NCBI GenBank assembly: GCA_001464935.1
Contig: LNEL01000040.1
Location: forward strand, 1 to 64,000
DNA: 64,000 bases
Direction: 5' to 3'
Source: Gammaproteobacteria bacterium Ga0077536
GTDB lineage: Bacteria; Pseudomonadota; Gammaproteobacteria; Ga0077536
Shown here piece after piece: positions 1 to 64,000 of this stretch; position 1 is the first letter of the stretch; every line of letters begins with the position of its first letter. A program made the position numbers and the translations under genes. The notes beneath the pieces are model-generated. The model searched no databases, had not been told where the DNA came from, and saw only the letters and a list, made by a program, of their open reading frames with translations.

Positions 1-103
1 TGCCTATACTTCGATACCCGTAAGCCGCTAAAAAGGGCGTCACGGGCCCGAAGACGGGGCCGCATTGCAATGGATTCGCAAGGTTGAGCGCGGGGAATTG
101 GGC

Positions 104-964
104 ATGCTGAACATCACCGAGATGCTGGCCGCAGAGGTCGCCAACCGCCTGGGGTCCAATTACGCCGTGATGTTCGGTGGTGCGGATTCCGGCCATCTGA
201 GTGCGGCTGCGAACATCGCCCACCGCGCCCTCCACAGCATCGCCACCTCCGACGCGCTCTACCACAACGTCGAACATTCCGTGTACGTGACGGTGGTCGG
301 GATGCAGATCCTGCTCGGTCGTCAGATCGTCGCCGCCGATGTGACGCGCGAAGACTGGCTGAACGTCATCACGGCCCTGCTCTGTCACGACATCGGCTAT
401 GTGCGCGGCATCTGCGCCAACGATGGCGTCGAGCGCCTGTCGACCGGCATCGGCAATCACTCCGTGCGGCTGGCCGCGGGTTCCAGCGACGCGGCGCTGA
501 TGCCGCTGCACGTGGACCGCGGCAAGCGCTACATCTCGGAACAGTTCGCGGCTTCGTCGCATGCGCTGGTCGACACCGCCGCCGTGCAGGCCTGCATCGA
601 GCGCACGCGTTTCCCGGTGCCGGACGATCCGCAGTACCGCCAGAACGGCGATTATCCCGGGCTCGTGCGCGGCGCCGATCTGATCGGCCAGCTCTCCGAT
701 CCGCGCTATCTGCACAAGCTGTCCGCCGTCTTCTTCGAATTCGAAGAGATCGGGTTCAACCGCCAGACCGGTTATCGCCGGCCCGGCGATCTGCTGAGCG
801 CCTATCCCGCCTTCTTCGAACGGAATGTGGCACCATTCATCGTCGATTCCGAGCGTTACCTGAAACAGACGAAGGACGGCCGTGAAATTCTCGCGAGCCT
901 TTACCGCAATCTCGACATCGCCCGTCAGCCGGAAACGGCGCTCGCCGTCGCGCGCCAGGCCTGA
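104..964 (+). CDS. HD/PDEase-domain metal-dependent phosphohydrolase
   Basis: Predicted 286-residue cytosolic hydrolase of the HD superfamily. The motifs are in the order expected for an HD/PDEase fold: YHNVEHSVYV near the N-terminal third, then the doublet in LLCHDIGYV, and a later Asp in RGADLIGQL. Together these would form the His/Asp metal site that cleaves phosphodiester or phosphomonoester bonds. I chose ATG 104 because homology-like sequence begins at MLNITEML; the track start at 65 adds 13 unconvincing residues. Neither start has a strong ribosome binding site. The downstream metallo-hydrolase ORF begins inside this gene if its GTG start is right. The substrate (cyclic nucleotide, nucleotide or other) is not determined. 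Confidence 0.75.
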   Translation: MLNITEMLAAEVANRLGSNYAVMFGGADSGHLSAAANIAHRALHSIATSDALYHNVEHSVYVTVVGMQILLGRQIVAADVTREDWLNVITALLCHDIGYVRGICANDGVERLSTGIGNHSVRLAAGSSDAALMPLHVDRGKRYISEQFAASSHALVDTAAVQACIERTRFPVPDDPQYRQNGDYPGLVRGADLIGQLSDPRYLHKLSAVFFEFEEIGFNRQTGYRRPGDLLSAYPAFFERNVAPFIVDSERYLKQTKDGREILASLYRNLDIARQPETALAVARQA

Positions 965-1892
965 TCCCGTCCTTTCCCCCCTGTGCGCCGCACTGGCGCT
1001 GCTGGGGGTGTGGTGCCTGTCGCCCGAGCCACCCGCCCACGCGTCGAACGCCGACACTTTCGCCGTCACCGAAGTCGCCCCCGGCGTGTTCGTGCACCAT
1101 GGGCGCCACGTCGGCATCGAGGACCCGGCGCGCGGCGACAGCGCGAACATCGGTTTCATCGTCGGCGAGCGCTGCGTGGCGGTGGTCGACAGCGGCGGCA
1201 GCCTCGCGACCGGCCGGGCGCTACGCGGTGCGATCGCGGCGCGGACCGCGCTGCCGGTCTGCTACGTCATCAACACCCACGCGCATTTCGACCACGTGCT
1301 CGGCAACGCGGCCTTCGCCGCCGACGAGGCACCACTCGTCGGCCACACCAATCTGGCCCCGACGCTGGCCGCGAGCCAGACGTATTTCGCCGAGCGTTTC
1401 GCCACCGAGCTCGCGGGCGCCACGCCGGGCGTGCCGGATGTCGCCGTCGACGACACGCTCGAACTCGATCTGGGCGCACGCAAGCTGCTGCTGACGGCGG
1501 TAGCCGAGGCGCATACGGCCGCCGATCTCACGGTCTTCGATGTCGCCACGGGCAGCCTGTGGAGCGGTGATCTGCTGTTCATGGAGCGCCTGCCGGTGCT
1601 CGATGGCAGCCTGCGCGGCTGGCTCGCCTGGCTCGAGACCGCGCACGGGATCAAGGCGGCCCGCGTGATCCCGGGCCATGGGCCGGTGTCCGCGCCATGG
1701 CCGGACGCCCTCGGGCCCGAACGCGACTACCTGGCGCGGCTGTTGAAGGCCGCGCGCGACGCCGTTGCCGCGGGCACCTTCCTCGAAGACCTCACCGCCG
1801 ACGCCGCGGCGCATCCGCCGGCCGACTGGCTGCTCAACGAGCCCCACACGCGCAACGTCAGCAAGGCCTATCGCGAAGTCGAATGGGAATGA
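882..1892 (+). CDS. Metallo-beta-lactamase-fold hydrolase, probably exported
   Basis: 336 residues with the metallo-beta-lactamase metal-binding signature: THAHFDH near residue 133, a His in AEAHTAADL near 210, an Asp in the GDLLF segment near 229 and the C-terminal IPGHGPV His near 265. A hydrophobic stretch rich in Leu/Ala followed by AHA-type residues around 35-50 looks like an export signal, so a periplasmic location is likely. The overall look (N-terminal signal, VHHGRH opening strand) resembles the quinoprotein-associated zinc metallohydrolase subgroup, but that is inference. The GTG at 882 overlaps the upstream gene by 83 bases. No ATG or GTG lies nearer the signal core, so the start is uncertain. 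Stop is TGA at 1890-1892. Confidence 0.75.
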   Translation: MKFSRAFTAISTSPVSRKRRSPSRARPDPVLSPLCAALALLGVWCLSPEPPAHASNADTFAVTEVAPGVFVHHGRHVGIEDPARGDSANIGFIVGERCVAVVDSGGSLATGRALRGAIAARTALPVCYVINTHAHFDHVLGNAAFAADEAPLVGHTNLAPTLAASQTYFAERFATELAGATPGVPDVAVDDTLELDLGARKLLLTAVAEAHTAADLTVFDVATGSLWSGDLLFMERLPVLDGSLRGWLAWLETAHGIKAARVIPGHGPVSAPWPDALGPERDYLARLLKAARDAVAAGTFLEDLTADAAAHPPADWLLNEPHTRNVSKAYREVEWE

Positions 1893-1894
1893 GG

Positions 1895-1910
1895 GCGGCC
1901 GTCCGGCCGC
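1895..1910. terminator. Possible bidirectional hairpin between convergent genes
   Basis: GCGGCC-GTCC-GGCCGC forms a six-base-pair GC stem directly after the metallo-hydrolase stop and before the end of the convergent DUF2461 gene. There is no T-run on either side, so an intrinsic terminator role is only suggested by position. Confidence 0.25.
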
Positions 1911-1923
1911 TGAACCGGCCGAA

Positions 1924-2637
1924 TTAGAGCTTGGCGCCGAGGCTCGTGCATAGAAAGCGCATCAGTGGCACGGCCGCCTTGAAGCTCTCGGCGGCGAACT
2001 CGACGATGTCGGGTTCGAACAGCAGGCCTTCGTGAAAGCGCCGCGTGACGATGAAATCCTTGCGCTTCAAATCCTCGACCGCCGGATGCTCCGCCGCAAA
2101 GCCGCGCGGTACCCGCTTCATCGATTCACCGAAAAACGCGAATCCGCTGCCCTCTGCCGCCACCCGGCGTGCGGCCGACCACGCGCGCGGCTGATCGACG
2201 ATGTGCTGGCGGATGCGCGTGGCAGTCGGCGGATCGGGATGCCAGATGCCGCAGCCGATGAAGCATTCATCGAGGCCGATGTGGAAGTAGTAGCCCGGTC
2301 CATGGATGTCGCGGAACGCGTCATGCCGGAAGTGCATGCCGATATTGGTCTTGTACGGCCGTTTGTCGCGCGCGAAGCGCGTGTCGCGATAGATGCGCAG
2401 CAACGACCCTCCCATGCGTTTCGGCACGCACAGGAACCGCGGCGAGATTCTGGCCAGCGGCTGTTCGAGGGCCTGGATGAAATCGAGCGCGGGTTCGAGC
2501 ACGTCGCGCTCGTACGCGGGCTTGTGCGCCTGGAACCACTCCCGGTCGTTGTGCTGCGAAAGCTTGTGCAGGAACTCGAGTGATTGGGGTGTAAAGCCGC
2601 CGAACACCGGCGCTTTCGTCTTGATGCTGCGTGCCAT
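1924..2637 (-). CDS. DUF2461 / TIGR02453 family protein
   Basis: 237 residues recognisable as the DUF2461 family: the N-terminal FLHKLSQHNDREWFQAHK segment and the central RIYRDTRFARDKRPYKTN segment are family hallmarks, and the length fits. The family is widespread and probably cytosolic, with no agreed biochemical function, so none is assigned. ATG 2637 is the natural start because conserved sequence begins within about ten residues of it. The gene lies 59 bases downstream of glpD on the same strand and could be read as the tail of the glpK-glpD transcript. It is convergent with the metallo-hydrolase gene. Confidence 0.85.
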   Translation of the reverse strand: MARSIKTKAPVFGGFTPQSLEFLHKLSQHNDREWFQAHKPAYERDVLEPALDFIQALEQPLARISPRFLCVPKRMGGSLLRIYRDTRFARDKRPYKTNIGMHFRHDAFRDIHGPGYYFHIGLDECFIGCGIWHPDPPTATRIRQHIVDQPRAWSAARRVAAEGSGFAFFGESMKRVPRGFAAEHPAVEDLKRKDFIVTRRFHEGLLFEPDIVEFAAESFKAAVPLMRFLCTSLGAKL

Positions 2638-2696
2638 GACTTGCTCCGCGCGGGCGCTTGCGCTTCAGCGTTGATTCGGGTGCCGATGCCGGCGGA

Positions 2697-4202
2697 TCAG
2701 GTGTCTGCGGCCGGGCCAGGATCGACAACGGGGTCGACAATATATCGCGCCGCGAGGCGCCTGAAAGCGGCGAGATCCTGCGTCACCTCCTCCGCGCTGC
2801 GGCCGAGTTCTTCGCCGACGATGGCGGCGACGCGCGGCGCGGCGGCGAGGGCCGCGCGCGCATCGGTGAAGAGGGCGCGGCAACGGCGCGCGAGCATGTC
2901 TTCGGTGCGCCGCGCCATCGTCTCGCGGACGGCCGCGCGACAGGCAGCTTCGGTGCAGGCCAGGCCCGGCAGGTGCGGTCCGGCAGTGGCCATCGGCGGT
3001 GACGTCAGCGGGCAGTCGGCGGTCCGCGAGGGGCCGGCCGCGAGCGGGCTCGCGGCAAGTGCGAAATCCAGGGTCGCGCCGGCCATGCGGCGAAACGTCG
3101 TCCACTTGCCGCCGGTGATCGTCACCAGCCCGCTCGCCGCGCGCGTCAGCGCGTGTTCGCGCGAGACCTGCGCCGTCGGCGCGCCGCCCGTGCCCGCCAG
3201 CGGCCGCAGTCCGCAGAACATCGCCGTGATATCGGCGCGACCGGGTGCCCGCGCGAGATAACGCGCGGCGGTGGCGAGGATCGCGTCGATCTCCGCCGCG
3301 CGCGGCGTGGGTTCGGCTTCGAAAGCGTCCTGCGCCAGGTCTGTCGTGCCGAGCAGGGTGTGGCCGAGCCAGGGAATCGCGAACATCACGCGTCCATCGT
3401 CGACGCGCGGCATCAGCACCGCCGTGTCGCCACCGAGGAAGCCCGCGCCGACCACGACATGGCTGCCGCGGCTCAACTGCACCGACGCCCCGGCGTCCCC
3501 GCCGTCGAGCGCGAGCACCGCGCCCACCGCGGGCCCTGCCGCATTGATCACGCACGGCGCCTGCACTTCGTGCGTCTGTCCGCTCTCGCAGTCGAGATAG
3601 GCCACGCCGCACACGCGCCCGTCGGCGCGCTTCAGCAGCGCGGTGACTTCGGCGTAGTTGACGCAGGTGGCGCCCAGATCCGCGGCCGCGCGCAACACCG
3701 CGAACAACAGCGCCGTGTCGTCGAACTGGCCGTCGTGGAAGCTGACCGCGCCCGCGAACTCCTCCGCACGCAGGCCCGGCACGGCGGCCGCCATCTCGCG
3801 CCGCGACAGCCAGGCCGAGCGCGGGAAATCGCTGTGACCGGCGAGCAGATCGTAGGCCGCTAGGCCCCCGCGGAACTTGACGCGCTCCAGCAGGGACGCC
3901 ACCGGCACGACGAAGCGCAGCGCACGCACGAGTGTGGGCGCGTTGTGACGCAGCAGGGCGCGTTCGTGCAGCGCCTCGCGCACGAGGCCGAGCCGGCCCT
4001 GCGCGAGATAGCGCACGCCGCCGTGGATCAGTTTCGTGCTGCGGCTCGACGTACCGGCGCCGAAGTCGCGCGCCTCCAGCAGCACCGCGCGCAGGCCGCG
4101 TGACGCGGCTTCCCACGCGATGCCGGCGCCCGTGGCGCCGCCGCCAATCACGACGACGTCGGCAGCGCCGCACGCCGCCGCGAGCATCGCCTCCCGTTTC
4201 AT
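2697..4202 (-). CDS. glpD: Aerobic glycerol-3-phosphate dehydrogenase
   Basis: 501-residue FAD enzyme oxidising sn-glycerol 3-phosphate to dihydroxyacetone phosphate and passing electrons to the quinone pool at the inner membrane. The N-terminus has the dinucleotide-binding motif [12 protein letters not shown], followed by the [17 protein letters not shown] region typical of GlpD, and the C-terminal domain resembles the usual GlpD cap. The track ORF starts at 4940, but that extension is an out-of-frame shadow of glpK. The true ATG at 4202 overlaps the glpK stop as ATGA, indicating translational coupling. Length matches the family. Confidence 0.93.
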
Positions 4203-5689
4203 GCGTCGTCCGTGGCCCAGGTGCGCGAGCGCTCGACTGCGCGGCGCCAGCGTCGCCGCAGGCCCGCGTCCAGCGCGAATTCGGCCGGCGCGAAGCATCG
4301 CTCTGGATGCCAGTGCGCGCGCAGGCTGTCGCGGTCGGGCCACAGGCCGACGCCGAGGCCGGCAAGCGCGGCGGCGCCGAGTGCGGTGTTTTCCAGATCG
4401 TGCGGACGTTCGAGCGTGAGTCCCAGCAGGCTCGCCTGGATGCGCATCAGCAGGTCGTTGCGCGCGGCACCGCCGTCGACCCGCAGGGTGCGCAGCGGCG
4501 CGGCGAGCGCCGGGCGCATCGCGTCGAGCACGTCGCTGACCTGCAGCGCGATGCCGTCGAGCGCTGCGCGCGCGATGTGTGCCCGGCCCGTGCCGCGCGT
4601 GAGGCCGATCAGCAGCCCGCGCGCCTGCGCATCCCAGTACGGCGCGCCGAGACCGGTGAAGGCGGGGACCAGCACCACGCCGCCGCTGTCCGGCACGCTG
4701 GCCGCGAGCGCCTCGACGTCGCCGGCGCCCGCGATGATGCCCAGCTGATCGCGCAGCCACTGGATCGTCGCGCCGCCCATGAACACGCTGCCTTCGACCG
4801 CGTAGGTGGTCGTGCCGCCGATCCGCCACGCGGGAGTCGTCAGCAGACCGCCAGTGGCCTGCGGCCGCGTGGTGCCGGCGTTCACGAGGATGAAACAGCC
4901 CGTGCCATAGGTGCACTTGGCGTCGCCGGCGTCGAAACACTGCAGGCCGAACAGCGCCGCCTGCTGATCGCCCGCGACACCGGCCACGGGACAGCGCAGG
5001 TCGCCCAGGCCGCTGATGTCGAACAGCGGCTCGGCGCAGCCGACGACGCGCGGCAGCAGCGCGCGCGGAATCGTCCAGCGGGCGAGCAGTTCATCGTCCC
5101 AGTCGCCGGTGTCGATGTTGAAGAGCAGGGTGCGGGCCGCGTTGGTGACATCGGTCAGGTGCGCGCGGCCGCCGCTCAACTGCCACATCAGCCAGCTGTC
5201 GGTGGTGCCGAACGCGAGTTCACCACGTTCGGCGCGGGCCCGCGCGCCAGGGCAGTGGTCGAGCAGCCAGCACAGCTTGCTGGCGGAGAAGTAGGGGTCG
5301 ATGACGAGCCCGGTGCGCTCGCGCATCAGTGCCGCGTGACCGTCGGCGGTCATCTGCTCGCACAGCCCGGCGGTGCGCCGGTCCTGCCACACCAGCGCCC
5401 GGTGCAGTGGCCGTCCGCTGCTGCGCTCCCACAGGACCACGGTTTCACGCTGGTTGGTGAGGCCGACCGCCGTGATCTCGCGGGCGCCGACGCCCGCGGC
5501 AGCCAGGGCCTCGAGCGTGACATCGTGAATCGATTGCCAGATTTCCACGGCATCGTGCTCGACGAGACCGGGGGCCGGGAAATATTGCGCGAACTCGCGC
5601 CGGGCGCTGCCGAGCACGCGCAGGGTGTCGTCGAGCACGACGGCGCGTGAACTCGTCGTTCCCTGATCGAGGGCCAGCAGTGTGCTCAT
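4199..5689 (-). CDS. glpK: Glycerol kinase
   Basis: 496-residue FGGY-family kinase that phosphorylates glycerol to sn-glycerol 3-phosphate with ATP in the cytosol. It opens with the phosphate-binding segment [13 protein letters not shown] and carries [11 protein letters not shown], the [11 protein letters not shown] segment and the [18 protein letters not shown] motif near the C-terminus, all characteristic of GlpK. Length and start match the family. It is the first gene of a glpK-glpD pair with a four-base overlap. No glycerol facilitator or GlpR-type regulator gene lies in the window. Confidence 0.95.
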
Positions 5690-5796
5690 CGCCTGCAGAG
5701 TGTACTTAGGCTAATCAATTTGGGCGATGGTTCGGGAAGACCCCGTTCATAGAATTGTCATCGCGAAGTGGAGGGGGGAGTAAGGATTCCATTGCG

Positions 5797-5957
5797 GCCG
5801 GGTCAGCCCGGCGGCGGGGTGTGCTTGCTGCCATCTAGAACGCGGTTCGCCGCGTTCAAAAACCGTCCTGCTGATCGGCGCAATGCCGGTGGTACCGACG
5901 TGTTTTTGCACCCCTTTTTGTACTGCCTGACCTTGGCGCCCGGGGCAACCCGGGCGC
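5797..5957 (+). ncRNA. Candidate structured RNA or leader with three tetraloop hairpins
   Basis: In the roughly 400-base gap between glpK and the GGDEF/cupin gene three perfect hairpins follow one another: GCCGGG-TCAG-CCCGGC (5797-5812), GAACGCGG-TTCG-CCGCGTTC (5839-5858) and GCGCCCGGG-GCAA-CCCGGGCGC (5936-5957). Two are capped by the very stable UUCG and GNRA tetraloop classes. The third is followed by ATGTTTT, so it could act as a weak terminator. I could not match the region to a c-di-GMP riboswitch, 6S RNA or other class. The strand is assumed from the downstream gene. The N-terminal 109 residues of the track ORF starting at 5768 run through these hairpins and look non-coding. Confidence 0.35.
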
Positions 5958-6094
5958 ATGTTTTACTTCCCTTTCGATCCCGATGCCCCCGGTCTGCGCC
6001 GGCGCGCCAGTTCGCGTGGACGATCGCGTGCCTCTCAACCCCTGGTGCCGCGCTGCCGATACGCATGCCTGTCAGTGAATTCGACAGGTGCCCG

Positions 6095-7651
6095 ATGCAC
6101 CTCAGGGGGACTCGATTGAATCTGGACTCGCACACGGTGGCGCCGGCAACGGCAGGCCCGACGTCAACAGACGGTCCGGCGTCGCCGCTGCTCGCGCAGG
6201 CGGCGTTCGCCCTGCTCGCGGCGGTGGCGGCCGCGGCCGCCCTGGCCGATGTGCCCTGGCCCTGGTGCGCCGCCTGGGCGCTCGCGCTGGTCGCCGTGAC
6301 GGCGCTGCGCGATCGCCTGCCCGGTGTGCTGGCGCTGTGGGCTGCGAACGGCGTGGTCTGGGGGATCGGGGCGGCAGGGGCACACACGATTGCCGCCGCG
6401 ACCGGGGTCGCGGTCCTGCTTGCCGCTGCCGCGCCGCTGCTGGCGGCAGGGCGTGTGCCTGCCGGGCGTTACCATCTGCTGGCGCTGGCAGTAGGTGCCT
6501 GTGCGCCGCTGGCCGGCCTGATGCTGGTGACGGGCACGCTCGCCGGCATCGCCACGGCGGCGATGCTCGCGGTCGTCGGCTGGGCCGCGTTCGGCGTGCA
6601 GCAGCGCCTGCACGGCCTGTTCGCCGCGCTCGAGACCGAGACGGCGCAGCGTCAGGCTGCCGAGGCGCTGACCGAGCGTCTCAGCGATGAGGTGCAGGTG
6701 CTCAAGGTCGAGACGCGCGCGGTCGGCGAGACCAAGGACACGCTGGCCGGTGAGCTCAGCAACGCGACGCAGGAACTGGCAGTGCTGCGGACGAAAGCCG
6801 GCGCGCTGTCGACGGTGCTGCAGCGGATCAACCCGTACGACACCGAGACGGGCCTGCTGACCGCCGAGAAATTCGCCAACGTGATGAATCGCGAGTGGGC
6901 GCGCATGCGCCGGCAGGAGTTGCCGCTGAGCCTGATGCTGGTGTCGCTCGACCGCTTCGATGACTTCCAGGCCAAGCACAGCCGGTTGGCCCACGAAGCG
7001 GCACTGCGCAAGATCAGCGACGTGCTGCGCAACGCCGGCAACCGGCCGGGCGACGTCGCCGCGCGGCTCGGACCCGGCGCATTCGCGCTGCTGTTTCCCG
7101 AAACCGATCACAAGCATGTGAACCGGCTGGCCGACGCCGTGCGTTCGCGCATCCGCCAGCTCGGCGTGCTGGCGGATCCGGCCGAGGCGGGCAAGCCGCT
7201 GACGGCCACCGTCGGCATGGCGACGGTGATCCCGAACAACGACATCACGCCGGTCGTGCTCCGTGAGCGGGTCGAAGCGGCGTTGTACGAGGCGCAGTTC
7301 CAGGGGGGCGATCGCAGCGTGCGCTATCGCACGATGGACAGCATCCGCGTCGAACATTGGGATACGGCACAGGAAGGCCAGCTGACCGCCGACAGCGTGC
7401 GACACAAGCTCGCGGTGCTCGGCTACGACGCCGCGCCGAAGACCTATCGACCGGGCGAGACCCCGCCGTCGCGTCGCGTGCCGGTCGACAGCGTGGAGGC
7501 CGTCGTCGAAGGCCAGCTCAAGATCTCGCTCGACGGCGAGGCTCGCGTGCTGAAGCCAGGCGATCTGCTGTTCATCCCGAAGGGCCTGATGACCAGCGTC
7601 GAAGTCGTCGGTGCGCGGCCCGTGCTGTGCCTGGAGGCCATCCGCGCCTGA
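6095..7651 (+). CDS. Membrane protein with coiled coil, degenerate GGDEF domain and C-terminal cupin
   Basis: About 518 residues. Order of parts: several hydrophobic segments (about residues 20-165) forming a membrane domain, a coiled coil (about 170-245, Glu/Ala/Leu rich), a GGDEF-like domain (about 250-410) and a small cupin barrel at the C-terminus (PGDLLFIPKGL). The GGDEF signature reads RLGPGAFALL, so the acidic and second Gly positions of GG(D/E)EF are lost; diguanylate cyclase activity is therefore unlikely, and nucleotide sensing or scaffolding is more plausible (inference). Start is uncertain: ATG 6095, ATG 6065, or TTG 6116, which sits five bases after CAGGGGGA. The long track extension to 5768 overlaps strong hairpins and is doubtful. 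rluF follows 137 bases downstream. Confidence 0.75.
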   Translation: MHLRGTRLNLDSHTVAPATAGPTSTDGPASPLLAQAAFALLAAVAAAAALADVPWPWCAAWALALVAVTALRDRLPGVLALWAANGVVWGIGAAGAHTIAAATGVAVLLAAAAPLLAAGRVPAGRYHLLALAVGACAPLAGLMLVTGTLAGIATAAMLAVVGWAAFGVQQRLHGLFAALETETAQRQAAEALTERLSDEVQVLKVETRAVGETKDTLAGELSNATQELAVLRTKAGALSTVLQRINPYDTETGLLTAEKFANVMNREWARMRRQELPLSLMLVSLDRFDDFQAKHSRLAHEAALRKISDVLRNAGNRPGDVAARLGPGAFALLFPETDHKHVNRLADAVRSRIRQLGVLADPAEAGKPLTATVGMATVIPNNDITPVVLRERVEAALYEAQFQGGDRSVRYRTMDSIRVEHWDTAQEGQLTADSVRHKLAVLGYDAAPKTYRPGETPPSRRVPVDSVEAVVEGQLKISLDGEARVLKPGDLLFIPKGLMTSVEVVGARPVLCLEAIRA

Positions 7652-7788
7652 CGGCGCGCCACGCGCCCGCCGCGGAACCCCCGTGGCCCCCATCTGGCCT
7701 TATACTCCGTGCCGCGCGGGAAACCGCGCACGGCGGCCGCCAGGCGGCATGCCGGACTCGCCTTCCTACCCCAGGACTCGGAACGGGC

Positions 7789-8613
7789 ATGAGACTCAAC
7801 AAGTACATCAGCGAGTCCGGGCGCTGCTCGCGGCGCGAGGCGGACGCCCTCATTGCCGAGGGCCGCGTCACGATCAACGGCGCCCCGGCCGATATCGGCA
7901 CGCAGGTCGGCGACGGTGACGTCGTGCAGGTCGACGGCGACACGATCGCCGACGCCGGGACCTCGGAACAGCGCAGCCGCGTCTACCTCGCGCTGAACAA
8001 GCCGGTCGGGATCACCTGCACCACCGAACGCGACGTCGAAGGCAACATCGTCGATTTCATCGACCACGCCTCGCGCATTTTTCCGATCGGTCGCCTCGAC
8101 AAGAATTCCGAAGGCCTGATCCTGCTGACCAGCGACGGCGACATCGTCAACCGCATCCTGCGCGCGGAGAACAAGCTCGAGAAAGAGTATCTCGTCGTCG
8201 TCGACAAACCGGTGACGCCGACCTTTCTCGCCAACATGGCGCGCGGCGTGCGCATCCACAACACCAGGACGCTGCCCTGCCGGCTCTACCGCATCAATCG
8301 CTACACCTTCGGCATCATTCTCGTCCAGGGCCTGAACCGGCAGATCCGGCTGATGTGCGAGGCCTTCGATTACCACGTGCGCCAACTGTGCCGGATTCGA
8401 ATCGGCAACATCCGCCTCGACCATCTGAAGCCAGGCCGCTGGCGCAATCTCGCACCGTCGGAAGTACAGGCGCTGATTGCGGGCACGACCGCGCGCGCCA
8501 AGGCCACCACCACCGCCGCGCCGCGGCAGCGCACCGCGGCAAGGCCTGCGCCAGCGCCAGCCGCCGGACCCCGGCGACGCGGCGCGGCGCGCGGCAAGAG
8601 CCGCCCCGACTGA
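7789..8613 (+). CDS. rluF: 23S rRNA pseudouridine synthase, RluF type
   Basis: 274 residues. An N-terminal S4 RNA-binding domain (MRLNKYISESGRCSRREAD) is followed by the RsuA/RluB/E/F-type catalytic domain with the active-site Asp in IGRLDKNSEGLIL and the LNRQIRLMCEAF motif; the latter favours RluF, the enzyme modifying U2604 of 23S rRNA. The last 50 residues are a basic, Ala/Pro/Arg-rich low-complexity tail common in high-GC relatives. ATG 7789 was chosen because the S4 domain begins exactly there; the track start at 7357 is inside the previous gene. Assignment to RluF rather than RluB or RluE is from motif memory only. Confidence 0.85.
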   Translation: MRLNKYISESGRCSRREADALIAEGRVTINGAPADIGTQVGDGDVVQVDGDTIADAGTSEQRSRVYLALNKPVGITCTTERDVEGNIVDFIDHASRIFPIGRLDKNSEGLILLTSDGDIVNRILRAENKLEKEYLVVVDKPVTPTFLANMARGVRIHNTRTLPCRLYRINRYTFGIILVQGLNRQIRLMCEAFDYHVRQLCRIRIGNIRLDHLKPGRWRNLAPSEVQALIAGTTARAKATTTAAPRQRTAARPAPAPAAGPRRRGAARGKSRPD

Positions 8614-8755
8614 GCAGGGGCACCGCCCCCGGGGTCGGTCTGGGCATCGCGCGCCTGACCGTCCTCGCGGCGCCTGTTACGCTTTGCCCTGACGAGACCC
8701 AATATTGTCATGCCCGCACGCGGCGTCACCGCACGCAGATCAGGAGTCTTCCGCC

Positions 8756-9604
8756 ATGAAATTCGGCACCATGCTCTATTCCACCGACTACGCGATGCGT
8801 CCCGACGACTTCGCCGTCGCCTCCGAGGACCGTGGCTTCGACTCGGTCTGGTTTCCCGAGCACACGCACATTCCGGCCAGCCGACGCACGCCGTTTCCAG
8901 GCGGCGGTGATCTGCCGCAGGAGTACTGGCACATCCACGACCCGTTCATCGCACTGACCGCCGCGGCGATCGCGACGAAAACCATCAAGGTCGCCACCGG
9001 CGTGTGCCTCATCACCGAGCGCGATCCGATCGTCACCGCCAAGGAAGTTGCTTCGCTCGACATGTTGTCCAACGGCCGCTTCCTGTTCGGCATCGGCGCC
9101 GGCTGGAACGCCGAAGAAATGGAGAACCACGGCACGGCCTTCGCCGACCGCTGGCAGGTGCTCGAAGAGCGCATCGAAGCGATGAAGGCGTGCTGGACGC
9201 AGGAGAACTCGAGCTATCACGGCAAGCACGTGAATTTCGACTCGATCTGGTCGTGGCCGAAGCCCGTGCAGAAGCCGCATCCGCCGATCATCATGGGCGC
9301 CGCCTCGCCGTGGGGCCGTGAACGCGTGGCGCGCTACTGCGACGGCTGGGTGCCGCTGCCGGCGCAGATGAAGAACATCGCCGCCGAACTCGCCGATCTC
9401 GAAGTGCGCCTCACCCGTCACGGCCGCCAGCTGTCCGACATCGAGATCTCATTCTTCTGGGCACCGACCGACGTCGACGAACTGAAGCGCTACCGCGACC
9501 TCGGCGTGCATCGCGTGATCCTCGCCTGTCCGGCGGACGGCAATGAAGCGACGCTGAAACTGCTCGACCAGCATGCGGCGCTGATGAAAGCGGTGGGGAA
9601 CTGA
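8756..9604 (+). CDS. LLM-class flavin (F420 or FMN)-dependent oxidoreductase
   Basis: 282-residue luciferase-like monooxygenase-family enzyme. Typical segments are GFDSVWFPEHTHIP near the N-terminus, LSNGRFLFGIGAGWN in the middle and KPHPPIIMGA in the second half. Cofactor and substrate are not determinable; proteins of this look are often annotated as TIGR03619 F420-dependent. ATG 8756 has AGGAG upstream at good spacing, so the track start at 8705 is rejected. The gene is monocistronic, convergent with the thiolase gene, and followed by an inverted-repeat element. Confidence 0.85.
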   Translation: MKFGTMLYSTDYAMRPDDFAVASEDRGFDSVWFPEHTHIPASRRTPFPGGGDLPQEYWHIHDPFIALTAAAIATKTIKVATGVCLITERDPIVTAKEVASLDMLSNGRFLFGIGAGWNAEEMENHGTAFADRWQVLEERIEAMKACWTQENSSYHGKHVNFDSIWSWPKPVQKPHPPIIMGAASPWGRERVARYCDGWVPLPAQMKNIAAELADLEVRLTRHGRQLSDIEISFFWAPTDVDELKRYRDLGVHRVILACPADGNEATLKLLDQHAALMKAVGN

Positions 9605-9650
9605 CGCAGCGCGCTCCGGGACGGCAGTGCCGGAGGAAATGCGGGTTGAT

Positions 9651-9787
9651 TTGGCCACCGAGAACACCGAGAAGGAAGGGATTGATGCTGCCGCGCTGAA
9701 ACGCCCTGGCCACCCGGCGCGCCGGCGTTTCAGAGCCCTCCAGTAAAATTCGTCTTCCTCGGTGTTCGCGGTGTTCTCGGTGGCAAA
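9651..9787. repeat. Long inverted-repeat element, copy 1
   Basis: Left arm TTGGCCACCGAGAACACCG and right arm CGGTGTTCTCGGTGGCAAAA are near-perfect reverse complements enclosing about 75 bases. The interior contains a second inverted repeat, CTGAAACGCC and GGCGTTTCAG. The element lies between convergent genes and ends in an A/T tract, so it could stop transcription from both sides. A related element lies at 11120-11274. Confidence 0.75.
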
Positions 9788-9831
9788 AAAGCCGATCCCG
9801 GTGCACGCACTGTCGCCCGGGACCCCTGAGC

Positions 9832-11067
9832 TCAGATGCGCTCGATGATGATCGCCGGTGCCATGCCGCCGGCGGCGCACATCGTGACCAGGCCGAACTG
9901 CTTGTCCTGCCGCTCGAGTTCGTCGAGGACGGTGCCGATCAGCATCGCGCCGGTCGCGCCGATCGGATGACCGAGCGCGATCGCACCGCCGTTGACATTG
10001 ACCTTGTCGCGATCGAGGTCGAGGTCGCGCATGTATTTCTCCGCGACCACCGCGAACGCCTCGTTGATCTCGAACAGGTCGATGTCGGCGAGCGTGAGCC
10101 CGGCCTTCGCGAGCACCTTGCGGGTGGCCGGCACCGGCGCGTTCAGCATCAGCGTCGGGGAGTCGCCGACGTTGGCGGTGGCGACGATGCGCGCGCGGGG
10201 CTTCATGCCGTGCGCGCGCGCGTAGTCCGGTGCGGCCAGCAGCAGCGCGGCGGCGCCGTCGGCGACGCCCGACGAGTTGCCGGCGTGGTGCACGTAACGG
10301 ATGTCCAGCGTCGGATACTGGCGCAGCACCAGCGCGCGATAGGTCGTGCCCTGTTCGTCGAGCGGATGATTGCCCATCGCTTCGAACGCGGGTTTGAGCT
10401 TCGCGAGGTCATCCAGCGAGGTGGTCGGCCGCGGCAGTTCGTCGCGGTCGAGCGCCAGCGTGCCGTCTTCGCGGTACACCGGCACCAGCGAACGCGCGAA
10501 GCGGCCTTCGGCGATCGCGCGGCCGGCGCGCGTCTGGCTCATCACACCGACCGCGTCGAGTGCTTCGCGCGAAATGCCTTCGAGCGTCGCAATCGCGTCG
10601 GCGCAGATCCCCTGGTGCGGCTGCGGATGGACTTCGCGCAGCCGCAGGTTGCCGCTGTCCATGAACGGCGAATCCTTGACGCCCGGGTTGCCGTAGGTCG
10701 ACATCATCTCGGTGCCGCCGGCGATCACGAGATCCTCCATGCCTGACATCAGCGCGGCCGCGGCGAAGTTGACCGCCGTGATCCCCGATCCGCAATAGCG
10801 GTCGAGCGTGACCCCGCTCGCGCGGATGTCATAGCCCGCGTCGAGCGCCGCCATGCGGGCGAGATCGCCACCCTGCTGGCCCCGCTGCGTGCTCGTGCCC
10901 CAGATGATGTCGTCGACCGCGGCGGTGTCGAGCCGGTTGCGCTCGGCTATCGCGCGCAGCACGGCGGCGCCGAGGTGCTGTGGATGGAAAGACGCCAGCG
11001 CGCCCTTGCCGGCCTTGCCAACGCCGCGCGGCGTGCGGCAGGCATCGATGATCCAGGCTTCGGTCAT
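9832..11067 (-). CDS. Acetyl-CoA acetyltransferase (thiolase)
   Basis: 411-residue thiolase, cytosolic, catalysing thiolytic cleavage of 3-ketoacyl-CoA (or the reverse condensation). The nucleophilic Cys is in [11 protein letters not shown] near residue 88; the C-terminal His and Cys motifs are [14 protein letters not shown] and [12 protein letters not shown] 11067 has AAGAGGAG upstream at suitable spacing; the track start is seven codons earlier. It follows the monooxygenase and SDR genes on the same strand but is separated from them by an inverted-repeat element, so it may be the last gene of that operon. Whether it is a biosynthetic or degradative thiolase is unresolved; context favours degradation. 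Confidence 0.88.
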
Positions 11068-11119
11068 TGTTGATGCTCCTCTTTTCACTGTTCAGTTGTG
11101 CCGGGTTCGGCGCTGGGTC

Positions 11120-11274
11120 ATTTGGCCACAGAGAACACCGGGAACACAGAGAAAAAAATAGATGAAGTGATGCCACTGCAAGCGCTAGCATCGTGCCGAT
11201 GCTGGAACCGATGTACCCATCCATCAATTCTTCTATTTCTCTGTGTTCTCTGTGTTCTCGGTGGCAAATTTTTT
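11120..11274. repeat. Long inverted-repeat element, copy 2
   Basis: Left arm CATTTGGCCACAGAGAACACC runs into an A-tract, and right arm TCTGTGTTCTCGGTGGCAAA runs into a T-tract. The outer arms share the GGCCACNGAGAACACC pattern with the element at 9651-9787. It sits between the SDR gene and the thiolase gene, both on the minus strand, and could reduce read-through within that operon. Confidence 0.75.
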
Positions 11275-11307
11275 TCGAAACCACCAGCGCAGTTGTCAAT
11301 CCCGGGC

Positions 11308-12093
11308 TCAGCGCGGCGCCATACGAATGGCGCCGTCGAGGCGCACGTCTTCGCCGTTGAAATAGCCGCAGGTGATCATGGTCAGTGCAAGTTGCGCGTA
11401 CTCCTCGGCGAGGCCGAGGCGCTTCGGGAACGGTACCTGCGCGGCGAGGCTCGCCTTCACACTCTCCGCCGCGCGCTGCAGCAGCGGCGTGTCGAAAATG
11501 CCGGGCAGGATGGTATTGCAGCGAATCGCTTCGCTCGCGAGATCGCGCGCGACGACCAGGTTCAGGCCGACGACACCGGCTTTCGACGCCGTGTAGGCGG
11601 CCTGGCCGATCTGGCCGTCCTCGGCGGCGACGGACGCCGTGTTCACGATTGCGCCGCGATCGCCGTCCGGCAGCGGCGGCAGGCTCAGCATGCCGGCCGC
11701 GCTCTTGGTGATGCAGCGGAAGGTGCCGATCAGGTTGACCTGGATGATGCGTTCGAAGTTCTCTATCGGATACTCGCGGATCTCGCCGGTCTGCCGATCG
11801 CGCGCGACGGTCTTCGCCGCCCCGCCGCCGACCCCGGCGCAGTTCACGAGAATGCGTTCCTGCCCGATCGCCGCGCGCGCCTGCGCGAACGCCGCGTCGA
11901 CATCCGCCGCGGACGTCACGTCGACCTTGCAGAACACACCGTTGATCTCCTCGGCGAGCATCTCGCCACGCTCGACGTTGACGTCGAAGATCGCGACGCG
12001 CACGCCGTGCGACGCGAGCAGCCGCGCCGTGGCTTCGCCCAGCCCCGAGGCGCCGCCCGTGATCACGGCGCTGATCGAATAATCGAGTTTCAT
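11308..12093 (-). CDS. SDR-family dehydrogenase, 3-hydroxyacyl-CoA / 17beta-HSD10-like
   Basis: 261-residue classical short-chain dehydrogenase. It has the cofactor motif TGGASGLGEAT near residue 14, NCAGVGG, an active-site Ser in NTASVAAEDGQ and the catalytic Tyr/Lys in YTASKAG. The insertion between strands and the LPGIFDTPLL segment resemble type 2 3-hydroxyacyl-CoA dehydrogenases that also oxidise hydroxysteroids, so a beta-oxidation or alcohol-oxidation role next to the thiolase is reasonable. Its ATG overlaps the stop of the upstream monooxygenase gene by four bases (ATGA), a sign of translational coupling. Substrate is inferred only. Confidence 0.85.
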   Translation of the reverse strand: MKLDYSISAVITGGASGLGEATARLLASHGVRVAIFDVNVERGEMLAEEINGVFCKVDVTSAADVDAAFAQARAAIGQERILVNCAGVGGGAAKTVARDRQTGEIREYPIENFERIIQVNLIGTFRCITKSAAGMLSLPPLPDGDRGAIVNTASVAAEDGQIGQAAYTASKAGVVGLNLVVARDLASEAIRCNTILPGIFDTPLLQRAAESVKASLAAQVPFPKRLGLAEEYAQLALTMITCGYFNGEDVRLDGAIRMAPR

Positions 12094-13565
12094 GCGTGTG
12101 CCTCCGCTGCGCGTTGTGCTTCGTAAACCGCTTCATCGGGCCGCACGGTGCGTGCGGCGAATTCGTCGATAGTATGCGGCCACTGGGTGACCATGCGCCC
12201 TGAGGCCGCGTTGTAGTAATGGCCGCAGTTCGCCTGCCAGACCTCGACGGCGCCGATCTCCTGCTGCATCGAGTCGTTGTAACGCGTTTCGACCTCCGCG
12301 CGCAGATCGAGAAACGCCAGTTGCTCGCGCTCGAGACGCCGGATCTGGCGCAGGATGTAATCGACCTGGATCTCCAGCATCGCGATGATCGAGCCGTTGT
12401 TGGTGTTCGGGCCATACAGCATGAAAAGATTCGGGAAGCCGCTCGTGGTGATCCCGAGATAGGCCTGCGCGCCGTCGCTCCAGGCCTCGTCGAGGCGGCG
12501 CCCGTGGCGACCGGTGACCTCAATCGCCGACAGGTACTTCGTGACCTTGAAGCCCGTCGCGAGGATCACGGTGTCGACCTTGCGCTCGCGGCCGTCGGCA
12601 GTCACGACGCCCGTGCGGCTCAGGCGTGTGATGCGATCGGTGACGAGTTCGACCTGCGGCAGGTTGAACACCGGGTAATAGAGGTTCGAGAACAGCGGCC
12701 GCTTGCAGCCGAACGGATGCGTCGGCACGAGCTTCGCGCGCAGCGCCGGGTCTTCGACCACGGCGATGTTGTCGAGCGCAAGCTGCGTCATGTCGGCCTG
12801 CAGCTGCGGATTGTTGAACAGGATGAACTCGTTCAGCTCCTTGTAGATCGTCGCCCGCGACTCGTGAATGGCGTTCAGATCGTGGACGAAATGCGCAAGT
12901 TCGTCGGCCGTGTAGGGCTTGTCGTCCTTCGGCGCCACCCAGTTCGCGGTGCGCTGGAACAGGTGCAGCGACGCGGTCTGGTGTGCGATCTCGGGCACGA
13001 ACTGCACGGCGCTCGCCGCGCTGCCGATCACAGCGACCTGCCGGCCGGTCAGATCGTGCGCGGAGTCCCAGCGCGCCGAGTGGAACAGCGTGCCGCTGAA
13101 CTCATCGAGCCCCGGGATGTCCGGCATCTCGAGCTCGTTGAACATGCCCATGCCGCTGACGAGGATCGGCGCGCGGAACACCTGGCCGTCGACGGTCTCG
13201 ACCTGCCAGCGCGCAGCGTCGTCCAGCCAGTGCGCCGAGCGCACTTCGTGGCCGAAACGTGCGTAGGGCAGGATGCCGTATCTCTCCGCGACGCCCTGAA
13301 GGTATTCGAGAATCTCGGCCTGGCCGGCAAACGGCCGCGTCCAGTCGCGCTTGAGTTCGAACGAAAATGAATACAGATGCGACTTCACATCGCATTCGGC
13401 GCCCGGGTAGCGGTTGTGCCACCAGGTGCCACCGACGCCGGTCGCCTTCTCGAGAATCACGAAGTCCCTGATCCCCGCTTCCAGCAGTTTGATTGCGGTG
13501 CACATGCCGCCGGGTCCGGCCCCGATGATGACGATGCGGAAGTCATGGGTCGCTGCTGCGCTCAT
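12090..13565 (-). CDS. Flavin-containing Baeyer-Villiger-type monooxygenase
   Basis: 491-residue class B flavoprotein monooxygenase. FAD-binding motif VIIGAGPGG is at the N-terminus, a GVGGTWWHNRYPGAECD segment follows, the Baeyer-Villiger fingerprint appears as FSGTLFHSARWD near residue 160, and a second nucleotide motif VIGSAASAVQ binds NADPH. Such enzymes insert oxygen next to a ketone to give an ester or lactone. The fingerprint ends WD rather than WP, seen in some family members. ATG 13565 precedes the conserved FAD strand by about ten residues; the 52-residue track extension is rejected. It is first in a monooxygenase-SDR-thiolase run and divergent from the CoA-transferase gene. Confidence 0.88.
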   Translation of the reverse strand: MSAAATHDFRIVIIGAGPGGMCTAIKLLEAGIRDFVILEKATGVGGTWWHNRYPGAECDVKSHLYSFSFELKRDWTRPFAGQAEILEYLQGVAERYGILPYARFGHEVRSAHWLDDAARWQVETVDGQVFRAPILVSGMGMFNELEMPDIPGLDEFSGTLFHSARWDSAHDLTGRQVAVIGSAASAVQFVPEIAHQTASLHLFQRTANWVAPKDDKPYTADELAHFVHDLNAIHESRATIYKELNEFILFNNPQLQADMTQLALDNIAVVEDPALRAKLVPTHPFGCKRPLFSNLYYPVFNLPQVELVTDRITRLSRTGVVTADGRERKVDTVILATGFKVTKYLSAIEVTGRHGRRLDEAWSDGAQAYLGITTSGFPNLFMLYGPNTNNGSIIAMLEIQVDYILRQIRRLEREQLAFLDLRAEVETRYNDSMQQEIGAVEVWQANCGHYYNAASGRMVTQWPHTIDEFAARTVRPDEAVYEAQRAAEAHA

Positions 13566-13823
13566 GCGGGGAAACACTCCGGTCTGCGGGTGATGCTGAG
13601 GCCCGGACCTTAGCAAGCGAACCGGCCGCACGTAAGCCCCCGAACGTGCGGGCTGCCGGCCGTTGGGCCTGACGGGCCACGCGCCGTGCGAGGCTGGCCC
13701 CGCTTGCAGACTTTCGGGCACTCTACGCGGCAGCGGGCCCGTCCCGCCGTCGGCGTCGATGACGCACCGTCCCGATCACGCCGCTGCGCCTGGCGCCGCG
13801 CAGCCGCTCCCAGCGAGGCACGC

Positions 13824-15029
13824 ATGAACATACTCGAAGGCATCCGGGTGCTCGATTTCACCCAGTACCTGTCCGGCCCCACGGTCACGCGCCTGATGGC
13901 GGAGATGGGCGCCGACATCATCAAGATCGAGCCGGCGCCGGGCGGCGATCCGTCACGCCAGCTGCCGTTCGTCATCGACGGTCGCAGCGGCTACTTCGTG
14001 CAGCAGAATCGCGGCAAGCGCAGCGTGTGTCTCGACCTTCGCCGCCCGGAGGCGCTCGCCATCGTGCGCGAACTGGTGGCCACGGTCGATGTCGTCGTCG
14101 AGAACTTCGGCCCGGGCGTGATGGAGAAACGGGGACTCGCGTGGGACGACCTGCGGGCCATCAACCCGCGGCTCGTGATGGCGTCGATTTCGGCCTATGG
14201 CCGCGACAGCCCGCTGTCGCACAAGACGGGCTACGACTGGGTGGCGCAGGCTTTCGCCGGTGTCATGCACATGACGGGCGAGGCCGACGGGCCGCCCCTG
14301 CCTGCCGGCGTGTCGGTGGCCGACGTGTCCTCCGGCGTGCACGCGTTCTCGGCAATCGGCTACGCGCTGTTCCATCGTGAACGCACGGGACTCGGCCAGT
14401 GGCTGGACATCTCGATGATCGACTCGATGTTCCACATGATGGAGATCCCCGTCCAGGGCAGCTCGCTGAGCAAGGGCCAGTACGTGCCCGGCCGCAAGGG
14501 CTCGCACCATCCGCAGGTGTCGCCGTTCGGCGTGTTCAAGGGGCCGAGCGGCTATCTCGTGGTGCTCGCATTGCAGGGCCAGTGGGCCAGTCTCTGCAGC
14601 GCGATGGAGCGCCCGGACCTCGAGCACGATCCACGCTTCGTCGACGGTGCGGCGCGCGTCGAACATCAGCGCGAGCTGGCGCCGATCATCGAAGCCTGGC
14701 TCGGTACCTTCGCCAGCAACGACGACATCCTCGACCTGCTGGAGCGCCATCGAGTGCCGGCTGCGCCGGTGCTGAGCCCGGCCGATGCGATCGATCATCC
14801 ATACTTCCGCGCGCGCGGCACCGTGCGCACGATCAGCGATCCGCTGCTCGGCGAATTCGCGATTCCCGGCTTCCCGCTGCGCTTCTCCGCGCAGCCCGAA
14901 CTGCCCGATCTGACGGCGCCGTTGCTCGGCGAACACAATGCGGACGTGCTCACCGGCACGCTGGGTTACAGTGCGGAGAGACTGGACGAACTGACGCGCA
15001 GCGGTGTGCTCAAACACGGCAATCGCTAG
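13824..15029 (+). CDS. CaiB/BaiF-family CoA-transferase (family III)
   Basis: 401-residue family III CoA-transferase, moving CoA between carboxylic acids in the cytosol. The start region ILEGIRVLDFTQYLSGPT and the ADIIKIEPAPGGDPSR segment are typical. The catalytic Asp is expected in the FGPGVMEKRGLAWDDL to YDWVAQAFAG portion, and the length is normal. ATG 13824 was chosen because homology begins there; the track extension from 13686 covers the divergent promoter region. It could activate the acid formed by the divergent monooxygenase pathway; the substrate is unknown. Confidence 0.88.
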   Translation: MNILEGIRVLDFTQYLSGPTVTRLMAEMGADIIKIEPAPGGDPSRQLPFVIDGRSGYFVQQNRGKRSVCLDLRRPEALAIVRELVATVDVVVENFGPGVMEKRGLAWDDLRAINPRLVMASISAYGRDSPLSHKTGYDWVAQAFAGVMHMTGEADGPPLPAGVSVADVSSGVHAFSAIGYALFHRERTGLGQWLDISMIDSMFHMMEIPVQGSSLSKGQYVPGRKGSHHPQVSPFGVFKGPSGYLVVLALQGQWASLCSAMERPDLEHDPRFVDGAARVEHQRELAPIIEAWLGTFASNDDILDLLERHRVPAAPVLSPADAIDHPYFRARGTVRTISDPLLGEFAIPGFPLRFSAQPELPDLTAPLLGEHNADVLTGTLGYSAERLDELTRSGVLKHGNR

Positions 15030-15127
15030 CGCGGACGCCAGGCATCATGCTCGATGCAGCCCGCGTACGGCTCGCGCGCCAACGCGCGCTGCCTTTCTGC
15101 GGGATCACGACCCGGGAGACCCTGACC

Positions 15128-15709
15128 ATGGACCATCGAGGCGGTAAAGTCGCGGACAAGCGCCACGCGGGCAGGTGGCTCCCGATGCTCGTCATGCTGC
15201 TCGGCTGGTGCCTGACGGCAATGGCCGACATCGCGCCAGACGCCGCCGCGCTCGCGGCGCGCATCCACCAGGAAGTGAACCTCGCGCGCGAACGCGAAGG
15301 CCTGCCACCGCTCGCCTGGCACGGCGAACTCGCCGCGATCGCGCAGAAGCACAGCACGGACATGGTCGGGCGGGACTATTTCTCGCACGCGAGCCCCGAG
15401 GGCACGTCGATGCGCGAGCGCTACGAGCAGGCGGCTTACGAATGCGCGGTGCAGGTCGGCGAGGAGATTTATGTCGGCGCGGAAAACATCGCGATGCACA
15501 CGCTGTACCGGCGCGTGCGGATCGACAGCGCAGGCCGGCGCCACTACGACTGGCTCGATGATGCCGCGCTGGCCAGAAAGGTCGTCAGCGGCTGGCTGCA
15601 GAGCGCGGGACACCGCCAGAACATGCTCGCGCCGCACTGGCAACGCGAAGGCATCGGCCTCGCGTTCAACGCGGACTACGAAGTGCTGATCACGCAGAAC
15701 TTCTGTTGA
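15128..15709 (+). CDS. CAP (SCP/PR-1)-domain secreted protein
   Basis: 193 residues: an N-terminal signal segment (LPMLVMLLGWCLTAMADI, residues about 18-35) followed by a CAP domain with LAAIAQKHSTDMVGRDYFSHASP, GENIA-like GAENIAMH and GHRQNMLAP. The two His of the CAP cavity (in KHSTDM and FSHASP) are retained. Bacterial CAP proteins are extracytoplasmic and of poorly defined function. The track ORF begins at 14399, but that part is a shadow of the CoA-transferase gene. ATG 15128 lies 98 bases after the CoA-transferase stop. Confidence 0.85.
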   Translation: MDHRGGKVADKRHAGRWLPMLVMLLGWCLTAMADIAPDAAALAARIHQEVNLAREREGLPPLAWHGELAAIAQKHSTDMVGRDYFSHASPEGTSMRERYEQAAYECAVQVGEEIYVGAENIAMHTLYRRVRIDSAGRRHYDWLDDAALARKVVSGWLQSAGHRQNMLAPHWQREGIGLAFNADYEVLITQNFC

Positions 15710-15749
15710 CCGTGGCGAAGGCGTGGCGGGCCCGCTGGGCAGGCATGCG

Positions 15750-16470
15750 ATGAACACGTCCACCGAGCTGACGGTCCTGCACATCGACGAGGATCTCGTC
15801 GCGATCGACAAGCCGCCGGGGCTGCTGGTCCATCCGTCCTCGCTCGATGCCCACGAAACCCGCAGCGCGCTCGCGCTCTTGAGCGAACAGCTCGCCCAGC
15901 CGCTGTGGACGGTGCACCGGCTCGACAAGGCGACTTCCGGCGTGCTCGTGTTCGCCCGCAGCCTCGAGGCTGCGCGCGCGCTGGGCGCGGCGTTCGAAGC
16001 CGGTAGCGTGAGCAAACGCTACCTCGCGCTGGTGCGCGGCTGGCCGCCCGACGCCGGCGAAATCGATTACGCGCTGGCCCGCGACCCTGAACTGCCGTCC
16101 GCCGGCCAGCCGCGTGTCGCGGCTGTCACCCGCTATCGCCGGCTGGCCTGTCACGAATGGCCGCTTGCCGTCGGCCGCCACCCGACCTGCCGCGTGGCGC
16201 TGGTCGAGGTCGAGCCGCTGAGCGGGCGACGCCACCAGATCCGCCGCCACTTCAAACATCTCGCGCATCCCCTGATCGGCGACAGCACCCACGGCAAGGG
16301 CCCGCTGAATCGCGCGCTCGCCGAGTGGCTCGGCGTGCAGCGGCTGTGGCTGCACGCGCGCACCCTGGTCATCCCCGCTCGTGATCGAAGCCGCCGCGAG
16401 CCACGAGTGGCAGCGGCTGATGCCGGCGCGTCCGGTGGTTGGCGCCGGGCACACCGCTGCCGTGCCATAG
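15750..16470 (+). CDS. truC: tRNA pseudouridine synthase, TruC/RluA-type, frameshifted near the 3' end
   Basis: RluA-superfamily pseudouridine synthase whose short length without an S4 domain best fits TruC (tRNA U65). The catalytic Asp is in WTVHRLDKATSGVLVF near residue 58, with GRRHQIRRHFKHLAHPLIGD downstream. The reading frame is intact to LWLHARTLVIP at about 16373. After that, family-like sequence (VIEAAASHEWQRLMPAR) continues only in the next frame and stops at TAG 16468. In the original frame the ORF runs on to 17252, antisense through the CBS gene, giving the implausible 509-residue track ORF. One extra base or a two-base loss near 16374-16381 explains this; a sequencing error is possible. 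The catalytic core is unaffected. Confidence 0.75.
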
Positions 16471-16661
16471 GGCGGAGGCTGCTGTCATCCGCAGGTTCAC
16501 GGCTTTCCGTCGCGGGCAGGGCGAACTGGTCGCCTGCCTGCATCACGCGTTGCTCGAATGGGCGGGCAGGACTGTCCGTTGAAGCACCGGCGCGTGCCGC
16601 CGTTACCGCGGCACCCGTAGCCGGCGATGCGCGCTGCTGCCGCGCCGGCCGCAGCGTTACC

Positions 16662-17120
16662 TCAGCTGCGTGCGACCCCCGCCGAGGTGTAGGTGCCGCC
16701 GATATACGCCTGCAGCTGGCCGATGAGCCAGCGCTGCTGTTTCAACGTTTCCTTGACGACGTCGCCAATCGAAATCATGCCGATCACGCGCTCGTGCTCG
16801 ATCACCGGCACGTGGCGGATGTCGCGTTCGATCATCAGCTGCATGCAGTCCTCGAGCGGCTGGTTGGGGCCAACGCTCAGCACGGCGGCAGTCATCACCT
16901 CGCGCACGCGCATCGTGCCCGCCTGCAGGCCCGGCATGCAGACCCGAATCGCGCAGTCGCGTTCGGACAGGATGCCGACGAGGCGCGTGCCGTCCAGGAC
17001 CAGCACGGCGCCAATGCGACGGGCGGACAGAATGGCGAGCGCAGCGGCGACGGATTCGTCCGGGCTGATGGCGAACAGCTCGTTGGACTTCGAGTCCAGG
17101 AATTCGCGGACCTTGATCAT
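16662..17120 (-). CDS. Tandem CBS-domain protein
   Basis: 152 residues made almost entirely of two CBS motifs: the first includes ISPDESVAAALAIL and IGAVLVLDG, the second VGPNQPLEDCMQLMIERDIRHVPVIE. Such stand-alone CBS pairs bind adenine nucleotides and act as energy or redox sensors; the partner is unknown. ATG 17120 has AAAGGG upstream and starts the conserved MIKVREFL segment; the 24-residue track extension is rejected. Monocistronic, convergent with truC. Confidence 0.88.
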   Translation of the reverse strand: MIKVREFLDSKSNELFAISPDESVAAALAILSARRIGAVLVLDGTRLVGILSERDCAIRVCMPGLQAGTMRVREVMTAAVLSVGPNQPLEDCMQLMIERDIRHVPVIEHERVIGMISIGDVVKETLKQQRWLIGQLQAYIGGTYTSAGVARS

Positions 17121-17349
17121 GGCGGTGACCCTTTCGTGATGAAGAATCAGGGTTCGCGGACGGCGTGTCCGCGGCTCAACCCGCCTGTGCACCGAAGTTA
17201 TCGCGGCATGCGGTGGCCGCGCTGCCAGTCTGCCGGGTGCGTGCCGGGGTGATGAATGGAGGCGTTACGTCGCAGACGGCGTTTCGGCTCAGCGCAGGGG
17301 CTGGCCCGACACCGCAGGACGGCGTGCCGGCGCGGGACCGGCGCGCGGT

Positions 17350-18948
17350 TCAGACGCCCGAGGGCATCGCCGTTTCGTGCGGTTCGGGGTGCGCGGCGGC
17401 CGGCTCGGTCACGGCGAACTTCGCGCAGCCGACGAGCACCCCGGCGAAGCCGAGATAGCTGAGCGCGACGTCCAGGCTCTGGCCGACGCCGATGTGCTCG
17501 CCGTGCATGAAGCCGAAGAAGGTCAGTGCGGCGCCCGCCGCGGCGAACGCGGCAGCCTTTTGCAGCTCGCGTTCGATGACGCACACGGCGATTGCGCCGA
17601 GGATCAGCCCGCCCAGAATCGCGCCGCCGCCGAGCACTTCGAGGCCTTGGTAGAGCACGCCGGTCTGGCCCAGCTTGTCGAGGCCGACCGCCGCCGCGTT
17701 CGTGCCCGCCGCGCCCAGCGCGTTGTCGATCTGCAGTTTGCCCCACGCCGCGAGGTGCGGCATGAATGCGAGAATGATGGCCGGTGCGTGGCTGCGCGGC
17801 GTTTCCTGGAACGCCTGCGCGCCGATCAGCATGCCGATGTAGAGCAGGATCGGCGCAATCGCGACGACCGGAATCAGTGATGTCATCACCGAGATCACGC
17901 CGAACCAGCACAGGACGAGCGCGGTCACGCCCGTGGCCGCGGAATAACCGATGCGCCCGCCCATGGCCTTCCAGCCGGGATGGCCGATGTACACCGCGTT
18001 GATGAACGGATTACCCATCAGGCAGCCGACGAGGCTGACCACGCCGTCAGCCGTCAGCACGCGCGTGGTCGGGAAGCTGTCGCCGCCGACCGCTGCGCTC
18101 TCGACGTTGTCCATCGCTTCGACCAGGTCGTAGATGCCGAACGGAATCGCGGTGACGAGGATGACGCCGAGGAACTCGAAGCCGGCGAACACGTGTCCGA
18201 ACGCGGGCAGCGGCACCGAGAAGCCGAAGTTCGCGAAGGATGCGCCGAGCGCGGCCAGGCTCATGCCGCCGATGGGCTTGCCGAGCAGCGCCGAGCCCCA
18301 GGCGATGAGGCAACCCAGCGCGATGGCGACGAGTCCGGCTGGGATGCCGCGAAACCAGCGCACGCCACCGAACCAGCTGACCATGATCACCGAGAAGCAC
18401 ACCACGCCGAGCAGCGGCGTCATGTACATCTCGAGCGCGGGCCTGAGTGCGATGAACGCGATCGACACGCCGGCCAGCGTGCCGAGCAGCGCCGCGCGCG
18501 GCGTGATCCGGCGTATCGCCGGCGCGATGAAGCCACCGATCATCAGCACGAAACTCTGCACGAACACCCAGGTGAGGCCGGCTTCCCAACCCTTGATCGG
18601 ATCGCCGGTGGTGGACGCGATCGGCAGCATGATCACGAACACGACAACGAACATGTGCGGCACGCTGATCCCGGAGGGCAGCGCGCAGACATCGCTGCGG
18701 CCCGTGCGCTGCGCGAGCTGGAACGCGAGATACGCGTAGTAGATGGTCGACAGGAACAGCATCAGCCCGGCTGCCGGCAGGATGCGGCCGAACACGATCT
18801 CGTCCGGCATTTTCAGCACGAAGCGCAGCAGACCGGTCAACACCAGCAGGTTGACGAGAATATTGGTGCCGAATCCGAAGTAGGCATTCCAGTCGCCGCT
18901 GACCCACAGGGCGGGGCCGGTGCGCGGGTTCGCGTGCGTTGCGCTCAT
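17350..18948 (-). CDS. Multi-spanning permease, NCS2/xanthine-uracil-like
   Basis: 532-residue inner-membrane protein with about a dozen hydrophobic helices. The N-terminal segment GDWNAYFGFGTNILVNLLVL and the ALPSGISVPHMFVVVF stretch resemble the putative xanthine/uracil/vitamin C permease group. ATG 18948 has AGAGGA upstream at good spacing. It begins 22 bases after the stop of the isochorismatase-family gene on the same strand, so the two probably share a transcript, and it is the likely importer of the ureide or purine-like substrate of the locus. The transported compound is inferred from context. Confidence 0.75.
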   Translation of the reverse strand: MSATHANPRTGPALWVSGDWNAYFGFGTNILVNLLVLTGLLRFVLKMPDEIVFGRILPAAGLMLFLSTIYYAYLAFQLAQRTGRSDVCALPSGISVPHMFVVVFVIMLPIASTTGDPIKGWEAGLTWVFVQSFVLMIGGFIAPAIRRITPRAALLGTLAGVSIAFIALRPALEMYMTPLLGVVCFSVIMVSWFGGVRWFRGIPAGLVAIALGCLIAWGSALLGKPIGGMSLAALGASFANFGFSVPLPAFGHVFAGFEFLGVILVTAIPFGIYDLVEAMDNVESAAVGGDSFPTTRVLTADGVVSLVGCLMGNPFINAVYIGHPGWKAMGGRIGYSAATGVTALVLCWFGVISVMTSLIPVVAIAPILLYIGMLIGAQAFQETPRSHAPAIILAFMPHLAAWGKLQIDNALGAAGTNAAAVGLDKLGQTGVLYQGLEVLGGGAILGGLILGAIAVCVIERELQKAAAFAAAGAALTFFGFMHGEHIGVGQSLDVALSYLGFAGVLVGCAKFAVTEPAAAHPEPHETAMPSGV

Positions 18949-18970
18949 GTGTCGTTCCTCTGTCGGAGGT

Positions 18971-19651
18971 TCATGGAGTGAAGGGGTTCATGGCGTTGAT
19001 CACGCCCGCGGCGTCGGTGACCCAGCCGAATATGCCGCCCTGGGCCTTGATCATCGCGAGTGCGCTGTGGTGAAAGGCGGGAAAGTACGACGCGCAGCAG
19101 TCCGCCGGCACCAGGCAGCGGTAACCGCGATCGTTCGCCTCGCGCACCGTGGTGTGCACGCAGACTTCGGTCGTCACGCCGCAGACGATCAGGTTCTCGA
19201 TGCCGCGACCGCTGAGCAGGGCGCCGAAGTCCGTCGCGTAGAACGCGCCCTTGCCCGGCTTGTCGACGACGGGTTCGCCGTCGCGCGGACGGAGTTCGGG
19301 AATGAGGTCGTGGCCGGGTTCGCCGCGAATCAGGATGCGGCCCATCGGACCGCTGTCACCGATGCGCAAACTCGGTGCGCCGCGCTCCAGCTTGGCGCGG
19401 GGCGCGTCGCTGAGATCGGGTCGGTGGCCCTCGCGCGTGTGGACGACCAGCAGGCCTGCAGCGCGCGCGGCTGCGAGCAGTTGGCGGCAGGGATCGATCG
19501 CTGCGCGCAGCAGCGACACGTCGTTGCCGAGGCTTGCGCCAAAGCCGCCGGGCTCGATGAAATCGCGCTGCATGTCGATCATCACGAGCGCCGTGCGATC
19601 GAGATCGACGCTGAGCGCCTGAGGTTCGGCTGTCACCGTGACGACGCGCAT
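18971..19651 (-). CDS. Isochorismatase-fold cysteine hydrolase (biuret/ureide amidohydrolase-like)
   Basis: 226-residue cysteine hydrolase. The catalytic triad is visible: Asp in VMIDMQRDF, Lys in VDKPGKGAF and Cys in [15 protein letters not shown]. Relatives include biuret hydrolase, ureidoacrylate hydrolase RutB and N-carbamoylsarcosine amidase, all releasing ammonia or carbamate from amide or ureide bonds. The start at ATG 19651 puts the conserved strand about 20 residues in; the track start at 19816 adds a poor 55-residue extension overlapping the divergent atzG-like gene. Upstream of the permease gene and divergent from AtzG/E/H-like genes, it fits a nitrogen-scavenging pathway. Confidence 0.82.
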
Positions 19652-19735
19652 GCCGGCTCCTGTGATCGAGTCTGTGGGCGAAGCAGGCTGCAATAAGCAG
19701 GCCACGCGTGGCATGTAATCTGCTAACGTCTCCGC

Positions 19736-19945
19736 ATGACACTCACCCCCGCCCAGATCGAAGCCCTGGTCAGAGCGAACGCCGATGCGCTGGGGCTCAG
19801 GCTCACGCCCGAACAAATGCCGGGCGTGCTGCGCTACGTCGCACTCGCCGCGGACATGGCGGCGCTGGTCGATGGCCTGCCACTCGGTCGCGACGACGAA
19901 GGGGCCAATGTGTTCGTGCCCGTCGCGCCGGCCGCGCGCGAATGA
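19736..19945 (+). CDS. AtzG-like small subunit (DUF4089)
   Basis: 69 residues matching the DUF4089/AtzG-like family: mostly helical, with [19 protein letters not shown] at the start and [10 protein letters not shown] at the end. In the cyanuric-acid pathway AtzG is an obligate partner of the amidohydrolase AtzE, forming 1-carboxybiuret hydrolase. Its stop overlaps the downstream AtzE-like start by four bases (ATGA), as expected for a heteromeric pair. It starts 84 bases from the divergent isochorismatase-family gene, so both promoters lie in that short gap. Confidence 0.82.
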
Positions 19946-21345
19946 AACCCTGCACGCTCGACGCCGTGACGATCGCCGCCGAGGTGCGCGCCGGCCGGCT
20001 GCGCGCGAGCGACGCGGTCGACAGCTGCCTCGCGCGCATCGCGGCGACTGACGATCGCGTCAATGCGTTCACGACCGTGCTCGATACGCGGGCCCGGGCG
20101 CGCGCGCTGATGGTCGACTCGAAGCCCGATCGACACACGCTGCCGCTCGCCGGCGTGCCGTTCGCGGTGAAGAACCTGTTCGACATCGCAGGCCTGCCGA
20201 CCCTCGCCGGCTCGAAGATCGAACGCGATGCACCGGCCGCCGCGCGCGACGCGCTGCTCGTGCGGCGGCTCGAGGCAGCGGGCGCCATCCTCGTCGGCGC
20301 GCTGAACATGGACGAGTACGCCTACGGCTTCACGACCGAGAACAGTCACTACGGCGCGACCTGCAACCCGCACGACCTCGCGCGTACCGCGGGCGGATCC
20401 TCCGGCGGCTCGGCGGCGGCGATCTCAGCCGGCCAGGTGCCGCTGACGCTGGGCTCGGACACCAATGGATCGATCCGCGTACCGGCGTCACTGTGCGGCT
20501 GTTTCGGCCTGAAGCCGACCTTCGGCCGGCTGCCGCGCACGGGGACTTATCCCTTCGTCGCCAGTCTCGATCACCTCGGGCCGTTCGCGCGCAGCGTGCG
20601 CGATCTCGCGCTCTGTTATGACCTGATGCAGGGCTGGTGCGCCGAGGATCCCGGCTGCGCGCCGCGCGCGGCCGAGCCCGTGAGTGCCGTGCTCGATGAC
20701 ATCGACCTCGGCGGCCTGCGCCTAGCGACGCTCGGTGGCTGGTGGCGCGAGATGGCCGATGCAGATGCACTGGCGGCGGTCTCACTGGTGCGCGAGGCGC
20801 TGGGAGTCACGCGCGACATCGAGCTGCCCGAGGTCGCGCGGGCGCGCGCTGCAGCGTTCCTGATCACGAATGCCGAAGGCGCCAATCTGCACCTGCCCGA
20901 TTTGCGCACGCGCGCGGACGACTTCGAGCCGCTCTCGCGCGATCGCTTTCTCGCCGGCGCGCTGCTGCCGGCGGGCTGGGTGCAGCAGGCGCAGCGCGTG
21001 CGGCGCCGGTTCGCGCACGAGGTTGCGCAGGTGTTCGACACTGTCGATGTCCTGCTCGCACCGGCGACGCCCTGCGTCGCGCCGCTGCTCGGCACCGAGT
21101 GGCTGTCGCTCGGCACGCAGCGCCTGCCGGCACGGCCGAGTCTCGGCCTGCTCGCGCAGCCGCTGTCGTGCATCGGGTTGCCGGTTGTCACGGTGCCGGT
21201 GTGGAACGCGCAGTCGAGTGCGCCCCATCTGCCGCTCGGGGTGCAGGTGATCGCTGCACCGTGGCGCGAGGATCTCGCGTTGCGCGTGGCGGCGGCGCTG
21301 GCGCGTGAGCCGTGGTGTCGCGCGCCGATCGCACCGCTGGCCTGA
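19942..21345 (+). CDS. AtzE-family amidohydrolase (amidase signature)
   Basis: 467-residue amidase-signature enzyme. The Ser-cisSer-Lys triad is present: Lys in [13 protein letters not shown], the Gly/Ser loop [11 protein letters not shown] and the nucleophilic Ser in [12 protein letters not shown]; the NGSIR variant is typical of the AtzE group. AtzE with AtzG deaminates 1-carboxybiuret; related HpxY-type proteins occur in purine or oxalurate loci. The track start at 19708 is upstream of the natural ATG, which overlaps the AtzG-like stop. No cyanuric-acid hydrolase (AtzD) is in the window, so the true substrate is open. Confidence 0.85.
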
Positions 21346-21371
21346 ACGCGCCGCTGACGCGCAGACCGCTG

Positions 21372-21767
21372 ATGGAGATCAACCTGCCCGCGGTCCGCGC
21401 CGAACTCGCGGCGGTGTTCGAGGCCTACGAGCGCGCACTCGTCGATAACGACATCGCGACGCTCGATGCACTGTTTTGGCATTCCGAATTCACCGTGCGC
21501 TACGGCGGCGGCGAGAATCTCTATGGCATCACCGCCATTCGCGCGTTTCGCGCGGCGCGCCCGGCGCAGGGTCTCGCGCGCGAATTGCGCAATATCGTGA
21601 TCACGACTTACGGCACCGACTTCGGCACTGCGATGACCGAGTTCTGGCGGCCTTCATACGGCGCGGCCAGCATCGGCCGCCAGAGCCAGACCTGGCTGCG
21701 CACGGCGGCGCCCGGCCACGGCGGCTGGCGCGTGGTGGCGGCGCATGTCAGCGTGATCGCGAAGTGA
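21372..21767 (+). CDS. AtzH/HpxZ-like protein (DUF3225, SnoaL-like fold)
   Basis: 131 residues of the AtzH/HpxZ type: an N-terminal helix VRAELAAVFEAYERALVDND, then the FWHSEFTVRYGGGENLYG core and a C-terminal strand WRVVAAHVSVI. In atrazine degraders AtzH converts 1,3-dicarboxyurea to allophanate; HpxZ is found in oxalurate catabolism. ATG 21372 starts the conserved segment; the track ORF begins 20 codons earlier. It sits 26 bases after the AtzE-like gene and completes a three-gene operon. Confidence 0.82.
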   Translation: MEINLPAVRAELAAVFEAYERALVDNDIATLDALFWHSEFTVRYGGGENLYGITAIRAFRAARPAQGLARELRNIVITTYGTDFGTAMTEFWRPSYGAASIGRQSQTWLRTAAPGHGGWRVVAAHVSVIAK

Positions 21768-21843
21768 CGGGCGCCGCGTGATCGCTGATCAGTGTGCTGT
21801 CCGGCCCTGAGCCCGGGCGAACACCTCGGGTGATCGAGGAGGG

Positions 21844-21986
21844 TGGGCTGACGCAGGAAGCCCAACTTCGGCGTCTCTGTGTGCACCCAGACACGCCGAT
21901 CCTCCGGTCGCGGTCGACGGCATGTTTTTGCAGGTACCAGGAGCGCTGCGAGCGCGCACGCGTTGGGCTTCCTGCGTCAGCCCAAC
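21844..21986. repeat. REP-like pair in inverted orientation
   Basis: GGGCTGACGCAGGAAGCCCAAC at the left is repeated as its reverse complement GTTGGGCTTCCTGCGTCAGCC at the right, about 95 bases apart. Each unit can itself fold, pairing GGGCT with AGCCC. The pair sits between the convergent AtzH-like and acyl-CoA dehydrogenase genes, a typical REP location. Related single units appear near 25562 and 37281. The rest of this 252-base gap holds no gene I can support. Confidence 0.7.
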
Positions 21987-22019
21987 CTGCGAACGCGGCG
22001 CTTGGGCGAGCCGTGGTTT

Positions 22020-23201
<1,182 letters not shown>

Positions 23202-23430
23202 GGGGTCTCATCCTTCCTGTGTCGTCATGGGCCCGGGCGGGCAGGGCAAGGCCGCGCGCGGCGCGGCGGGGGGCAACGCACCGCGTCGAGGCGCGCGTGG
23301 CTCGGACACCTAAGATGCCGTGTCGACCGATGGCAGGCAATGCAGGCCGGTTTCGACGCCGCGCTGCTGCGGCGCAATCATCCGGTCATCGCGGTCAACG
23401 GCAGCAATTGGCAGGCAGTAATCAGTAATC

Positions 23431-23740
23431 GGGGACACCCACCGTTTGCGCCGCGCACCGCATTCGGGGACACCCATCGTGCGCATCGTTCGCACCGACG
23501 ACCTCCCGCAGCATGCAAGGGCACTAATCGGGCACTAATCGGGCACTAATCGGGGACACCCACCCCTTGGCCCGTCATCGGGGGAAATCAGCGACGCCCA
23601 TCTTTTGCGCTGACGACGTGACGCAGCTTGCAGCGACGCGCAATCGGCGCGCGCAATCGGGGACACCCATCGTTCCATCGCGATCGGGGACACCCATCGT
23701 TCCATCGTTCGCGCCGCCGACGTGCCGCAGCATGCAAACG
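23431..23740. repeat. Cluster of GGGGACACCCA repeats (RAYT-associated type)
   Basis: Five exact copies of GGGGACACCCA start at 23431, 23466, 23552, 23659 and 23686, all in the same orientation, plus a decayed copy (GACGCCCATC). Two copies are followed by a second conserved block, CGCAGCATGCAA, and a third by a mutated form, CGCAGCTTGCA. Spacing is irregular, so this is not a CRISPR. The cluster fills most of the roughly 730-base gap between the acyl-CoA dehydrogenase and amidase genes; no gene was seen in the rest of the gap. Confidence 0.85.
23519..23551. repeat. Three tandem copies of an 11-base unit
   Basis: GGGCACTAATC occurs three times head to tail, immediately followed by GGGGACACCCA. 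It looks like a replication-slippage product of the flank AATCGGG of the surrounding repeat family. Confidence 0.9.
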
Positions 23741-23934
23741 GCTGCCCGCGCCCGGCTTGTCAGCGGCGCGTCCGCTGCGGTGGGTGTCCGGACCCTGGCG
23801 AACCGTCGGTCCCCGCCTTGGGGTTTGACGATCCACCATCCCGTTCGCGATATTGCGGAACGGCCGACGGCAGCGCGGCCTGCCCTTATCCCCCTCGATC
23901 GCACAACGGCGTGATGCGCCAGGAGAGCTCCGAC

Positions 23935-25335
23935 ATGGCGGACACCGATCTTCACTACCTCGAACTGCTCGAAGTCGGGCGCCAGATCCAGTCACGCGCA
24001 CGTTCGTCGGTCGACGTCACCCGCGCGATGCTCGCCCGCATCGAGGCGCTGGATCCGCGCCTGCTGAGCTATGTCACGCTGATGGGGGATGCGGCGCTCG
24101 CAGACGCCCAGCGGGCGGACCAGGAGATTGCCGCCGGGCGCGCGCGCGGCCCGCTGCACGGGGTCCCGATTGCGGTGAAGGACCTGCTGTGGACGGCCGG
24201 TGTGCCGACTTCGCACGGCATGCCGATTCATCGCGACTTCCGCCCGACTGAAGACGCGACCACGGTGCGCCGTCTGCGCGAAGCAGGCGCGGTATTGCTC
24301 GGCAAGTTGCAGCAGACCGAAGGCGCGTTCGCCGATCACCATCCGTCGATCACGCCGCCGACGAATCCGTGGGGGCCGTCGCTGTGGTCTGGCGCGTCGT
24401 CGAGCGGTTCCGGTGTCGCCACGGCGGCGGGCCTGTGCTTCGGCTCGCTCGGCACCGATACCGGTGGCTCCATTCGCTTTCCGTCGGCTGCGAACGGCAT
24501 CACCGGTCTGAAACCGACCTGGGGTCGCGTCAGCCGCCATGGTGCGTTCGAACTTGCCGCGTCGCTCGATCACATCGGCCCGATGACGCGCAGCGCAGCG
24601 GACGCCGGCGCGATGCTCGCCGCGATCGCGGGCGCCGATCCGGGTGACCCGACTGCCGTGCCGCTGCCCGTGCCGGACTACCTGGCGCTGATGACGCGCG
24701 GGCTCACGGGTCTGCGCGTCGGGATCGATCGCGCGTGGACGCTCGAGCGCGTCGATGCGCCGACACGCGCGGCGCTGCTCGACGTGCTGCGCGTGGTGGC
24801 GGATGTCGGCGGCGTAGTTCAGGAGATTCAGTTTCCGGACGCCGAACAGGTCACGCAGGACTGGGCACCGCTGTGCGCAGTGGAAACCGCGGTCGCGCAC
24901 GAAGCGACCTACCCCGCGCGCCGCGACGAATACGGCCCCGGGCTCGCGGGCCTGATCGACGTCGGCCGGTCCTTGAGCGCGATGGACTTCCAGAAGATGC
25001 AACTGCGCCGCGCCGAGTTCTCCGGCCGTGTGCACGCGCTGTTCCAGTCCGTCGACCTGCTGCTGATCCCGGCGATGTCGGTCGCCGCGCCGTCGGTTGA
25101 ACTGATGTCGAAGTTCGGTGAGGACGCGGATCTCCTCGCCGGCATGTTGCGTTACACCTGCCCGTTCGACCTGACCGGCAGCCCCACGATCACGCTGCCC
25201 GGCGGCCAGACCGCCGACGGCGCGCCGATCGCGTTCCAGTTCGTGGCCGCGAACTTCGCCGAACATCTGCTGGTGCAGGCCGGCTGGGCGTACCAGCGCG
25301 TGACCGACTGGCATCGACACCATCCGGCGCTGTGA
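23935..25335 (+). CDS. Amidase-signature family hydrolase
   Basis: 466-residue amidase. Triad elements are complete: Lys in VPIAVKDLLWTAG, the Ser loop SGASSSGSGVAT and nucleophilic Ser in TDTGGSIRFPSAANG, followed by GLKPTWGRVSRHGAFELA. No signal peptide, so cytosolic. ATG 23935 has AGGAG upstream; the track extension from 23722 runs through the repeat cluster and is rejected. It belongs to the general amidase group; whether it acts on amides, carbamates or ureides is not readable. It stands alone between repeat clusters. Confidence 0.87.
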   Translation: MADTDLHYLELLEVGRQIQSRARSSVDVTRAMLARIEALDPRLLSYVTLMGDAALADAQRADQEIAAGRARGPLHGVPIAVKDLLWTAGVPTSHGMPIHRDFRPTEDATTVRRLREAGAVLLGKLQQTEGAFADHHPSITPPTNPWGPSLWSGASSSGSGVATAAGLCFGSLGTDTGGSIRFPSAANGITGLKPTWGRVSRHGAFELAASLDHIGPMTRSAADAGAMLAAIAGADPGDPTAVPLPVPDYLALMTRGLTGLRVGIDRAWTLERVDAPTRAALLDVLRVVADVGGVVQEIQFPDAEQVTQDWAPLCAVETAVAHEATYPARRDEYGPGLAGLIDVGRSLSAMDFQKMQLRRAEFSGRVHALFQSVDLLLIPAMSVAAPSVELMSKFGEDADLLAGMLRYTCPFDLTGSPTITLPGGQTADGAPIAFQFVAANFAEHLLVQAGWAYQRVTDWHRHHPAL

Positions 25336-25428
25336 GGGATAAGGGCAGAGGCGGGGAAGGACGCCAGCGGGGCCACCCAATCAATTGCTGAGCGCAAATA
25401 TCGGCCACTGGCCATGGTCCCGTGCGAA

Positions 25429-25518
25429 GTAGCCCGGGAGTCGCGCGCAGCGCGGATCCCGGGATCAGCCTGTCAGACACTGATGGTCCCGGGTTCCACT
25501 GCGTTGCACCCGGGCTAC
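25429..25518. repeat. Large imperfect palindrome with GTAGCCCGGG ends
   Basis: Outer arms GTAGCCCGGG and CCCGGGCTAC are exact reverse complements, with inner CCCGGG copies giving a stepped hairpin of about 90 bases. The right half (GGTTCCACTGCGTTGCACC) is a sequence I recognise as a common dispersed repeat in proteobacteria. A relative with GCGGATCCCGGG lies at 40126-40176. Located in the gap after the amidase gene. Confidence 0.7.
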
Positions 25519-25561
25519 CTCGAGCTTTCAACAGGCCGCGTGAGGCAGCGACCTCATGACC

Positions 25562-25590
25562 GTTGGGCAGACGGAGGAAGCCCGACACGG
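25562..25590. repeat. REP-like unit related to the 21.9 kb pair
   Basis: GTTGGGCAGACGGAGGAAGC followed by CCGAC is a diverged version of the GTTGGGCTGACGCAGGAAGC unit at 21844-21986. Only a single unit is present. Confidence 0.45.
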
Positions 25591-25674
25591 GCGAAAGAAG
25601 ATACACATCGTCGGGAAGGACCTGGGGGGTTCGAGATTCGAAAATCCGGGGCACCCATCGTTTGTTGCTGGTTT

Positions 25675-26028
25675 ATGCCCATGACCAATGGAAGAAAAAC
25701 AAGACGGCTCAGCTATTGGGGCGGCGGAGCCGCCTTGATAACTTTGATCTGGTCCACGGCCATTTATTGCCGGTTTGAGTCATCCGAGGAATGGGCAAGC
25801 TTGCGGAATGAATTGCAAGAACAAAACGCCTTAGCCTTGGAAGTAGGCACGGTGAACGAAATGGATCTTCTTTTTTCGGGATTCAACCATGCATCCTATG
25901 ACCTGAGTGCCGAGATCAAGGCGCGGGTGCGAGTGAGAGGCAGCGCAGGAAGCGCGGAATATCGGATTCAAGCCCAAATGGAACCGAACCACAGGTGGAA
26001 GATCACCACGCTCTTGAGCGAGGATTAA
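25675..26028 (+). CDS. Small membrane-anchored protein, Coa1-like
   Basis: 117 residues: a basic start, one transmembrane segment (GGGAALITLIWSTAIYC, about residues 16-33), then a soluble domain ending RVRGSAGSAEYRIQ...WKITTL, which resembles the Coa1/Tim21-like fold. No function is assigned. Base composition is clearly lower in GC than the neighbours, with many A/T-ending codons, suggesting acquisition from elsewhere. It is bracketed by repeat-like sequence: GGGGCACCCATCG at 25648 and a decayed GGGCGCCCATC at about 26048. The start could be 25675 or the ATG six bases later. The track start at 25414 runs through repeats. Confidence 0.6.
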   Translation: MPMTNGRKTRRLSYWGGGAALITLIWSTAIYCRFESSEEWASLRNELQEQNALALEVGTVNEMDLLFSGFNHASYDLSAEIKARVRVRGSAGSAEYRIQAQMEPNHRWKITTLLSED

Positions 26029-26164
26029 CGAATGGGGAGGGAGGAGGGGGCGCCCATCCTATGCCGCGCCAAGTGAACGCGTTCATCGTCAGCGTCACAC
26101 CCCCCCGCGATGAATGCGCCGGACCTGCAGCGTCGCCACAGCTCCAGCGCACTCACACGCAGGC

Positions 26165-27766
26165 TCAGGCGACCTTGAACCCCTGGTAGCCGCTGGCCTG
26201 CGCTTCGTCGCAGATCTGCCGGTAGTTGCCCACACCCCCGATGTACGACAGCAGGCGCCGCGGCTTGCCTTCGATGTTGTCGCCGGTGTACCAGGACTTC
26301 GTGCGCATCAGCAGCGTCGAGTTCGCGACTTCATCGTGGTGGCGCACCCACTCGTCTTCACGCTCGCGCGTCGGCTCGATCGCCCGTTTGCCGTTCGCGC
26401 GCAGCCAGGTGATGCAGTTCATCACCCAGTCCACCTGCTGCTGCAGGCAGGTGGTCATATTGCAGAACGCGGTCGATGGCGCGAGCGGGCCGGCCACTGT
26501 GAAGAGGTTCGGGAAGCCGTGCACCTGCAGGCCGAGCGTCGAGCGGATGTCCTTGCTCCACAGTTCGGTCAGCGAGCGGCCGTCGCGGCCGCGCACGTCC
26601 ATGCGGGCGAGTGCGCCGGTGCCGGCGTCGAAACCGGTCGCGAGGATCACCACGTCGAGTTCGAACTCGCGGCCGTTGACCACGAGACCCTTCTCGGTGA
26701 AGCGCTCGATCGGCGTCGCGCGCACGTCGATCACTTCGACATTGTCGCGGTTGAAGGCTTCGTAGTAGCCATTCTCCAGCGGCACGCGGTAGGTGCCGAA
26801 GCCGTACAGGCGCGGTACGAGCATCTCGGCGACTTTCGGATCGTTGATCTGCGCGCGAATCTTTTCGCGCACGAACTCGGAGACTTCCTCATTGATCGCA
26901 GGGTCGATCAGGGATTCCTGGAAACCGCCGACCCAGATCGCGAGCGAGCCGTCGGTCCACAGCTTCTCGAGTTCCTCGCGACGCTGCGCCGGCGTCAGGC
27001 TGTGCCAGGACGGGAGATGGAAGTCGAAGTCGAAGCCGGCGAAGGTGTGATGCACGTGTTCGCGCAGGCGCGGGTATTGCGCGCGCCATTCGGCGAAACG
27101 CTTCGCGTCATAACGCTCGTTGTTCATGCGCACCGCGTACTGCGCCGTGCGCTGGAAGACCTTCAACTCCGCGACTTCGCCCGCGATGGTCTGGATGACC
27201 TGGATGCCCGTCGCGCCGGTGCCGACCACGCCGACCTTCTTGCCTTTCAAATCAATGCCGCGCGGCCAGCGCGCGGTGTGCGCAATGACACCCTTGTACT
27301 GTTCGTGTCCCGGAAACGGCGGCACCTTCGGCGCCGACAGCATGCCCGCGCAGCTGACGAAGTACTTCGCCGTGTAGCGCTCGCCGGCTTCGGTCTCCAC
27401 CGTCCACAGGCCCGCCGCCTCGTCCCAGTTCGCGTGGGCAACGCGGGTGTTGAAGCGGATGTGCTGGCGCAGTTCGAACTTGTCGGCGACGAAGTTCAGG
27501 TAGCGCTCGGTCTCGGGCTGTGACGGAAAGCGCTCGCTCCAGTCCCACTCCTTCAGCAGCTCGTCCGAGAACCAGTACTGGTAGACATAGGACTGCGAAT
27601 CGACGCGCGCGCCGGGGTAGCTGTTCCAGTACCAGGTGCCGCCGACATCGGGGGCGGCGTCGAAGGCCTGGAAGGACAGGCCGAGCTCGCGCAGGCGATA
27701 GATGGCGTACAGGCCGGCGATGCCGGCGCCGACGACGATGGCGTCCAAGTGATTGTTGCGTTGCAT
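26165..27766 (-). CDS. Baeyer-Villiger monooxygenase
   Basis: 533-residue class B flavoprotein monooxygenase. FAD motif AIVVGAGIAGLYA, the DVGGTWYWNSYPGARVD segment, fingerprint YKGVIAHTARWP near residue 160 (consensus FxGxxxHxxxWP with Tyr for Phe) and NADPH motif VVGTGATGIQVIQ are all present, as in cyclohexanone and related ketone monooxygenases. It would convert ketones to esters or lactones using NADPH and oxygen. ATG 27766 precedes the FAD strand by ten residues; the 54-residue track extension is rejected. It is divergent from the AraC-type regulator, its likely controller. Confidence 0.92.
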   Translation of the reverse strand: MQRNNHLDAIVVGAGIAGLYAIYRLRELGLSFQAFDAAPDVGGTWYWNSYPGARVDSQSYVYQYWFSDELLKEWDWSERFPSQPETERYLNFVADKFELRQHIRFNTRVAHANWDEAAGLWTVETEAGERYTAKYFVSCAGMLSAPKVPPFPGHEQYKGVIAHTARWPRGIDLKGKKVGVVGTGATGIQVIQTIAGEVAELKVFQRTAQYAVRMNNERYDAKRFAEWRAQYPRLREHVHHTFAGFDFDFHLPSWHSLTPAQRREELEKLWTDGSLAIWVGGFQESLIDPAINEEVSEFVREKIRAQINDPKVAEMLVPRLYGFGTYRVPLENGYYEAFNRDNVEVIDVRATPIERFTEKGLVVNGREFELDVVILATGFDAGTGALARMDVRGRDGRSLTELWSKDIRSTLGLQVHGFPNLFTVAGPLAPSTAFCNMTTCLQQQVDWVMNCITWLRANGKRAIEPTREREDEWVRHHDEVANSTLLMRTKSWYTGDNIEGKPRRLLSYIGGVGNYRQICDEAQASGYQGFKVA

Positions 27767-27852
27767 GATTTTTCCTTGCGATAGCGCGGCGGGATGCCGT
27801 GAGATGACACGCAGTATCAGCGCCGAAAATCGACGCGGACAGCCGTCGCTGG

Positions 27853-27880
27853 TGACAAGGAAGGGGTTAATTCGTGACAA
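27853..27880. promoter_or_regulatory. Direct repeat, possible AraC-type operator
   Basis: TGACAA occurs at 27853-27858 and 27875-27880, exactly 22 bases apart (two helical turns), in the 121-base gap between the monooxygenase gene and the divergent AraC-family gene. A third partial site, TGACAC, is at 27805. Same-face direct repeats are typical AraC-family sites; their position next to the regulator start suggests autoregulation. This is inference from spacing only. Confidence 0.4.
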
Positions 27881-27887
27881 TTCCCCC

Positions 27888-28937
27888 ATGACGCCTGACG
27901 AATTCGACCACGTGCTGATGCCGAACACCTACATCCGGCTGTTGGCCCAGGAGTTCGTCGAGCATGAGGTGATTGCCGATGGCACGGGCATCCCCGCCGC
28001 ACAACTCGCCACCTACCCGTACCCGCTGACGGTGCGTCAGGCCCTGCGCTGCATTGCCAATGTCCTGCCGCTGCGGACAGGCCCGGACTGGCATCTGCAG
28101 TGGGGCAAGCGGATGGCCGAGAACTTCCACGGCGCGGTCACCGTCGCCGGCCTGACGGCGCCGACACTCGGCGACGGGCTCGACGTGTTCGTGCGCTACA
28201 TGCCGGGCCGCGTGCCCTATCTCGACTGGCGCAGCCGCATCGAGCGCGATGAGTTCCACTGCACGCTGATGCCGCGCATCGATCTCGGTGCCGCCACGCA
28301 CATGCTGATCGAGATCCCGCTGCTCGTGATGCACGAATACGTGCGGGTGATGCGGCCGGCGCCGATGCGCGGCGCGCGCGTCGAACTCGCGTATCCGCCA
28401 ACGGCCCATCGCGACTGTTACGGCCGCTACTTCGACTGCCCGATCGTATTCGGTCGGCCGACCAACGCACTCGTGATCCCGGCCGCGTGGCGCGCGATTC
28501 CGAACATCGACTTCGACGCCATCGCCTGGCGCAACGCGCTCGAACGCTGCGCGGCCGCTGCCAGCGGTATCGACGAGCGCGATGTCGTCAGCCGCGTGCG
28601 CATGGTGCTCGCCGATGCCCTCGCGCAGGCCGGCCCGAGCGGCCTGCCGACGCTGGAACAGGTCGCGGCACGACTGCATTGTTCGACGCGCACGATCATC
28701 AGACGCCTGCGCGCGATCGATTCGAGCTTTCAGGCCGAGGCCGAGCAGGTGCTGAAATCCCGCGCCACGGAACTCCTCGCCGACCGCACGAACCGCGTGC
28801 AGGACGTTGCCGCGCGCCTCGGTTTCGCCGACGCCGCGAGTTTTCGCAAAGCGTTCAAGCGCTGGTTCGGCGCGACACCAGGGCAGTGGCGAGGCGGAGT
28901 GGGCGACGGGGAGTCGCGGGCGCGCCTGTCACCGTGA
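27888..28937 (+). CDS. AraC-family transcriptional regulator with arabinose-binding-like domain
   Basis: 349 residues. The N-terminal two thirds resemble the effector domain of the OruR/AraC-type arabinose-binding group (LLAQEFVEHEVIADGTGIP and the later AHRDCYGRYFDCPIVFG segment). The C-terminus is an AraC helix-turn-helix pair: LEQVAARLHCSTRTIIRRLR and VQDVAARLGFADAASFRKAFKRWFGATPGQWR. ATG 27888 was chosen as the start of homology; the track start is in the divergent gene. By position it probably controls the monooxygenase, in response to the ketone or a product. Confidence 0.87.
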   Translation: MTPDEFDHVLMPNTYIRLLAQEFVEHEVIADGTGIPAAQLATYPYPLTVRQALRCIANVLPLRTGPDWHLQWGKRMAENFHGAVTVAGLTAPTLGDGLDVFVRYMPGRVPYLDWRSRIERDEFHCTLMPRIDLGAATHMLIEIPLLVMHEYVRVMRPAPMRGARVELAYPPTAHRDCYGRYFDCPIVFGRPTNALVIPAAWRAIPNIDFDAIAWRNALERCAAAASGIDERDVVSRVRMVLADALAQAGPSGLPTLEQVAARLHCSTRTIIRRLRAIDSSFQAEAEQVLKSRATELLADRTNRVQDVAARLGFADAASFRKAFKRWFGATPGQWRGGVGDGESRARLSP

Positions 28938-29314
28938 GGCGGTTCTCCGGACAGCGTGGCAAGCCGACGACGCCACGCCGCGCGGTTGCACAGACAAGCG
29001 TGCTCGCTGATTCAGCATGCTGATCACCAGCATCGGACTCGGCTTCGAGGGCGCCATCCGCACGACGGCGTCCACGAAGCCTTTTGTGCCGGGCGCAGTG
29101 TTTGCCCGTGCCTGTGGTCGCGAGCCAGGCGCCGGGCTGACCGTAAACGCCGCGGCGGTAGCGGTGTCGGCAGGCGTTCAGGAGTGTGAAGACATCTGTG
29201 GACACCGGCCGGCCCGCAAGAAGCCCGGGAGACATCGGACACCCGGGCCTCACGCCAAATGGTGACACGCGGCTCGCGTGGTTTCCGCCGCGCTGTCCGC
29301 AGCTTCACCGCCAA
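28938..29314. other. Intergenic region with one GC hairpin, no gene seen
   Basis: A 377-base gap. Short ORFs here have random-looking translations. At about 29225-29250 there is an inverted repeat, GCCCGGG...CCCGGGC, with CGGACA/GACATC inside; read on the minus strand it is followed by TTCTTGC and could terminate the lipoprotein gene that ends at 29315. Confidence 0.4.
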
Positions 29315-30232
29315 TCAGCCCCCGGTGCAATGCAGGACTTCGTTGCTTTCGGTGTCACGAATCCAGAACACATCGCGGGTGCCGCTGGCGACCGAATAGG
29401 GCTCGTGCTCCAGGCGATAGGCGCGCCCGGCTTGCAGGGTGACGTCGGCATAGATGGCGTAGCCGTTCCCTGATGCGCCGTACATGAAGCTGCCGCGCAG
29501 CGACGATCTGAACTCGATCTCGTGGGTACCGGCGCTGAGCCTCGTCGGATTGCCGGCGACGGAGTGGCCGTCGACAATGACGGTGAACGCCGAATCCCAG
29601 GCGAACGTTGCGTCCAGTGTCGCGGCACCTGCCAGCGGGGCCGGTATCGCCGTTGCAGGGATGCCGGTGTCGCTCGGAAATCTGCTTCGCATGCAGCCGC
29701 AGTCAGTGCTCGTGCCTGCCCAGGCCTTCGACACGAAGCGGATCCGGTTCGTGTCGTCGTAGCCGATCGCCACCTGCCTGACTGGCCATGCTCGCCGATG
29801 TGCCCGTGGCGTTGTCTCCATGAGGCCCAGCGTGAACAAGTCGGCGAGCATCACGGCTGCACCTGCCGCCGGATTCGCTGGGCGTGACGCGTCGAACTGG
29901 TAGACATCGTAGGTCACGGCATCGGCCACGCCGAGACGACAGAGTCGCACGCCCAGCATGCGTTCCGCGTCGGCGCGCGTGACGCCGGGCACGATGCTGC
30001 CGACATCTGGCGCCCTGTGGCCCACCATCGTGGAAGTGGCAGTGCAGGCGCCCAACGTGACACAGGTCATGAGCAACAGAATCCGGACGCCGGCTGATGC
30101 CAGCCACCAGACTGCTGACCGCGCTGTCGAGGGGATCGCCACCGCACACCCCGCCCGGCACTGCGCAGCATGTCGTGGTCGCGAAGTGGGCCAGGACACA
30201 CCTCTGTGCGGCGATCGATGCGGGTGCTTCAT
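29315..30232 (-). CDS. Predicted lipoprotein of unknown function
   Basis: Up to 305 residues. A hydrophobic stretch followed by the lipobox-like LGAC (in LLLMTCVTLGACTATST) suggests an acylated lipoprotein, which would make the real N-terminus about 30-50 residues shorter than the track ORF; no ATG, GTG or TTG with a clear ribosome binding site decides it. The mature part contains a GVTRADAERMLG segment similar to SmpA/OmlA-type lipoprotein repeats, and a C-terminal beta-rich region (FTVIVDGHSVAGNPTRLSAGTHEIEF) like a carbohydrate-binding or PEGA-like fold. No function assigned. Confidence 0.55.
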   Translation of the reverse strand: MKHPHRSPHRGVSWPTSRPRHAAQCRAGCAVAIPSTARSAVWWLASAGVRILLLMTCVTLGACTATSTMVGHRAPDVGSIVPGVTRADAERMLGVRLCRLGVADAVTYDVYQFDASRPANPAAGAAVMLADLFTLGLMETTPRAHRRAWPVRQVAIGYDDTNRIRFVSKAWAGTSTDCGCMRSRFPSDTGIPATAIPAPLAGAATLDATFAWDSAFTVIVDGHSVAGNPTRLSAGTHEIEFRSSLRGSFMYGASGNGYAIYADVTLQAGRAYRLEHEPYSVASGTRDVFWIRDTESNEVLHCTGG

Positions 30233-30526
30233 GCAGCCGATGATGCCGATCCGACCGTCCCACTGGCTTGATGGCGATCAGTGACGGCACGCCTGCAGCG
30301 GCACTCGACAGGTCGCTGCCATGCCGGACCCCCGCTTCGTGCCGCCTGGTGAGGCAGTTTCCGTGCAATGCCCTCAACAGGATCACGGCGTAACGCCCTC
30401 GAAGATCTGGCGATGCCGGAGCGGATTGACGATACTCGCCGCGCTGGACCACACCAGGCCCGGCAGCTCCCAAGTGATATGTCACGCCGCAATGCGCAGG
30501 CCGGCAGGCCCTCAGCTGGATTCCTT

Positions 30527-31603
30527 ATGACGATACTCATGTTTCTCGGCGGCCTCGTGGCGCTGGTCGCAGGCGCGGAGCTGCTGGTGCGCGGGGCGTC
30601 GAGGCTCGCGCTGTCGTTCGGCATTTCGCCGCTGGTGGTGGGCCTGACGATCGTGGCTTTCGGCACCAGCGCGCCGGAGATGGCGGTCTCCGTGGGCGCG
30701 GTGCTCGGCGGCCAGACCGACATCGCGATCGGCAATGTCGTGGGCAGCAACATCTTCAACGTGCTGTTCATCCTCGGGCTCTCCGCCCTGATCACGCCGC
30801 TGGTGGTCAACATCCAGCTGATCCGTCAGGAGGTGCCGATCATGCTCGGGGCGGGCCTGCTGCTGCTGGTCTTCGCGCTCGACGGCAAAGTCGGCATGCT
30901 CGATGGTGCGATGCTGCTCGCCCTGGTGCTGGCCTACACCGTGTTCCTGATCGTGCAGTCTCGCAGCGAGACGAAGGCGGCCAATGACGAGTACGCCGCC
31001 GAATTCCAGCCGGCAGAAAAAGGTGGTTGGGACGCGCGGCTGCCGGTGCAACTCGGGTTGATCGTGATTGGGCTGGTGCTCCTCGTGCTCGGTTCGAACT
31101 GGCTGGTCAGCGCGTCGGTGATCTTTGCGAAGACGCTCGGCGTGAGCGACGTGGTAATCGGCCTGACCATCGTGGCGGCGGGGACCTCGATGCCCGAGGT
31201 GGCCACTTCAGTCATGGCCGCCGTCAAGGGTGAGCGCGATATCGCGGTGGGCAACGTGGTCGGCAGCTGCACCTTCAATGTCCTGGGCTGCGTGGGACTC
31301 TCGGGCCTGGCGGCAGGCGGTGCGGGCCTGGTGATACCGGCCTCGGTGATGTCGTTCGACCTCTGGGTGATGCAGGCGGTGGCCCTGGCCTGCCTGCCGG
31401 TGTTCATGAGCGGGCGCGAGATCGCGCGCTGGGAAGGCGGTGTTTTCCTGCTGCATTACGTGGCGTACGTGAGCTATCTGGTGCTGGTCGCACAGCAGAA
31501 CCCCTCGCTGCCCCTGTTGACCTCCGTCATGACGAGCTGGCTGCTGCCGCTCACCGTGATTGCGCTGGTGGCGGTGATGCTGCGGGACACGTCGCAGGGC
31601 TGA
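30527..31603 (+). CDS. Calcium/sodium antiporter, YrbG/CaxA family
   Basis: 358-residue inner-membrane cation antiporter with ten predicted helices and two inverted alpha-repeats. The repeats are visible as VVGLTIVAFGTSAPEMAVSV with GNVVGSNIFNVLFILGL, and VIGLTIVAAGTSMPEVATSV with GNVVGSCTFNVLGCVGL; the Glu in each APE/MPE motif is the expected cation ligand. It would export Ca2+ in exchange for Na+ or H+. ATG 30527 directly starts the first helix; the track extension to 30368 is rejected. Monocistronic, followed by a GCGACACG-GTTCTG-CGTGTCGT hairpin at about 31640-31661. Confidence 0.92.
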   Translation: MTILMFLGGLVALVAGAELLVRGASRLALSFGISPLVVGLTIVAFGTSAPEMAVSVGAVLGGQTDIAIGNVVGSNIFNVLFILGLSALITPLVVNIQLIRQEVPIMLGAGLLLLVFALDGKVGMLDGAMLLALVLAYTVFLIVQSRSETKAANDEYAAEFQPAEKGGWDARLPVQLGLIVIGLVLLVLGSNWLVSASVIFAKTLGVSDVVIGLTIVAAGTSMPEVATSVMAAVKGERDIAVGNVVGSCTFNVLGCVGLSGLAAGGAGLVIPASVMSFDLWVMQAVALACLPVFMSGREIARWEGGVFLLHYVAYVSYLVLVAQQNPSLPLLTSVMTSWLLPLTVIALVAVMLRDTSQG

Positions 31604-31901
31604 AGCCTCGACTGCCGGCGCGGGTGTCATCGACGCGTGGCGACACGGTTCTGCGTGTCGTCAACGCGCTCCACGTGCGCCCGTTTGCAGCAGACGCCGC
31701 GTGCCGGGCGCCATCCCGGTGCGGGGCAGTCCCACCGCCGACAGCCCGAAGCTGCAGAAGAATCCGCGTGGAAAGTCCGCGCGCAAAGGCACTTGCGGCA
31801 AGCACGCGAAGCAGGAATGACGGTGGGCCCAAGGCCCGCACGAAGGCCCGCTTCTTGCTGAGGATCGGGTGAGTTCATCACCACGATTCAGGAGTGCATC
31901 C

Positions 31902-32495
31902 ATGTCCATGACCCGCCCACTCGCCACGCTCGGCGCCCTGTGTCTGCTCGGCACGGTGTGCGCCGGCGCACAGGCCGCAACCGAAGACCTGGCGCTCGAC
32001 AACGCCACTTTCGTCACGGCGCAGAACGTCGACCCGTTCGCGCTCGATATTTCGGGCAACTTCGAGATCATCAATGTGTTCGGGGTGCGTGGCGCCGTGT
32101 TCGGCGGCCTCCTCGTCGACGACGATCTGCCGGACTTCTACAGATTCACCGTCGGACCGAACATGCGGGTGACACTGTCTGTCTCCACGCCCGAAGGACC
32201 GCTGCTCGGCAACGATCCGTTGATCGGGCTCTTCGACATCGACGGGGAGCTGCTGGCTGTCAACGATGACGGCGGGGCCGGCTACGACGCTTCGTTCAGC
32301 TACGACCTGCTCGTCGCCGGTACTTATTTCGCGGCAATCGCGGGCTATCCCGACTTCGACTTCATCGGCGATTCGACGTCCACGGACTATCTCTACCAGC
32401 TGACCATCGAGGCCGCGCCGGTGCCCTTGCCGCCTGCCTTCGCACTGCTCGGCACGGCATGCGCGGTGCTCGCCGCGCGCCGCCGCCGCACCTGA
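31902..32495 (+). CDS. VPLPA-CTERM sorted exported protein
   Basis: 197 residues: an N-terminal signal peptide (LATLGALCLLGTVCAGAQA, cleavage near residue 25), an Asp-rich beta domain resembling a bacterial pre-peptidase C-terminal or DVUA0089-like domain, and a C-terminal sorting signal VPLPPAFALLGTACAVLAARRRR made of the VPLPPA motif, a short helix and an Arg cluster. Such tails are recognised by exosortase-type systems for surface or extracellular-matrix delivery. AGGAG precedes ATG 31902 at good spacing. No exosortase gene is in the window. Confidence 0.85.
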   Translation: MSMTRPLATLGALCLLGTVCAGAQAATEDLALDNATFVTAQNVDPFALDISGNFEIINVFGVRGAVFGGLLVDDDLPDFYRFTVGPNMRVTLSVSTPEGPLLGNDPLIGLFDIDGELLAVNDDGGAGYDASFSYDLLVAGTYFAAIAGYPDFDFIGDSTSTDYLYQLTIEAAPVPLPPAFALLGTACAVLAARRRRT

Positions 32496-32645
32496 CATTT
32501 CCTTCTCCCTCCCGGCCTGCGCACGCCACGGACGGCGGCGCGCTTCCGCCCCGTTGCCTCCCTTCTCACTCGACGAGTGCCACGCCGACATCCGTCGGTG
32601 CTGCAATCCCTGATCGGTCCAATTGGCCCTACCGGGACCGCCCCA

Positions 32646-32679
32646 ATAAAAAAGCCGGCGCCACAGGTGGCGCCGGCTT
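32646..32679 (-). terminator. Intrinsic terminator of the tandem amidase gene
   Basis: On the minus strand the sequence reads GCCGGCGCCA-CCTG-TGGCGCCGGC followed by TTTTTTATT, a ten-base-pair GC stem with a U-run, about 30 bases after the amidase stop. This is the cleanest intrinsic terminator in the window. Confidence 0.9.
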
Positions 32680-32707
32680 GATGCCAGAAGCTGCGGGCTG
32701 ATCCGCG

Positions 32708-35700
32708 TTACGGCATGGCGAGCACCCGGTCACCGGGATGGCAGAGTTCCTTCGTGAAGAAGGCGCTGCCCGGCACACAGCGGTACATGCTCGGGTTGGT
32801 CACGCTCGGCGCCCGACGCTGAAATGACGAGCCCTGCTCGAACGCATGTCCAATCGAGAGCAGCTCGGCCTCGTCGAACGCGGTGCCGACGAAGCTGACG
32901 CCCACCGGATTGCGTCCCTGGTTGCCAGTACCCTCACTGGCCGGCACGGTCAGCACGGGATAGCCGGCCCGATCGGCATGGCCGATCAGTGGGCTCGCCG
33001 CGATGCCGTTGCCCGCCGGCACCACGATCGCGGCGAGGTCATCCGCCGGATCCGCGGTTCCTGCCGCGAGTATCCCGTCGATCAGCTGCTGCGTGCCCGC
33101 CTTGCCGTCCGCCAGATCGGCGGCATATGTCGACAGGTCGGGCAGGTTCGCCGCCTCGAGTTCGCGCTGTTGATACTTCAGGCCCTCCACCGGATTCGCG
33201 ACGTTGTAGTCGATGATCTGCTGCAGGGTTTTCGCACCGCGACCGCGCAGCGTGGGCAGGTACTGATTGAGGTCGCGTTTGAACTCGCGCAACACGATGC
33301 TCGGCGGGTTCACAGCGGGCGTCGCGATCGTCACCTCCACGGTCGTTGCGCCCAGGCCCGTCAGGGTTGCGATTGCCGCCTGGTAGGCCGCGTTCGCATT
33401 GGCGACGAACGCGATCTTCTTGCCGGCGAGCGCGCCCGGCGCGAGGCCGGCCAGGTAGTTCGGTACCGGCGGCTGTCCCAGTGTCGCCGGGTCGGCCACA
33501 TCCGGGCCTGCAATGACCTGCAGCTGGAGTGCCGCATCGTAGACTGAGCGCGCAATCGGTCCCGGGGCATCCTGGGACTTCGCGACCGGCAGCACACCCT
33601 TGCGGCTGACGAGACCGACCGTCGGCTTGAGACCCACGACGCCGGCAACACTCGCCGGGCCGATCAGCTGCGCCGTATCGGGGGAGGTCTCGAGCCCGAC
33701 CGCCATCGCAGCGAGACCGGAGGCGGTCGCGGCCGCCGAGCCGCCGGACGAGCCTGCGGGTGTCTTGTCGGTATCGGACGGCAACAGCACCTGGCCGCCG
33801 AGCGAGGAGTATCCGGCAGGCATGTTTTCGTCGAACACGCCGTTCAGCTCGCTGATGTTCGCCTTGCCGACGATCACCGCGCCGGCCGCACGCAAGCGCG
33901 CGACGACGGTCGACTCACCCGTCGGCAACAGGCCCTGCAGCGCGATCGAGCCGCCGGTGGTCGGCAGTCCGCGCACGTCCATCGAGTCGTCGACGATCAC
34001 GGGGATGCCGTGCAGGGGCCCGCGCGCGCCGCGCAGCCTGCGTTCGAGATCCATGGCCCTGGCCTCCTTGAGCGCACCGGGATTGACGAGGCGCACGGCC
34101 TGGACCGCCGGGCCGTCGGCATTCGTCAGCGCGATGCGCGACAGGTAGGCGCGCGTCAGCGTCTCGGCGCTCAGCGTGCCGGCCGTCATGCGCGCCTGCA
34201 GGCTCTGGACCGTTTCCGTTTCGAGCGGGAACGGCAGCGTCGTGGTGGTGGGGCCGGCAATCACGGACGGCACGATCGCCTCGTAGTCGGGATTGCAGGC
34301 GCCGCGCTGGTGAAAGGCGGGTTTCGGGTTCGTCTTTGCGCAACGGTACATGCTCGGATTGATCTCCGTGACCGGCTGGCGCTTGAGCGTGCCCTGCTCG
34401 ATCACGTAGGCGACACCGAGCAGATCACGCTCGCTGTAGGCCGTGCCATAGACGTTGAGACCCACCGCGCGGCGCGTGGTCGGGTTGTAACCCATCGGCA
34501 CCGTGATCTGCGGATAGCCCGCACGCGGACCGTTCGGCGCCGAGCCCACGATCGCGATGAAGTCATCGCTGGTATCGTTCGGCGTATCGTTGGTCAGCAG
34601 GCGGTCGATGCTCTGACGGGCGATGATTTTTCCCTGCAGCAGTGCGTTTCTGTAGTTGGCGGCGATCGTCGGGTCGCCGAGATCGATGGCGTTCGCATTG
34701 AGGTGCGTGTTGTGACCGAACTTCAGCGCCTGGTCGGCCTCCTCGATGTTCTTCGCGATTTCTTCATCGAGCGACTTGATCGGCGCGTTCGGTCCGAGAT
34801 TCGCGTAATAGCGGTTGATGTCCCGCTTCGCCTCGGTCGTCAGGATGTTGCCGGGTGGAAAGGTCAATGCCGGGCTGAGGACCGGACGCAGCACCATGAT
34901 GGCGCCCGCCGCGACCAGCGCGTTGTAGGCTTCGCCGAGCGGGGTTGTGGCGCCGGTGACGGGATCGAGCAGATCGCCGTTGTAGCCAATGCGCTTGCCG
35001 TTGACGAAGTTCAGATCCAGCGCCGACAGGTAGTTCGGCAACGGGACCGGCTGCGGGGGAATGATGATGTCGTCTTCCGCCGGTGTGAGGCCCCAGAGGC
35101 CGTCGAGACTGCTCTCGGGATCGGGCCCGGCAATGGCGGTCAGCGTATAGGCGGCATTGGCAACGGTGCGATCCATTGGACCGGCGGTGTCCTGCGACGC
35201 CGAGATCGGGCCGATGCCGACGCCCGGCACGAGGCCGACCGTCGGGCGCAGGCCCACGATGCCATTCGCCGCCGACGGGCTGATGATCGAACCTGAAGTC
35301 TCAGTGCCGATCACCAGCAGCGACAGCGCCGCCGCAGAGGCCGCGCCGCTGCCCGAAGACGAACCGCTCACATTCTGGTCGGCATCGACCGCGTTGAGCA
35401 CCTGGCCCGTGAGGTTCGAAAAGCCCGACGGCTGGTTGCCGAAGAAGTTCGCATACTCCGACAGGCCCAGCTTGCCGAGCACGAGCGCGCCGCGCTCACG
35501 CAGTTTCTCCACGACACCGGAGTCATTCTGCGGGAATGAGTTGCGCAGCGAGTAGTTGCCGTTCGAGGTGTACATGCCCTTGACGTCGATGAGGTCCTTC
35601 ATCAGCACCGGCATGCCGTGCACAGGACTGCGCGCTTTGCCCATGCGCCGCTCCTGATCGAGCTTGCGGGCCTCGGCGAGCCATTGCTTGTTGAGCTGCG

Positions 35701-35944
35701 TCACCGCGTTCAGACCGGGGCCGCGCTTGTTCAGGGCCTCGATGCGCGCAATGTAGGCGCGTGCGAGCGCCTCACTGGTCAATGTCCCCGCCTCGAGCAT
35801 CGCACGCACCTGCGGTGCAGTGAGTCGTTCGAGGTCCAGCGGTTTGTTGGCCTGCGCACCCGCTGCCGCGAGTGCACAGGCCAGACCGAGCAGCCGCCCC
35901 GCTGCCTGTCGTTTCAGCGATGATTTTCCCGACTTCTTCCGCAT
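32708..35944 (-). CDS. Exported tandem amidase, second domain apparently inactive
   Basis: 1078 residues, about twice the usual amidase length. Residues 1-33 form a signal peptide (LLGLACALAAAGAQA). Domain 1 (about 35-560) keeps the whole triad: Lys116 in VLMKDLIDV, the SGSSSGSG loop and nucleophile Ser219 in TETSGSIISPSAANG. Domain 2 (about 580-1078) retains the GSSGGS loop, but the Lys position is Asp652 (VIVDDSMDV) and the nucleophile position is Asp756 (LETSPDTAQL), so it should not catalyse. Both halves end in a similar SMYRC(A/V) cysteine motif, supporting internal duplication. The gene is monocistronic with an intrinsic terminator. Substrate is unknown; a periplasmic or surface location is inferred. 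Confidence 0.87.
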   Translation of the reverse strand: MRKKSGKSSLKRQAAGRLLGLACALAAAGAQANKPLDLERLTAPQVRAMLEAGTLTSEALARAYIARIEALNKRGPGLNAVTQLNKQWLAEARKLDQERRMGKARSPVHGMPVLMKDLIDVKGMYTSNGNYSLRNSFPQNDSGVVEKLRERGALVLGKLGLSEYANFFGNQPSGFSNLTGQVLNAVDADQNVSGSSSGSGAASAAALSLLVIGTETSGSIISPSAANGIVGLRPTVGLVPGVGIGPISASQDTAGPMDRTVANAAYTLTAIAGPDPESSLDGLWGLTPAEDDIIIPPQPVPLPNYLSALDLNFVNGKRIGYNGDLLDPVTGATTPLGEAYNALVAAGAIMVLRPVLSPALTFPPGNILTTEAKRDINRYYANLGPNAPIKSLDEEIAKNIEEADQALKFGHNTHLNANAIDLGDPTIAANYRNALLQGKIIARQSIDRLLTNDTPNDTSDDFIAIVGSAPNGPRAGYPQITVPMGYNPTTRRAVGLNVYGTAYSERDLLGVAYVIEQGTLKRQPVTEINPSMYRCAKTNPKPAFHQRGACNPDYEAIVPSVIAGPTTTTLPFPLETETVQSLQARMTAGTLSAETLTRAYLSRIALTNADGPAVQAVRLVNPGALKEARAMDLERRLRGARGPLHGIPVIVDDSMDVRGLPTTGGSIALQGLLPTGESTVVARLRAAGAVIVGKANISELNGVFDENMPAGYSSLGGQVLLPSDTDKTPAGSSGGSAAATASGLAAMAVGLETSPDTAQLIGPASVAGVVGLKPTVGLVSRKGVLPVAKSQDAPGPIARSVYDAALQLQVIAGPDVADPATLGQPPVPNYLAGLAPGALAGKKIAFVANANAAYQAAIATLTGLGATTVEVTIATPAVNPPSIVLREFKRDLNQYLPTLRGRGAKTLQQIIDYNVANPVEGLKYQQRELEAANLPDLSTYAADLADGKAGTQQLIDGILAAGTADPADDLAAIVVPAGNGIAASPLIGHADRAGYPVLTVPASEGTGNQGRNPVGVSFVGTAFDEAELLSIGHAFEQGSSFQRRAPSVTNPSMYRCVPGSAFFTKELCHPGDRVLAMP

Positions 35945-36667
35945 TTTGATTTCCCCGCCTGGTTCGGTGTGTGAAGTGGCAGCCGCGCGTGAGCGGACTG
36001 GTGCGGGGTGCTAGCAAGCGGCGCGCCACGCGAGGACTGTCGGCGCAAGTGATTGAATCAGACGAAGCTTCAGTGTCGTCCGCACGGCGAATGCGTGAGA
36101 CGACATGAGACGACGCACAATTCGCATGCGGAATCACGACGCGAAGGACCGTGGCGGTGCGCGGATGACGCCGGGATGCCGCCCGGTCGATGCAGTGGCT
36201 GAACGGCGCGCCGGACGGAGTTGATAGCAATCGGGGACGATAGCAATCGGGGACACCCACTTAACAATCGAAGCGTCAGCAATTAGGAAGCAATTAGGGA
36301 CACCCACATTCTGGTGCACGCTTCGGCGCTCTAGATTTGGCCTTGTCGACGAATGCGCCGGTGATCGCGGCAATCAGGGGCAGGCAGGTTGCCGCGCAAT
36401 GAGATCGTGCCCAGCAACTCGGGGGTGTGTGACGAAACTGGTGCAACGTCCGCCTTCGACCTGAAATCTTGCGACGGCGCTGGAGAGGATGGAGAGGGCG
36501 GATGTCTCCGGGGCCGCGCCCAGGACGACGTGCGGCGCCATGATCTGGTCCGTTTGGCGCGCTGCCTGGCAGCGCCGCCGAGGATTCTTCGGCCGAAAGA
36601 GTGCGGCGCTCAAGCTCTTTGGCGCACATCGCAAGTGCGCCGCACCAGACAAGGGCTGTCGCGCCGG
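35945..36667. other. Long intergenic region containing GGGACACCCA repeats, no gene seen
   Basis: A 723-base stretch upstream of the tandem amidase gene and downstream of the VOC gene. GGGGACACCCAC is at 36249, AGGGACACCCAC at 36296, and a truncated GGGGAC at 36233; duplicated AGCAATCGGG and AGCAATTAGG flanks indicate repeat decay. Two minus-strand ORFs (111 and 92 codons) at 36294-36652 have compositionally odd translations and I do not accept them. The amidase promoter is presumably near 35945-36000. Confidence 0.6.
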
Positions 36668-37174
36668 CTATGGCTTCAGGACATCGAGTGCATCCTGCGC
36701 GAACTGCGCGTACTCGATCACGGTGCCGTCAGGATCCCTGACGCACAGGAACTTTGCTTCGACGCCCGAAGGCTTCACCCCCGGCGCCGTTTCGTACGGT
36801 GATACGGGCCCGACGAACTCGACGCCGCGCTCGGCGAGGTGCCTCGCAACGCTTTCGATATCGGCGACTTCGAAGCAGAGCCGCACGATGCCGACGTTGT
36901 CGAGCGTCTTGTAAGCCTCGCCCGCCGTGGGTTGGTCCAGGAACTGGATGATGTCGAGAAATGGCACTGGCTTGTCGCCGGGAATCTTCATGAACACCGC
37001 GCGAAAGCGTCGGTTGGATTCGAGCCCGAGCCCACGCCAGACGCCGGCACCTTCCTCGAAGATCTGATCGGCGAACTTCTCGAAACCCAGCATTTCGTAG
37101 AACGGGACGGTACGGTCCATATCGCGCACGCAGATGTTGGCGTGGACCATTTGGCGAATTTCGATGGCTGGCAT
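36668..37174 (-). CDS. VOC-family (glyoxalase/dioxygenase-fold) protein
   Basis: 168 residues with paired beta-alpha-beta-beta-beta modules: the first starts MVHANICVRDMDRTVPFYEMLGF, the second includes VRLCFEVADIESVARHLAERG and ends FLCVRDPDGTVIEYAQF. His near residue 9 and the terminal Glu in TVIEYAQF are likely metal ligands. The superfamily covers glyoxalases, extradiol dioxygenases and resistance proteins, so function is unspecified. ATG 37174 has GGAGGATC upstream; the track start is six codons earlier. It lies just upstream of repeat-rich sequence next to the RAYT gene. Confidence 0.85.
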   Translation of the reverse strand: MPAIEIRQMVHANICVRDMDRTVPFYEMLGFEKFADQIFEEGAGVWRGLGLESNRRFRAVFMKIPGDKPVPFLDIIQFLDQPTAGEAYKTLDNVGIVRLCFEVADIESVARHLAERGVEFVGPVSPYETAPGVKPSGVEAKFLCVRDPDGTVIEYAQFAQDALDVLKP

Positions 37175-37280
37175 GAGGGATCCTCCGATCATTGAATACG
37201 GACAGGGCGAGTATAACGTCAGTCATTGGAGAGCCACGAAGCGCTGCCTCCTTACCGATTCCCGGCCAGGCACATCGCGT

Positions 37281-37402
37281 AGGTTGGGCTGACGTCGGAA
37301 ACCCAGCGCCCGACGTTCTTTGCGTGTGGGAAATTCGGGAAATTCGGGGAAATTGGAAATTCGGGACACCCACTTCTTGTTGCAAGCAGCGGAAATGTCG
37401 CA
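37281..37402. repeat. REP-like unit, 9-base tandem run and GGGACACCCA element
   Basis: In the gap between the VOC and RAYT genes: GGTTGGGCTGACGTCGGAAA (37282-37301) is a diverged copy of the 21.9 kb REP-like unit; GGGAAATTC is tandemly repeated with small changes about four times (37328-37363); then CGGGACACCCAC at 37362 is followed by TTGCAAGCAGCGG, a mutated form of the core TTGCATGCTGCGG. Further along, GAATTCCGGCC...GGCCGCGAATTC (about 37505-37540) forms a hairpin about 45 bases past the RAYT stop. No gene seen. Confidence 0.7.
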
Positions 37403-37585
37403 CATCCACCTCCCGACTTCAGTACCTAGCGCTTTCGCAAGCCGATAAACCAGCGACGGCCAAACACGCTGGGGCTCGTGGTTCGTTCTCGGGTGCTGGC
37501 TGCTGAATTCCGGCCATGGCCCTCCGGGCCGCGAATTCCGCGACGTTGCGCTGCCCCAGTTCCAATGTGATGAATGGGCCGGCTG

Positions 37586-38590
37586 CTATTCGTTGATGCG
37601 GCTATAGAGCCGTCGTGCTGCGGTCTGCCCCCGAATCCAGCGCCAGCCACACCGCGAAGCCAGGCTCTTGAGTCTATGCGGCGCGCCAATGAAGAGTCGG
37701 AAGCGCGTGTGCAACTCGGCGACGCTGTTCAGCCACTCTCCGGGCGACAGGCCAAGGCTTTCGAGCAGACGCGGCGTCGAGTCAGGTATAGCGCCTCGCT
37801 TGCGCAGGTGCACGGCGCGGCCACTCGAGTCCAGGAGGTCGAGATAGTCTTGAAGGTTGAACGGCAGGCCGGCATCTTCGCCCTGCCGCATCGCCCCGGC
37901 GAAGGGCCGCAAGGCAGGTTTGACGTTCCCGACGTCCGCTTTGGGTGTGGCGATGACTTCGTGCAACCGCTGCTGGCCGGACGTGAACTCGGACGTCTCG
38001 ATCGAGTCGGCTATCCCGGCCCGTACCGGGTTCAGATCGACATAGGCCATCACCGTCAACAGCGCCTCTTCATCGAGCAGCGCTTGCGACTTGAAGCGGC
38101 CTTCCCAGAAGCGCCCCGTGCAACCGTCTTCCTTGTTGGCGAGGCGGGCAATGAATTCATTGAGGCAACGCATGAACCAGCCCAGGTCCGTCAGGCGCCC
38201 CCGCCAGCGGGCAATGCAATCGGCAAGCAGGGCGGATTCGCTTGCGTCGAGCGTCGCGCCGTTCAGGTAGCTCGCGGCACAGGCAGGGCCCGTGTAGAGC
38301 TGGCGCCAGCGCTCGACGACCTCACGAGCCGTCCACTGGGCGGCTCGGCCCGGCGCGAGGCGCAGCACGAGGTGATAGTGATTGCTCATCAACGCATAGG
38401 CGCAGAGATCGATGGCGAAGACTTCGGTGAGCAACGCGAGTCGCTCGAGGATGCTGGCCTTGCGGTGCTCGAACGATCTACCGGAAGCGGGGTCGCGACC
38501 GCAGAGGAAAGCCTGGCGCACGCAGCGGCCGATGCAGTGGTAATAGGGCGTAACACTCGCGGACACGAGCGATGAACGGGCACGAGTCAT
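37586..38590 (-). CDS. REP-associated tyrosine transposase (RAYT, Y1/IS200-like HUH)
   Basis: 334-residue single-strand-DNA transposase of the Y1_Tnp family. It shows the RAYT N-terminus (VTPYYHCIGRCVRQAFLCG), the HUH motif in MSNHYHLVLRL near residue 70, the catalytic-helix signature VMAYVDLNPVRAGI and an extended C-terminal domain. RAYTs mobilise REP/REPIN sequences rather than themselves and occur singly in genomes. Both sides carry inward-facing copies of the window-wide repeat: GGGACACCCA at 37362 and TGGGTGTCCC at 38671 and 38706. ATG 38590 is the natural start. The full-length frame suggests it is functional. Confidence 0.9.
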   Translation of the reverse strand: MTRARSSLVSASVTPYYHCIGRCVRQAFLCGRDPASGRSFEHRKASILERLALLTEVFAIDLCAYALMSNHYHLVLRLAPGRAAQWTAREVVERWRQLYTGPACAASYLNGATLDASESALLADCIARWRGRLTDLGWFMRCLNEFIARLANKEDGCTGRFWEGRFKSQALLDEEALLTVMAYVDLNPVRAGIADSIETSEFTSGQQRLHEVIATPKADVGNVKPALRPFAGAMRQGEDAGLPFNLQDYLDLLDSSGRAVHLRKRGAIPDSTPRLLESLGLSPGEWLNSVAELHTRFRLFIGAPHRLKSLASRCGWRWIRGQTAARRLYSRINE

Positions 38591-38670
38591 CCTTGTTTCT
38601 CCCGATAGACTGCCGGCGTCCTTGCCGACAACTCACACGCTAACGGGGCGAAGACATGCTTTCAATACGG

Positions 38671-38735
38671 TGGGTGTCCCAGTATTGGTCGGATTGGTCA
38701 TACGGTGGGTGTCCCAGGATGGTCCAGGATGGTCC
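38671..38735. repeat. Two TGGGTGTCCC repeats upstream of the RAYT gene
   Basis: TGGGTGTCCC occurs at 38671 and 38706, each preceded by ATACGG, and is the reverse complement of the GGGACACCCA terminus. AGGATGGTCC is then duplicated (38716-38735), and further on GCATGCGGCAC (about 38772) resembles the family core. The repeats lie in the 310-base gap between the RAYT and alcohol dehydrogenase genes, in which no other gene was seen. Confidence 0.85.
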
Positions 38736-38900
38736 ACGCGCTACGCGGGCCGCCCGCGCTGCGTCAGCGTGCATGCGGCACAACGCCGTCGGGGTCAGTG
38801 CTCAAACCGGCATCCTGACTGATTTCGCCCTCTCGGGTGCAACGGCGAACTGATCCATAATCACGCACTGCCATCCGGCAGCCGAAGCGAGAGAGTGCCC

Positions 38901-39992
38901 ATGAAGATCAAGGCTGCGGTCTACCGCGAATCCAACCGTCCGCTCGCCATCGAAGACATCGATGTCGCCGATCCGGGCCCCGAGGAGGTCCTGGTCAAGA
39001 CCGTTGCCTGCGGCGTCTGTCACAGCGATCTGCACACCCTGCACGGCAAGATTGGCACGCCGATGCCGTCGGTGCTCGGGCACGAACCGGCGGGGCGGGT
39101 GGTGGCGGTCGGTGCGCGCGTGCGCAACGTTGCTGTCGGCGATCACGTGATCGCCTGCACCTCGCTGTTCTGCGGTAGCTGCGCACAGTGCGTGCAGGGC
39201 CGGCCGCATCTGTGCATCGACCGGGGTGCCTGCGCGCGCGGCGCGGACGAGATGCCGCGCCTGTCGCGCGGCGGTGAACTGATCCACCCGTTCGTCGATC
39301 TCGGCGGCTTCGCCGAAGCGATGCTGCTGCATCACCGCGCGGTGGTGAAGATCGACAAGGACATCCCACTCGATCGCGCAGCGCTCGTCGGTTGCGCTGT
39401 CACGACCGGCGTCGGCGCCGCGCTGAACACCGCACAGGTGACGCCGGGCTCGTCGGTGGTGGTGTTCGGTGCCGGCGGCGTCGGTATCTCGATCATCCAG
39501 GGCGCGCGCATCGCCGGCGCGGGCCAGATCATTGCCGTCGACATGCTCGACGCGAAGCTCGCGAGCGCGAAGAAATTCGGCGCAACGGACACGCTGAACC
39601 CGGCCGGCATCGACGTCGTGAAGACGCTCAAGAAGATGACCAAAGGCGGCGCGGATTTCGCGTTCGAAGCGGTCGGCGTGCCGAAGCTGCTGGAGCAGGC
39701 GTTCTACTGCCTCGCGCCACGCGGTACCGCCGTGCTGGTCGGCGCGATACCGATGGGCGAAACGGTGTCGATCAATCCCGCGCACTTCTTCCAGGAAAAG
39801 CGCATCTTCGGCTGCATGATGGGCTCGAACCGCTTCACGCTCGACGCGCCGCGCTATCTCGAGTTCTATCGCCAGGGCCGGCTCGATCTCGACGGCATGG
39901 TCAGCCGCCACACGCCGCTCGACCAGGTCAATGACGCGTTTCGCGCGATGGAAGCGGGCGAAGTCACGCGCACGGTGCTGATGTTCGAGTAG
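38901..39992 (+). CDS. Zinc-dependent alcohol dehydrogenase (MDR family)
   Basis: 363-residue NAD-dependent medium-chain alcohol dehydrogenase. Catalytic zinc ligands are Cys in ACGVCHSDLH and His/Glu in LGHEPAGRV, with the structural zinc cysteines in CTSLFCGSCAQCVQGRPHLC; the cofactor motif is VVVFGAGGVGISIIQ. The arrangement resembles class III-like dehydrogenases used for primary or terpene alcohols. ATG 38901 was chosen; a GTG six bases upstream is the alternative. It probably oxidises an alcohol to the aldehyde or ketone consumed by other enzymes of the region (inference). Confidence 0.9.
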   Translation: MKIKAAVYRESNRPLAIEDIDVADPGPEEVLVKTVACGVCHSDLHTLHGKIGTPMPSVLGHEPAGRVVAVGARVRNVAVGDHVIACTSLFCGSCAQCVQGRPHLCIDRGACARGADEMPRLSRGGELIHPFVDLGGFAEAMLLHHRAVVKIDKDIPLDRAALVGCAVTTGVGAALNTAQVTPGSSVVVFGAGGVGISIIQGARIAGAGQIIAVDMLDAKLASAKKFGATDTLNPAGIDVVKTLKKMTKGGADFAFEAVGVPKLLEQAFYCLAPRGTAVLVGAIPMGETVSINPAHFFQEKRIFGCMMGSNRFTLDAPRYLEFYRQGRLDLDGMVSRHTPLDQVNDAFRAMEAGEVTRTVLMFE

Positions 39993-40437
39993 GCAACAGC
40001 TTGCCGGAAAGGCGCGGCGCTGCGGCCAACCGGACACTGGCATTGCGCAGCCGCGAGCGCCGCCCGATGGTCGGTAGCCGTGAAGCAGCGGCTGACGCAG
40101 TGGTGCGCCATCTCGTCGCCGGGGTGTAGCGCGGACCCCGTGAGCGGCCTTTCGAATGCCGCGGATCCCGGGCTTCCATGATGGTGGGCGAGACTAGCGC
40201 CTGAGGCGCGATCGGCTTGCCGCGTCAGGCCAGGCGCTGATCGCATCATTCGAACTTCGGGGCGACCCCAGCGCTGTATCCTCGCGGCAACGTGACTCAC
40301 GACGCCGACGATGCCGTGCCCGGCCATCTCGCGACGGAACCCCAGTCACGGCCGAATCCCGCAGCCCGACGGACGAGCGGCCGCTGTCAGCATGCGTCAA
40401 CGTCGGGTAACCTCGAACGACCCAGCAGGAGACGAAC
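39993..40437. other. Intergenic region with GTAGC...CCCGGG repeat, no gene seen
   Basis: A 445-base gap. It begins with a small hairpin, GGCAA-CAGC-TTGCC, right after the alcohol dehydrogenase stop. At 40126-40176, GTAGCGCGGACCCC and GCCGCGGATCCCGGGC resemble the left half of the palindrome at 25429. Near the end, GCAGGAGACGAAC is the ribosome binding region of the next amidase gene. ORFs in the gap have shadow-like composition. Confidence 0.5.
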
Positions 40438-41874
40438 ATGGCCAATACAGATTACGGTGATCTCGACGCGACCGCGCAGGCCGCACTGGTGCGCACAGGA
40501 CAGGTGAGTCCGCTCGAACTGGTGGAAGATGCCATCAGGCGATGCGAAGAAGTGAACGGCAGCCTGAATGCGGTGATCACCGACATGTATGAGCATGCCC
40601 GGGACGCCGCGCGGCGCCCGCTCGCCGATGGGCCGTTTGCTGGTGTGCCGTTCCTGATGAAGGACTTCGGCGCCGAAGTCGCCGGGTTTCCGTTCTTCGA
40701 GGGTTCCGCGTTCCTGAAAGGCTATATCCCGAGCGAAGATTCCGAAATCTACCGGCGCTTCTGTCGCGCGGGTCTCATCACGATCGGCAAGACCAACCTG
40801 CCGGAGTTCGCGATCGGGACTACGACAGAACCGCGCATGTTCGGCGCGACGCATAATCCGTGGGATTTGAGCCGCACGCCAGGCGGTTCGAGCGGCGGTG
40901 CCGGCGCGGCGGTTGCGGCACGGGTGGTGGCGATGGCCCATGGCAACGACGTCGGTGGCTCGATTCGCATTCCATCGTCGTGCTGCGGGCTCGTCGGCCT
41001 GAAGCCGACCCGGGGCCGCGTCACGCTCGCGCCGCACTACGGAGACGTGCTCGCCGGCAGCTTCAACGAGCATGCCTTGACGCGCACCGTGCGCGACAGC
41101 GCAGCGCTGCTCGACGCCATCGCCGGACCAGGCATAGGCGAACCCTACACGCCGACCGCGCCGGGGCGGCCCTATGCCACGGAGGTCACGCGGGATCCAG
41201 GGCGCCTGAGAATCGGTTTTTCCACCGTGACACCCCTGGGCGATGCGCTGGATCCGGAATGCGTGAAGGCCGTACACGAGACGGCGAAACTGTGTGAGTC
41301 CCTGGGGCATGAAGTGGTCGAAGATGCGCCGAAATTCGACGCCATGGAGATGTGGACCAAGTTCACGACGATGCTCGCCGCACTGGTCAACTGGGCGGTG
41401 ATGGACTGGGCACGCCGCACGGACAAGGTCCCTGCACCGGAACACTTCGAACCCTTCGTATGGGCCTTCTCGGAACGCGGCCGTGGGCAGAGCGCTGCCG
41501 ACTACCTGCTCGCGCTCCAGGACGTCCAGAAGCAGTCTCGCCTGTATTGCGAATTCTTCACGCGCCATGACGTCCTGTTGACCACGACACTGGGTCAGCC
41601 GCCCGTGCCATTGAACACACTGGTCTATGCCGGCGATCCATTCGAACTGCGTCGGCGCAGCGCGAAGTTTTCGCCCTATACCTACCTCACCAATGCCACT
41701 GGGCAGCCGGCCATCTCGCTGCCCCTGCACTGGACGCCCGACAACATGCCCGTTGGCCTGCATTTCGCTGCCCGGCACGGTGAGGAAGATTTGTTGTTCC
41801 GCCTAGCCGGCCAGTTGGAAGTCGCGCGGCCGTGGGCATCGCGGAAGCCGCCCGTGTGTTCCACGCCGGGCTGA
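40438..41874 (+). CDS. Amidase-signature hydrolase, NylA/6-aminohexanoate-cyclic-dimer-hydrolase-like
   Basis: 478-residue cytosolic amidase. Triad: Lys in VPFLMKDFGAEVAG, Ser loop PGGSSGGAGAA and nucleophile Ser in NDVGGSIRIPSSCCG, then GLKPTRGRVTLAPHYGD. The FFEGSAFLKGYIPSEDSE segment and general layout are like NylA-type and related short-amide hydrolases; the assignment is approximate. AGGAG sits at ideal spacing before ATG 40438. The gene stands alone, flanked by repeat-bearing gaps. Confidence 0.87.
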   Translation: MANTDYGDLDATAQAALVRTGQVSPLELVEDAIRRCEEVNGSLNAVITDMYEHARDAARRPLADGPFAGVPFLMKDFGAEVAGFPFFEGSAFLKGYIPSEDSEIYRRFCRAGLITIGKTNLPEFAIGTTTEPRMFGATHNPWDLSRTPGGSSGGAGAAVAARVVAMAHGNDVGGSIRIPSSCCGLVGLKPTRGRVTLAPHYGDVLAGSFNEHALTRTVRDSAALLDAIAGPGIGEPYTPTAPGRPYATEVTRDPGRLRIGFSTVTPLGDALDPECVKAVHETAKLCESLGHEVVEDAPKFDAMEMWTKFTTMLAALVNWAVMDWARRTDKVPAPEHFEPFVWAFSERGRGQSAADYLLALQDVQKQSRLYCEFFTRHDVLLTTTLGQPPVPLNTLVYAGDPFELRRRSAKFSPYTYLTNATGQPAISLPLHWTPDNMPVGLHFAARHGEEDLLFRLAGQLEVARPWASRKPPVCSTPG

Positions 41875-42287
41875 GGCCCTGGTAGCCGTGTCTACCCGGC
41901 GTCGGCTGAACGCGAAGCCGGGCCGCTTCATCGACGAAGCGAGCGCGATAAAGTCGGGTTCCCTTTGCCTGCCTACCGGTCATGACGCGCTTCTCTCACT
42001 CGCCCCCAGAACATCCTGGTGGCGCCCGGTCGCGGCGTAGCAAAGCCCGGGACCTGCGGTGTCCGGGTAACTCCCGGGTGCCGCGCTGCATACTGCAGCG
42101 GGCGTACATGACAGCTTCGAAACGGCCCTTCCAGCAGCACGAGTCACCACGCCGCCAAGCAGACGCAGGCGGCACCGTGCGCTTTCACGGCACGCGACGG
42201 TGACGACAGCAGCCAGGGATCATGAGCACGGCGAGCCTCGTCACACGCCCCACTCGCCGGGGGCGGCGGCAGCGTCGCTCTGACACC
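41875..42287. other. Intergenic region with GC palindromes, no gene seen
   Basis: A 413-base gap between convergent genes. At 42037-42115 there is GTAGCAAAGCCCGGG, CTCCCGGGTGCC and a hairpin CGCTGCA-TAC-TGCAGCG, reminiscent of the GTAGCCCGGG repeat family but strongly diverged. Short ORFs do not look real. Confidence 0.4.
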
Positions 42288-44234
42288 CTACGGTCTGCCG
42301 CGCGCGTCGATGCCGTAGAGGGCGAGCTTGCGGTACAGCGTGCTGCGCGACATGCCAAGGCGGCGCGCGGCGAGCGACATGTTGTGGCCGTCCTCGGCAA
42401 TCGCCGCGAGGATCTGCGTGCGTTCATCGGCAGCGGGCGCGAGAGCCGGTGGCGGGTCGCGCCGCTTGCGCAGGAACTCCTCGGGCAGGTCGCGCGCGGT
42501 GAGTCGCGGGCCTTCGCTCAGGATGTACATGCTTTCGACGAGACCCAGCAGTTCGCGCACATTGCCCGGCCAGTCGTACTGCGTCAGCGCCTCGACGAGT
42601 TCGGCCGACGCGGTCTTGATGCCCAGCCCGTAAACGCCCTGCAGGTGCTGGAGAAAGCGCTCTGTCAGCAGCCCGATGTCGCCGCGGTGGTCGCGCAGTG
42701 ATGGCAGGCTCAGCGCGAACACCTTCAGGCGGAAGTAGAGGTCGGCGCGGAAGCGGCCGGCGTCGATTTCCTGCTCGAGATCGCGATGGGTGGCGGTAAT
42801 GATGCGCACGCGCACCGTACGCTCGACGTTGCCGCCGACGCGCACGATGATCTGGTCCTGCAGTACGCGCAGCAGGTGCACCTGCACGTCGAGCGGCAGC
42901 TCGCCGATCTCATCCAGGAACAGCGTGCCGCCGTTCGCGAGCTCGAACTTGCCGATGCGCCCCTTGGGTGACGCCCCGGTGAACGCGCCGGCCTCGTAGC
43001 CGAGCAGTTCGCTTGCGGCGAGTTCTTTCGTCAGCGTGCCGCAGTTCACCGCGATGAAGGGGCCGGCCGATACGCTCGAGCAGAGGTGTATCGCGCGCGC
43101 GAAGAGTTCCTTGCCGGTGCCGGTCTCGCCATGCAGCAGCACGGGCGCGTTCGCGCGCGCCATGCGCTCGGCGCGGCCCATCAAATCGAACAGGTGAGGA
43201 TCCTGGGTTGCGATGGCGTGGAACGCGGGATGAAAGCGCCGCGCGGGGCGTTCCACGTCGTCGCCCCTGCTGGCGTGTGCCGCGTTCGCCGCAATCGTGA
43301 CGACGCCGCCGTGCCATTGGGGCACGCCGTCCGCGACGGGCTCGCTGCCGGTTCGGAAGGGCGCCGTCGCCATGATCGTCACCGCTGCGTCAGAGGGCAC
43401 GACGGGCAGGCCGTCGCGAAGCTCGAAGTGAGCTGGCAGCGCGTCGCAGACGGCCTGCGCCGTGTCGTTGGCCGTGATCACGCCGCCCTTGCCGTCGAGC
43501 AGCAGGCTAGGCCGATGCTGCCACGGCATGTCCGGTGTGCGGTACCACTGCAACAGGCGGAGTGTCCGCGCGAGTTCCTGCGCGTGCAGCGTGTGTTCGA
43601 CCTGATGGGCCGCCGTGACGGCGAGCGCGAGCGAGTGGTGGTCGCTCAGGCCGCCCATGCTCGTGATGTCGACGATGCCGAGCAAGGTGCCGTCGCTGAG
43701 GCGGCGCACCGGCGCGGCGGCGCAGTCCCAGACCTTGCCGGTTGCGCAATAGTGTTCGGTGGAATGCACGATGACAGGATGGCCGAGCACGGCAGCAGTC
43801 CCGAGTGCATTGGTGCCGCTGACCGCTTCGCGCCAGTCGAACCCGGGCGCCGTGCCGCGCGCGGCGGCGGCGGCGACGAGCGCCGCGTTGCCCTGTACGT
43901 CGATCACCACGCCGCGCGCATCGGCCACGACGAACACCACCTCGCTCGCGCCGAGCGTCGGCGATAGCAGCGCCCAGGTGTGGTCAGCCGCGGTGAGGAG
44001 TTCACGATTGGTCTGACGCAGGGCCGCCACTGCCGACGCGTCGCCGATGCACGGAGGGCAGACTCGGGCCGGATCGACGCCCGCCTGCCGGCAACGTTGC
44101 CAGGAGTCGAGTATCGGCGCCCGCACGGCGCTCGCATCGACAGCCTGGCCCGCGACAAAGCGCTGCCACGCCTCGTCTACGCGGGCGCTGTCGAAGGTGT
44201 CGGGCAGGTTCGCGACCGCGCCTGATTCGCGCAT
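42288..44234 (-). CDS. Sigma-54-dependent activator, AcoR-like (GAF-AAA-Fis)
   Basis: 648-residue bacterial enhancer-binding protein. The N-terminal 330 residues contain a GAF-like sensor (about 60-200, including [23 protein letters not shown], typical of AcoR) and a second sensor-like segment. The AAA+ domain has Walker A GETGTGKE near 367, the sigma-54 contact loop GAFTGA near 415 and Walker [12 protein letters not shown] near 435. A Fis-type helix-turn-helix ends the protein ([19 protein letters not shown]). It would remodel sigma-54 polymerase at the divergent monooxygenase promoter, sensing a small ketone or alcohol (inference). Start ATG 44234 is natural for the family. Confidence 0.92.
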
Positions 44235-44253
44235 GTGTCACCGCTGTGTCGTG

Positions 44254-44267
44254 TGTCTCATGGGACA
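44254..44267. promoter_or_regulatory. Candidate enhancer dyad for the sigma-54 activator
   Basis: TGTCTCATGGGACA is a 14-base inverted repeat (TGTCYCATGRGACA) with a single mismatched pair, lying about 145 bases upstream of the -24/-12 element, a normal enhancer distance. Other TGTGTC half-sites lie just upstream (44236-44251). The match to the activator is inferred from position. Confidence 0.45.
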
Positions 44268-44398
44268 GTCGGATGATACACACGGTCGGATCGTGGAACA
44301 GTCCGCTGCCTTCGCCGATCGCCCGTGCTGCAGGCGCAGCATGCGGCAACCTGTTGTTTACGTGGGAGCTGCCGCAGCAGATCTCATGCACCGATGTG

Positions 44399-44414
44399 TG
44401 GCACGGATGCTGCT
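44399..44414 (+). promoter_or_regulatory. Sigma-54 (-24/-12) promoter
   Basis: TGGCACGGATGCTGCT matches the consensus TGGCACG-N4-TTGCW at all but one position (C for T at the start of the -12 block). The invariant GG (44400-44401) and GC (44412-44413) are exactly 12 bases apart. Transcription would start near 44425, 40 bases before the monooxygenase ATG. Confidence 0.8.
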
Positions 44415-44464
44415 CTACTCTGGGCAGATCATCCTTACAAAACAGCTGACCGGGGAGAAGGCCA

Positions 44465-46132
44465 ATGACACAGTCCACCACTCGGACGACCAATGTCGCC
44501 GTCACCACCGACTTCGACGCCGTCGTCGTCGGTGCGGGCTTCGGCGGGCTCTACATGCTGCGCAAACTGCGCGACGAACTCGGCCTCACCGTGCGCGGTT
44601 TCGAACGCGCGCCCGGCGTGGGCGGCACCTGGTACTGGAATCGCTACCCGGGTGCGCTGTCGGACACCGAAACCTATCTGTACTGCTATTCCTTTGACAG
44701 GGATCTGCTCCAGGACTGGGAGTGGGACACGCGCTACGTCACGCAGCCGCGCATCCTGTCCTATCTCGAGCACGTCGCCGCGCGCTACGACCTGAAGCGC
44801 GACTTCCAGTTCGAGACCGGCGTCGAGGCCGCGCATTTCGACGAGGCTGCCGGCCGCTGGCGTATCCGCACCGATCGCGGCGAACTGTGCAGCGCGAAGT
44901 ATCTCGTGACGGCGCTGGGCCTGCTGTCCGCGACCAACCTGCCCGACATCCCGGGACTCGAGCGCTTCACCGGTGAGCGTTATCACACCGGCGCGTGGCC
45001 GTCGAACGTGTCGCTCGCGGGCAAGCGCGTCGGCGTGATTGGCACGGGCTCGACGGGCCTGCAGGTGATTACCGCGATCGCGCCCGAAGTCGCGCAGTTG
45101 ACCGTGTTCCAGCGCACGGCCCAGTACAGCGTGCCGGTCGGCAACGGCAAGGTGCCGCAGGCGGAGATCGACGCGATCAAGCGCGACTACGACGCCATCT
45201 GGGCACGCGCCAAGCGCTCGATGGTGGCCTTCGGCTTCGAGGAGAGCACGGTGCCCGCGATGAGCGTGTCGGAAGAGGAGCGCCAGGCCGTGTTCCAGCG
45301 CGCGTGGGACGCGGGCGGCGGTTTCCGCTACATGTTCGGCACCTTCGGCGACATCGCAACGAACCCCGAGGCCAATGAGGCGGCGGCGGCCTTCGTGCGC
45401 GCCAAGATCGCGCAGATCGTCAAAGACCCCGAGACCGCGCGCAAGCTCACACCGCGCGGCGTGTACGCCAAACGCCCGCTGTGCGATAGCGGTTACTACG
45501 CGACCTTCAACCGCCCGAACGTGTCGCTGGTCGACATCAAGGAAAACCCGATTCGCGAGATCACCGCCGGGGGCGTGGTGACGGCCGACGGCGTCGAGCA
45601 CGCACTCGACGTGCTGATCTTCGCGACGGGCTTCGACGCCGTCGACGGCAACTACGTGAAGATCGATTTGCGCGGCCGCGGTGGCAGGTCCATCCGCGAG
45701 CAGTGGCAGCGCGGGCCGACGAGCTATCTCGGCATGACCACGACCGGCTTTCCGAACATGTTCATGATCCTGGGCCCCAACGGTCCGTTCACGAATCTAC
45801 CGCCGAGCATCGAGACGCAGGTCGAATGGATCTCCGACTGCGTGAAGCACGCGGAGCAGCACGGCGCGCAGAGCATCGAAGCGACTGCGGAGGCAGAGAG
45901 CGCGTGGACCGCGACCTGCGCCGACATCGCTGCGCAGACGCTGTTCGCCCAGGGCGACAGCTGGATCTTCGGCGCCAACATTCCCGGCAAACCGAATACC
46001 GTGATGTTCTACATGGCGGGGCTCGGCGCCTATCGCGAAGTGCTGGGGGGTGTGGTCAGGGAGGAATACCGCGGTTTCGAGCTGCGGCACTCGTCGAACG
46101 TGGGTCGCGAGCGCGCGGTGGCGGCAGGCTGA
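44465..46132 (+). CDS. Baeyer-Villiger monooxygenase, cyclohexanone-monooxygenase-like
   Basis: 555-residue FAD/NADPH monooxygenase. FAD motif AVVVGAGFGGLYM, GVGGTWYWNRYPGALSD, the exact fingerprint FTGERYHTGAWP near residue 170 and NADPH motif VIGTGSTGLQVI are present; length and the C-terminal GANIPGKP region match cyclohexanone-type enzymes. It converts cyclic or other ketones to lactones or esters. ATG 44465 has GGGGAGAAGG upstream. A sigma-54 promoter lies 50-66 bases upstream and an AcoR-like activator is divergent, so expression is probably strictly inducible. Confidence 0.93.
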   Translation: MTQSTTRTTNVAVTTDFDAVVVGAGFGGLYMLRKLRDELGLTVRGFERAPGVGGTWYWNRYPGALSDTETYLYCYSFDRDLLQDWEWDTRYVTQPRILSYLEHVAARYDLKRDFQFETGVEAAHFDEAAGRWRIRTDRGELCSAKYLVTALGLLSATNLPDIPGLERFTGERYHTGAWPSNVSLAGKRVGVIGTGSTGLQVITAIAPEVAQLTVFQRTAQYSVPVGNGKVPQAEIDAIKRDYDAIWARAKRSMVAFGFEESTVPAMSVSEEERQAVFQRAWDAGGGFRYMFGTFGDIATNPEANEAAAAFVRAKIAQIVKDPETARKLTPRGVYAKRPLCDSGYYATFNRPNVSLVDIKENPIREITAGGVVTADGVEHALDVLIFATGFDAVDGNYVKIDLRGRGGRSIREQWQRGPTSYLGMTTTGFPNMFMILGPNGPFTNLPPSIETQVEWISDCVKHAEQHGAQSIEATAEAESAWTATCADIAAQTLFAQGDSWIFGANIPGKPNTVMFYMAGLGAYREVLGGVVREEYRGFELRHSSNVGRERAVAAG

Positions 46133-46142
46133 AGAGTTGTTT

Positions 46143-46310
46143 GGGGACACCCATCGGGCGTAGTTCGGGGACACCCAACGTCCGGACCCGGGGACACCCA
46201 TCGTCCGGACCGCATGCTGCGGCACGGTGCGAATTTAATGAGTGGGTGTCCCTGAACTCTGAACTCTGAATTCAATGAGTGGGTGTCCCTGAGCTTTTGC
46301 GGGGACACGC
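46143..46310. repeat. Cluster of GGGGACACCCA elements including one with inverted ends
   Basis: Forward termini GGGGACACCCA start at 46143, 46167 and 46190; inverse termini TGGGTGTCCC are at 46243 and 46280; a partial GGGGACACGC is at 46301. The segment 46190-46252 is an apparently complete unit: forward terminus, central GCATGCTGCGGCACG, then inverse terminus. CTGAACTCTGAACTCTGAATTCAATGAG shows short tandem duplication. The cluster occupies most of the 317-base gap between the monooxygenase and BON genes; no gene seen. Confidence 0.88.
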
Positions 46311-46449
46311 TCTGTCTCGATGAGCGTGAGCTCGATCCGGGTTCCTGGCCAACCATCGATGTGGGCGCTCAACCATTCAGCCTGCGTGCTGTGCCGCAGT
46401 GCTGGTTCAGCAGGTGGATGTCCAGGCATCCACCCTGGAATTCAGCGCT

Positions 46450-46773
46450 TCACGGCTGTGCGTTCTTCAGCGTGAGTTCGTCGTGAATCGTGTGCGCGCC
46501 ATTGGCGGCGCGCGCGATGCCAAGCGCATCATCGATCTGCGCCTGGCTGTCTAGCGTGCCGGTCAGCCGGACATCGCCTTTCTTCGTCACGACGGTGATG
46601 TCCGCCTGTGCGAGTGATGACGTCTGATGAAGCGCCGTCGTCACGTTGTTCGTGATGTCGCTGTCGGCGATGTTCTCCGCCGCTGACGTCGCCCCTGGCT
46701 CGCCGCACCCGTTGAGCGCCAACAGAAGGGTGGCCGTGGCAAGCAACTTTGCCGGTTGGAGTGGCTGGCTCAT
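46450..46773 (-). CDS. BON-domain lipoprotein
   Basis: 107 residues. The lipoprotein signal ends in the lipobox LNGC (LLATATLLLALNGCG), followed by one BON domain with ITNNVTTALHQTSSLAQADITVVTKKGDVRLTGTLDSQAQID. BON proteins of this OsmY-like kind are periplasmic and bind membranes, often induced by osmotic stress. Start ATG 46773 has GGAGATCAC upstream; the track start is five codons earlier. Confidence 0.83.
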   Translation of the reverse strand: MSQPLQPAKLLATATLLLALNGCGEPGATSAAENIADSDITNNVTTALHQTSSLAQADITVVTKKGDVRLTGTLDSQAQIDDALGIARAANGAHTIHDELTLKNAQP

Positions 46774-47167
46774 GGATGTGATCTCCAATCAGGAAGTGAG
46801 GGGGCGATTGCGCGAACTCCAGCGTCGCTCACCGCAGCGGGCGTGTCCGTGCGATGCCGAACAGGTGGGGTCGACATTTCCGATCCCGGATGATCTGTTG
46901 GAACCGGCGTTCATGTGCAGAGCGTGTGGCGCATCGATGCATGCTCCCGTATGACGCGTATGACGCGCCGGCTTGCGGCCCATCACGGCACCACAGCGTG
47001 GGTGTCCCCCAAAATCCGCCCCGAATCCACCTGAATCCGCGAACCCGGTAGTCGCATTCGCATTGCAACGCACCATTCGGTGCAGCTGGCGCAACGCTTG
47101 TCGTCAGACGGCGGAATCTGAATAATCCGGCCATCGCCCTCGCTTCCGGCCACGAAGGAGAACGCCG
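46774..47167. other. Intergenic region with one inverse repeat terminus, no gene seen
   Basis: A 394-base gap between divergent genes. TGGGTGTCCCC at 46999 is one terminus of the window-wide repeat family. ORFs here do not look coding. AAGGAGAACGCCG just before 47168 is the ribosome binding site of the LLM gene. Confidence 0.55.
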
Positions 47168-48397
47168 ATGAAAATTGCCTGCTTCCACCTGATGCCTTAC
47201 CGCGATCTCGAACCCGACTTCGAGAAGAAACACAAATCTGCGTGGTTCACCCTGCCGTTCGACGCAGTGGCCGACCGGCACAAGGTGTCGCAGTACTACA
47301 ACTGGACGCTCGATGAACTCGAGTTCGCCGCGAAGTCCGGTTTCGACGGTGTGTGTACCAACGAACATCACCAGAACGCCTATGGCTTCATGGTGAACCC
47401 GAACATGATGGGCGCAGCGCTCGCGCGCGCGACGCGCGGCACGAAGACCGCCATCATCCAGATGGGCGAGACGGCGGTGTTCCTGAATCCGCCGATTCGG
47501 GTCGCCGAAGAGTATGCGATGCTCGATGCGATCTCCGAAGGGCGCCTGGTGGCCGGCTTCCCGGTTGGCCTCGGCGGCGATTTCTCGTACAGCTACGGCA
47601 TGGCGCCGATCGAGCAGCGCCAGCGCTACAACGAGGCCCACGATTTGATCACACGCGCGTGGACGTCCTCGGAGCAGTTCGCGTTCAACGGCAAGTTCTA
47701 TCAGCTGCCGATGGTCAACATCTGGCCCAAGCCGGTGCAGCGTCCGCACCCGCCGATCTGGGTCCCGGGCAACGCGAGCCCGAGCACCTGGGACTTCGTG
47801 ACGAAGAACGACTACTCCTACTGTTACCTGACTTACTTCGGGGCCAAGGGCGCGGAGCACATGGTCAACGGCTACTGGGAGAAAGTCGAAGAGGCAGGCC
47901 GCGATCGCAATCCGTATCGCATGGGTTTCCTCATTCCGGTCGGCGTGTCCGATACCGACGAGAAGGCCGCGCAAGAGTATGGCCCGGCCGCCGAGTATTT
48001 CTACCACAAGGGTTTGCATCTGCCCGAGCAGCTGCTGCTGCCGCCCGGCCACATGACCCACGCGAGCCTCACGCACCTGCTGACCAAGCGACCCTTCCCG
48101 CCGTACGACGAGCTCAAGAAGATGAACTACGCGACGTTCAACGATCGCGACTTCGTGGTCTGCGGTTCGGCGCGGACCGTGACCGAGCGTCTGATCAATA
48201 TCGTCAAGACGCTGCGCGTCGGCCACCTGATGATCCTGCCGCAATTCGGCTCGCTGTCGCACCAGAAGACGATGGAGAACATCGAACGAATTTCGAAGAG
48301 CGTGCTGCCGCACCTGCGCCCGATCTGGGAGAACGAGGGTTGGGAAGACCGCTGGTGGCCGGAGGCCTGCAAGGCCGAACAACGCGCCGCGGCCTGA
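47168..48397 (+). CDS. LLM-class flavin-dependent oxidoreductase
   Basis: 409-residue bacterial-luciferase-like enzyme. Segments typical of the family: GFDGVCTNEHHQNAYGFMVNP, the FLNPPIRVAEEYAMLDAISEGRLVAGFPVGLG core, and KPVQRPHPPIWVPG. It is longer than the LLM protein at 8756 and more like alkane- or terpenoid-type flavin monooxygenases. AAGGAG lies at good spacing before ATG 47168. It is followed after 20 bases by an alpha/beta hydrolase gene on the same strand, suggesting oxygenation to an ester or lactone followed by hydrolysis. The substrate is unknown. Confidence 0.88.
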   Translation: MKIACFHLMPYRDLEPDFEKKHKSAWFTLPFDAVADRHKVSQYYNWTLDELEFAAKSGFDGVCTNEHHQNAYGFMVNPNMMGAALARATRGTKTAIIQMGETAVFLNPPIRVAEEYAMLDAISEGRLVAGFPVGLGGDFSYSYGMAPIEQRQRYNEAHDLITRAWTSSEQFAFNGKFYQLPMVNIWPKPVQRPHPPIWVPGNASPSTWDFVTKNDYSYCYLTYFGAKGAEHMVNGYWEKVEEAGRDRNPYRMGFLIPVGVSDTDEKAAQEYGPAAEYFYHKGLHLPEQLLLPPGHMTHASLTHLLTKRPFPPYDELKKMNYATFNDRDFVVCGSARTVTERLINIVKTLRVGHLMILPQFGSLSHQKTMENIERISKSVLPHLRPIWENEGWEDRWWPEACKAEQRAAA

Positions 48398-48417
48398 ACC
48401 GGAACGGAGGATCACGC

Positions 48418-49221
48418 ATGAAGAAGCCTCGCAAGAAGATCGTCCCGGTCCTCGGTGGCGAACTCGAAATGACGGTCAACGTCGCCGGCCAGGGCAAGCC
48501 CGTGCTGTACCTGCATTCGGCCGGCGGCTATTACTGGGACGACTTCCTCGACACCCTTTCCGATCACTACAAGGTCTACGTTCCGCACTTCCCGGGCACT
48601 GCGCCGGGGCGCCCGAACGACATCGACAAAATCGACAACCTGTGGGATGCGGTCATCGCGTATGAGGATTTGATCGACGGGCTCGGTCTGAAGAAGTTTC
48701 GCCTGATCGGACACTCGTTCGGCGGCATGCTGGCCGCTGAACTCGCCGCGCAGCGGCCGAAGGCCGTCGAAGACCTGGTGCTCATGGCGCCCATCGGCTT
48801 GTGGCGCGAAGATGCGCCGTACACCTGCGCGGACTGGTGCGCGCTCGGCATGAACGAGATTCTCGAGGTCCTGTTCTACGACCAGAAACATCCCCGCGTC
48901 GTGCGCCGCATGATGCCGCCGAGCGGCAAAGACGCGGAGGCCCTGTGGACGGTGAATTTCATCTGGACGCTCGGCTGCACCGGCAAGGTGATCTGGCCGA
49001 TTCCGGACAAAGGGCTGCGCAAGCGTATCCATCGCATCAGCGCACCGACCCTCGTGGTCTGGGGCGAGAATGACCGGCTGATCCCGCCGGCTTATGCGGA
49101 GGAATTCCGCCGCTCGATTCCCAACGCCGAGGTGCTGATGCTGCCGCAGTGCGGGCACGAACCGCCGCTCGAGCAATGCGAGACCCTGCTGAACCGCGTC
49201 CGCGGTTTTTTCGATGCCTGA
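48418..49221 (+). CDS. Alpha/beta-fold hydrolase
   Basis: 267-residue alpha/beta hydrolase. Nucleophile Ser is in the elbow LIGHSFGGM near residue 102, the acid in VVWGENDRLIPP and His in LPQCGHEPPLEQ. The HSAGGYYWDDF oxyanion-hole region is typical of ester and C-C-bond hydrolases such as meta-cleavage hydrolases. GGAGGATC precedes ATG 48418. The track ORF starts earlier (47353), but that part is an out-of-frame shadow of the LLM gene. It forms a two-gene operon with that gene. Confidence 0.88.
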   Translation: MKKPRKKIVPVLGGELEMTVNVAGQGKPVLYLHSAGGYYWDDFLDTLSDHYKVYVPHFPGTAPGRPNDIDKIDNLWDAVIAYEDLIDGLGLKKFRLIGHSFGGMLAAELAAQRPKAVEDLVLMAPIGLWREDAPYTCADWCALGMNEILEVLFYDQKHPRVVRRMMPPSGKDAEALWTVNFIWTLGCTGKVIWPIPDKGLRKRIHRISAPTLVVWGENDRLIPPAYAEEFRRSIPNAEVLMLPQCGHEPPLEQCETLLNRVRGFFDA

Positions 49222-49319
49222 CGGCTGAGGGCCTGGAAGACGCTGGGGGTGCTGGCGCACCCCTGCGTGAGACGGGCAGCAGTGCCCGCCAGGCGGGCAC
49301 GAAGATCCGGGCTGCCTGA

Positions 49320-50006
49320 TCAGGCGAGCAGGCGACGCGCCCTGTACACCGTATGCCGCGCGCCTTTGCGCACCGCGCCGCGCGAGCGCACCGTCTGGCA
49401 GTCGACATCGAACCCTGCGCCGCGCAGCCGCTTTTCGAACGGCGGGCTTCTGAACGCCGACCACAACACCATCACGCCCCCACGACGCAGCGCGGCATGC
49501 AGCGTGGCGAGGCCTGTCGGCTGATAGAGCCTGTCGTTGGCCTTGACCGTGAAGGCCTCTGGTCCGTTGTCGATGTCGAGAATGATGGCGTCGTAGCCCT
49601 GATCGCTTTCCTCGAGATGCGCGAGCACATCGCGCACGATCACCGTCACGCGGGGATCCGCCAGCGGTTGTCCGGCATGGGCCGCCAGCGGGCCGCGATT
49701 CCAGTCGACGACCGGGGCGAGCAGCTCGAGCACATCGACGCGTGCATCAGAACCGACTGCCTCGAGCACCGCGCGCAGGGTGAACCCCATGCCGAGACCG
49801 CCGACCAGTACCCGCATGTCCCTGTGGATCACCGGTTCGCCGAGCGCGAGCCTCGCCAGTGCTTCTTCCGACCCGCTGACGCGGCTCGACATCAGCAACT
49901 CGTTGCGCACACGCACCACGTGATGTCCCCCCTCGAGTGTGAGGGTCAGGGCCTCGCCGTCGGGCGTGACGGCTTCCGCGATGAGGGTTCGAAATGGGGT
50001 GCGCAT
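49320..50006 (-). CDS. Spermidine-synthase-like methyltransferase-fold protein
   Basis: 228 residues with a Rossmann methyltransferase fold of the spermidine-synthase type: HRDMRVLVGGLGMGFTLRAVLE, DVLELLAPVVDWNR and YDAIILDIDNGPEAF. It lacks the N-terminal beta domain length of true SpeE and the usual aminopropyl-transfer signature, so it is one of the many SpeE-like proteins of unknown substrate. Start ATG 50006 at the family-like N-terminus. It is preceded by an inverted-repeat element. Confidence 0.75.
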   Translation of the reverse strand: MRTPFRTLIAEAVTPDGEALTLTLEGGHHVVRVRNELLMSSRVSGSEEALARLALGEPVIHRDMRVLVGGLGMGFTLRAVLEAVGSDARVDVLELLAPVVDWNRGPLAAHAGQPLADPRVTVIVRDVLAHLEESDQGYDAIILDIDNGPEAFTVKANDRLYQPTGLATLHAALRRGGVMVLWSAFRSPPFEKRLRGAGFDVDCQTVRSRGAVRKGARHTVYRARRLLA

Positions 50007-50028
50007 GGTCGATCACTAAACAGTAATT

Positions 50029-50095
50029 GGGGACAGATCTATTTGATCATTTGATTGCGAGAGGGCGGAGCGATTCGAAAAATAAATCTGTCCCC
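50029..50095. repeat. Inverted repeat GGGGACAGATCTATTT...AAATCTGTCCCC
   Basis: The left arm GGGGACAGATCTATTT and right arm AAAATAAATCTGTCCCC are near-perfect reverse complements separated by about 35 bases. It starts with the same GGGGACA as the window-wide GGGGACACCCA family but then differs, so it is probably a separate REPIN-like family. I recognise AAATCTGTCCCC as a motif common near RAYT genes in gammaproteobacteria. It lies between the SpeE-like and GFA genes. Confidence 0.75.
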
Positions 50096-50143
50096 GAATT
50101 CGAATGCCGCCCGAATACGGCCACTAGTGGGTGATTAGTCGTT

Positions 50144-50608
50144 TCAGTCGAGCGGTACGCGGGCTTGCGCATGCGCGAGCAGCGCGTGAAATTCTTCGTC
50201 GTTCGGGGCTTCGGCAATTTTCTGCAGAGGGCTGGCCATGCAGTCCCACGGCTGTCCACGCGACACCCAGACATCCGCCTGCGGCTTGAAGCGCGCGGGC
50301 TCATCGAGACTCGCGGCCCACAGGCCCTGCAGGTCGGGCACCAGGTCTGCCTGGATGAACAGCGGTGAGCCGCAGGTGGGGCAGAAGCCGCGACTGACGC
50401 GGCGGCCGCTTTCAGCGCGCACCTCGAAGTACGTCGCCTCGCCGTGCACCGTCAGTGCTGCGCGGGGCACGTAGAGCACGGCGCAGAATGCGCTGCCGCT
50501 CGCGCGCTGGCAGTCGCGACAATGGCAGTTCCAGGAGAACGCGGGATCGGCCGCACTGGCATACCGAATGGCACCGCAGGCACAGCCGCCCGCCCAGGCT
50601 TCGTTCAT
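50144..50608 (-). CDS. GFA-family zinc protein (CENP-V/GFA)
   Basis: 154 residues of the GFA family. Zinc ligands: the CACGAIRY pair, CHCRDCQRASGSAF and the CPTCGSPLF pair. The family is related to glutathione-dependent formaldehyde-activating proteins, but most members, including this one, lack a proven function. Start ATG 50608 has GGAGGTGG upstream; the 30-residue track extension is rejected. Confidence 0.87.
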   Translation of the reverse strand: MNEAWAGGCACGAIRYASAADPAFSWNCHCRDCQRASGSAFCAVLYVPRAALTVHGEATYFEVRAESGRRVSRGFCPTCGSPLFIQADLVPDLQGLWAASLDEPARFKPQADVWVSRGQPWDCMASPLQKIAEAPNDEEFHALLAHAQARVPLD

Positions 50609-50717
50609 GTCCACCTCCGAACACGTCAACCGAGGCAAGTGCACCAGATGCGGCGCTCGCCGATGCCTATTGTGTCGCGCACGCAGCGCGGACGCCATGT
50701 GGGAAGTGAGCTTGAAA

Positions 50718-50794
<77 letters not shown>

Positions 50795-50820
50795 GTGCTG
50801 GGAAAACGTCGAGGAAGAAC

Positions 50821-50847
50821 ACCCGGCGCCCTGTGCGGACGCCGGGT
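50821..50847 (-). terminator. Hairpin terminator after rpoD
   Basis: On the minus strand ACCCGGCG and CGCCGGGT form an eight-base-pair stem just after the rpoD stop, followed by GTTCTTCCTC, a moderately U-rich tail. It separates rpoD from the tRNA gene. Confidence 0.65.
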
Positions 50848-50855
50848 AGGAAGCA

Positions 50856-52703
<1,848 letters not shown>

Positions 52704-52895
52704 CGTATTTAAAGTCTACCTTTGGTCGGCCGTCGGTCGTTTCAGGGGCGCAAATGGGGACCGGACGCGTGCGGCGGCAGGGCATCCATTCACTCGGCTT
52801 AGAGTGTAGTTCAGCGTCGATGTTTCGCCAGACGCGGCGAGAGACCGACAATTGTAGCCCATCGAGGCGCCTTACGGCAGCCCTTGGACTGTGGT

Positions 52896-54626
52896 TCAGC
52901 CGTCGTCGTCATCGGGCTGGCGATCCGGCCCCGGTCCCGGCGGCAGCCGGTTCATCACCCGCCGCGTGATCTCGCCGCGGCGGCTGCGTTTGAGCATCTG
53001 CTCGATCGCGCCGGTGAATTCGGCCTCCCAGTGGCTTTCATCGAGCAGCAGCGGCTGGGCGAGGATGTCGGTCAGCAGGCTGGCCTGGGGCCCGTCGCGG
53101 AAGCTCTCGAGCAGCGCGCCACTCGACAGATCGGGGTTGCCCTCCAGTCTTTCAAGCAGCGTGACCAGCAGCGCGGACTCGGGGTTCGTCGCGACATCGA
53201 GTGCCGGCAGGTCCCGCGCCAGCGGGGCGAGGCTCGGCTGGCGGACCAGCATCGCGATCGCGCGGGTCAGCAGCGACGGCACGTAGCGGCCGGGCGCGTG
53301 CGGACGGACCGGCTGCGGCGGCGGCTTGCGCACCGGCGGTGCCGGCTCGTCGGTGCCGCGGATCGTGGTGCCGGCGAGCTTCTCGAGGTGCTGGCCCAGC
53401 AGTTGCCGCAGCGGTCCGGGCGGTACTTTCGTGATCAGGGGGCGGGCGAGGGCGACGAGCTGGGCACGGCCGTCGATGCTGCTGAGATCGGCTTTCGCGC
53501 TCAGGTCGTCGAACAGGAACGTCGACAGCGCCGTGATCCGCTCCTTCGCATTGAACACCGCCGCGCCCTCGGCGCGCACCAGGCTGTCCGGGTCGTGGCC
53601 CTGGGGCAGGAACAGAAAGCCCGCGCGCCGGCCTTCCTTCAGCAGCGGCAGCACCGTCTCGAGCGCGCGCCACGCGGCACGCCGCCCGGCCGCGTCGCCG
53701 TCGAAGCAGAACACGATCTCGCTGACGTGGCGATAGAGCTGCTCGAGCTGTTCACCGGTGGTCGCGGTACCGAGCGTCGCGACGGCGTTGTCGACGCCGA
53801 ACTGCCCGAGCGCGACGACATCCATGTAACCCTCGACGATCAACACCCGCTCGGGGCGCTTGCCGCGTTTGAGCACCTGGTCGAGCCCGTACAGCTCCTG
53901 GCGCTTGTGGAAGATCGGCGTTTCCGGCGAATTCAGGTACTTCGGCTCGCCCTCGTCGATGATGCGGCCGCCGAACGCGATGCAGCGGCCGCGGCGGTCG
54001 CGGATTGGAAACATGATGCGATCGCGGAAGCGGTCGTAGAACCGGTCGTTGTCCTTCTCGACCGCCAGACCCGCTTCGATCAGGAGTTTGCGGCGGCCGG
54101 GCTCAGCGCCCAGGGTGCTGACCAGCGCATCCCAGCCGGGGGGCGCATAGCCAATGCCGAAGCGCTTCGCGACTTCACCGGTCAGGCCCCGGCCCTTCAG
54201 GTAATCGACGGCGCGTTGACGTGCCGGGTGTTCGCGCAGCAGGCGGGCGTAAAGCTGCTGGGCCTCGTCCATCACCTGGTAGAGCGCGCTGTAATCGGCG
54301 GCGGGCGTCGCGGGGCCGGACGACTCTTCGTACTGCACTTCGAGCCCGAGCAGGCCGGCCAGATCTTCGACCGCCTCGACGAAGCCGAGCCCGTCGTGAT
54401 TCATCAGGAAGCCAATCGCCGAGCCGTGCGCGCCGCAGCCGAAACAGTGATAGAACTGCTTCTCCGGACTGACGGTGAAAGACGGCGTTTTTTCGTTGTG
54501 GAACGGGCACAGGCCCTGGAAATCGCGCCCGGCCTTCTTCAACTGCACGGCGCGTTCGACGACCTCGACGATGTTCGCGCGGGCCAGCAGGTCGTCGATG
54601 AAATGTTTGGCGATTTTTCCGGCCAA
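52896..54626 (-). CDS. dnaG: DNA primase
   Basis: 576-residue primase making RNA primers at the replication fork. N-terminal CHC2 zinc finger with C40, H43, C61 and C64 (LCPFHNEK and FYHCFGCGAHG). The TOPRIM core includes RVLIVEGYMDVVALGQ and FCFDGDAAGRRAAW. The C-terminal DnaB-binding domain follows a Pro-rich linker (about 425-445). The protein ends with an Asp-rich tail. It is third in the rpsU-yqeY-dnaG-rpoD operon. The start at 54626 fits the family N-terminus. Confidence 0.97.
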   Translation of the reverse strand: MAGKIAKHFIDDLLARANIVEVVERAVQLKKAGRDFQGLCPFHNEKTPSFTVSPEKQFYHCFGCGAHGSAIGFLMNHDGLGFVEAVEDLAGLLGLEVQYEESSGPATPAADYSALYQVMDEAQQLYARLLREHPARQRAVDYLKGRGLTGEVAKRFGIGYAPPGWDALVSTLGAEPGRRKLLIEAGLAVEKDNDRFYDRFRDRIMFPIRDRRGRCIAFGGRIIDEGEPKYLNSPETPIFHKRQELYGLDQVLKRGKRPERVLIVEGYMDVVALGQFGVDNAVATLGTATTGEQLEQLYRHVSEIVFCFDGDAAGRRAAWRALETVLPLLKEGRRAGFLFLPQGHDPDSLVRAEGAAVFNAKERITALSTFLFDDLSAKADLSSIDGRAQLVALARPLITKVPPGPLRQLLGQHLEKLAGTTIRGTDEPAPPVRKPPPQPVRPHAPGRYVPSLLTRAIAMLVRQPSLAPLARDLPALDVATNPESALLVTLLERLEGNPDLSSGALLESFRDGPQASLLTDILAQPLLLDESHWEAEFTGAIEQMLKRSRRGEITRRVMNRLPPGPGPDRQPDDDDG

Positions 54627-54762
54627 GCCAGTGTCCCCGGGTCACAGCCCCATGGCGCCGTCGCGCGGCGATGTCCGACGATGATAAAGGCTGGCGGGAT
54701 GGGCCAGTACCGGCGCTTCAGGCCGCGGACGCAGGACAGGCCGCACAGGCCCGGGGACGGGC

Positions 54763-55215
54763 TCAGCCGCCGAGGCGGGCTTTGACCTGTGCGCTGACGG
54801 CACCGATGTCGGCGCGGCCGACCAGGTGCGGTTTCAGTTCGGCCATCACCTTGCCCATGTCCTTGATGGTCGGGGCCTCGAACCGGGCGATCGCCGCGTT
54901 GACGAGGGCCTCGATTTCACCGGCGCTCAGCGGGGAGGGCAGGTAGGTCTCGACGATGGCGAGTTCTTCGCGCTCTTTCGACGCGAGGTCTTCGCGCTGG
55001 GCATTTTCGAACTGGCTGATCGATTCGCGGCGCTGGTTCGCGAGCTTGGTCAGAATCGCGGTGACGGCGGCGTCATCGAGTTCCAGCCGGGTATCGATTT
55101 CCTGCTGTTTGACCGCGGCGAGCATGAACCGCAGGGTGCCCAGGCGTGACTTGTCGCCCGCCTTCATCGCGGTCTTCACGTCTTCCGTGAGGCGGGTTTT
55201 CAGCTCGGACGGCAT
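54763..55215 (-). CDS. yqeY: GatB/YqeY-domain protein
   Basis: 150 residues of the YqeY family: MPSELKTRLTEDVKTAMKAGDKSRLGTLR at the start, ANQRRESISQFENAQREDLA in the middle and IKDMGKVMAELKPHLVGRADI near the end. The fold is shared with the tail of the tRNA amidotransferase subunit GatB, and it may bind tRNA; its cellular role is not settled. It is commonly found between rpsU and dnaG in gammaproteobacteria, as here. The track start at 55434 overlaps rpsU and is rejected. Confidence 0.92.
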   Translation of the reverse strand: MPSELKTRLTEDVKTAMKAGDKSRLGTLRFMLAAVKQQEIDTRLELDDAAVTAILTKLANQRRESISQFENAQREDLASKEREELAIVETYLPSPLSAGEIEALVNAAIARFEAPTIKDMGKVMAELKPHLVGRADIGAVSAQVKARLGG

Positions 55216-55252
55216 GAGATCAGGCGCCGGCACGGGCCGGCGCGGGCGGCTG

Positions 55253-55468
55253 TCAGTACGGGCGAGTGCGGCGGGCCAGCTGGCGCGCGGCCTTCTTCTG
55301 CCAGCGCTTGACCGCGGCAGCAGCCTTGCGCTTACGTTCCTGCGTCGGCTTTTCGTAATATTCGCGCTTGTGGACTTCGGCCAGCACACCGGCTTTTTCG
55401 CAGGCGCGCTTGAAGCGGCGCATGGCGACATCAAAGGGCTCGTTTTCGCGGACTCGCACAGAAGGCAT
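55253..55468 (-). CDS. rpsU: 30S ribosomal protein S21
   Basis: 71 residues, the exact size of bS21. [28 protein letters not shown] and the basic [21 protein letters not shown] segment are canonical. It is the first gene of the macromolecular synthesis operon, with yqeY 37 bases downstream. The track start 13 codons upstream is rejected in favour of the canonical MPSVRV start. Confidence 0.97.
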
Positions 55469-55520
55469 AGACTGGGCTTCTCGGTTGGTTGGGCAGTATT
55501 CGTTCAACGTTAACTTGCGA

Positions 55521-55549
55521 ATCCTAACGACCAGTCTCCACCTTGTCCA
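55521..55549 (-). promoter_or_regulatory. Sigma-70 promoter of the rpsU operon
   Basis: Read on the minus strand: TGGACA (-35, five of six consensus), a 17-base spacer, then TAGGAT (-10, four of six). Transcription would begin near 55514, about 46 bases before the rpsU start. It overlaps the tsaD leader region. Confidence 0.6.
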
Positions 55550-55566
55550 CCCTGGGAAAAGCCGCC

Positions 55567-56604
55567 ATGCGCGTATTGGGCATCGAAACCTCCTGCGACG
55601 AAACCGGCGTCGCCCTCTATGACGGTGACCGGGGCCTGCTCGCCCACGCGCTGTTCAGCCAGATCGAGATGCATCAGGCCTATGGCGGAGTAGTGCCCGA
55701 GCTCGCCTCGCGGGATCACGTCCGGCGCACTTTACCGCTGATAAACAACGTCCTGGCGGAAGCCGGGATGACTCACACCGACCTTGACGGGATTGCCTAC
55801 ACGGCCGGTCCGGGGCTCATCGGGGCGCTGCTGGTCGGGGCGGGCGTGGCCCAGGGCCTCGCGTTCGGCCTCGGGATCCCGGCCGTCGGCGTGCATCACA
55901 TGGAGGCGCATCTGCTGGCGCCGATGCTCGAGCCCGACCCGCCGTCATTTCCGTTCCTGGCGCTGCTGGTGTCCGGCGGGCACAGCCTGCTGGTCGACGT
56001 CGCGGGGCTCGGGCGCTACACGGTGCTCGGCGAGTCGCTCGACGACGCGGCCGGCGAAGCCTTCGACAAGGCCGCGAAGCTGCTGGGTCTCGGCTATCCC
56101 GGTGGCCCCGCCATCGAGCGCCTCGCCGCCGGCGGCACGCCCGGCCGGTTCCGTTTTCCGCGCCCGATGACCGACCGGCCCGGGCTCGATTTCAGCTTCA
56201 GCGGCCTGAAGACCTATACCGCGACGACCGTGCGCGCGCATGCCGGCGAGCCGGCGGCCGCGCCCGACATCGCGCTCGCCTTCTCCGAAGCGGTCGTCGA
56301 CACCTTCGTCATCAAGTGCCGGCGCGCGCTGAAGCAGAGCGGGCGGCGGACCCTGATCGTCGCCGGCGGCGTCAGCGCGAATCGCATGCTGCGCTCGGCG
56401 CTCGATGCGCTCGGCCGCGAGTGCGGCGCGCGCGTGTGTTATCCGGCGCCGCAGTTCTGTACGGACAACGGCGCGATGGTCGCGTACGCGGGATATCTGC
56501 GGTTGGCGGCAGGTGACCGCGCCGACGAGGCCTTCGCCGTGCGCCCGCGCTGGTCACTTGCGGAACTCGTGGCGCCCGGCGCCGGGGCTCAGGACTTGCG
56601 CTGA
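55567..56604 (+). CDS. tsaD: tRNA N6-threonylcarbamoyladenosine transferase TsaD
   Basis: 345-residue Kae1/TsaD-family protein adding the threonylcarbamoyl group to A37 of ANN-decoding tRNAs with TsaB and Tsa[14 protein letters not shown] opens the ASKHA fold; the metal ligands are His111 and His115 in [19 protein letters not shown] and the [12 protein letters not shown] segment are conserved. ATG 55567 is the canonical start. It is divergent from rpsU, and its 3' end overlaps the convergent plsY gene by 16 bases. Confidence 0.97.
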
Positions 56605-57185
56605 CCGATCCTGCTCTCGGTGCCCGCCCGCAGGCGTGCGATGTTCTCGCCGTGCCGCCAGAAGATCGCCACCGCCATCACCGCCAGTGCCAGCGCAATC
56701 GACACCGGCATGCCGCCGACCAGGGCCACGATTGGCGTGACGGCGGCCGCCACGAGCGCGGCAAGAGATGAATAACGCGTGATGGCCGCCGTTGCGAGCC
56801 AGATCGCGGCGAAACTGCCGCCGAGCCACAGCGACATGCCGAACAGCACGCCGATGTAGGTCGCCACGCCCTTGCCGCCGCGAAAATTGAAGAACACCGG
56901 AAACAGGTGGCCGAGAAATGCGCCGAGTCCGGCGAGCGCGATGACCAGCGGGCTCATGCCGAGCAGCTTTGCGAGCAGCACCGGCAGCACGCCCTTCGCG
57001 ACGTCGCCGGCGAGGGTGGCGGCGGCGGGTCCGCGGCCGTGGCTGCGGAGCACATTCGTGGCGCCCGGATTGCCCGAGCCGGTCGAGCGCGGATCGGCCT
57101 TGCCGAGCAGCTTGCAGATCAGGATGGCGGAGGAAACCGAACCGAGCAGATACCCGAAGACGGCGAAGGCGAGGGCGCTCAGCAT
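56589..57185 (-). CDS. plsY: Glycerol-3-phosphate acyltransferase PlsY
   Basis: 198-residue inner-membrane enzyme transferring an acyl group from acyl-phosphate to glycerol 3-phosphate, the first step of phospholipid synthesis. Five hydrophobic helices; loop motifs [52 protein letters not shown] and [15 protein letters not shown] are the three PlsY signatures. ATG 57185 begins the first helix; the track start is 12 codons earlier. Convergent with tsaD, with 16 bases of 3' overlap. Confidence 0.95.
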
Positions 57186-57303
57186 GGGGCGTATTGGAAT
57201 CGATGCGATCGGGCGGATCAAGTCCGATTCGATTTATACTGCGGCGCAGATCAATTCCGCGATGACCCACATGCCAGCGACGCAGACGAGTTCAACGGGC
57301 GCC

Positions 57304-57663
57304 ATGGACATCGTGTTCCTGCACGATCTCAAGGTCGATGCGGTGATCGGGCTCTGGGACTGGGAACGCCAGTTCAAGCAGACGCTGCACATCGACGTCG
57401 ATCTCGGCACCGACATCAGCGCGGCCGGCAGGAGCGACTCGATCGACGACACCGTCGACTACAAGTCCGTCACCAAACGCATCATGCAGATCGCCGAGAC
57501 GGGCGGCTTCCTGCTCGTCGAAGCGCTCGCCGAGGCGATCTGCGCCGCCATCCTCACCGAGTTCAACGTCAAATGGCTGCGCCTGCGCATCAACAAGAAG
57601 TCGGCCGTGCGCCAGGCACGCGATGTCGGCGTGATGATCGAGCGCAAACGCGTGGCGGACTGA
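57304..57663 (+). CDS. folB: Dihydroneopterin aldolase
   Basis: 119-residue aldolase releasing glycolaldehyde from 7,8-dihydroneopterin in folate synthesis. MDIVFLHDLKVDAVIGLWDWERQFKQTLHIDVDLG, the DDTVDYKSVTKRI segment and LLVEALAEAIC match FolB, which forms tetramers or octamers. The start could also be ATG 57262 or 57271; 57304 matches the usual N-terminus. folK follows seven bases later. Confidence 0.95.
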   Translation: MDIVFLHDLKVDAVIGLWDWERQFKQTLHIDVDLGTDISAAGRSDSIDDTVDYKSVTKRIMQIAETGGFLLVEALAEAICAAILTEFNVKWLRLRINKKSAVRQARDVGVMIERKRVAD

Positions 57664-57670
57664 AAGACGC

Positions 57671-58201
57671 ATGGCGCGCGCCTACCTCAGCATCGGCAGC
57701 AACATCGCGCCGGCGGCCAACGTGCTCGCGGCGCTCGAATTGCTGAGCGACAGTTTCGGTCCGCTGCTGTGTTCCGCCGTCTATCGCACGCCAGCGGTCG
57801 GCTTCGAGGGCGAGGATTTCCTGAACATGGTCGTCGGCATCGACACCACGCTCGCGCCGCTCGCGCTCGCGCAGACGCTGCGCGGATTCGAAGACCGCTG
57901 TGGCCGTCGCCGCGGCGGGCCGCGATTCTCCGCCCGCACGCTCGATCTCGACGTGCTGACCTATGACGATCTGGTGCTCGAAACCGCAGGTCTCACGCTG
58001 CCGCGGGCCGAGATTACCGAACAGGCCTTCGTGCTCGGCCCCCTCGCCGAGATCGCAGGCGACGAACGCCATCCCGTGCTCGGCGTGTCCTACGCTGAAC
58101 TCTGGCAGGCGATGGTGCCGACGGTCGCGCCCCTTGCGCGCGTGGCCTTGCCCGGGCTCGACGCCGTGCCGCAGATGTCCCCGACGGAAAAAGGACCCTG
58201 A
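57671..58201 (+). CDS. folK: 6-hydroxymethyl-7,8-dihydropterin pyrophosphokinase
   Basis: 176-residue HPPK transferring pyrophosphate from ATP to 6-hydroxymethyl-dihydropterin. SIGSNIAPAANV opens the fold; CGRRRGGPRFSARTLDLDVLTYDD contains the ATP and magnesium residues, and LPRAEITEQAFVLGPLAEIAG is the C-terminal signature. It lies seven bases after folB and is probably cotranscribed; the lipoprotein gene follows after four bases. Confidence 0.95.
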   Translation: MARAYLSIGSNIAPAANVLAALELLSDSFGPLLCSAVYRTPAVGFEGEDFLNMVVGIDTTLAPLALAQTLRGFEDRCGRRRGGPRFSARTLDLDVLTYDDLVLETAGLTLPRAEITEQAFVLGPLAEIAGDERHPVLGVSYAELWQAMVPTVAPLARVALPGLDAVPQMSPTEKGP

Positions 58202-58205
58202 GCCG

Positions 58206-58664
58206 ATGCTGATTTCACGCCATGCCATCAAACTGCTCGCCGTCGCGCTGTGCGTCGCGACGCTGACCGCGTGCTCGCTGGTCAAGGGGCCGGGCGCCGA
58301 ACGTCGCGACAAGGCGTTCGTGCAGGCGGTCGAAACCTACCGCAAGCTCATCCGCTGGGGCTATTTCGAGCAGGCCAGCGAGTATCTGAAGGGCAAGGAC
58401 GCGCCGCTGCCCGCGCCGAACCTCGCGGCTTATGCCGGGTACAAGGTCACCGGCTATGACGTCGGCGAACAGGTAGTCAGCAACGACGGTGATGAGGCGC
58501 GCGTGATTGCGCAGGTCGAGTTCTACGAAGTGGACTCGCACATTGCGAATACCGTGCGCGACGAACAGTACTGGTGGTACGACAACGAGGCGAAACGCTG
58601 GTACCTCGGTTCACCGCTGCCGGTGCTGAAGGTCGGGCCGCAGGTGCGCGAAATCAGTCGTTGA
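58206..58664 (+). CDS. Conserved small lipoprotein of unknown function
   Basis: 152 residues. The lipoprotein signal ends at LTAC (LAVALCVATLTACSLVKG). The mature part, with an FVQAVETYRKLIRWGYFEQAS helix and a following NTF2-like beta sheet ending WWYDNEAKRWYLGSPLP, suggests a small cone-like fold. No function is known to me. The gene begins four bases after folK and may be part of the folB-folK operon; its 3' end overlaps the convergent reductase gene by 11 bases. Confidence 0.8.
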   Translation: MLISRHAIKLLAVALCVATLTACSLVKGPGAERRDKAFVQAVETYRKLIRWGYFEQASEYLKGKDAPLPAPNLAAYAGYKVTGYDVGEQVVSNDGDEARVIAQVEFYEVDSHIANTVRDEQYWWYDNEAKRWYLGSPLPVLKVGPQVREISR

Positions 58665-59379
58665 GGTTGCGCCCGCCATCGACGGCGATGATTTGCCCGG
58701 TCACGAAACGCGCTTCCAGCAGGTAGCGCACGGCTTGGGCGATGTCGGCCGGTTCCCCGCAGCGCCCGAGTGGCGTGCGATCGAGCAGCGCCTGCCGCGT
58801 GTCGGCCGAGGCCGTTTCCGGCCACAGGATGGCCCCCGGTGCCACACCGTTCACCCGCACGGCCGGCGCGAGTTCGCGCGCTAGCGCGCGCGTGAGTCCG
58901 GCGAGTCCCGCCTTGGCGGCACAGTAAATCACGAAGCCGGCCTTGGGCCGGTCCGCATAGATGTCCGTGATGTTGACGATCGCACCCTCCGCCGCCGCCA
59001 GCAGTGGTGCAGCGGCCTGCGCGAGCAGGAACGGGGCCCGCAGGTTCACGTCCATCGTCTGTGACCATTCCTCGCTGGTCGCACACGCGAGCGGTGCCGG
59101 CTGGAACACGGCCGCGTTGTTGACGAGCGCATCGAGCCTGCCCCAGTGCGCGGCCACCGTCGACACCAGCGCCGACGTCGCGCTTTCGTCGCGCAGATCG
59201 GCCGTCACCACGAACGCGGACGCCGGGCGCAACGCGTTCAGGCGCGCGGCCAGCGCTGCGGCTTCGGCGGTCGAGTGCTGGCAATGAATCGCGAGCCGGT
59301 AGCGCGCGGCATGCAGTTCTTCGGCGATGGCAGCGCCTAGCCGCCGCGCGCCGCCGGTGATGAGAGCGACTTTGTCCAT
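58654..59379 (-). CDS. Pteridine reductase, FolM-like SDR
   Basis: 241-residue short-chain dehydrogenase. Cofactor motif LITGGARRLGAAIAEEL, the NNAAVF segment, an unusual Asp-containing NITDIYADRP active-site strand and YCAAKAGLAGLTRAL. The ARRLG variant and the ITDIYADRPK stretch are typical of pteridine reductase/FolM proteins, which reduce dihydrobiopterin or dihydrofolate; position next to folB and folK agrees. ATG 59379 was chosen; the track start adds 12 residues. Confidence 0.85.
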   Translation of the reverse strand: MDKVALITGGARRLGAAIAEELHAARYRLAIHCQHSTAEAAALAARLNALRPASAFVVTADLRDESATSALVSTVAAHWGRLDALVNNAAVFQPAPLACATSEEWSQTMDVNLRAPFLLAQAAAPLLAAAEGAIVNITDIYADRPKAGFVIYCAAKAGLAGLTRALARELAPAVRVNGVAPGAILWPETASADTRQALLDRTPLGRCGEPADIAQAVRYLLEARFVTGQIIAVDGGRNLND

Positions 59380-59430
59380 CGGTTTGCTTACGATGCGGCG
59401 CGGTGATGCGATCACCGTCGAGGAGTGGTC

Positions 59431-60603
59431 ATGGAAACCCGAACGAGATTACCCGATCCCGGCGCCGATGAGTTAGCGCACGCCGCACTGCTGCGTGAAC
59501 GCATCGTGCAGGCGATCGCGGCGGCCGACGGGCGTCTGCCCTTCGATGTGTTCATGGATCTCGCGCTGTTCGCACCGGGTCTCGGCTATTACGTGGCCGG
59601 GGCGCGCAAGTTCGGGCGCGACGGCGACTTCGTCACCGCGCCCGAGGTGTCGGCGCTGTTCGGCGCGAGCCTGGCCCGCCAGTGTGCCGAGGTGCTCGCA
59701 CAGATCGGTGGCGCCATCATCGAGTTCGGTGGCGGCACGGGCCGCCTGGCCGCGAGCCTGCTCGCCGAACTCGCGCATCTGGGGGCTCTGCCCGACACCT
59801 ATTACATCGTCGAACTGAGCCCGGAACTGCGTGAGCGTCAGCGTGAGACGCTGCGCGCGCAGCCGCCGGCGATAGCCGAGCGCGTGCAGTGGCTGAGCGA
59901 CGCGCCGGCCACACCACTCGACGGCGTGGTGATCGCGAACGAGGTGCTCGATTCCCTGCCCGTCCGCGTGTTCGAGCGGGCCGACGGCCAGACGTACGAG
60001 CGCGGCGTCACGCTCGATGTCCGCGCGCAGCTGCAGTGGACCCGCTGGCCGGCCGAGGCCGACCTGGCCGCCCGCGTCGCGCACTGCTTCGAGCCCGGCC
60101 CGCCGCCCGCCGATTACCTGTCCGAGCTCAACCTCCGGCAGTCGCTGTGGATCGCCGATCTCGCGCGCTTTCTGCGCCGGGGCGTCGCGCTGCTGATCGA
60201 CTACGGCGACCCGCGCCACGAGCGCTACCACGCAAGCCGTGACAGCGGCAGCCTGCGCTGCTACTGGCGCCATCGCGTGCACGACGATCCGCTGCTGCAT
60301 CCGGGGCTGCAGGACATCACCGCCTCGGTCGATTTCACCGGCGTTGCCGAGGACGCCGTCGAAGCGGGTTTCGACGTGCTCGGCTTTGCGAGCCAGGCGA
60401 ACTTTCTGCTCGGCTGCGGCGTCGAGGCCCTGCTGCAGCAGCGGCTTGCCGATCCCGCGCCACATGCGCGGCTCGCACTCGAGGCGCGCATCCTGCTGTT
60501 GCCGAGCGAAATGGGCACGCGCTGCAAGGTGATCGCGCTTGGTCGCGACTATACGCACCCCCTGCTCGGCCTGCGTCTGCGCAATGAAAAGCACCGTCTG
60601 TGA
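59431..60603 (+). CDS. SAM-dependent methyltransferase, MidA/NDUFAF7-like
   Basis: 390 residues of the COG1565 family: DLALFAPGLGYYVAGARKFGRDGDFVTAPEVS at the start, the SAM site IIEFGGGTGRLAASLL, IVELSPELRERQ and VIANEVLDSLPV. Eukaryotic relatives methylate an arginine of complex I subunit NDUFS2; the bacterial target is not settled. GAGGAG lies before ATG 59431; GTG 59425 is the alternative start. msrA follows on the same strand. Confidence 0.9.
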   Translation: METRTRLPDPGADELAHAALLRERIVQAIAAADGRLPFDVFMDLALFAPGLGYYVAGARKFGRDGDFVTAPEVSALFGASLARQCAEVLAQIGGAIIEFGGGTGRLAASLLAELAHLGALPDTYYIVELSPELRERQRETLRAQPPAIAERVQWLSDAPATPLDGVVIANEVLDSLPVRVFERADGQTYERGVTLDVRAQLQWTRWPAEADLAARVAHCFEPGPPPADYLSELNLRQSLWIADLARFLRRGVALLIDYGDPRHERYHASRDSGSLRCYWRHRVHDDPLLHPGLQDITASVDFTGVAEDAVEAGFDVLGFASQANFLLGCGVEALLQQRLADPAPHARLALEARILLLPSEMGTRCKVIALGRDYTHPLLGLRLRNEKHRL

Positions 60604-60668
60604 GCGGCGGCAACTTCGCCCGCGCGGGACAGTCGAACCGGGCCACAACTTCCAGCAGAGACTGCACC

Positions 60669-61301
60669 ATGATGCTTCGCGCGTTCGTCTTCCTGTGGTG
60701 GCTGGGCATGGTCCCGGCGTTCGCGGCCGGGTCTCCGTCGACGCCGGTCAGTCCGGAGCCGGCACAGGGGCAGGCCGCCGCGACCTTCGCCGGCGGTTGC
60801 TTCTGGTGCATGGAGCCGCCGTTCGATGCGCTCGACGGCGTGGTCGCGACCATCTCGGGGTATACGGGCGGCACGGTGCCGAACCCGACCTACGAGCAGG
60901 TCTCGGCCGGCGGCACCGGGCACGCCGAAGCATTGAGGGTGATCTACGATCCGACAAGGATTAGCTACGAGCGACTGCTCGAGGTCTTCTGGCACAACAT
61001 CGACCCGGTGACCGCAGACCGGCAGTTCTGCGATGGCGGCACGCAATACAGGTCGGCGATCTTCGTGCATGACGCGGACCAGGCCGCCGCGGCGAAAGCG
61101 AGCCTCGCGGCGTTGAGCGCCGGCGGGACACTGCCGGGGCCAATCGTCACGGAGATCAACGAGGCCGCGGCGTTCTACCCGGCCGAGGACTACCACCAGG
61201 ACTACTATCGAAAGAATCCCGTGCGCTACGAGTTCTACCGCTTCAACTGCGGGCGCGATGACCGGCTGCAGGCGCTGTGGGGTAAAGCCGCAGCGCATTG
61301 A
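60669..61301 (+). CDS. msrA: Peptide-methionine (S)-S-oxide reductase, exported
   Basis: 210-residue MsrA reducing methionine S-sulfoxide. An N-terminal signal (AFVFLWWLGMVPAFAAG) precedes the catalytic GGCFWCMEPPFD near residue 45; EVFWHNIDPVTADRQFCDGGTQYRS and FYPAEDYHQDYYRKNP are canonical. The signal places it in the periplasm, unlike the usual cytosolic MsrA. Start ATG 60669; the track start at 60600 is unsupported. There is no MsrB domain or gene nearby. Confidence 0.92.
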   Translation: MMLRAFVFLWWLGMVPAFAAGSPSTPVSPEPAQGQAAATFAGGCFWCMEPPFDALDGVVATISGYTGGTVPNPTYEQVSAGGTGHAEALRVIYDPTRISYERLLEVFWHNIDPVTADRQFCDGGTQYRSAIFVHDADQAAAAKASLAALSAGGTLPGPIVTEINEAAAFYPAEDYHQDYYRKNPVRYEFYRFNCGRDDRLQALWGKAAAH

Positions 61302-61422
61302 GCGGTTTCATGCAGGACCCCTTCAGTTTGGGCGCCTATTGCCGAATTCCCCTATGCTCTTCGGGCAACACCGGACAGGCAGGTCCCACGCGGCACGCCG
61401 CAACAGGCACGGGCACAGCGCC

Positions 61423-62337
61423 ATGGCAAAACAGACTAGCGATCGCTCGACCTCGCAGCAGGTCATCCTGTTCGCCGACATCGTCGGCAGCACGTCACTC
61501 TATGAAACGATCGGCGACGCCGCGGCACGCGAACTGACGGCCGCGTGCATCGCGCGCATGGTCGAGATCACCGAGCAGCACCAGGGCCGGGTCACCGCCG
61601 AGCTCGGCGACGAAATCATGTGCTTCTTCCACGATCCCGCCGATGCGGCCGCCGCCGCCTGCGAACTGCACGCGCGGATCGGCGAAGCGTATCCCGGCGA
61701 TGCGCGCACGCCCGCGCTGAAACTGCGCATCGGCATGCACTTCGGCAGCGTCGTCGGCGTCAAGGACGACCTGATGAGCGAGACGGCGAAGATCGCCCAT
61801 TGGGCCGCGCGCAATGCGAAGGGCGAACAGACCCTGGCGACGGTGCCGGTGATCGACGCCCTGCCGCGCATCTATCGCGCGGTGTCGCGCTATGTCGACG
61901 ACGAAACCTGGAATTTCGTGTCCTTCGAACACGTCGCGTTATATGAAATCATCTGGGACGTCGAGGCCATCACCGCCGCGTCCGTCGAGAAGTCCAAGCC
62001 CGAAGAACGGCGCTATGAACTGGTGAGTTTTGCCTTTGGCGGCGATACGGTGGCGGTCAGCGCGGAGCGCCCGGTGATCTCGATCGGACGCGGCACACAG
62101 AACGATCTGACTGTGAAGAACGACCTGGTGTCGCGCCAGCATTTCACGGCGCAGTACAGCCGCGGCCGCTGCACGATCACCGACAAGAGCACCAACGGCA
62201 CTTTCATTCTGCCTGCCGGTGGAGGCCGCCACGAAGTCCGCCGTGACACGTTTCCGTTGTCCGGCAGCGGCATCATCGTGCTCGGCGCGCCGCTGCAGCA
62301 GGGCGATGTGGTCGCGATCCAGTACGTCTGCAAATAG
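61423..62337 (+). CDS. Class III adenylate/guanylate cyclase-like domain fused to FHA
   Basis: 304 residues. Residues about 12-190 form a class III cyclase homology domain: first metal Asp in ILFADIVGSTSLYE and second in TAELGDEIMCFF. The position of the transition-state Asn, normally in a VNxAAR motif, appears as His in AHWAAR, while the Arg is kept, so activity may be weak or altered. A C-terminal FHA domain (about 215-300: ISIGRGTQNDLTV, VSRQHFTAQY, STNGTFI) would bind phosphothreonine partners. No kinase is nearby. Start ATG 61423; the track extension is rejected. Confidence 0.85.
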   Translation: MAKQTSDRSTSQQVILFADIVGSTSLYETIGDAAARELTAACIARMVEITEQHQGRVTAELGDEIMCFFHDPADAAAAACELHARIGEAYPGDARTPALKLRIGMHFGSVVGVKDDLMSETAKIAHWAARNAKGEQTLATVPVIDALPRIYRAVSRYVDDETWNFVSFEHVALYEIIWDVEAITAASVEKSKPEERRYELVSFAFGGDTVAVSAERPVISIGRGTQNDLTVKNDLVSRQHFTAQYSRGRCTITDKSTNGTFILPAGGGRHEVRRDTFPLSGSGIIVLGAPLQQGDVVAIQYVCK

Positions 62338-62352
62338 CGCGTTCGATCCCAC

Positions 62353-62370
62353 CAGCCTCTGGCGAGGCTG
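62353..62370. terminator. Hairpin between convergent cyclase and cca genes
   Basis: CAGCCTC-TGGC-GAGGCTG is a perfect seven-base-pair stem in the 55-base gap between two convergent stops. No U-run, so bidirectional termination is inferred from position. Confidence 0.35.
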
Positions 62371-62392
62371 ATCCGCCCGGTGGTCGCGCGCG

Positions 62393-63604
62393 CTAGTCGC
62401 GGGACACGGCCTTGAGCGCCATAATCCGTGCTTCGCGCAATAGAGTCTTGATCTGCGGCCCCGGCCCGTGTTCGGCGACGATCGCCGCGACGTCGATCTC
62501 ACGAGTAACCACCAGTGCCTCGCGCAAGCGCGCGGCCTGCGGATAGGGCCGGTCCTCGAATCCCGCACGGCCGCGCGCGTCGCACTCGCAGGCGAGCAGG
62601 CACTCCTCGAAGCGTGCCGGACGACGATAGGCGTCGAGTTTGTCGAGCAGGTCGACCACCGTGGACGCTTTCAGTTCGAGCGCTCGATGCACGTTGGTGT
62701 GATGGCGCGCGACGAGCACCGCGAGTTCGCGACAGGCCTGCGGCACGCGCAGGCGATCGCAGAGGCCGTTCAGCAGGCCGACGCTGCGTTCTTCATGACC
62801 AATGTGTTGCGGCAGCTTCGCCGCCGGCGTCGTCGCCTTGCCGAGATCGTGCACCAGCACGGCGAAGCGCACCCGTGCGTCGGCTCCGGCGCGCGCCGCC
62901 GCCGCCAGGCACAGCATCAGGTGGGCACCGCAGTCGATCTCCGGATGATGCTGCGCCGGCTGCGGCACGCCGAACAGTGCGTCGACCTCCGGCAGCACCA
63001 CGCGCAGCGCGCCGCACTCGCGCAGCACTTCGAAGAAACGCTGCGGATGCGCTTCGCCGAGTGCGCGTTCGAGTTCGCGCCACACGCGTTCGGGCGTCAG
63101 CGTGTCGAGTTCGCCGGAGGCGGTGATCGCGCGCATCAGCGCCATCGTTTCCGGTGCCACCGTGAAATCGAAACGGGCGGCGAAGCGCCCGACGCGCAGC
63201 GCGCGCAGGGGATCCTCGGTGAAGGCTGCGGTGACATGGCGCAGCACGCGCTGCGCGAGATCGCGGCGGCCTCCGTACGGATCGATGATCGTGCCGTCAG
63301 CCTCTTCCGCCATCGCGTTGATCGTCAGATCGCGGCGCGCGAGATCCTGCTCGAGCGTGACGCTGCGCGCGACATCGACCGCGAAGCCCGTGTAGCCGCT
63401 GCCCTGTTTGCGCTCGGTGCGCGCCAGCGCGTATTCCTCGTGCGTGTCCGGGTGCAGAAAGACCGGAAAGTCCTTGCCGACCCGCGTGTAGCCCTGCGCG
63501 AGCATCTCGTCCTCGCTCGCGCCGACGACCACCCAGTCGCAGTCGACGATCGGCAGGCCCAGCAGCCGATCGCGAACGGCGCCTCCGACGCGGTAGATCT
63601 TCAT
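62393..63604 (-). CDS. cca: Multifunctional CCA tRNA nucleotidyltransferase
   Basis: 403-residue class II nucleotidyltransferase adding or repairing the CCA end of tRNA. Head domain: KIYRVGGAVRDRLLGLP, DCDWVVVGAS and the RRDLTINAMAEE motif; the C-terminal HD domain (LVHDLGKATTP) marks the gammaproteobacterial multifunctional form with phosphatase and phosphodiesterase activity. ATG 63604 is the canonical start; the 28-residue track extension overlaps the intergenic region. Convergent with the cyclase gene. Confidence 0.95.
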   Translation of the reverse strand: MKIYRVGGAVRDRLLGLPIVDCDWVVVGASEDEMLAQGYTRVGKDFPVFLHPDTHEEYALARTERKQGSGYTGFAVDVARSVTLEQDLARRDLTINAMAEEADGTIIDPYGGRRDLAQRVLRHVTAAFTEDPLRALRVGRFAARFDFTVAPETMALMRAITASGELDTLTPERVWRELERALGEAHPQRFFEVLRECGALRVVLPEVDALFGVPQPAQHHPEIDCGAHLMLCLAAAARAGADARVRFAVLVHDLGKATTPAAKLPQHIGHEERSVGLLNGLCDRLRVPQACRELAVLVARHHTNVHRALELKASTVVDLLDKLDAYRRPARFEECLLACECDARGRAGFEDRPYPQAARLREALVVTREIDVAAIVAEHGPGPQIKTLLREARIMALKAVSRD

Positions 63605-63632
63605 CGCGTGCGGCCGGCGGGCGCGGGACGCC

Positions 63633-64000
63633 TCAGCGCCCGGCGTGCCGGCGCAGCCGGTCGTAGCGCATGCGCTCGCCGCCGCCACGCAACAGCGTGT
63701 CGATCACGGCGTCGACAGCGGTCGGCGTGATCCCGAGCGCCGTGAGCCCGTTCGCACCGGTGAGCACGCTGTCCTGCGTGGCCGAGCGGAAGTTGTCGCG
63801 CGAGAATGGTTTGCCCGGCAGATGCTCGAAGACTTCGGCCTGGAGGCGCGAGGCGAGCATGCCGAGTGGCAGGATCAGCCGTGTGCGGCCGGTCACGCGC
63901 ACGACCAGTCGCACGATCTCTTCGAGCGTCATCACCGCAGGACCGCCGAGATCGTAGGCCTGGCCGACACTGCGCCGATCGTCGATGGCGCGCACGAAGG
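63633..64000 (-). CDS. NDUFA9-like NAD(P)-binding protein, C-terminal part (runs off the window)
   Basis: Only the last about 120 residues are present; the reading frame is open through base 64000, so the start lies outside. The segment RAIDDRRSVGQAYDLGGPAVMTLEEIV and the following RLILPLGMLASRLQAEVFEHLPGKPFSRDN resemble the C-terminus of atypical SDRs of the complex I NDUFA9 type. The listed track start is an internal GTG. Convergent with nothing in view; cca follows 28 bases downstream on the same strand. Confidence 0.75.
   Translation of the reverse strand, partial: FVRAIDDRRSVGQAYDLGGPAVMTLEEIVRLVVRVTGRTRLILPLGMLASRLQAEVFEHLPGKPFSRDNFRSATQDSVLTGANGLTALGITPTAVDAVIDTLLRGGGERMRYDRLRRHAGR

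What the first reader, a model, noticed from the sequence alone, without database searches (positions are those of the whole stretch)
32708..35944. Exported tandem amidase in which the second domain has lost Lys and nucleophilic Ser
The protein has two full amidase-signature halves. Domain 1 keeps Lys116 and Ser219. In domain 2 the equivalents are Asp652 and Asp756, while the GSSGGS loop survives. Both halves end in a matching SMYRC-type motif, so this is a duplication followed by decay or repurposing of one half, fused in frame and with a signal peptide. A pseudo-enzyme partner built into a secreted amidase is unusual and might regulate, bind substrate or stabilise the first half.
Basis: partly seen in the sequence, partly recalled or inferred. 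Interest (0 to 1): 0.6.

Follow-up and report, generated by a model that had tools for sequence, protein, structure and literature searches.

The report
Exported amidase with a dead twin
This gene makes a secreted enzyme built from two copies of the same amide-cutting domain, of which the first looks active and the second has lost its catalytic residues but has been kept for a long time in unrelated soil bacteria, which suggests that the dead copy has a real job such as binding or steadying.

Summary
Window 32708-35944 (-) encodes a 1078-aa protein with a signal-peptide-like start and two amidase-signature halves (38% identical). Half 1 keeps Lys116, Ser195 and Ser219. Half 2 has Asp652 for Lys and no nucleophile. 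One correction: half 2 has a 3-residue insert, and alignment plus the predicted fold put Gln759, not Asp756, opposite Ser219.

About two dozen tandem relatives were found (Solirubrobacter and other Actinomycetota, one Myxococcota MAG). The first half is intact in all tandem proteins scored. In the 20 window-type second halves the Lys is always lost (Asp 17, His, Ser, Asn), the Ser is always Gln or Glu, and Asp653, Ser732 and Ala758 are invariant. These halves are as conserved as the first halves and under purifying selection, so this is old repurposing, not recent decay. Relatives whose two halves are both intact exist (four Solirubrobacter-order genes), so a dead half is not inherent to the architecture.

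Most likely an exported peptide-amidase-like enzyme whose dead half packs against the active half and binds ligand or stabilises it. That function is inferred, not shown. No paper describing such a protein turned up in the library searched. Rated a new variant of a known kind.

The parts
32708..35944 (-). CDS, 1078-aa exported tandem amidase
   Evidence: single open frame; Pfam Amidase in both halves
35849..35944 (-). signal-peptide-like N-terminus, residues 1-32 (basic n-region, LLGLACALAAAG h-region, AQA)
   Evidence: read from the sequence; low pLDDT over 1-31 with a helix at 19-31 in the model; relatives begin with similar stretches. No signal-peptide predictor was run
34280..35836 (-). 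half 1 (residues 37-555), intact amidase-signature domain
   Evidence: Pfam 201.5 bits; triad intact in every tandem first half scored
32765..34228 (-). half 2 (residues 573-1060), pseudo-amidase domain
   Evidence: Pfam 215.8 bits with Lys and nucleophilic Ser absent
35597..35599 (-). catalytic Lys116 of half 1
35360..35362 (-). cis-Ser195 of half 1
   Evidence: spacing to the nucleophile as in known amidase-signature enzymes (own knowledge)
35288..35290 (-). nucleophile Ser219 of half 1
33989..33991 (-). Asp652 at the Lys position of half 2 (D in 17 of 20 relatives, H/S/N in the others)
33749..33751 (-). Ser732 of half 2, equivalent of the cis-Ser, invariant in 20 of 20
33674..33682 (-). 3-residue insert in the nucleophile loop of half 2 (residues 755-757, PDT), holding Asp756
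33668..33670 (-). Gln759 of half 2, opposite nucleophile Ser219 (Q in 19, E in 1 of 20)
   Evidence: alignment and helix register in the model
32972..32974 (-). Asp991, half-2-specific residue conserved in all relatives covered (17 of 17)
34340..34342 (-). Cys535 of half 1, inferred disulfide with Cys550
   Evidence: conserved Cys; the bond is an inference
34295..34297 (-). Cys550 of half 1, inferred disulfide with Cys535
   Evidence: conserved Cys; the bond is an inference
32777..32779 (-). Cys1056 of half 2, inferred disulfide with Cys1068
   Evidence: conserved Cys; the bond is an inference
32741..32743 (-). Cys1068 of half 2, inferred disulfide with Cys1056
   Evidence: conserved Cys; the bond is an inference
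32652..32679 (-). intrinsic-terminator-like hairpin with T run just after the stop codon
   Evidence: 12-pair stem

Best explanation
The gene encodes an exported peptide-amidase-like enzyme made of two fused copies of one amidase-signature domain. Half 1 carries out amide hydrolysis with the usual Lys-cisSer-Ser triad. Half 2 is a long-conserved pseudo-amidase: its general base and nucleophile are gone and its oxyanion loop is rebuilt by a 3-residue insert, but the fold, the GSS loop and the Cys pair are kept. Half 2 probably packs against half 1 and contributes without catalysis, most likely by holding ligand (the peptide substrate or a related molecule) in its rebuilt pocket for the active half. 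Shown: the architecture, the loss, its conservation, purifying selection and the age of the loss. Inferred: activity of half 1, lack of activity of half 2, export, and the binding role.
For: Triad intact in every tandem first half scored; no Lys and no Ser nucleophile in any of the 20 window-type second halves. Asp653, Ser732 and Ala758 are 20/20 and Gln759 is 19/20. Mean pairwise identity is 0.64 for both halves. dN/dS in the three closest fully covered pairs is 0.14-0.19 for half 2 and 0.08-0.13 for half 1. 72 of 98 positions that are invariant in active relatives are kept in half 2, against 69 in half 1. Of 19 residues conserved only in half 2, 11 lie in the amidase-signature segment, more than among other conserved residues (Fisher p 0.007), which points to a rebuilt pocket. 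Model with pLDDT 85.5 and pTM 0.86 for the full chain, in keeping with a defined placement of the halves. Nearest solved fold is peptide amidase Pam 1m22, TM 0.88 by target length. The subfamily with two intact halves is followed by an M14 zinc carboxypeptidase gene in all four loci, which fits work on C-terminally amidated peptides.
Against: No activity or binding has been measured. The model's coordinates and inter-domain error were not available, so the interface and pocket were not inspected. The Lys position is D in only 17 of 20, so Asp652 itself is not essential. No conserved neighbour was found for the window-type genes. Three relatives carry a frame shift inside half 2 and one at the linker, so in some strains half 2 may be dispensable, unless these are sequencing errors. 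The NCBIfam PRK08137 cut-off is passed only because two halves are summed (706 bits); each half alone falls short (352 and 364 against 534).
Confidence: 0.5

Rival explanations
1. Half 2 is only a structural partner: it makes an internal pseudo-dimer that folds and steadies half 1 outside the cytoplasm, with no ligand in its old active site.
For: Fold-determining positions are kept (72 of 98), the model is confident over both halves, and the lost Lys position tolerates D, H, S and N. Two other second-half types lost the site in different ways: Ssoli_C15 and Pflav_b with K to S and a long insert; G548 with K kept but both Ser changed to Gly.
Against: A spent pocket should drift, yet Gln759, Ala758, Ser732, Asp991 and nearby residues are nearly fixed, and half-2-specific conserved residues concentrate in the signature segment. 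Single-domain relatives such as Pam do without such a partner.
Confidence: 0.3
2. Half 2 is still an enzyme with altered chemistry, using the retained Ser732, the new acids (Asp652, Asp756, Asp991) or a bound metal.
For: Ser732 and Asp653 are invariant, and new acidic residues are conserved.
Against: No invariant Ser, Thr or Cys at the nucleophile site; Asp652 is replaced by Ser, Asn or His in three relatives, and Asp756 by others in two; no such chemistry is known to me in the family.
Confidence: 0.1
3. Recent decay: half 2 lost its residues by neutral mutation and is on the way out.
For: Tandem relatives with an intact second half exist, and some relatives have frame shifts within half 2 or at the linker.
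Against: Same altered loop in Actinomycetota, Myxococcota and this probably gammaproteobacterial genome; all dead second halves in one clade with support 99/99 and one change of state; dN/dS well below 1; no stop in the window copy.
Confidence: 0.03

Closest known systems
Peptide amidase Pam of Stenotrophomonas maltophilia (PDB 1m21, 1m22, 5ac3)
   Same: Closest solved sequence and fold for both halves; half 1 keeps its triad
   Different: Pam is one domain with one active site; here two fused domains, the second without Lys and Ser nucleophile
NCBIfam PRK08137 / PRK06828 amidases
   Same: Best-scoring curated models for each half
   Different: Neither half alone reaches the curated cut-off (352 and 364 bits against 534 for PRK08137)
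Both-halves-intact tandem amidases of Solirubrobacter-order bacteria (found here: L043, L046, L047, L089)
   Same: Same exported two-domain layout, about 50% identity to the window protein
   Different: Both triads intact, M14 carboxypeptidase gene next door
Carboxypeptidase D (PMC11266112)
   Same: Exported tandem hydrolase with an inactive last domain proposed to bind proteins or present substrates
   Different: Unrelated metallopeptidase fold, three domains, animal protein
Receptor tyrosine phosphatases with active D1 and inactive D2 (PMC7320164, abstract)
   Same: Active domain followed by inactive duplicate
   Different: Unrelated fold, intracellular signalling
Toc64, plant amidase-like import receptor (from memory, not tested here)
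   Same: Amidase fold recalled as lacking catalysis
   Different: Single amidase-like domain fused to TPR repeats, plant organelle membrane

Membership tests
Amidase signature family (PF01425), half 1 | Profile match to the amidase domain | tested here: met
   201.5 bits, cut-off 27
Amidase signature family (PF01425), half 1 | Lys-cisSer-Ser triad | tested here: met
   K116, S195, S219
Amidase signature family (PF01425), half 2 | Profile match to the amidase domain | tested here: met
   215.8 bits
Amidase signature family (PF01425), half 2, as an active enzyme | Lys-cisSer-Ser triad | tested here: not met
   D652, S732, Q759
Pseudoenzyme | Catalytic motif absent while fold is kept | tested here: met
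Pseudoenzyme | Maintained by selection | tested here: met
   dN/dS 0.14-0.19 in the closest fully covered pairs, identity equal to half 1
Pseudoenzyme | No catalytic activity | not testable with these tools
   needs protein
Peptide amidase (Pam) | Best match among solved structures | tested here: met
   1m21/1m22/5ac3 top hits
Peptide amidase (Pam) | Hydrolysis of C-terminal peptide amides | not testable with these tools
   inferred from homology and from M14 neighbours of the sister subfamily only
NCBIfam PRK08137 equivalog | Curated score cut-off (534 bits) by one domain | tested here: not met
   352.4 and 364.4 bits per half; 706 only when both are summed

The most novel reading that the evidence does not exclude
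The rebuilt pocket of half 2 is a dedicated ligand sensor or substrate clamp (conserved Gln759, Ala758, Ser732, Asp653, Asp991) that controls or feeds the active half, making this a family of bacterial exported hydrolases regulated by a built-in dead copy.
Probability: 0.35. Interest if true: 0.65.

Novelty: new variant of a known kind. Interest (0 to 1): 0.45.

Why it matters
Exported tandem hydrolases with one dead copy are known in animals (carboxypeptidase D), but none turned up here for the amidase-signature family. The set found contains active-active, active-dead (window type) and two further active-dead designs, so the cost and gain of losing a second active site can be compared directly. 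If half 2 binds ligand, it would explain why bacteria keep a 500-residue non-catalytic domain.

Tried and rejected
Programmed frameshift at the shared one-base shift in both Phytohabitans genes: no slippery heptamer that lets both tRNAs re-pair was seen on inspection of the sequence; left unexplained. Conserved gene neighbourhood for window-type genes: none seen. Plasmid carriage: no tblastn hit at 1e-60. Other tandem copies among the window genome's relatives: none in 36 genomes of the family, 369 of the class or 399 of the phylum; the other hits there were single-domain. Foreign base composition of the gene: GC 0.667 against 0.668 for the window, GC3 in the range of neighbours, so transfer is not visible in composition. 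A separate duplication for the both-intact subfamily: the tree prefers it, but holding all second halves together is not rejected (p-AU 0.21). Papers on tandem or pseudo amidases of this family: none found.

Full report
What is there. Window 32708-35944 on the minus strand is one open frame of 1078 aa, beginning with a signal-peptide-like stretch ending AQA at residue 32 and followed by an intrinsic-terminator-like hairpin at 32679-32652. Pfam finds one Amidase domain in each half. The halves are 38% identical, E 4e-86. Half 1 has K116, S195 and S219. Half 2 has D652 at the Lys position, keeps S732, and has the nucleophile loop TSPDTAQLIGP in place of TSGSIISP.

Correction to the finding. The half-2 loop is three residues longer. 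Across relatives the alignment puts Q759 opposite S219, and in the AlphaFold model (pLDDT 85.5, pTM 0.86) the following helix starts at 221 and at 761, so S219 and Q759 hold the same register. D756 lies in the insert.

Relatives. A scan of species genomes gave full-length tandem relatives of about 60% identity in Solirubrobacter, Motilibacter and Phytohabitans, and one in a Myxococcota MAG, split over two contigs, at 70-75%. Whole-genome searches in those groups added more. The window's own family (36 genomes), class (369) and phylum (399) gave no other tandem gene, so the gene probably came by transfer, though its composition does not betray this. That the window genome is gammaproteobacterial is an inference: same-class genomes G307 and G1608 carry a protein that looks nearly the same as Pam where the two can be compared in print.

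State of the two halves. In every tandem protein scored the first half is intact. Second halves fall into four kinds: the window kind (Lys lost, 3-4 residue insert, Q or E for Ser); both-intact (four Solirubrobacter-order proteins); Lys to Ser with a long insert (Ssoli_C15, Pflav_b); and Lys kept with both Ser changed to Gly (G548). In 20 window-kind halves, D653, S732 and A758 are 20/20, Q759 19/20, D652 17/20, and D991 17/17 of those covered.

Selection and age. Mean pairwise identity is 0.64 for both halves among window-kind proteins. In the three closest fully covered pairs (Motilibacter-G621, S. phytolaccae-G470, G669-G616) dN/dS is 0.14-0.19 for half 2 and 0.08-0.13 for half 1; wider pairs rise to about 0.4, where saturation makes the method rough. 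A careful tree with the active-site columns removed puts all dead second halves in one clade (99/99) and needs one change from active to dead. The tree cannot tell one loss with later divergence from several losses along that clade. A single origin of all second halves, both-intact ones included, is not rejected (p-AU 0.21).

What it probably does. Nearest solved structures are peptide amidase Pam. The both-intact subfamily is followed by an M14 zinc carboxypeptidase gene in four of four loci, which would make sense if the amidase frees the C-terminus of amidated peptides for the carboxypeptidase. Half 1 of the window protein is therefore read as an exported peptide-amidase-like hydrolase; the substrate is inferred. 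Half-2-specific conserved residues (19) concentrate in the signature segment (11; Fisher p 0.007; the segment 690-775 was chosen by eye before the count), which favours a rebuilt binding pocket over a purely structural prop. Carboxypeptidase D, with an inactive third domain proposed to bind or present substrates, is the closest functional parallel (PMC11266112).

Limits. The per-group identity and active-site tables include a few partial sequences, and gapped cells were set aside or are shown as gaps. Some relatives are close to each other, so counts of sequences are not counts of independent events. E-values for whole-genome searches are per genome. The PRK08137 cut-off is met only by summing two halves. 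No coordinates were available for measuring distances. The literature search covers open PubMed Central papers only.

Noticed in passing
L014:8374 region, L015:9949 region: Both Phytohabitans tandem genes carry the same one-base shift within half 2 (near window residue 795), while the downstream part still reads as conserved protein in another frame.
   Followed up: partly
L044 (reverse strand near 7187), L097 (reverse strand near 6700): A third tandem gene (Solirubrobacter soli) shifts frame in half 2 a little further on, and in G690 a frame shift just after SMYRC separates the two halves into two frames.
   Followed up: partly
L043:7742-9736, L046:8045-10213, L047:2200-4482(-), L089:1900-4151(-): The both-intact tandem amidases are each followed by an M14 zinc carboxypeptidase gene on the same strand.
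   Followed up: yes
window 19666-21342, 23614-25332, 40438-41874: Three further amidase-family ORFs in the same window; the whole genome gives 18 matches to the query.
   Followed up: no
L010:6602-6955: Motilibacter tandem amidase ends in a FIMAH domain (Pfam E 5.5e-06); Solirubrobacter copies have C-terminal extensions without a Pfam match.
   Followed up: partly
window 37586-38590 (-): REP-associated tyrosine transposase-like ORF (NCBIfam E 3e-10, below the cut-off) near the tandem amidase.
   Followed up: no
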